Assembly: GCA_003833135.1 (NCBI GenBank) | Contig: QZLH01001001.1 | Coordinates: 7,249 to 37,635, forward strand | Direction of reading: 5' to 3' | Length of the DNA: 30,387 nucleotides | DNA from: Oehlia diaphana | Taxonomy: Eukaryota; Glomeromycota; Glomeromycetes; Glomerales; Glomeraceae | Shown: positions 1 to 30,387 of the stretch, in pieces | How positions within the stretch are numbered: position 1 is the first letter of the stretch | Layout: every line of letters begins with the position of its first letter | Program-made: the position numbers and the translations under genes | The notes under the pieces: generated by a model | The model's database searches: none | Seen by the model: the letters and a program-made list of their open reading frames with translations, nothing else | Told to the model about the DNA's origin: nothing

Positions 1-130
1 TTATTAATTAATGTAATTTAATAATTAATAATAAAAATTCGCAATTTTCGCTAAGTGAGAATATACTACCTCATTCATCTAACAAAATTATATAAACGTA
101 ATCAATATCAACGTGTAATCAATACGTGAT

Positions 131-312
131 CAGTGATTTTAATGATCATCCGGGTCTAATTCAGGTCAAAACCCGAGTCAAGGAAATGAATAACCTGACC
201 CGACGGGTTGGGTCATGCGGGTCACGGGTTATTAAAATTGTTAGTACTGACCCGATTTAAAATTCACTCGGGTTGAATTATCCGGGTTAGACCCGAATTT
301 TGCGGAGCACTA
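131..312. mobile_element. degenerate hAT-like MITE relative
   Basis: This patch is rich in CCGGGT/ACCCGG words in both orientations, and its ends read CAGTG and CACTA. The same vocabulary and ending occur in the intact element at 28266-28611, so this looks like an older relative. No clean target-site duplication is visible. Family assignment is inference from shared words. Confidence 0.4.
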
Positions 313-603
313 TTTATAACCTTCAGTAAAATTATTAAATAAAAAAAAGCTGCGTTTATGTAGAAATCTAAAAATATGTTTAGATATCTTTTGGCTTAAT
401 TTGATTTCCAGAGCACAAGTGTAACTAAATGAGTCTATCACACGTCAACTCAATTTTTGAGCGTGCGAGTGGACGGACATTTTTTGTGAACCCTTTATGA
501 AATTTTTCTGTAGAATAAATACAGTTCTTCGTTACATTCTGACTAATTACTGAATCCATTAAAAACATTTGCTACGAACAGGCAATAACTATCAGCAACT
601 CCC

Positions 604-705
604 ATGTCCAATTACTCCAATAGCATTTCAGACAATAATAACATTAATTATGAAAAGTCAATCTACAATGACACTGACACTTCAAACAATAATGCTAATT
701 ATTAG
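604..705 (+). CDS. small Asn-rich open frame, possible exon
   Basis: A 33-residue frame starts at an ATG and is rich in Asn, Ser, Asp and Tyr, ending with Asn-Ala-Asn-Tyr. Its composition resembles the Asn-rich protein at 11986-12543 and the tails of fungal regulatory proteins. The frame is closed by a stop shortly upstream (586-588). No splice context or homologous domain was recognised, so it may be a relic or chance. Confidence 0.18.
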   Translation: MSNYSNSISDNNNINYEKSIYNDTDTSNNNANY

Positions 706-1639
706 CAAACCATGTAAAAACAATGTCTCCGCATTGCCAAATATTAGAATATAGATTTTTTTTTTTTTTGTTTTTCTTTAACGAGAGAACATAGATTATG
801 AGCCTGTAAAGTACTAAATATTTAAACAAAGTAAATTGACAATATTCTAATAGTGTGCACGTTGTTAAACATTGAACTTAATAAACTGTAAGGTTACTAA
901 AGAATTGCGTACTACAACAGTTCATAGACGTTTGTAATAACATTAAGTAAGTTAAAATGGTCGTGCATTAATATTAATTAACCTCAGTTTTAAGATATAA
1001 TTATCTGTGATAAAATTTTTCTCCAAAGAAACACGTTCATGAACATACCGATATCGTAATGTCACTAAATATAGGAAACCTTTCTTTCGGGAACGTTATT
1101 ATCAGATTTTTAAAAGAATTTAATTTTTCGCGATGTATTAAAATTCAAACGGTTAATAATTTTTTTTTTTAAAAAAAAAATAAATTATAATAAAAAATGA
1201 ATATATTTCAAAACCATCTTTCAGTTGTTGGTCATTAATTCTGATCAGATTTATAGTATTACTATATAAACCGATTTTTTTTTATTTTTAATATCAAAAT
1301 TTATAGTTAGAAATATAAGTAAATACACACCCTATAATTTAATATTGTACAAAGAAAAAATTTATTATTTATTAACGAGAATAAAAAACTGAACTATTTA
1401 AATTGTTTATAGTGATGAAAAGTTTGATCATAACTAATTTGATACTAAATAAATGGTAATAACTTATGTTAGTTGAAATAAAAAAAAACGAATATTGAAT
1501 TTTTTATGAAACAAGAAAAAGGAATTATTTTTCTCAATTCTAATAACGAATAAATTAATAAATTTAAATTACAGAAGTATGTATCATATTTAAATATGGA
1601 AAACAAATTTCTTACCTGCTAATTTGTTTTTAGTTATAA
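706..1639. other. non-coding AT-rich stretch
   Basis: Homopolymer A/T runs and frequent stops occur in all frames. I see no gene, RNA or structured repeat here. Confidence 0.5.
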
Positions 1640-1817
1640 TCAACGGAAAGGAGAACCGTTAAAAAATTGATTCATCAACAAATCATTTGTATGTTGTCGA
1701 GGAAGTTTCGCGATACGCCTTAATGTGTCTTCATTATTCTGAATGTTTCTTCTGTATATCACTATAGTTTTTTGTCTTTTTCGTCTTCTTTGAGAAGGTA
1801 TTATACGGTATTTGTTT
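1640..1817 (-). CDS. 3' exon, paralogue of the 9414-10209 gene
   Basis: Read on the minus strand, this exon follows a good acceptor (TTCCTCCTACAG at 1818 upward), enters in phase 2, and runs 58 codons to TGA at 1640-1642. It starts with a basic run (SQRRRKRQK) and ends RIAKLPRQHTNDLLMNQFFN followed by a few residues. The second exon of the gene at 10005-10209 has the same layout: QRRRNR, then RIINLPRQIASNPLRNQFFN. Both also share the same acceptor phase, and the two DNAs differ mainly at silent sites in the conserved words. This supports a real protein family; its function is unknown to me. The first exon was not found, so this may be a truncated copy. Confidence 0.45.
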
Positions 1818-1878
1818 CTGTAGGAGGAATATTTTCAACCTGTATTATGTAAAATTTCAAATAAAAATAATATAAACC

Positions 1879-2037
1879 ATGTTTAACCAATTCGAATCAC
1901 GCGTAAAGACTAGTCGATAGGTTGATAAGAAAGATTTTGATTCGTACACATTATGCAAGCAAATGGCAATGCCCGCGATCGGTATATAAATAAACGGTAG
2001 ACCGGTAGATGTTGGTATAAAAAATATGTTTAATTGA
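1879..2037 (+). pseudogene. decayed coding relic
   Basis: A frame opening at an ATG reads like protein for 52 codons (for example VDKKDFDSYTLCKQMAMPAI and INGRPVDVGIKNMFN). It is broken by TAG at 1918-1920 and TAA at 1987-1989 before a final TGA. Base composition is richer in G+C than the flanks. The opposite strand is open for about 66 codons without a usable start, probably a shadow. No family was recognised. Confidence 0.22.
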
Positions 2038-2184
2038 GAAGAGTGGCTTATTATAGCGTAATACTTTTTTTAGAAATCAAATTTGTCAAGAGATCATGCT
2101 ATATATTTTTCTTTTAACAATATATAGCATAATCGTTTTTAGTTGACATGACTTTATAACGTTACATTTTTAGTTATTAGTATT

Positions 2185-2269
2185 ATTTATTTCATGGGGA
2201 GTTGGGAATAATAGGGCTTTTTTCCCGAAGGGAAAAAACCCCTAATGTTCCCCCTCCCATGAAATAAAT
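2185..2269. repeat. long imperfect hairpin (foldback)
   Basis: About 40 bases pair with their near-perfect reverse complement. ATTTATTTCATGGG on the left matches CCCATGAAATAAAT on the right, and the arms close on CCCGAAGGG near 2228. It could be a tiny foldback transposon or a transcript hairpin. No target duplication was recognised. Confidence 0.6.
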
Positions 2270-2552
2270 GGGTAATCCCCCGAAGCGTATCAATCATTAA
2301 ATATTAACTATTATAAACTTAACTAAAATTAGTAATTTCTATATGAGGCCGGGAAATAAGTATGAAGGTGATCATGTGTGACACTTAGTGCGACAGAGGA
2401 TTACTAAGTTATTTATAATAATGTATAGGATAAATAATTACCCTTATACTATATTACTAACTATACCCGAACTCAGAAAATTCCATAATAATATAAATAT
2501 CCGGTTTTTCTTCTTTTTTCAGAATCAATTCATATTCTTTCCGAGAATTTCG

Positions 2553-2690
2553 GAGATTTCTTATAATAAATGTACTACTTTATGTTTCAAAATTTTATTT
2601 ATTCTTTTTTAAGTTTCCTTAGAGATTTCTTATAATAAATGTACTACTTTATGTTTCAAAATTTTATTTATTCTTTTTTAAGTTTCCTTA
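2553..2690. repeat. exact 69-bp tandem duplication
   Basis: Bases 2553-2621 and 2622-2690 are identical, each beginning GAGATTTCTTATAATAAATG and ending AGTTTCCTTA. The open frames here have no coding character. Perfect identity means either a very recent event or an assembly artefact. Confidence 0.85.
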
Positions 2691-3128
2691 TCAGCTTACC
2701 CAAAACTTATGATGATTATTTTCTGATAGGTGACTTTAAATTTTCTCTGTCTTTATTCTCCTTATACATAATTACTCACGAGGTGATTGTTTATTGTTAC
2801 GACTACGTTTCACGGAAACACAGCCACACAATATAAGGTTCCCAATTCACATGTTATATGAATAATAAGTACAAAGATTTAATTAAATACGCGTGAAAGC
2901 ATGATAATGTAAACCGATCAATAAAAAAGAATTATTTGTATACTCTAGAATCTTCCATGGAATGATGAGCCCGACGTTTTAATTTATTATCGTATAACAA
3001 AACTACAACAATTAAGCAATTGAAGGTTACAACTTTTTTTTGATCGACACCTTTCTTTCAAAATGTAACTTGTATGAGATTCCAAATTAGTCCATTTCAC
3101 GGAGTGTTATTTATCTACTTCCGTTACA
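2691..3128. other. non-coding stretch
   Basis: AT-rich, with no supported exon, repeat or RNA. Confidence 0.45.
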
Positions 3129-3573
3129 TATTTGCCGATCACATTCATAAACAAACGAGCATTGAATTTGTGACAAATAAATAATACGTAATCAGCACCT
3201 GACATTTTGTATAATATTTCTGGGTCATAAAAGGAAAAAAAAATAAATATTTATGTTTGCAATCTAGTAATACCAGATTGAGCATATATCTTATACGCTG
3301 ATGGATGGCATATGTAAACACAAGTTAAAGATGAATATGTTAGATTATCAAACTGGAAATCTCTGAAATTAAAAAAAAAAAATTTTCCATGTCATTTGCC
3401 CTAAACTTGCAACTTTAATCCGCATGAAAACAATTATAATTCTTTTTAATGGATATTAATAATTTTTCGATCGTAACAAACTATTCTACTAGTGTATATA
3501 TATATATATATATACTACATATATGAAACTGATACAACTATCAATAGTATTACCATAAAGTGATCGGCAAATA
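3129..3573. repeat. 14-bp inverted repeat pair enclosing 417 bases
   Basis: TATTTGCCGATCAC at 3129-3142 is perfectly mirrored by GTGATCGGCAAATA at 3560-3573. The match does not extend inward and no target duplication is clear. The enclosed DNA is AT-rich and holds a (TA)n run near 3497. It may be the ends of a small transposon or chance. Confidence 0.35.
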
Positions 3574-4370
3574 AAAAAATATTTCCTGGTTTTTGATTGA
3601 ATGTATGGTAATAGGCTTAAGTAAATATTCCGGAAAAAGAAAATAAGATGGATCTCATCTAATAAAATAAATCAAAATATTGAACAAATATTGCAGGATA
3701 ATTTATGTCGAGATTTAACCTTTATGACTTTATCATAATTATATCTAAACTTAACTTTTGTGTAATTTAAGTCATGCACTTTCCAAAATATTTTATTTAT
3801 AACAATTTTGATTAATTAAAATTATATTTTTAATCATGAAACATCAAAATTGAAATCTAGACTACATTTGATCAAATATGTTAACCTTTTTTGGAATCGC
3901 CTAATCTTCTTATCATCGGGTCATTAAATTTCGTGTAACCCTTGAAAATTTTTCGTCTAAATAGATCTAACTTTTGGTAATGAAGAAATTGGATTTTTAC
4001 CATTTTTACTTAATAAAAAATAAATGGTATAATTTTTGTGCTTTATTTATATGGTTAAAAGAAATATTTTTTAAAAAAATTAATAATATCTTGAACATCA
4101 CCTGTAATGATTATCGAGATTTATTAATTGATTTGTTAGATTTGTTGCGCATCATTTTGTGCGACATCATTTTAATCTGTTGATCACTTGTTCTTTTTTT
4201 TTTTGCGGAGATTAACATTTTAAACCGTTGTTTCCAGTTAATAAACTATCAGAATCGGTTGTTACATAAATACGACTATATAATTATTTACATAAGCTAA
4301 CATTTATATACATGTAAGTAAAAAAAAAATAATAATTTATTTTGCCGGGCGAGAAGAGTAAAATAAACAG
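3574..4370. other. non-coding stretch
   Basis: AT-rich. One 69-codon frame near 3974-4183 has an I/L/F/N-biased composition typical of chance AT-rich translation, so I do not call it a gene. Confidence 0.4.
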
Positions 4371-4527
4371 AAGCGGTTTTGAAGGAACTAAAAGTCAAAT
4401 TTTAATTATCCATATAAGCATTGTAGTTCTGTATGAAACTAGTTTGCCGAACGTGAATAATTTCCAGAACAATCCGTTAGATTTATTAGAAAACCGCGTT
4501 AACCGAGATACTGCAAATCAAGTATAA
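4371..4527 (+). CDS. candidate 3' exon, unknown protein
   Basis: After a possible acceptor (AAATAAACAG at 4361-4370), the frame runs 51 codons to TAA. It includes ETSLPNVNNFQNNPLDLLEN and ends NRDTANQV. Codon use and composition are more protein-like than the surrounding AT-rich DNA, and the frame is also open upstream to 4342. No initiating ATG lies in the frame, which fits an internal or terminal exon. The family was not recognised, and the 5' part was not found. Confidence 0.28.
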
Positions 4528-4998
4528 TGAATATATGGTACCAGATATTCATAGTAATCCTTATGATTTACTTGTACTGTTGTACTGTATTTTGTGATCT
4601 TTAACTAGTAGAAAACTAGAAATGCGTTTATCACCAGTGACTTCTTCCATGGATCTAAAAATAACAAGTGGATTATAAATTATTAGATTATAAATTATTA
4701 GATAATTATTAGTTTAACGTACTTAACGTACAGTGGGAATATACAATATTAATATACATACTGGCCCGAGTTTAGGAGTCATTCACTTTGCACGTGATAG
4801 CGTTGACATTAACTACGGCTAGTTCGTACGTAAATATCGTATACCACTGTACATTAATAAGGAACCCCTAGCTTATTATTAAATAAATTTAGTTATAAAT
4901 GAGAACCATTATATAAAAAATTAACAAGTAAATCAAGAAAAGCTCATATGAGTTTCCATAGACGAACGTTACTTTCAATTTAGGCTTTTAATTAGGCT

Positions 4999-5120
4999 GT
5001 ATCAAGTTTTGTCAACTCGGTGCTGATCTTTATCAAAGCCGGACATTTTGTCAGCGCCGAGCTGTTCATTGTCAGCACTGAGCTGATCTTTTGTCAGACC
5101 CGGACATCAGAACCTTTTTG
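4999..5120. repeat. palindromic short-repeat block
   Basis: The words CTCGGTGCTGA, TCAGCGCCGAG and TCAGCACTGAG are mutual direct or inverted copies, and CCGGACAT occurs twice. The block is more GC-rich than its surroundings and could fold into alternative hairpins. It resembles the core of a worn foldback element. No target duplication was seen. Confidence 0.45.
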
Positions 5121-5837
5121 ACCAGCCATATATATCATGTTTTCTATAAAAATTCCGTGTGATAGCGTGAAACTAATGTAATAAATTTGTTAAACACTTA
5201 TTTTACTTTATGTTTTGCTAAAAAATTAAACACGCCATAGTGTTAAACACAATATACTGTATATATTTTTATTTTAACGTGATGGTAAATGACTGATCAC
5301 GTGCCATTTTGTAGTCATATCTGATATATCATTATTTAGCCAAAATTATTTATACAATTTCGATGCTTCGTGAATAAATCATACCGCGTGATACGATATT
5401 ATAAATTTGTAGTATCATAAATCTGACTTGAATTAAAATTGTACTCGAACCTGAATATTCAGGGGCCATACAGGGTCGAAATTACTAATTCACATGCTAA
5501 CGTAGATTTTATAAATTAATAAATTTTACTTTTCTAAAATATAATATAACCATGAGTTCATAACAAAAATAATATTTTGGCAATTAAAGGGATTTTTATT
5601 AAATAAAGTATTTATTACCTGACTATTAAAAAAATATATATATATATATAAAAAGAATAAAAATTAAAAAATCGATATAAGGAGGGAACGTAACGGCATT
5701 AATTTCGAACCCAATAAATGGATTTTAATACTATGAGCAAATCACCTATGTTGTTGACAGTAATGAGTAATAATTTGATTCGATTCAATATTTCAATATG
5801 TTTCCGTTAATAAATTACCTTCTATATGCCCTACTTT
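5121..5837. other. non-coding stretch
   Basis: AT-rich with a (TA)n run near 5634-5651. I see no supported gene. Confidence 0.4.
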
Positions 5838-6365
5838 TTATGTTTCGTTGTCTTTATTTTTCCATTCTCTCTCAAAATCTTTGAAGTCCGCGTTTTCCAC
5901 GTTATTAGAGAATAGATATACCCGAATCACGTACTGTACGTCGATCTACTTAAACATAATCACTTGGCATGTCATTTGTGAAATGAATCTCTTACGGCAT
6001 ACTACATACCTGTTTGTCTTGTGTATCTAACAGATAATCATTAATTGGTACAACAACGCACTTATTATTTTCTTTGGACATCCGTGTCACATCTCCAAAA
6101 CGCCTGGAATATGTAAAACGAAATCATTGATTTTAGAGATTTAACAACTTGTTACATAGTGGGTTGTTTATTTGGATCATCATCTCGACATTTGACATTC
6201 TACCAAAAAAAAAAGGTAATCTAAATGATTAGAATGCACAGTAATTTTTCATGAGATCCGAAACTTTTGCCCGATATTCATCACATCCCTACCCAATTAT
6301 TAATTATACTTACCGTTATTATATTCGATAAGAGTATCTTTGACATCAAATTCCGTCTCTTCGTC
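5838..6365 (-). CDS. 3' part of a multi-exon gene, unknown function
   Basis: Three minus-strand exons were read from splice sites. Exon 6314-6365 (acidic; DEETEFDVKDTLIEYNN) ends at a GTAAGT donor. Exon 6010-6103 follows acceptor ATATTCCAG, reads FGDVTRMSKENNKCVVVPIN and then DYLLDTQDKQ, and ends at a GTATGT donor. The last exon is 5838-5933 (YVIRVYLFSNNVENADFKDF to NKDNET, then TAA), with a possible alternative acceptor at 5946. The last two exons join in frame. The 6314 exon does not join the 6010 exon in phase, so an exon is missing, the gene is shifted, or two genes are involved. The family was not recognised. Confidence 0.4.
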
Positions 6366-6451
6366 CTTTTTTAATATCCGTAATTAATTTTTGTTATACT
6401 CTACATTTAATGCCAGTAAAGATTTTGATTTTCAATGCCATCAACATAATA

Positions 6452-6649
6452 CACAGTAAAATTCGATATACCGGTACCTCGATATAACGGATCATAAGTA
6501 AAAATCTTGATATATCGGAATTGGGTCTGGAACGGATTATCATAACGTATAATTAATTTACCCTTGATATAACGGAATTCTTGATATAACGGATTTTTGA
6601 CAAATTTTACTAATGGAACGGATTGTCCATTATATCGAATTTCACTGTG
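6452..6649. mobile_element. pogo/Tc1-mariner-like MITE
   Basis: The 198-bp element has 19-bp terminal inverted repeats (CACAGTAAAATTCGATATA against CACAGTGAAATTCGATATA, one mismatch). It is flanked on both sides by TA (6450-6451 and 6650-6651). CGATATAACGG words recur inside. TA duplication and CAGT ends are typical of the pogo/Tc1-mariner superfamily. There is no transposase, so it is non-autonomous. It may sit in an intron or upstream region of the minus-strand gene at 5838-6365. Confidence 0.75.
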
Positions 6650-6958
6650 TAATTCTGATTTAGGCTCTTGATTTCAATCCAATTATTATAAATCAATATA
6701 GGGAAGAACACCACAAATATTTGTTGAGTTATTTGACATATCATTTTTTTTCTTGATAAATCCAAATCCTTTTGCTTTATATTATGACGATGAATAAAGT
6801 ACATTGCGTGATCGCTAATTGAAATAATAATATTCGTTATTTTAGTAATCGTAGGCGGATTAAAGACAAAAAATACTAATATTACCAAGTCACAATAGAT
6901 AATTACTTCTTTATTGTATTTACAGAATTTACAAGTTAAAAAGCTAATCGATACTTAC

Positions 6959-7242
6959 AATATTGCTCCACCCGATTTTATCCGCCATCGACATATTTAA
7001 ACTTTGTTTCTAATCTTAAGATTCCATAAAGTCGAGCAATAATATTTCATGATAAAGTTCGAGTTTTAGCCGTAAAACTATTACAATTTAAACGAAATTA
7101 ATTTTGAAGATATTAAAAAAAAAATTGTATTTGATGATAATAATTATATACCTCGTTATCGAACTCTCCAATAGCCGAAGTTATATGAATATTTTAGAAA
7201 CCTTTTCCATTTTACACGATAAACACTTTCAAAAGAAACCAT
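6959..7242 (-). CDS. candidate minus-strand exons, unknown
   Basis: Three exon-like pieces lie on the minus strand. From ATG at 7240-7242 a 28-residue basic frame (MVSFESVYRVKWKRF...) reaches TAA at 7156-7158, just before a GTATAT donor. A piece at 7016-7077 after an AATAG acceptor reads LRLKLELYHEILLLDFMES and stops. A piece at 6959-6994 reads MSMADKIGWSNI and ends at a strong GTAAGTAT donor. They may be the 5' part of the gene at 5838-6365 or relics. They do not form one clean frame. Confidence 0.22.
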
Positions 7243-7364
7243 AATGACTAATTATAACTCATAATATTCATAATATTTAGAGTATTTTTCAACAGTTGTT
7301 TTTTGACTAAATGCGAGGAACGGAATTATTTTTATTTTATATTTTTTGATAATAGTTTAAAATA

Positions 7365-7595
7365 ATGAATAGCAAAAAGTACAAAAACAACCTAGAAGGT
7401 CAAGGTACTTTTCTTTTACTAAACGTAAACTATTCCAAACATCGACACGAAGCCGATACGAGGAACGGAACTAGGTATTGGCTTTATGATAGTAATATGC
7501 AGTACGAGGTCACATGCGTGATTATATGTAGAGAATTTCCCACCCTAAAAATTAATGTCACTGCACTTAATAAGCAAATAGAAAATATTTGTTAA
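7365..7595 (+). CDS. 76-residue open frame, unknown
   Basis: An ATG-to-TAA frame of 76 residues has a varied composition, including SKHRHEADTRNGTRYWLYDS and VTCVIICREF, better than chance AT-rich translation. A CGAGGAACGGAA word occurs just upstream (about 7314) and inside (about 7459), hinting at a small local duplication. There is no clear signal peptide or domain and no strong TATA box. It could be a small gene or an exon. Confidence 0.33.
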   Translation: MNSKKYKNNLEGQGTFLLLNVNYSKHRHEADTRNGTRYWLYDSNMQYEVTCVIICREFPTLKINVTALNKQIENIC

Positions 7596-8121
7596 AACAA
7601 CAAATAATATGACAAAGCATTTTTGATAACGTTAAGAAATTCACGTTTGTTTTTATGACTCACTGAAAGATGCACAAAAATGCACGCCTATTATGTATAT
7701 ACATGTAGGGCGCAACTTGCATTATATAAAAAGGAATTCTTTATGTGAACGATTACACGTGCGATTCTCATTTTAGAATTCGTACATTCGATTCTTTAAT
7801 GATCGTGGAAAATTTCGTTAATGTTCAAATTGTTCAAATCCACATTCCTTAATGTACAGATAATCATTTATTTTACTAATTATCATTATATATTTAGTAT
7901 TAAATAATAAAGAATATATTATCATATGTTGTTTATTATAATAAATCAATTAATTTTTTTTTTAGATTCACCAGATCAAGAGTTTAATTAAAAGAAATAA
8001 AAATTAATATTAATCTTAATTTTTCTTTTTTTTTTTTGTTAATTATAATTAAAATGAATATATTAATTTTAATTAAAAAACTTGCAAGAAAATTTTACTG
8101 AAAGAATCAATTTTTTTGCAG
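7596..8121. other. non-coding stretch
   Basis: AT-rich. A TATATAAAAAGG box near 7723 is followed only by very short frames (one of 16 residues at 7799). No gene is supported. Confidence 0.35.
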
Positions 8122-8180
8122 TTACAGATTTTATTGTACCACAAACACTAATCTTGCGTTATCAGCGTTATCACACATGA
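8122..8180 (+). CDS. possible terminal exon
   Basis: A polypyrimidine-rich acceptor (TTTTTTTGCAG) is followed in phase by TDFIVPQTLILRYQRYHT and TGA. The short length makes chance likely. It is listed because the acceptor is strong and the composition protein-like. No upstream exon was identified. Confidence 0.18.
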
Positions 8181-8277
8181 AATACATGTGTATAATGAAC
8201 AAACTAATTCTTTTTCCATTCAATTTCCTTACAGACTAAATAATTTCACATGAAATTTTATTTTAAACACAGATATT

Positions 8278-8556
8278 ATGATTTTACCCCTTGAACACCG
8301 GTATCTGATTATACACCTTCTCTTGTACAACCTTTCAGAAATAACTATTGTTACTAGAATTTTATGGCGCAGCTTTGACAGGTAAGTATTTTGTGAGGAA
8401 TAAGCCCGCCATCTGTGGAATATCAATAAAAAACCACGGACGAATGATTATGAACCATGGTATAATTTCGTTACAAATATGGGAATAGGATCCCTGTAAA
8501 GTAATTTTAACCGTAATTTCTGTAAAAATTCCGCATTTCGAAATAACACGGAATAA
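8278..8556 (+). CDS. F-box-like exon with possible second exon
   Basis: ATG at 8278 opens 34 codons reading MILPLEHRYLIIHLLLYNLS then EITIVTRILWRSFD. They end exactly at a strong GTAAGTAT donor (8382). The LP.E start, hydrophobic Leu/Ile spacing and Trp-Arg end resemble the roughly 40-residue F-box, which binds Skp1 in SCF ubiquitin ligases; the match is weak and by eye. A weak acceptor (TGTAAAG) at 8501 would join in frame to NFNRNFCKNSAFRNNTE and a stop at 8556, giving about 52 residues. That is far shorter than usual F-box proteins, so the gene may be truncated or continue differently. Confidence 0.33.
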
Positions 8557-9240
8557 AAAACACGGAATAAATTTTTTATAGGGCGTGTATTAAAGTAATT
8601 TTATTGAGATTTAACTTGATGACTTTAAAAAATATATAAAATCTACCACTAGTAATCATTAATTAGTGTGGCCGTGTGGGGTAATTAACAAATAAGGCTT
8701 TCAAAATGATCGTGAAAATAATTAATAAATGAATTTACATTAAAATTGAACGAATTTTGGTTAGTAAGACCGAAAATAATTTTAATAATACGGGATTAGC
8801 GTCATTTAACCATAATAGACTTTCGCGTCGTCCACGAAATACTAAAAAAATCACGGAATAATAATTATGAAACATGGTATGATACATATAAATAATATAT
8901 TATATTTATAGTGATTTACAGCCTATTCAGTTCATTCATCATGACTTTAAAAGTAAATAGATAATGCGGGGTATTAACAAATAAGGCGCTTTCCAACGGA
9001 GTATGACGGTAAGTAATGAAAATTAAATGAATATTTGTTTAGTATAACCGAAAAATAATTCAATAAGACATTTTAATTAGGAACTAACGTTTAATCATTT
9101 TTCCCATACCGAAAGGACTTAAATTATATTGTACTATTAATAGGCTTTTTCCCACATCGTCAGTAAAACAAAAAACACGGACGGATGATTATAACCTATA
9201 TTACTATACTAGTGATTTTATTCATACATGGTGATTTGCT
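8430..9240. repeat. diverged tandem repeats of about 0.3 kb
   Basis: Shared words recur in the same order: GACTTTAAAA (8620, 8943), TAACAAATAAGGC (near 8687 and 8974), a cgtc..aaa block, and CACGGACGAATGATTATGAA / CACGGAATAATAATTATGAA / CACGGACGGATGATTATAAC (about 8437, 8853, 9177). This suggests two full and one partial old copies. Spacing varies with indels. No coding potential. Confidence 0.5.
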
Positions 9241-9341
9241 GATCGATATCTTTTTAATTGGAAACCTTAATTCATTCTTACATTTACAATATTAGTCGTG
9301 ATAATTAATAAAATTAAAATCAAAATGCATGTATAAAAACT

Positions 9342-9350
9342 TATATAAAA
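9342..9350 (+). promoter_or_regulatory. TATA box of the 9414 gene
   Basis: TATATAAAA lies 63 bases before the ATG at 9414. Between them are a tiny upstream frame (ATG at 9350, five residues) and an A18 run immediately before the start codon. Confidence 0.5.
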
Positions 9351-9413
9351 TGCCAGTTTTTCCTTGAATTTGGAGCTTGTCCCTCAATTAGAATCAAAAA
9401 AAAAAAAAAAAAA

Positions 9414-10209
9414 ATGTTCAATTTAGCATTAACTCATCGAACCGGGTCCAATATCGAAAAAAATTCTTATGCTAAGATTGAATCGTTGCAAGTATATGCG
9501 TTGATCGACGCGATAGATCTAGGGACCATTTTTATCGATATAAAACTCTTTCAAAAAATTCAAAAAATTCAAAATCACTTGAAGAAATTTAAAAGATATG
9601 ATCAAATTTTGACTTATCAATTCGAAATTTATAGTTCTCAGAAAATTAAATTACTTTTTAAAGGTAATTTACCTTCAAAAGAAAATGATCTAAGGTTACA
9701 ATTTTATTTACACTCCATTAGTCTTCGTCATGTACCTAAAATGTTGAAGAATATTGGAGATTCAATAAATAAAATTGGCATATCTATGCCTAGACAAAAG
9801 TTACTTCAATCAAATTTTAGTAGAAAACATCAACTCAAGGTTCGTCACAAAAAAAAATTGTATCAAGGAATTTCCTTAAGGTATGCCGATCAATTACCTT
9901 TGATGTTAAACTTAATGTCATATTATATAATTTCATCCATTCTAATTTGACTAAAATATGAAAATTTCAAATCTTTTCTTAAACAATGCATGCCTGGTAA
10001 ACAGACCTTTAACCATCTTAAATAACTCCATTGAAAATGTTGAAACATGTGGATCACGACTGGTTAAACAGAGAAGGCGAAATCGATTTAATCGATTTAC
10101 AAGGAAACAATGTGAACACGCAGGATTTATAAATCGGATAATAAATCTTCCTCGGCAGATCGCGAGTAATCCATTAAGGAATCAATTTTTTAACGGATTT
10201 ATGTTTTAA
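9414..10209 (+). CDS. two-exon gene of unknown function, 223 residues
   Basis: Exon 1 (9414-9880) opens at ATG behind a TATA box and gives 155 codons plus two bases. Intron 9881-10004 (GTATGC..AACAG, 124 bases) joins in frame to exon 2 (10005-10209). Without splicing, exon 1 would end at TGA (9948-9950). The protein has a Lys/Phe/Gln-rich helical N-terminal half (LFQKIQKIQNHLKKFKRYDQ), a basic middle (RKHQLKVRHKKK) and a second basic cluster (LVKQRRRNRFNRFTRKQ). It ends with RIINLPRQIASNPLRNQFFN. Exon 2 is homologous, in the same phase, to the minus-strand exon at 1640-1817, which supports the spliced model. The basic stretches hint at nucleic-acid or nuclear association. The family was not recognised. 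Confidence 0.6.
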
Positions 10210-10787
10210 ATACTTTTCTTTGGCAGCTAACATTAAATAACCAACGAATTCAATGAATTGGCAAAATCTGAGATCGAAAAATTAATATTATTTTTTAGTT
10301 GAATCGTATAACTAAATTGTAATCGTGGCAATTCTTTTCTTAACGTACAGTATTTTATTTTATAATGACATTCATTATTGTATTACAAATTTTTTATGAT
10401 TATGCTTTTCTTGATTTAATCTAAAATTTTGAAAATATTAAGTTAACAACTATATCAAAACATTTATTGTTTAAAACACAAATAAGACGTACCATGTTAA
10501 GTATTAAATTAATTTTGGTTAGACTGATTCTCTGATGTAACAATAATTTGATGCAACAACATGTAATTTTGACCATTTTAATTTTGATTTCATGTATAGT
10601 TCGGTTTTCTGTAACTTGATAAGAGTCTATCCTATTGTAAATAAAGTTTATTTAAACTCGTCAGAGATGTTGTGAATTTCTACATCAAAGTGTTCCATTA
10701 TTCGTATATATTGTTTTATTAGAAAATTATTTTTTCCATAAAATTTTGGTCAAATGATCTAATAATTCCTATCATTTTTTATATTTT
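10210..10787. other. non-coding stretch
   Basis: AT-rich downstream region of the 9414 gene. AATAAA-like words occur near 10639. No gene is supported. Confidence 0.4.
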
Positions 10788-11089
10788 TTATGTATCGCTC
10801 TCATTGATTTCTGATGAATGCAAAGTTCCTCTTTGTAAGAAGCGCCCCAAAAGCTTCCTTGCATTTTTAATAAGGCTTTCCCACCAGTAAGGTTTTTTCA
10901 ATATTTAACTGCTTTAATTTGATAGTTCATTGAGTTGCGTCTAACACTTACTATCAACTCAAGAATTTTTTCATTGGCAGAGTATTCCATGCATAATGAT
11001 GCCAACAGACTTTCTAAGACGGCGTAACCATTAGTGATACTGTAAATATCATCTAGGACTTCTAATATATCTATCTTCTGGGATATCAT
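10788..11089 (-). pseudogene. gene fragment, probably frameshifted
   Basis: From ATG at 11087-11089 a 63-residue helical frame (ILEVLDDIYSITNGYAVLES, then LLASLCMEYSANEKILELIV) runs to TGA at 10898. Just beyond, a shifted frame reads ILKKPYWWESLIKNARKLLG, then RFLQRGTLHSSEINESDT and TAA at 10788. The original frame after the TGA also stays open for about 40 codons. Both pieces look like protein, so one gene with a frameshift or stop, or an unseen intron, is likely. A GTAAGT at 10946-10951 could be a donor. No domain was recognised. Confidence 0.38.
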
Positions 11090-11985
11090 TGAAAAAAAAA
11101 AATATGCTAATCTTTAGTGAAATCAGATGCCTGAATCGTCTTAGCCGAGATTAATGGTGACAAACATTTTTTGGTTGTTTCAGTTTTAGGCTTTTTTTCG
11201 TTAAAAGATTCTTCTCAATGAATAAATAAATAAAATGAAAGAAACATTTTAATAAAAAAAGTAAGCGTGTAATAGATGATTGCGATAGAGTATTGTTATC
11301 ATCCATGAGATGCACCAATCTGTTATACTTATGATATTAAATATATCACGTGGATTACTTGTGTTACATATAAATATAAATTGTTATTGGATAAGCATTG
11401 TATCGTGACTTAGTTCACGTGGAATCTATTGGATAAGCATATAATACGGGAGAATATAAAATTAACCAACCCAATTAATCCGATCGATTGTATTACTAGT
11501 GTTACATTTTTATGTTCTGCGCCTGCATTTCAATTAATTAAAAATATGATAATAAATAAACAAAAAAAGTTTAATTTAGAATTAGCCTTTTTTTAAAAAA
11601 ATCATAAGAAATTCAATCAATCATAACTGGAATACCAAATTTTAGGACAAAGTACATCGTATTTAAAGGCGTAAATCCAGGATTTTATTATTAATATATA
11701 TATATTTCTTTTTTTTAAAAAAAAAGACATTACTGGTATATAATATATTGCATAAATAAACGAAAAACTTTTCAAGAACAAATTTCTACTTATAAAGAGC
11801 ATAAATTAAAGTAGCATTTTATTTAAATATTTATTAAATTTCTGCCTAAAAAAAAATAATAAAAACCAATAAAACATGCGAAATAAAGTAAAGAAATTAA
11901 TAAAATTAATTCCTAAATTATTAAATCTTATGTAACAATTAAAGCCATCTAAATGATTCATTTGAAAAGTGAGTTCGCAAATATT
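11090..11985. other. non-coding stretch
   Basis: AT-rich. Two TTGGATAAGCAT words (about 11388 and 11430) lie near each other with ACGTGGA words. The 61-codon minus-strand frame near 11617-11802 is chance-like. No gene is supported. Confidence 0.4.
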
Positions 11986-12543
11986 CTAGGGAGATTTATT
12001 CGAATAGGCATGATCTTGTTGAATCAGATTTCGAATATCTGAACTAGAGATAATAATAGTTGCACGAGGAGAACTTATAGTAATTCCGAGTGAATTAAGT
12101 AAAGGAAATGCATTACTAGAATTTTGATCGTTGCATTGCGGGTAAAAATGTGGGGAGGAAACGTTATTGGGCGCAGTTTGATGATTATTATGACCAACTT
12201 TATCGTTTGAAGCGTCACAGGAAATTTGTTGCTGAAAATGATTATGGCCAATAGAAATAATATCGGTATTGTTTGAAGTGCTATAGGACATAGATTGCTG
12301 ATGATAATCATTATGGTCAGTGAATGTGTTTATATGTGTAGGATGTGTAGGAAAAGTATCATTGTTCAACCCGGAAATATCATCATTGCAGTTGCAAGAA
12401 GGAACATAGCAGTTATTATTTGAAAAACGCCCCGCTTGAGTAGCATTTGTTACAGTCGTTTGCGGAAAATTATTGTTAATGGATCCACCGGTAATATTGA
12501 ATCCGTGAACATTATTATTGTAATTATTGTGTAAAGGATTCAT
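11986..12543 (-). CDS. Asn-rich low-complexity protein, 185 residues
   Basis: On the minus strand, the ATG at 12541-12543 opens a 185-residue frame to TAG at 11986-11988. I prefer this start over the ATG at 12603 because the protein-like composition (MNPLHNNYNNN) begins here and the 20 preceding codons are AT-biased. The protein is rich in Asn, Ser, His, Gln and Thr, with Cys-containing CYVPSCNCNDD, QQ/HNH patches, and a more ordered Leu/Ile/Ser end (LNSLGITISSPRATIII). It has no signal peptide, membrane segment or catalytic motif. Such composition is typical of disordered regions in fungal regulators, so it may be one exon of a larger protein. It stands alone with AT-rich flanks. Confidence 0.55.
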   Translation of the reverse strand: MNPLHNNYNNNVHGFNITGGSINNNFPQTTVTNATQAGRFSNNNCYVPSCNCNDDISGLNNDTFPTHPTHINTFTDHNDYHQQSMSYSTSNNTDIISIGHNHFQQQISCDASNDKVGHNNHQTAPNNVSSPHFYPQCNDQNSSNAFPLLNSLGITISSPRATIIISSSDIRNLIQQDHAYSNKSP

Positions 12544-12607
12544 GTAAAAAAAAATATATCTAATATTAATAAAGTCTTTAACTGAACTTTTTAAATATGA
12601 CAACGAA

Positions 12608-12700
12608 ATGTTGAAAATGATAGGATTTTTTAAACTTGAAATTGGAAACGATATGGGTTTAAATAAAAAAATTGTAGATGATCTGATTACACAAATTTAA
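12608..12700 (+). CDS. 30-residue open frame, possible exon
   Basis: MLKMIGFFKLEIGNDMGLNK continues with KIVDDLITQI and TAA. The frame is open upstream to about 12560 (KSLTELFKYDNE), so it could be the end of an exon. The amphipathic pattern looks protein-like. It is antisense to the region upstream of the Asn-rich gene. No family was recognised. Confidence 0.22.
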   Translation: MLKMIGFFKLEIGNDMGLNKKIVDDLITQI

Positions 12701-14427
12701 CTTGGCACTTATTCTGACCCATTTAACCCATTTACATTCATTGATCCGAAGAGGGAAATTTAAAAGTAAAACTAACAGTTAAATGACATCTAAATTTAGA
12801 TAATTGTATTTACAAATTTTGTTAAAAGTTATTGGTCCGAAGTATAACAAAGAACTATGCAAAATGATAAAAAGTTACATTGTTGATACATTTTTTTATA
12901 TTTTTTAGTTAAATATCAAGGTAGTTGGATACTATTTCGAAGCGCATACCGGTAAGCTAGACACGATTGTTTTCTCATACATTTTATGATAAATAATGAA
13001 CATATAAAGTTTTATTGAATGAAGAATTGTTAGAGAATTAAATATTATAATTTAATACTAAGATAATAAATAAATTTATTAGTTGAAAAAGCTTCAAATC
13101 ATAACTTTATTTAGTCAATTTCTCTGACATGTACTCATTGTTATGTTTCACAAACCTATATGCATAAAAAAATAGAAATCGATTGATTCGAAAAAAAAAA
13201 ATATATTTTTTTCGCTAATAATAATAACAACTGCTTGGTGCTAATAATTATATTCAAAAATGTTAAAAATGCGTTAAATATTTTTTTTTTTTTTTTTTTT
13301 TTAGTAAATAGTAATTAATTCGTAACTGAAATTCAGACTCAAATTTGTGAGTACCAACCACAAGTTCATATGGTATGATAAGGTCAACCTACTATCGATC
13401 ACTTCATATTTTAAAACGACTAGAAAAATGATCGGCAAAATGGGCGGCGCAATATTCAACGATCTCATGAGATGAGAGACAAGTTGAACGATATAGAAAG
13501 CATGTCATATTATAGTTACTGTATAAACAGTGATAAAAAAAAGAGTTTTAATGATTATTGATAATTGAAAGCCACAATTTTTTTAATTTTAGTAATAAAA
13601 AAATTTTATAAGATTTAAGTTGTCGGTTAAGCTGCAGTCCTATGCATGTACAATGTACAGAATCACAATCATTCCAAACACATAACTCGGAATACGCCCG
13701 CCTTTCTGACATCACTATAGTAATAAATGATAAGTATTTGCATAAAATTTAACCAAATTCATAATTTATGTATACGATCTTTATTATGAAAATGCAATAG
13801 AATTTAAATCGCTTGATTCTTTTTACATCTGAGAAGGTGATTTTTCAACATAAATGAATCGGATTTTATTGAAATTTTGGCGCAAATATGTCAATAGTTG
13901 ATAGTATAAATAATTCTCATAAATAAGGTTTAATAAGTGTTTTTTCTGATAATCCCATTTAGATTAACCTCTGTATATTTTGGCTAATAGATAATGCTAA
14001 CTAGACTTTTTTAATCATATTAATAATTCATTTTTGGCCACTCCCATCGATGCAGTCGGCGCAGCATAACACAATTGCCGCATTGCGGTTGCTCTTTTTA
14101 TTTTATTTTTTTTTAAAAAAAAAAATCCTTTTTTTACCGGTTTTTTATAAATTGAAATTTTTTTCTGAATTTTTTTTTAATATTTTTTTTAATATTTTTT
14201 TTTTTTCTTCAGTTTAACCCGAAAAAAATTTTTTAATCAATTTTTATTGGTTTTGATTTTAGTTCAATAATTTTTTATATTATTATACATTTTGTTGAAT
14301 TTTTGTTTATAAATTATTAGTAATTAATTAACGCCAATAAAAAAGACTTTGCTATTATTTTTTTTATAGTTCACTTTTTATTGTAATTTTTTTGGTTGTC
14401 AACATAAAAAATAATTAATTATATTCC
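12701..14427. other. long non-coding stretch
   Basis: Mostly AT-rich with long A and T runs (a T run at 13281-13302; a T-rich block at 14100-14300). A small GC-richer island at 14040-14095 (GCAGTCGGCGCAGCA...) is open on both strands for about 20 codons but has no start or splice context I trust. A 15-residue frame at 13427 (MIGKMGGAIFNDLMR) is noted only. Confidence 0.4.
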
Positions 14428-14520
14428 ATGATACTATCACGCTGTCATACTTCCATTGCAACACAACATGCTACAGCGAGTGATGACCCATCTGCATTTG
14501 TAGTAGCGACTGATAATTGA
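14428..14520 (+). CDS. 30-residue open frame, possible exon
   Basis: From ATG the frame reads MILSRCHTSIATQHATASDD, then PSAFVVATDN and TGA. It is GC-richer than the flanks with an even codon mix. No promoter, signal peptide or homologue was recognised. It may be a relic exon. Confidence 0.2.
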   Translation: MILSRCHTSIATQHATASDDPSAFVVATDN

Positions 14521-14824
14521 ATTATATTAGTTTAAATAACAATGCAAATGCTTTCGTATTATTTATATTATATTTTATTTATATTTTTTTGAAATATTTA
14601 GATTTCAATTACGGTTCTTGTTTATAAGCAAGGAGTTTATGTCTAATTACATATGTACATTGTTAACACTTTACTAGAAATGAAAGAAATGAAAGTAAAA
14701 AAAAAAAAAAATAATTTGTCCATTTACATGCATTATTTATTAAATATTTCATGAACGACGGAGATAATAATATTATCTTTAATTCTTGCTTCCGATTAGT
14801 TCATTTGTTTATCAAACATTAAGA

Positions 14825-15076
14825 TTATACGCTTGAAGTATAGTTATCTAATAAATCTTTATTCGATTGTCTTTTTTTAGTGATAAAATTCCGGAAAAAT
14901 CCGGAATTTTTGAAAATCTCGATGTACAGTAAAATTTTATGTTCCGAATCTTTTAAGATAACTCGATAATATATATCCTTAGATGGTAAATTTTGAGCGG
15001 AGACCGTCTCTAGAATTTGTACTACCACCACGAAATATATTAATATGATTAATCCTGCATCCATAAATGAAGTCAT
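14825..15076 (-). CDS. small secreted protein candidate, 83 residues
   Basis: The minus-strand frame encodes an N-terminal hydrophobic segment (residues 8-22, LIILIYFVVVV core), then ETVSA and QNLPSK. This fits a signal peptide with cleavage after Ala27 (V-S-A). The predicted mature part is 56 residues, basic, without Cys, with a dibasic KKR at 67-69 that could be a Kex2-type site. Cleavage there would leave a 14-residue tail containing an N-glycosylation sequon (NYT, 78-80). A TTTATAT box lies about 30-40 bases upstream of the ATG. Small secreted proteins of this size are common candidate effectors or signals in plant-associated fungi. Function is unknown. It could alternatively be a single-pass membrane protein if the leader is not cut. 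Confidence 0.5.
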   Translation of the reverse strand: MTSFMDAGLIILIYFVVVVQILETVSAQNLPSKDIYYRVILKDSEHKILLYIEIFKNSGFFRNFITKKRQSNKDLLDNYTSSV

Positions 15077-15670
15077 TCATGTTTTGCACGTGCAAACCAA
15101 CGGATATAAAGAAAAATACCTTTTTTCTTTCATCTACAGTACTGTATATTATATGTTGATCACGTTGATCTCAATAAGACTATAAAGCTAAAAGAAATGT
15201 ATTTTCTCACGTCTAACTTGATTTATTATACTATGTTTCAGTTGAAAGTTTTTAAAGGTAAAACAATACATAAGTATTATGATTCTTAAATTTGATTTTA
15301 CAATAGGAGTTTTGATTTTAAAACTTTGATATTGTACATAAAAATATATCAATTAGATATGTATTTTTTATTTGTTATATATTTTTTTTTTTTCGTATAA
15401 GATTTAGTAAATTTACAATTTTTAATCTAACTTGATATTTTATTAAAATAATCAAATAGGTTTTTTTTTCCTTCTTTATTGAATTTTTTATTACGAAATG
15501 CAATATATTACTAGTACTTTTTTTGATTTTGTATTTTTCATCTTTCTTTTAGTGTGGTTTCACTTTTTCTTTCTGATATTTTTTATTTTTTGATATATTT
15601 TGATATAATCGAGTTTTATTCAATCTAATTTTATTAAACAAAATTTTCCCTTACTTTAATCATCACTTAC
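15077..15670. other. non-coding stretch
   Basis: AT-rich between two minus-strand coding pieces. It could be intron or intergenic sequence. No RNA or repeat was seen. Confidence 0.35.
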
Positions 15671-15769
15671 CTTCTCGTCATGCATGCATGGGAACAAATG
15701 ATCGAAAACATGTGATTTATTGTCTCATGATTTGAATTAACAATTAAAAAATTTCCGAATACAGACCAA
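15671..15769 (-). CDS. internal exon, unknown protein
   Basis: A 99-base exon is bounded by acceptor ATCGCAG (from 15770 upward) and a strong GTAAGTGATG donor (from 15670 downward). It reads WSVFGNFLIVNSNHETINHM, then FSIICSHACMTR. The same frame is open above the acceptor (FLIPNRIFDSYKFEIHEIWI, about 15789-15870) after a TAA, which might be a neighbouring exon or decayed sequence. The distance to the 83-residue gene at 15076 is about 600 bases, so it may be separate. No domain was recognised. Confidence 0.38.
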
Positions 15770-17129
15770 CTGCGATGTTAGGAAAAAGTTACGATCCAAA
15801 TCTCGTGGATTTCGAACTTATATGAGTCAAAAATCCTATTGGGAATAAGGAAACGCTTTTCTTTTACAATAAATAAAAAAAAAGAAAATTTATAAGTCAA
15901 AAACTATTTTAATAGCTTTTAACAATTGAACTGAACCAGTTCCGAACTGGTTCCAAAGACTGGTTTAAAATATGCTCAACATCAAAATTATGATGACCAT
16001 GAACCAACTGTTGTCCAATCAAAATTTTTTTAATTCATCATCAACACATGCTCTACTTGTGTCTTTAATTTGACACATGTAGCTCATATTTTTCTTAATG
16101 GGAACCGATGCGGAACTGATGGGAAACCGAAATGGAATTGGACGAACCGTCCCCATCCTTATAAATAGGTAAGTCGTAAATATTAAAATATAATTATTGA
16201 TTTATTTTACTGTATATGTACATATACTAATTAACAAATTTCAAAGATTTTCTTAAAATATAAAAGGTACTTTCCTATAAGCTCAAAAATCAATTCTTCG
16301 AATTCATAATTATTTCTATGCACAGTAGATTTAGACTATTAGTAATTTTATTAAGTATCTTATCCCCACGATCTTATCCGGATTGCCAATTAAAATGATG
16401 GCAATCTTTAAATAAATCAATATTAATTTTATCATCTAGAATAACACATGTAGCCAAAATTAATTGGTTTAAGTGCATTGTTTAATTTAAATTTATTAAT
16501 AATTGCTAAAACTATTAGATTATTACTTATTAGGGTACAAAATATCGCTTTAAAATTCATATTGTAGATTTGCGCGATACTAGTGATGTTGACTTAACTG
16601 AAACCAAATGTTAAAATTGTTTCAACATTTGTTATTTTTGTTTTAGCTAATTGTTGTAATTGTTGTAAGGCTATAATAAAGTTTAAATGATTGTTTGCTA
16701 AAATTAACTTTTGTATACAATATGCATTTGATAACAGAATTATTTTTATTGTTTGTAATAAAATAAAATTTTTTTGTTAAAATTAAATTTTCTGAGATCA
16801 GTTTCCTAGGAAATAAAAAATCAGACATGTGATCAAATTTAAATTTTTATCAGCAACGTTGGTTTTACTTTAATTATAATTCTATTAAACCACCAATTAA
16901 GTCAGAATCACTACACAGTACATGATTTAAGCCGGATTGTGTTATTGTATATAATATATTTCTGGAGATTATTTATATTATTGTTTTTTAATTGTAAATA
17001 CTAAATAGTTATTAGATGGAGAATAGAGTGGTTGAAGACAGATATCAATGCTAATAATAATAATTTCAGTATTGGATGTTTAATAAACAAATCAGTCATT
17101 AAAATCCTGTATATTCCTAATCGACTATA
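15770..17129. other. mostly non-coding, with a worn GGTTCC-rich repeat
   Basis: Bases about 15925-16160 carry near-palindromic AACCAGTTCCGAACTGGTT and several GGAACCGA/GGAAACCG words. These resemble in style the element at 29191-29416, but without ends I can define. A short inverted pair (CAAATGTT / AACATTTG) lies near 16608-16632. Near 16575 there is a fragment like the tail of the CaaX repeat units (GACTTAACTGA). No gene is supported. Confidence 0.35.
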
Positions 17130-17536
17130 CAATAATTGATAATAATATTCTAACGTTAAAATTTATACCGAGCTATGATACAGATATTTATGGGATTACA
17201 TAATAGGAACCTATTACTAAGATTTTAATACTTTGTAAAAATGGTCATTTTATTCATTTTATTACTTGATCATTTTGGTGATGGGTAGTCTAAAATTATT
17301 TGTGAGATCTACTGTAATTCGTTAATATTGTCTACAGTATACGTCAGACTAATCCTCCTTTTTTATTATTTAGTCAATTTTTAAAATATGTTTATTGGAA
17401 CTTTGGTTCTCATGATATTTTAAAACATGTGTATGTTTTACCATTTTAGTAATTATAAAACAACATTTGTAACAACAAGAAAAGTCGATCTAATCATGGA
17501 TTTTTCATGATAATATTCACTTGACACTTGACGTTT

Positions 17537-17621
17537 TATAAATAGGTAACAGGTAACGAGTATATACTATTAGCTCTAAACGTCAGAGCCAGAGTTACAT
17601 AATGCCGGCTGGTATAGTCTA
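17537..17621 (+). promoter_or_regulatory. unit 1 upstream TATA block
   Basis: TATAAATAGG (17537) is followed by CAGAGCCAGAGTTACATAAT and an ATG (17602) opening only six codons (MPAGIV, stop). It is conserved in units 2 and 4 and partly in unit 3, about 0.75 kb before the CaaX start. It could be the promoter and leader of a longer transcript, a non-coding RNA, or a decayed small gene. Confidence 0.45.
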
Positions 17622-18195
17622 AAAAAGGAAGGATCTACACACTAATTCAACCTATTTATATCATGGGATCTGCGATGATAACAATTGTAATAAGTAATAA
17701 TAGTTAATGGAAATCATTGTTTCTTTATATATATTACATTATTATATATATATATACATTTTCTTTGTAAATGAAAAGTAACACAAAATCTACATTCTTG
17801 ACTAACTAAAAAAATTATTTATAATTTTTACTATTTTTTCATATCATTACCCACGTAGTGATCCTTAACAAAATCGGCTAAACCCATTCTGATTGTAATC
17901 CTAATTTAATAATAAGAATTGTTGTAAATCCTATTTAGGTAGATTTACGTCTTGAAAACTTTTCTGAAATGGTAAATAGAAAAAAAACATAAAAATGGAG
18001 TGGAAGGTGGTCTATTTACTTAGTATTACTTTTGATTGGAAGCTAAAAATATAAAAATTGCAATTGCATCAAATAATAACAATTTAAACTCGTAACATTT
18101 AGGGATGTTCTAAGAAAAAGAATATCAAGATATCCTGATATAATCGGATTAGAATTTTTTAGTATTATTCTTGATTTTCGTTTGTTTTGAATTAT

Positions 18196-18203
18196 TATAA
18201 ATA
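18196..18203 (+). promoter_or_regulatory. TATA box, CaaX gene 1
   Basis: TATAAATA followed by TGACTTCGATTTCGC, kept in all four units. The start codon is 127 bases beyond the box. The A/C-rich leader (CTCAAACAAACAAA..CTTCACAAAGTCAA) looks like a 5' untranslated region. Confidence 0.6.
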
Positions 18204-18329
18204 TGACTTCGATTTCGCTTTCAAATTTTCTACCAAATAAAAAATCTCTCAAATAAAAAAAAAGTTACCTACTCAAACAAACAAAAAAACTTCACAAAGT
18301 CAACTAATTTAAAAACAGACCGAATCAAA

Positions 18330-18428
18330 ATGAATCCAATCGCTAGTACTAAACCAGCTGTTATTGTCGTTTCTGCTGAAGTGACTGAAAAGCCGGCTCA
18401 ACCTACCAACTCATGCTCTATTATGTAA
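18330..18428 (+). CDS. CaaX pheromone-precursor-like peptide, copy 1
   Basis: A 32-residue frame starts MNPIASTKPAVI and ends VVSAEVTEKPAQPTNSCSIM, TAA. The C-terminal Cys-Ser-Ile-Met is a CaaX box. Met as last residue favours farnesyltransferase, with later removal of SIM and carboxyl methylation. Precursors of fungal a-factor-type pheromones are short, start with a plain leader and end this way. Many basidiomycete ones are cut at a pair of charged residues before the mature part. Here Glu20-Lys21 precedes PAQPTNSC, giving a possible eight-residue lipopeptide. The frame has its own TATA box and leader, no upstream splice acceptor is needed, and there is no signal peptide or membrane segment. 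It has Ser6 and Pro9. Ras/Rho or G-gamma tails also end in CaaX but belong to much longer proteins. Confidence 0.72.
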   Translation: MNPIASTKPAVIVVSAEVTEKPAQPTNSCSIM

Positions 18429-18840
18429 ACGAAAGTTTACTTTGAAATGAAAAAGTTTTACTCTACAATTGTTCTTTTATTACTTCCGACGGATAACTGA
18501 CGAACGGAATATTCCTCTATTACTGGCCTGATGTTTATTATCTACAAGAATGAATCAATATATTTTTATTAATTTTAATTTATCTTATTATTTATATCAG
18601 TCCTAATTTTCTTTTTGAATTAAAGTATTTTCTTTAATATTTATATCGCATTTTTCTTATATCTCAACTCTTATATTTGTAACACGTGATTTACAATTAC
18701 TATAGTTACACAGATCGTTTACCTAGTCGTAAATGTACCTTATTTTATTTTAATAATAAAAATTTTGAATCGTAATTTATTAATTTGTTACAAAATTTAA
18801 ATGTGTATCGTTTTTAAATGTTTATATTAATGAATTTTCT

Positions 18841-19331
18841 CCGCACATTCGAATCCTCTAATAACAAAATACAGAAATTTTAAGTAAAAAACTTTTTTAA
18901 AGTTATAATTCTGTAAGTTAAGTCGGCATCACTATAATATTAAGAGTGGTATTTATGAAGAGGTATATGAAATTCATTATTATTTATGTTCATTTAATTT
19001 TTGTGAAAAAGTTTTCTTTTGTTTGAAGATTTTATTTATCAACCATAATTTAAAATTCTACTTTAATCCAGTATTTTCTCATTATTTTTTGAAAATAAAT
19101 TTTTCTTTCGACAATTTTTAAAGTAATGTTTAAAAAGACTTGAAAATTTCTTTTTTTTTATAATATTACCTGTACGAAAAATTTTCTTTTACGTATCCAG
19201 TCTGTTATTATTACAATTAGTTAGTTAGTAGACTTTATATTACAATTTTCATTTCATTTTTTTTTTCAAAGCCAATAATAAATCTTATTTCATGATATAC
19301 AGTAAATTATAAATCCAAGATTTAATTTCAT
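18841..19331. repeat. inverted segment in unit 1 tail
   Basis: This 491-base stretch is the reverse complement of 21264-21909 in unit 2. Its left junction follows ATTAATGAATTTTCT, the same word that precedes the forward segment in unit 2. Units 3 and 4 keep the forward order, so unit 1 is the derived one. The adjoining CAATTAACTGACGGTGTCAA (from 19379) is also reversed relative to 21910-21935, implying more than one rearrangement. Confidence 0.65.
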
Positions 19332-20005
19332 ATTATATACTGTATATATTACTATATATATATATTTCAATTTAAGCAATTCAATTAACTGACGGTGTCA
19401 AAGTCACTTTTATTATAATATTTTTTTAATTATATTATTAATATAAACTCGTAAATAAGTATCTAATTTTATTGCATGAGTCATACGCACCATACACGTC
19501 ATACTATACAATAAATAGTGATAAGATTGATTACAATAGTGGTTATCGTTAATACCGATCAACTTAGAAGGAAAAAAAAATGGCAAAATTGAATTGTGTT
19601 ATAATTGATAACTATACACTAACTACTAAGATTTTAATACTTGTTTTATTCATTTTATTACTTGACTCGTTTAATGATTTTGATAGACTGAATTCAGGTA
19701 AATTTGACGGTGGCAAATTTGTTCAATGTGATGAATAATCCAAATTTTTTTTTAGAAACTAGTACTGCAATTCAGTTCATTAATATTGTTTACAGTATAA
19801 TTTATAATTACGTTAGACTAATACTCCTTTTTTCTTATTTATAATATTTTTAACAATTTCAGAATATGTTTATTGGAACATCAGTTCTCAAATTCTAAAT
19901 TCTAAACCATGTGTATAATTTTACTATTTTAGCAATGTTAGAACAACATTTGTAACAACAAGAAAGGACGATCTCATCATAAACACTTAATATAATATTC
20001 CGTTT

Positions 20006-20190
20006 TATAAATAGGTATAAACAAGAGTACTATTAGCTCGCCTCTTCAGAGCCAGAGTTACATAATGCCAGCTAGCATTATTAAAAAAGGAAGGATCCAC
20101 ACATTAGTTTTAGGTTCATTCAACCTATTTATGCAAATAACGATTAATGATATCATGAGATCTGCGAGATACAACAATTGTAATAAGTAA
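20006..20190 (+). promoter_or_regulatory. unit 2 upstream TATA block with a 41-codon frame
   Basis: TATAAATAGG at 20006 leads to AGAGCCAGAGTTACATAATG. In this unit the ATG at 20065 opens 41 codons (MPASIIKKGRIHTLVLGSFN...) to TAA at 20188-20190. In units 1 and 4 the same frame stops after six codons and in unit 3 after sixteen. The long frame is thus probably chance, and the conserved thing is the DNA or RNA. Confidence 0.4.
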
Positions 20191-20662
20191 TAATAATTAA
20201 TGGCAAATCATTGTTATATATATATATATATATTATATTTATATACATTTTCTTTGTAAATGAAAAGTAACACAAATTTTACATTCTTGACTAACTATAT
20301 CATGTATTAAAATTACCCACGTAGTGATCCTTAACAAAATCGGTTAAATTAATTTCTGATTGTAATCCTAATTTAATAATAAGAATTGTTGTAATTTGGA
20401 CACCCCATTTAGGTAGATTTACGTCCTTGAACTTTTCTGAAATGGTAAATAGAAAATAAAAGCATAAATTGGAGGGGTAGGACTGGAAGGTGGTTATTAT
20501 TACTTTTGATTGGAAGCTAAAAACATAATATTTGCAATTGCATCCGTCTAATAATAACAATTTAAACTCATAACATTTAGGGATGTTCTAAGAAAAGATA
20601 TCCCGATATAATCAGATTAGAATTTCTAGTATTATTCTCGATTTTCGTTTGTCTCGAATTAT

Positions 20663-20670
20663 TATAAATA
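20663..20670 (+). promoter_or_regulatory. TATA box, CaaX gene 2
   Basis: TATAAATA with the conserved TGACTTCGATTTC downstream. The start codon is 115 bases beyond the box. Confidence 0.6.
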
Positions 20671-20784
20671 TGACTTCGATTTCTCTTTCAAATTTTCTTT
20701 CAAATAAAAAAATCTATTAAATAAAAAAAAAATACCTACTCAAACAAATAAAAAACTTCACAAAGTCAACTAATTTGAATCAAA

Positions 20785-20883
20785 ATGAATCCAATCGCTA
20801 ACACTAAAACAGCTGTTATTGTCGTTTCTGCTGAAGTGACTGAAAAGCCGGCTCAACCTACCAACTCATGCTCTATCATGTAA
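20785..20883 (+). CDS. CaaX pheromone-precursor-like peptide, copy 2
   Basis: This is the same 32-residue plan as copy 1. It differs only by Asn6 for Ser and Thr9 for Pro, and its residues 13-32 are identical. The Ile31 codon is ATC rather than ATT, a silent change next to the CaaX end. The conserved leader just before the ATG is 12 bases shorter than in copy 1. The tail of this unit carries the 159-bp MITE at 21991. The family reading (farnesylated pheromone-like precursor) is inferred from the CSIM end, the short length and the array; there is no direct proof. Confidence 0.72.
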   Translation: MNPIANTKTAVIVVSAEVTEKPAQPTNSCSIM

Positions 20884-21990
20884 ACAAAAGTTTACTTTAA
20901 TTGTTCTTTTATTACTTCCGACGGATAATTACGAACGGAATATTCCTCTTTTACTGGCCTGATGCTTATTATCTCTAAACGATGAAAAGAATGAATCAAT
21001 TTATTTTTCTTAATTTTAATTTACCTTATTATTTATATCAGTCCTAATTTTCTTTTTGAATTGATAAAGTATTTTCTTTAAAATTAATATCACATTTTTC
21101 TTATATCTCAATTTTTTATATTTGTAAAACGTGATTTACAATTACTATATTTACACAGATCGCTTACCTAGTTGTAAATAATTCATTTTATTTTATTAAT
21201 ATTAATTCGTTACAAAATTTAAATGTGTATCGTTTTTAAAATGTTTATATTAATGAATTTTCTATGAAAATTAAATCTTGGATTTATAATTTATATCATG
21301 AAATAAGAATGATTATTGGTTTTGAAAAAAACTGAAATGAAAATTGTAATATAATGTCTACTAACTAACTAATTGTAATAATAACAGACTGGATAGTACG
21401 TAAAAGAAAATTTTTCATACAGATAATATTTTATTCATATAAAAATCAAACAATAATTATCTACAAAAAAAAGTAATTTTTCTTTAAAAATTGTCAAAAG
21501 AATAATTTATTTTCAAAAATAATGAGAAAATACTGGATTAAAGTAGAATTTTAAATTATATCTTCAAATAAAATAAAAAAAACTTTTTCACAAAAATTAA
21601 ACGAACATAAATAATAATGAATTTCATATACCTCTTCATAAATACCACTAGTGATACCAACTTAACTGACAGAATTATAATTTTAAAAAGTAAAAAACAG
21701 ACGTTGTTGATAAAAAGTTTTTTAGAAAACATCATGGTCATATGTCTGTAGAAAAATGAGCGTTTATCGGAATTTTTCTCAGCAAATTTTTTATGCGTTT
21801 CATATGATAAATTTAATAACAAACAATTTAATTTTATTACAAAGAGATTTTACTTCAAAATTTCTGTATTTTGTTATTATTCTATAGTTAAGGGGATTCG
21901 GATGTGCGGTGACTTTGACACCGTCAGTTAATTGATTTATTTAAATTTAAATGCATAATATATAATATATACAGTATACAGTATAATAAC

Positions 21991-22149
21991 CCCAGTAAAT
22001 AGTTTTTGTATAAATTTATACCAAACGGGCTCATTGGCTCGAAATTAGCTCAAATTTATGCAAAAAATAATCCAAATATAAGCCAATCTAGCCAATTATA
22101 TATAGATGAGCCCATTTGGTACAAATTTATACAAAAACTATTTACTGGG
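21991..22149. mobile_element. 159-bp MITE in unit 2 tail
   Basis: Terminal inverted repeats of about 44 bases begin CCCAGTAAATAGTTTTTGTA and end with the reverse complement (CTATTTACTGGG), with about two mismatches. The flanks repeat AAC (21988-21990, 22150-22152). Unit 3 shows the empty site ATAATAACGTAT near 24928, confirming a 3-bp duplication. It encodes no protein. The superfamily is uncertain; a 3-bp duplication would allow CACTA- or PIF-like origins. Confidence 0.85.
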
Positions 22150-22815
22150 AACGTATAAAATAACGTGTTATAACTTTTAATTTAATTTAATATTAATATA
22201 AACTCGTAAAAAAGTATTTAATTTTATTGCATGAATCATGCGCATCATACGCGTCATATCATACGATACAGTAAATAATGATAAGATTGATTACAAATAG
22301 CGTTAATACCGATCCACTTAGAAAGACAAAAATAAAATGGCAAAACTAAATTGTGTTATAATTGATAATAATATACTAATGTTAAAATTTATACCGAGCT
22401 ACAGATTATATCGAAATCCTACTACTAAGATTTTAATACTTTATAAATGATTATTTTATTACTTGACTCGTTCAATGATTTTGATAGATTGAATTCAGGT
22501 AAATTTGACGGTGGCAAAATTTGTTCAATGTGATAAATGGTCCAAAATTTTTTTTAGAAACTAGTAGTACTGTACTGTAATTCATGCAGTTCATTAATAT
22601 TGTTTACAGTATAATTTATAATTACGTTAGATTAATACTCCTTTTTTCTTATTTATAATATTTTTAACAATTTCAGAATATGTTTTATTGGAACATACGT
22701 TCTCAAATTCTCAAATTCTAAACCATGTGTATAATTTTACCATTTTGGTAGAAAAACATTTGTAACAAGAAGAAAGGACGATCTCATCATGGACACTTGA
22801 TATAATATTCCGTTT

Positions 22816-22905
22816 TATAAATAGGTATATACAAGAGTACTATAATGTTGGGCTGTATTGTCCAAAAATGGAAGGATCTACAGGTTAGTGATAAATGATT
22901 ATCAT
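22816..22905 (+). promoter_or_regulatory. unit 3 upstream TATA block, partly deleted
   Basis: TATAAATAGG at 22816 is kept, but the CAGAGCCAGAGTTACATAAT stretch found in the other units is missing. The ATG at 22845 opens only 16 codons. The TATA box outlasting the rest suggests promoter function or simply recent loss. Confidence 0.38.
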
Positions 22906-23460
22906 GGGATCTGCAAGAAACGATTATAATAAGTAATAATAGTATTTCACGTTAATTATTTTCATTGTTTTGTATGTATGTGTATTACATTATTATACAT
23001 ATATATTTTTTCTTTTTAAAAGAAAAGTAACACAAAATTTACACTCTTGACTAAAAAATTTTTTATAACTTTTTTACTATTTTTTCATATCATGCATTAA
23101 CAGTAGTACCCACGGCGTGATCCTTAACAAATTGAAATCGGTTAAATCCATTTCCGATTGTAATCCTAATTTGATAATAAGAATTGTTGTAATTTGGAAT
23201 GACATCTTATTTAGGTAGATTTACGTCTTTAAAACCTTTCCTGAAATGGTAAATAAAAAATAAAATTATAAATTGGGATGGAGAGTGGTGGTATTACTTT
23301 TGATTGGAAGCTAAAAACATAATAATTGCAATTTCATCAAATAATAACAATTTAAACTCGAAACATTTAAGGATATTCTAAGAAAAAGAATATCAAGATA
23401 TTCCGATATAATCGGATTAGATTTTTGGTATTGTTCTTAATTTTCGTTTGTTTGAATTAT

Positions 23461-23468
23461 TATAAATA
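23461..23468 (+). promoter_or_regulatory. TATA box, CaaX gene 3
   Basis: TATAAATA, then TGACTTCGATTTCGC. The start codon is 127 bases beyond the box, as in copy 1. Confidence 0.6.
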
Positions 23469-23594
23469 TGACTTCGATTTCGCTTTCAAATTTTCCATCA
23501 AATAAAAAAAACTTCAAATAAAAAAAATTACCTACTCAAACAAACAAAAAAAACTCCATAAAGTCAAATAATTTAAAAACAGATCGAATCAAAA

Positions 23595-23693
23595 ATGAAT
23601 CCAATCACTAGTACTAAACCAGCTGTTATTGTTGTTTCTGCTGAAGTAACTGAAAAACCGGCTCAACCTACCAACTCATGCTCTATCATGTAA
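23595..23693 (+). CDS. CaaX pheromone-precursor-like peptide, copy 3
   Basis: Thirty-two residues with Thr5 in place of Ala, otherwise as copy 1. Silent changes occur at Val13 (GTT), Val18 (GTA) and Lys21 (AAA). Residues 13-32 are unchanged, including Glu20-Lys21 and the CSIM end. It shares Thr5, GTA and AAA with copy 4, so units 3 and 4 are closest relatives. The gene is preceded by the conserved A/C-rich leader. The tail of the unit holds a 346-bp inverted-repeat insertion at 24141. Confidence 0.72.
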   Translation: MNPITSTKPAVIVVSAEVTEKPAQPTNSCSIM

Positions 23694-24140
23694 ACAAAAG
23701 TTTACTTTGAAAAGTTTTACTCTACAATTGTTCTTTTATTACTTCCGACGGATAACTGACGAACGGAATATTCCTCTTTTTACTGGCTTGATACTTACGA
23801 TTTACAAAAATGAATCAATATATATATATATAATTTTAATTTATCTTATTATTTATATCAGTCCTAATTCTCTTTCTGAATTAAAGTATGATTTTCTTAA
23901 ATTTTTGTATTTTCAATTTTTTATTTTTGTAACACGTGATTTACAATTACTATATCGTTTTACCTAGTTGTAAATATATTTTGTTTTATTTTAATAATAA
24001 AAATTTTGATTCATAATTTAAATATGTGTACCGGTTTTATAATGTTTATATTAATAAATTTTCTATGAAAATTAAATCTTTGCTTCATGATTTATATCAT
24101 GAAGAAAAGATTAATTATTGACTTTGAAAATCAAAAATTA

Positions 24141-24486
24141 TCACACCACTGGTGTTCAACACCACAGTTATATGTAATAATTATTTTTATTTATCATATA
24201 ATTTTTTTATTCTATTAATAGTCTAAATAAGATGTTTCCATTAATAAAATGTTATAATCCATATTGCAATATTTAATGCTGTATCATATACTTCACATAT
24301 ATTTTTCTTAGTTTTTCAATTTTTTTTTTTACTTTTGCAATATTTATGATATAAAAAAAAAAAAGTACTTAGTAAAACTTTTTCTGTCCATTTTCAGGGG
24401 TGCTGAACAATTTTTAATTAGAGTAACTTCTTTAATTTAAGCTATATTTTTCATGAAAACACATACTATGGGCACCAGTGGTGTGA
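24141..24486. mobile_element. 346-bp inverted-repeat element in unit 3 tail
   Basis: TCACACCACTGGTG at the left is mirrored exactly by CACCAGTGGTGTGA at the right. The block is absent from the matching positions of units 2 and 4. A GTTCAACACC word near the left end has an inverted partner (GGTGCTGAACA) inside, near 24399. Target duplication is unclear, so the exact borders may be a few bases off. No protein is encoded. Confidence 0.6.
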
Positions 24487-25531
24487 TTTATAAAGCTCCT
24501 TGAAAAAAAAGGAAAATTGTAATATAAAGTCTAACAAATTGTAATAATAACAGAGTGGATACATAAAAGAAAAATTTTCTTATGAAAATCAAATAATGAT
24601 TGTATCTATAAAAAAAAAGAAATTTTAAAGTCTTTTTAAACATTTCTTTGAATTGTCGAAAGAAAAATTTATTGTCGACTTAACTGAGAGAATTATAATT
24701 TTGAAAAGTAAAAAACAAACGTTGTTGATAAAAAATTTTTAGAAAAATGATCACTTGTCTGAGTTTTTTAAGCGTTTATCGTTGTTTGGATTTCATATGA
24801 TAAATTTATTAATAAACAATTTAATTTTCTGTATTTTGTTATTATTCTATAACTAGAGGATTCTAATATGGGTGACTTTGACACTGTTTTGTTTAAATTG
24901 AAATGTATAATATATACAGTACAGTATATAATAACGTATATAATAATTATTTTTTTTTAATTATAATAATATTAATATAAAACTCAATAAATATATTTAA
25001 TTTGATAAGATTGACTAAAATAGCGGTTATAAATAATGACAAAACTAAATTGTGTTATAATTGATAATATTATACTAACGTTAAAATTTATACCGAGCTA
25101 CAGATTATATCAAATATTTTATAGGAATCCTATTACCAAGACTTTAGCACTTTGTAAATGATCATTATTAATTTTATTACTTGATGATTTTGAATTCAAA
25201 TAAATTTGACGGCGGGCATCTGTTCAATATGATAGTTCAAATTTTTTTATGAGATCTACTGTAATTCGTTAATATTGTCTATGGTATAATTTATATTATG
25301 TCATAATAATCCTCTTTTTCTTATTTAAAATTTTTTATGTTACATTTTAACAATTTTCAAATAAGTTTATTCGAACTTTGGTTCTCGTATTCTAAACCAT
25401 GTGTATAATTTTACCATTTTAGAAATTTTAGAACAACATTTGTAACAACAAGAAAAGTCGATCTAATCATGGAACTTTTCATGATGATAATATTTACTTG
25501 ACACTTGAAACACTATTCGTCTATTCCGTTT

Positions 25532-25616
25532 TATAAATAGGTAACAAGAGAATTTACTATTAGCTCTACAGTAAACGTCAGAGCCAGAGTTACATAATGC
25601 CGGCTGGAATTGTCTA
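25532..25616 (+). promoter_or_regulatory. unit 4 upstream TATA block
   Basis: TATAAATAGG at 25532, then CAGAGCCAGAGTTACATAAT and ATG at 25597 opening MPAGIV and a stop, the same six codons as in unit 1. Keeping the same six-codon frame in units 1 and 4 could mark a short upstream frame or simply shared ancestry. Confidence 0.45.
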
Positions 25617-26174
25617 ACAAAGGAATGATCTACACATTAGTTTGGGGTTCATTCAACCTATTTATGCAAACAACGATGAAGGGATCTACAAGACGATTGT
25701 AGTGTTTCACATTAATTATTTTGATGGCAAATCATTGTTTTTAAAAGAAAAGTAACACAAAATTACAATCTTGACTAACTAAAAAAACTTTTTATACCTT
25801 TTTTACTATTTTTTCATATCATGTATTTATAGTACCCTCGTGTGATCCTTAACAAAATCGGTTAAATTAATTTCTGATTGTAATCCTAATTTAATAATAA
25901 GAATTGTTGTAATTTGGAATGACATCCTATTTAAGTAGGTTTACGATTTGAAAAATGCCTGAAATGGTAAATAAAAAATAAAAACATAAATTGGGATGGA
26001 AAGTGGTGATATTACTTTTGATTGGCAATAATTGCAATTTAATCAAATAATAACAATTTGAACTCGAAACATTTAAGGATATTCTAAGAAAAAGAAAAAG
26101 AAAATCAATATATTCCGATAAAATCGGATTAGAATTTTTAGTATTATTCTTAATTTTCGTTTGTTTCGAATTAT

Positions 26175-26182
26175 TATAAATA
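26175..26182 (+). promoter_or_regulatory. TATA box, CaaX gene 4
   Basis: TATAAATA with the conserved downstream word. The start codon is 115 bases beyond the box. Confidence 0.6.
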
Positions 26183-26296
26183 TGACTTCGATTTCGCTTT
26201 CAAATTTTCCATCAAATAAAAAATTTCTCAAATAAAAAAATTACCTACTCAAACAAACAAAAAAAACTCCACAGAGTCAAATAATGTCGAATCAAA

Positions 26297-26395
26297 ATGA
26301 ATCCAATCACTTGTACTAAACCAGCTGTTAATGTCGTTTCTGCTGAAGTAACTGAAAAACCGGCTCAACCTACCAATTCATGCTCCATCATGTAA
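26297..26395 (+). CDS. CaaX pheromone-precursor-like peptide, copy 4
   Basis: Thirty-two residues with Thr5, Cys6 and Asn12, the most diverged leader of the four. Residues 13-32 are nevertheless identical, with silent changes at Val18, Lys21, Asn27 (AAT), Ser30 (TCC) and Ile31. The extra Cys6 is outside the CaaX context. The unit is truncated about 600 bases further on, beside the minus-strand Myb-like gene. As with the other copies, prenylation is a firm motif-based expectation, while a mating role is inference. Confidence 0.72.
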   Translation: MNPITCTKPAVNVVSAEVTEKPAQPTNSCSIM

Positions 26396-27001
26396 ACGCA
26401 AGTTTACTTTGAAAAAAGTTTTACTCTACAATTGTTCTTTTATTACTTCCGACGGATAACTGACGGACGGAATATTCCTCTTTTTACTGGCCTTATGCTT
26501 ATTATCTCTCAACGATCTACAAAAATGAATCAATATATATTTTTTAAATTGTTAATTTATCTTATTATTTATAGTATCAGTCCTAATTCTCCTTTTAAAT
26601 TAAAACTATCTACTTTAATATTTGTATTTTCAATTTTTTATATTTGTAATACGTGATTTACATTTACTATATTTACACAGACCGTTTACCTAGTTGTAAA
26701 TATATTTTGTTTTATTTTATTAATAAAAATATTGAATCGTAATTTGTTAACAAAATTTAAATATATCCTTTTTAAAGATTTTATATTAATGAATTTTCTA
26801 TGAAATTATGAAATTAAATCTTGGATGGATTCATGATTTATATCATGAAGGAAAGATTGATTATTTATTGACTTTGAAAAAAAATGAAATGAAAAATTGT
26901 AACCTAAAGCCTGACTAACTAATTGTAATAATACTGGATACGTAAAAGGATAAATTTTCGTACAGGTATTAATATTTATCGCTTGAAGCTTTTCATACGC
27001 T

Positions 27002-27403
27002 TCAACTTTCAAAAATACGTTCATAATTTATCGGCGGGGCTAATTAAAAACGTAAAATAAAAGGTGATTTAAAATTTATTTTTTAAAAAAAAAATATTAA
27101 AGAGGTCTGTTTTATTTACCTTCTTCGTCAAGGTATTTTTTGTAACTAAGGTTTAAATTGTCAAAAAAATATAAAAGTTTATGCACAAATAATTTGTTAC
27201 TTACTGGTTTTCAATTTGTTCTGGTGTGTATTACGGCAATATCTTGCTAATCCTTATAAAACATTCATCCAAATGTCCATACATTCTCACGTAATGTCTG
27301 ATAAGATTATTTTCCTACAAGAGAAACACGTCCCGTTAAAAATATTTTTTTTGAAAAAAACAATAATAATAAATCTATTTACTTCAAGACCGAATTTGCG
27401 CAT
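27002..27403 (-). pseudogene. Myb/SANT-like gene, four exons, one in-frame stop
   Basis: Minus-strand exons are 27383-27403 (MRKFGLE), 27205-27314, 27120-27145 and 27002-27039. All junctions keep frame, with donors GTAAAT, GTAAGT and GTAAAT and acceptors TTGTAG, CCTTAG and AATTAG. The product reads ENNLIRHYVRMYGHLDECFI, then RISKILP, a TAA codon at 27231-27233, then YTPEQIENQHYKKYLDEE, and ends INYERIFES, TGA. The pattern (acidic start, V.RYG-like turn, I..IL, YTP.QI.N.Y..YL) matches a single Myb/SANT DNA-binding repeat. The first Trp is replaced by Phe and the last by Tyr, as in many divergent fungal copies. The TAA lies where a turn residue is expected. The gene is therefore a recent pseudogene, a truncating allele, or a sequence error. 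Confidence 0.55.
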
Positions 27404-27502
27404 TTTTATTTCTTATTGATTATTATGATTACAAATAAATTATTTTCAAAAATGATAAAAAAAATTTAAAAAATTTGAAATTTCCTTGTCAAAATAATGC
27501 GG

Positions 27503-27513
27503 TTTATATAAGG
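27503..27513. promoter_or_regulatory. TATA region between two divergent genes
   Basis: TTTATATAAGG is close to palindromic and lies about 100 bases before the minus-strand Myb-like start (27403) and about 80 bases before the plus-strand micropeptide start (27592). It could serve either or both. Confidence 0.4.
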
Positions 27514-27591
27514 AAGGATTCAAAATATAAGGATCAATCCAAATACAAGACAATATAAAAAAATCATAATTGAGATTAATATTACACGACA

Positions 27592-27660
27592 ATGTTTGTT
27601 ATCGCTTTAGCTTTAATATCTCTTTGTGTCGGTGCCTTTTTTACATTATTATCCGCATAG
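27592..27660 (+). CDS. 22-residue hydrophobic micropeptide
   Basis: ATG to TAG encodes MFVIALALISLCVGAFFTLL then SA. It is one uninterrupted hydrophobic helix with no charged residue, as in small single-pass membrane subunits or regulators, or a bare signal peptide. It has a TATA box about 80 bases upstream and an A-rich leader. It might be a first exon, but no good donor is visible inside. No family was recognised, and hydrophobic runs are easy to get by chance in AT-rich DNA. Confidence 0.35.
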   Translation: MFVIALALISLCVGAFFTLLSA

Positions 27661-28189
27661 TATTACTTCAATCATTGCATATGATCGTATAATCGCACAT
27701 ATTGCATTGCCTCTTATATTATTAAAAATCATTATACAGTATCAATGATCGATCAATCCATCAAATAATATTATCTAACCTAGTCCATTTTTAGGATGCT
27801 TAAATCCAATCCAATTCCATTGTCGAATCTGAAAAAATAAAAATAATGAATACCTTTACTGTCTACTTTAAAATTTCGATAAATAAATCTAGTCTATTTT
27901 TAGAGTGCTTCAATCCAATCTGTGATTAAAATATGTATCTTTGGTAAAACATGAAGAAATACTTTATATTTTAAATCTCGATATATATTTTATTTTAAAT
28001 ATATGTGGACAAATAAGAAATAAAAAAATTTTCTTTAAGACGGTTCGCCAAAAAAAAAAAGAAAAAAAAAATTTTATACTATAAAAAATTTTATTAGCAG
28101 CTTTTACCACGCATTATTAATTGATCTGTGTTTTATATTCCATCATAACATTAAATTCAAATATGATGTATAATATCTGATATGTGCTA
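27661..28189. repeat. non-coding stretch with a 33-bp diverged direct repeat
   Basis: Bases 27780-27812 (CTAGTCCATTTTTAGGATGC...) recur at 27889-27921 with a few mismatches, 109 bases apart. The rest is AT-rich with A/T runs. No gene is supported. Confidence 0.4.
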
Positions 28190-28645
28190 CATATTTGACG
28201 GGCACCGGCGCGGGTATATCAAATTTAGAAATTTTGAATCCGATCACATGTCCGTGGGTGATCTTTAGTGTTCCGAAAGGGTCGAGTCGGGTCGGATTTT
28301 GAGGTGTATTCGAACTCAACTCGAGTGTAAAAGTAACGACTCGGATTCGACTTGACCCGATTATAGTCTGACTCAGATAACCCGGGTTCGACCCGTCAAG
28401 TTGTATTTAATAAAAAAAAAATTGAAATTTTTAGTTAAAAATATAATAAAAAGATTCGGGTCGCCGAGTCAAATTAAAGGTATAACTCAACTCGACGGGA
28501 CGGGTCGAGTTCATGCGAGTTACGGGACATCAAATCATGCGACCCCAACCTGACCCCTAAATACGAGTCGGGTCAATAACCCGGGTTTGACCTGACCCTT
28601 TCGGAACACTAGTGATCTTAGCGCCGGCAAAACCCGTGACATAAT
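28190..28645. mobile_element. older inverted-repeat element hosting a nested MITE
   Basis: GACGGGCACCGGCGC near 28198 pairs with GCGCCGGCAAAACCCGTGAC near 28621, an imperfect GC-rich inverted repeat. The element at 28266-28611 and its target duplication lie between the arms. Without that insertion the outer element would be only about 100 bases. Borders are approximate. Confidence 0.4.
28266..28611. mobile_element. hAT-like MITE with 8-bp target duplication
   Basis: The 346-bp element has perfect 18-bp terminal inverted repeats, TAGTGTTCCGAAAGGGTC and GACCCTTTCGGAACACTA. Exact 8-bp duplications GTGATCTT lie at 28258-28265 and 28612-28619. TAGTG ends and 8-bp duplications are typical of the hAT superfamily. 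The inside is rich in CGGGTC/GACCCG words. The 94-codon minus-strand frame crossing it is not a gene. Perfect ends suggest fairly recent movement by a transposase in trans. Confidence 0.88.
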
Positions 28646-29182
28646 TTCATAATTTTTGGTTCGTAATTTTGGCCAAAACACGTGATGTCGTGTTTCCTTT
28701 GAAAATGGTTTGGTTAAAGACCTAAATAGAATTAAAAAATGCAAAAAAACAATAAAGCATATTGAAATAAACTTATTATGGTAATGAAATTCTGTAAAAG
28801 GAATAATGAATAAGATCAATAAAACCCTTTTTATGTCATTATAATATTTATTTTTAAATTTTTTAAATCAATATTTTGAATGATTTGTAATAGTTATATA
28901 ATGAAATTATAATCAAAAAATTATGTAACAATCAAATGCATATTGGCGTTTAAATTGGTCATCTGTCATCTTATATTTAGATATATTTTTTTTTAAAAAA
29001 AAATAAAATAAAATAAATCAACCTAACCAAAATAAAGTATCTTATCGAAGATAAGTCAATTACTATTATTTTTGCCAAAATCATAAAAATTTGCTAATGA
29101 TTTACTTGTTTCGTATAAGGAAAATAACAAAAATTTACTAGCTAACAGGGCTCCAAACAGCAAACTGATAAATTGTATCGAA
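28646..29182. other. non-coding stretch
   Basis: AT-rich. No gene, RNA or repeat is supported. Confidence 0.4.
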
Positions 29183-29190
29183 TTCTGGAG

Positions 29191-29416
29191 TAGAGATTGG
29201 AACCGGTCCAAAAAGTATTAACCGGTTAATAACCGATTAACCAAACCTTTAACCGGTTAATTAACCGGTTAAAATTCAATATTGAAATTCGGCCAGGATT
29301 AGAATCAAATATATTTTAATCCCGGCCAAAATTAGGCAAGACCAAAACTCTAACTAATCGAAACGAAACTCTAGCTGAAAGACGAAATTCAGGTCAAAAT
29401 CCGGTTCCAAACTCTA
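29191..29416. mobile_element. second hAT-like MITE with 8-bp target duplication
   Basis: The 226-bp element has 16-bp terminal inverted repeats (TAGAGATTGGAACCGG against TAGAGTTTGGAACCGG, one mismatch). Exact 8-bp duplications TTCTGGAG lie at 29183-29190 and 29417-29424. Inside are several AACCGGTTAA palindromes. Ends and duplication length fit hAT. It is a different family from 28266-28611 by sequence. No transposase. Confidence 0.87.
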
Positions 29417-29424
29417 TTCTGGAG

Positions 29425-30387
29425 TATAAATTTAGCTTTTGGTAGCCGTACTAATATTCTCTGAATTTGAAGAATTTAATGATCAACACAAAAATGATTT
29501 GTATAGATGATCGGCGTATTGACGCTTTGCTAGTTGGTTAATCATTGCAGCGAATAAACATGCTACTAGGCGTGTGCAGACATTTGATTGATGACGTTAT
29601 ATCTCAAGTAAGCTGCACCATGTTATGTTGCGTCGTTGACGTGACTATACGTAAATTCATACGTCTTGACATATCAAAATATAAATAAGTCATTCAAAGA
29701 AAAAGTACCGTTAAGTCCTGAAAGTAAGAATATGCATGATTTAACCGTCATACTTCATATATACACGATTTGTACAGTGATCATCCATATTTTGCATTAA
29801 AGTTTAAATTTAAATAATACTGTATGACTGCTGAGGCTTAGCAAAATTTTATTCTTTTTGTAAATATGCAGCAACTAAACAAACTAATTTTCCCAAATAG
29901 TGTTATAATATAAAATATTTCTTTTTTTTTTCTCCAATAAATTAGTTATCTTCAGGCAACTATTATTAAGAGAGGTAATATATGAGTTGAACTATGTTGA
30001 AATTTGGACGAAATGCACCAAAAAGTTGTCATTTGATATCATCGTCACCCGATGCACAACATGTTCCTATGCATGTGAAATGTTTTTTTTTTTGAAAATC
30101 CAAATATTTTCAAACTTAATTGTTATAAATTTATTAAAATAAGCAATTTGGCATTTTTATTATAAAATTGCATGTATAAATATATACTGTACATATATCC
30201 TCATTATTTAAAAAAATTAATTATTAACAATGATACTAATATAATAAGTAATTATTTCATTCTGCAGGAACACACATATACCCTGTATTTAAATTAGCTT
30301 AAATAAATACTATAGTTATTCTCGCCTTTTTCTTTTTCTTTTTTTTTTTTTTTTTGAAATAATCAGGAGACTTTTTTTACGTGTTTC
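29425..30387. other. non-coding stretch to window end
   Basis: AT-rich with T runs near 29923 and 30337. I see no supported exon or repeat. The window ends here without a recognisable gene border. Confidence 0.4.

Follow-up and report, generated by a model that had tools for sequence, protein, structure and literature searches.

What do the very short CaaX-ending reading frames repeated in tandem at this locus encode, and could they be the source of a mating signal? AM fungi colonise most land plants, and the question of whether they reproduce sexually has long stood open. In its accessible text, the 2013 survey of AM fungi by Halary et al. reports STE3 and STE6 and no pheromone gene; its method, TBLASTN with known genes, also missed the known pheromone genes of Ustilago maydis (PMC3834313). 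Among the matches listed from the open-licence literature, no description of CaaX pheromone precursors in AM fungi was found. Judging from sequence, at least 21 tiny CaaX genes in the present genome likely make the peptide pheromone that the earlier AM-fungal survey sought without success.

The window is the whole stretch of DNA that was analysed, 30,387 nucleotides long. A preliminary description had placed in it four intact plus-strand frames, each with its own TATA box, in a 2.5–2.8 kb repeat; all of this was confirmed, and the host is the glomeromycete that the description had supposed. Each frame encodes 32 amino acids and ends in CSIM followed by the stop codon. With the stop included, copy 1 (MNPIASTKPAVIVVSAEVTEKPAQPTNSCSIM) occupies 18330..18428, copy 2 (MNPIANTKTAVIVVSAEVTEKPAQPTNSCSIM) 20785..20883, copy 3 (MNPITSTKPAVIVVSAEVTEKPAQPTNSCSIM) 23595..23693 and copy 4 (MNPITCTKPAVNVVSAEVTEKPAQPTNSCSIM) 26297..26395, all on the + strand. 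The peptides are alike, and no two are identical. The frames stand in tandem at start-to-start distances of 2455, 2810 and 2702 nucleotides, within + strand units at 17110..19578, 19579..22335, 22336..25034 and 25035..26900, for which the register is defined by repeat family D8 and the last right end is approximate. A predicted TATA box, TATTATAAATA, is conserved family-wide and lies upstream of 4/4 window copies, at 18193..18203, 20660..20670, 23458..23468 and 26172..26182 (+). Chance is no explanation for these frames, because 100 dinucleotide-Markov sequences of window length yielded CaaX-ending frames of 25–45 codons at a mean of 0.08 and a maximum of 1.

The reading as a pheromone-precursor cluster is supported, as a predicted function, and the local cluster proved to be a mere part of a genome-wide family. 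The 108.8-Mb host assembly holds at least 25 loci, and two genome searches that started from different queries agreed on this count. Four loci are degenerate, and the 21 intact copies are spread over 9 contigs. All of the latter are 29–34 amino acids long, and hence shorter than 100 residues as expected of an a-factor-type precursor, and all carry a C-terminal CaaX (CSIM in 20/21, CFIM in 1/21). A charged pair 10–15 residues from the C terminus is present in 18/21 copies, as EK in 17 and KK in one; the remaining three have EN and lack the basic residue. The Glu of the pair stands 13 residues from the C terminus, or 14 in the copies with EKPDGNP. Conservation extends beyond the predicted core into VIVxSEVTE, and therefore the segment that precedes the Glu-Lys pair is important as well. 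The family copies also share an upstream region with a TATA-like box. The motif TATAAATA begins 125–159 nt upstream of the frame in 20/21 intact copies, and 10 of the 12 genome-wide matches to the promoter pattern fall at family copies (a reversed control pattern gave 6 matches).

The family frame is under purifying selection. Among the four window copies, pN is 0.036 and pS 0.167, for a pN/pS of 0.22. In eight non-overlapping pairs, chosen by hand and taking in 16/21 copies, there are 22.5 silent and 19.5 replacement changes where 24% silent would be expected (P 6e-5). The pN/pS is 0.27 in these eight pairs and 0.37 over all 210 pairs. The same conclusion follows because the frames diverge less than their flanks and lack the gaps that the flanks have accumulated: over the six window pairs, the frames differ by 6.6% with 0 gaps, whereas the flanks differ by 12–22% with 157 gaps, many of them frameshifting. 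In eight other pairs, frame divergence is 4.7%, and all 4 gaps are multiples of 3.

Homologues in related species had been set as a test of the pheromone reading, and relatives are indeed annotated in R. irregularis (P0001, P0002, P0022, P0026, P0029 and P0030) and in R. clarus (P0025, which carries ER as its charged pair). Further public relatives are P0023, P0024, P0027 and P0028. CSIM terminates 7 of these 11 proteins. The gene models of the other four (P0001, P0002, P0029 and P0030) have no CaaX end, and 5/11 start upstream of the MNP methionine; these aberrant ends and starts are read as putative faulty gene models. Several R. irregularis models merge two copies or exit the frame before its stop, which suggests a reason why annotation missed the genes of this family.

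A search for partner genes, as the preliminary description had proposed, recovered STE3, Ste14 and Ste24, and farnesyltransferase beta as well; Rce1 is represented by a weak match (26.2 bits against a cut-off of 22.4, E 4e-4). The processing enzymes detected for a CaaX peptide are thus farnesyltransferase (beta), Ste24, ICMT/Ste14 and, weakly, Rce1. One STE3 gene was detected, on a 25.9-kb contig (C1422), with a PF02076 match at E 6.5e-62 and 100% identity to R. diaphanus STE3 over 586 aa; on this identity, the host is likely Rhizophagus diaphanus. Judged by names, 17/19 matches to it are in other Glomeromycotina. None of the 25 family loci lies on the 25.9-kb STE3 contig, so the linkage of a PR locus is not seen within that contig, and no promoter words shared by STE3 and the family were evident by eye. 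An AlphaFold model of STE3 (13 sequences) has long helices and a mean pLDDT of 37, too poor for use of the fold, and phmmer with its first 303 residues found nothing among PDB sequences at E<=0.001. Linkage to a homeodomain MAT candidate was also considered and rejected: the sole Homeobox_KN match at E<=0.001, among 7 candidates scored, is on C1265, which is no family contig.

Taken together, the family probably encodes precursors of farnesylated peptide pheromones that STE3 would read. Farnesyltransferase would modify the Cys of CSIM, an Rce1-type protease would take off SIM, and Ste14 would methylate the Cys. Cleavage by a protease close to the conserved Glu-Lys pair would then yield approximately EKP(G/A)(N/Q)PTNSC-farnesyl-OMe, a Ste6-type ABC exporter would secrete the peptide, and STE3 would respond via a G protein, whether on the hypha of origin or on a different one. 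Lipidation, export and receptor binding are predicted here from the genes. The Glu-Lys pair near the C terminus, which resembles that of basidiomycete precursors, predicts EKP(G/A)(N/Q)PTNSC as the mature peptide. In the window, the predicted core is EKPAQPTNSC in each copy, at 18387..18416, 20842..20871, 23652..23681 and 26354..26383 (+), as placed by the core tally and by the charged-pair rule in the accessible text of PMC5100862, with an inferred mature N terminus. According to the available portion of PMC9231725, yeast a-factor ending in CSIM gives a mating level comparable to wild type. In yeast, CSIM is cut by Rce1, and the weakness of the Rce1 match in the host counts against the pheromone reading.

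The host carries both the ligand genes and the receptor in one genome. R. diaphanus is reported to be homokaryotic with one MAT locus, and therefore the fungus may sense its own signal, or the signal may be controlled in time or place rather than by the genes of a mate. We give about even chances to a fuller proposal, in which AM fungi would use a peptide of about 10 residues, EKP(G/A)(N/Q)PTNSC-farnesyl-OMe, for self-sensing. More than 20 genes would encode it, and one STE3 within that homokaryon would read it; the peptide would then be the missing ligand of AM-fungal STE3, and no peptide signal for mating or recognition is known so far outside Dikarya. A ligand and receptor that share one genome are unusual for a mate-specific signal, which counts against such a role. 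A 2024 study, in the part accessible, makes the case that sex is probably lacking in R. irregularis (PMC11414155).

Other explanations must be weighed against a pheromone read by STE3. The frame might be no free-standing gene, and might instead be carried along by a mobile repeat or form the final exon of a gene for Ras, Rho or G-gamma. The copies do sit within 2.5–2.8 kb tandem repeats, and those in one cluster (on contig C672) lie in both orientations. Among the alignments listed, however, similarity between distant copies mostly covers the upstream region, the frame and the 3' region, with no common sharp edge, and purifying selection on the frame together with the Markov controls rules out a mobile-element passenger or chance frame. 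The preliminary description had raised the exon reading against its own proposal, and it fails on several counts: the start codon and the N-terminal MNP are conserved between loci, 3/4 window copies have in-frame stops in the 40 codons that precede the frame, the AG preceding copy 1 is not conserved among copies, and the two G-gamma matches lie away from the family and end in CIIM and CLIS. An origin as the final exon of a G-gamma or GTPase gene is rejected on these grounds, with G-gamma as the family searched for in the genome, and the explanation as a whole is largely refuted and highly improbable.

The family could also make a secreted farnesylated peptide that STE3 does not read, such as a signal to the host plant or to microbes, or one for hyphal fusion via another receptor. 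At least 21 intact copies seem beyond the need of one mating signal, and a-factor-type peptides with non-mating roles, such as hyphal conglutination in Neurospora, are described in the available text of PMC10569646. Against this, STE3 is retained here and, by names, in many other Glomeromycotina, and the accessible portion of the AM-fungal survey names no ligand for it (PMC3834313); we consider this reading unlikely. A further possibility is that the prenylated peptides never leave the cell and serve as small membrane-anchored regulators. A CaaX by itself implies no export, and the conservation past the predicted core fits such a role, but the length, the single C-terminal CaaX ending in Met, the charged pair and the many near-identical copies fit secreted precursors, and the accessible text of the same survey reports that Rhizophagus has a STE6 orthologue (PMC3834313). 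Retention inside the cell thus appears quite improbable. With an explicit candidate ligand sequence, the question of AM-fungal sex becomes testable, and hyphal recognition and the crossing of strains would become open to chemical study.

Ascomycete a-factor-type precursors include yeast MFA1/MFA2 and Neurospora mfa-1, and their genes come in one or a few copies. The CSIM family resembles this type in its very short precursor, its one C-terminal CaaX, often Met-ending in that type, its predicted farnesylation and the STE3 in the genome. Another example is the Magnaporthe precursor MSPSTKNIPAPVAGARAGPIHYCVIM (PMC3068285, accessible part). CaaX is the one strictly conserved character of these precursors, and CSIM itself is present in a few Leotiomycete candidates, as given in the available text of PMC10569646. 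Unlike the ascomycete type, the family counts no fewer than 21 intact copies, spread over 9 contigs, belongs to a lineage outside Dikarya and has no Pfam relation: for 7 family proteins, hmmscan at E<=10 gave a single sub-threshold match to an unrelated family and none to a known pheromone family. The host genome also gave no match to STE2 in a search without a positive control, and its absence is therefore not claimed.

Basidiomycetes have several STE3 genes, unlike the host with one detected. Their PR-locus precursors, in the accessible text of PMC5100862, share with the family a CaaX end, many copies and a STE3-type receptor. They carry a charged pair 10–15 residues from the C terminus, in the form of ER, ED or EH (PMC5100862); the pair of the family, at 13–14 residues, is EK in 17/21 copies. 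They differ from the family in length (40–100 aa against 29–34 aa; PMC5100862), in that no family copy lies on the STE3 contig, and in PF08015, whose profile matched nothing in the whole host genome in a search without a positive control. The KEPs of R. irregularis, Kex2-processed repeat peptides from the same genus, are likewise candidate peptide signals; as presented in the accessible part of PMC6339444, they are alpha-factor-like, with a signal peptide and Kex2-cut repeats, whereas precursors of the CSIM family lack repeats and carry one CaaX core, at the C terminus. The pathway in the available text of Halary et al. provides the receptor, exporter and kinase cascade through which the CSIM family would act (PMC3834313).

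All four window frames are located on the + strand, at 18330-18428 (copy 1), 20785-20883 (copy 2), 23595-23693 (copy 3) and 26297-26395 (copy 4). Each is intact, with 32 codons and a CSIM-stop end, so the preliminary description of four intact tandem frames on one strand is correct. They belong to a tandem repeat, with spacings of 2455, 2810 and 2702 bases, in a window of 26% GC. In 100 dinucleotide-Markov random sequences of the same length, CaaX-ending frames of 25-45 codons arise at a mean of 0.08 and a maximum of 1 per sequence. The spacers have features of their own. Units 1 and 2 carry a stretch of ~330 bp in opposite orientations (18938-19264 against 21325-21656), with three arm pairs that are 82-97% complementary. 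Two elements have terminal inverted repeats: one of 159 bp between copies 2 and 3 (21991-22149), whose 44-nt repeats are 95% complementary and which resembles a small non-autonomous transposon, and one of 348 bp between copies 3 and 4 (24140-24487), whose 15-nt repeats (ATCACACCACTGGTG) are perfect and which likewise looks MITE-like. An Asn/His/Ser-rich open frame of 236 codons lies at 11989-12696 (-), and the 205-residue part searched has no Pfam match.

The family extends well beyond the window, which corresponds to C972:7249-37635 of the host assembly. A protein search of the host assembly (108.8 Mb in 1672 contigs) finds at least 25 loci, and a second, different query returns the identical 25. 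Intact copies make up 21 of these: nine on C672, four on the window contig (C972), two on C14, and one each on C21, C1362, C227, C948, C111 and C456. The degenerate loci L022-L025, on C672, C83 (two) and C208, have lost the start, carry a stop inside the frame or have no stop past the motif. At least two additional partial copies are visible at the DNA level only, as degenerate copies adjoining the intact ones at L011 (oriented 600-810) and L020 (oriented 2800-3090). The 20 distinct intact peptides give the consensus MNPTIITSKPVVIVTSEVTEKPGNPTNSCSIM, and the C-terminal end is CSIM in 20 of 21 copies and CFIM in one.

The family is a coding gene under selection. The four window copies have a pN of 0.036 and a pS of 0.167, and pN/pS is 0.37 across all 210 pairs. 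In eight non-overlapping pairs, chosen by us and covering 16 of the 21 copies, 22.5 silent changes stand against 19.5 replacement changes where 24% would be expected to be silent (P 6e-5). The six window pairs show 6.6 mismatches per 100 and no gaps in the frame, against 12.2 upstream and 22.0 downstream in the 600-nt flanks, which hold 157 gaps, 127 of them non-multiples of three. Eight other pairs, also of our choosing, show 4.7 mismatches per 100 and four gaps in the frame, all multiples of three, against 198 gaps and 33 mismatches per 100 in the flanks; the last figure is inflated because some flanks barely align (the downstream flank of L012/L014 has 450 mismatches in 598), so the window values are safer. 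Because the pairs have common ancestry, their counts are non-independent. Across the 21-copy alignment, columns 1 (M), 20 (E), 25 (P), 29 (P), 33 (C), 35 (I) and 36 (M) are invariant, and the codons at columns 25, 33 and 35 vary though the residues stay constant.

Identity between copies is elevated from about -160 to -40 and within the frame and falls after it, with a second elevated stretch about 180-220 nt past the start. TATTATAAATA stands 125 or 137 nt upstream of the start codon of each window copy, and the TATAAATA motif begins 125-159 nt upstream in 20 of the 21 copies, the locus without it being L019. Allowing up to two mismatches, GTTTGTTTNGANTTATTATAAATA has 12 genome matches, 10 directly upstream of family copies; its reversed control has six. 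Transcription is predicted to start at about -100. A GTTTGTTT box at 18180-18187 and matching sites, 5 nt upstream of the TATTATAAATA motif, is kept in many copies. It resembles forkhead or HMG-box sites and is a possible route of regulation.

Homologues in related species, which the preliminary description had proposed to seek, are found in the protein database in R. irregularis (P0001, P0002, P0022, P0026, P0029 and P0030) and R. clarus (P0025, ending ERPLKPTNQCSIM). Further relatives (P0023, P0024, P0027 and P0028) carry the source labels jgi or lgn. One search returned two matches and another 11, including the same two. Other named genera gave no match in this annotated database, where frames so short are seldom annotated. 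When trimmed to the region of similarity, five R. irregularis relatives show 0-3 residue differences to their respective best host copies, which fits R. irregularis as a near relative of the host. Seven of the 11 end in CSIM; P0001, P0002, P0029 and P0030 end otherwise, and the models of P0023-P0026 and P0028 start upstream of the MNP methionine. We read these departures as faulty annotation, with P0002 continuing into an inverted copy and P0001 and P0029 exiting the frame after CSI, and we read P0022 as two copies joined. All the R. irregularis models except P0026 appear to fuse two copies or exit the frame before the stop. P0022 and P0026 are numbered consecutively as genes and lie on contigs of equal length (16,462), so a tandem array seems to be present in R. 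irregularis too. The degenerate L022, L023 and L025 have a PTNQC form that stays intact in P0025, P0023, P0024 and P0028, so this subfamily may be lost in the host.

Basidiomycete precursors are described in PMC5100862 as farnesylated at the CaaX and presumably cut close to a pair of charged residues that lies 10-15 residues from the end. The family likewise combines a CaaX end with a pair 13-14 residues from the C-terminal end: EK in 17 of 21 copies, KK in one and EN in three. Predicted cores, from the pair to the CaaX Cys, are EKPGNPTNSC (11 copies), EKPAQPTNSC (the four in the window), EKPDGNPTNSC (two), ENPGNPTNSC (two), KKPGNPTNSC (one) and ENPVQPKGVC (one). By analogy, the precursors would be farnesylated and cut near the pair; a Ste6-type exporter would release the peptide, and STE3 would serve as its receptor. 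The mature peptide could start either at the pair (e.g., EKPAQPTNSC) or past it, where a cut would give the PAQPTNSC suggested earlier. On yeast a-factor, CSIM is reported to support mating comparable to the native motif and to be cleaved by Rce1, not Ste24 (PMC9231725).

The proposed genome search for partner genes recovers one STE3, a Ste14 and a Ste24, with a weak match for Rce1. The single STE3 gene detected lies on C1422 as two adjacent exon matches. Its protein, spliced by us from the two exons, has a full PF02076 domain (E 6.5e-62) and matches a Rhizophagus diaphanus record with 100% identity across 586 residues, identifying the host as R. diaphanus or a very close relative. Scoring 7998 candidates gave 19 STE3 matches in the protein database, 17 of them bearing the names of Glomeromycotina genera. 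The C-terminal tail (L028:8073-9307) extends ~300 residues beyond the Pfam domain; it contains PRTPRTP repeats, and the main residues of its block HRTPxEQAxFDLTSG are invariant in 13 aligned proteins. ICMT/Ste14 has its best match on C1027, Ste24 matches on C282, and the Rce1 match on C512 scores 26.2 bits against a cut-off of 22.4. Three loci are prenyltransferase-beta-like (C443, C1287 and C114); the C443 gene piece matches solved farnesyltransferase beta chains at a best E of 1.5e-14 against 5e-8 for geranylgeranyltransferase I. G-gamma matches on C271 and C858 end in CIIM and CLIS. A search of the host genome for STE2, run without a positive control, gave no match. STE6 is listed as present in Rhizophagus (PMC3834313).

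Ligand genes and the STE3 receptor share one genome, and for R. diaphanus MUCL-43196 a homokaryotic state with a single MAT locus has been described (PMC6281316). The contig with STE3 (25.9 kb) holds no family copies, and the single homeodomain match is on a separate contig. Given this arrangement, self-sensing, timed signalling or unisexual use is at least as good a fit as mate choice. For R. irregularis, asexuality has been argued to be likely (PMC11414155), and a-factor candidates of three Leotiomycete species are reported as expressed independently of mating type (PMC10569646). Putative mating genes are up in co-inoculated R. irregularis strains, and pheromone genes are not named among these (PMC7490403).

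A survey of AM fungi reports finding neither an a-factor nor an alpha-factor gene and calls for new methods (PMC3834313); no later report of an AM-fungal pheromone gene was found among the open-access papers surveyed. None of the Pfam profiles fits the seven family proteins tested. The family stands outside PF08015, the basidiomycete pheromone family, and is likely to work in a manner similar to an a-factor precursor.
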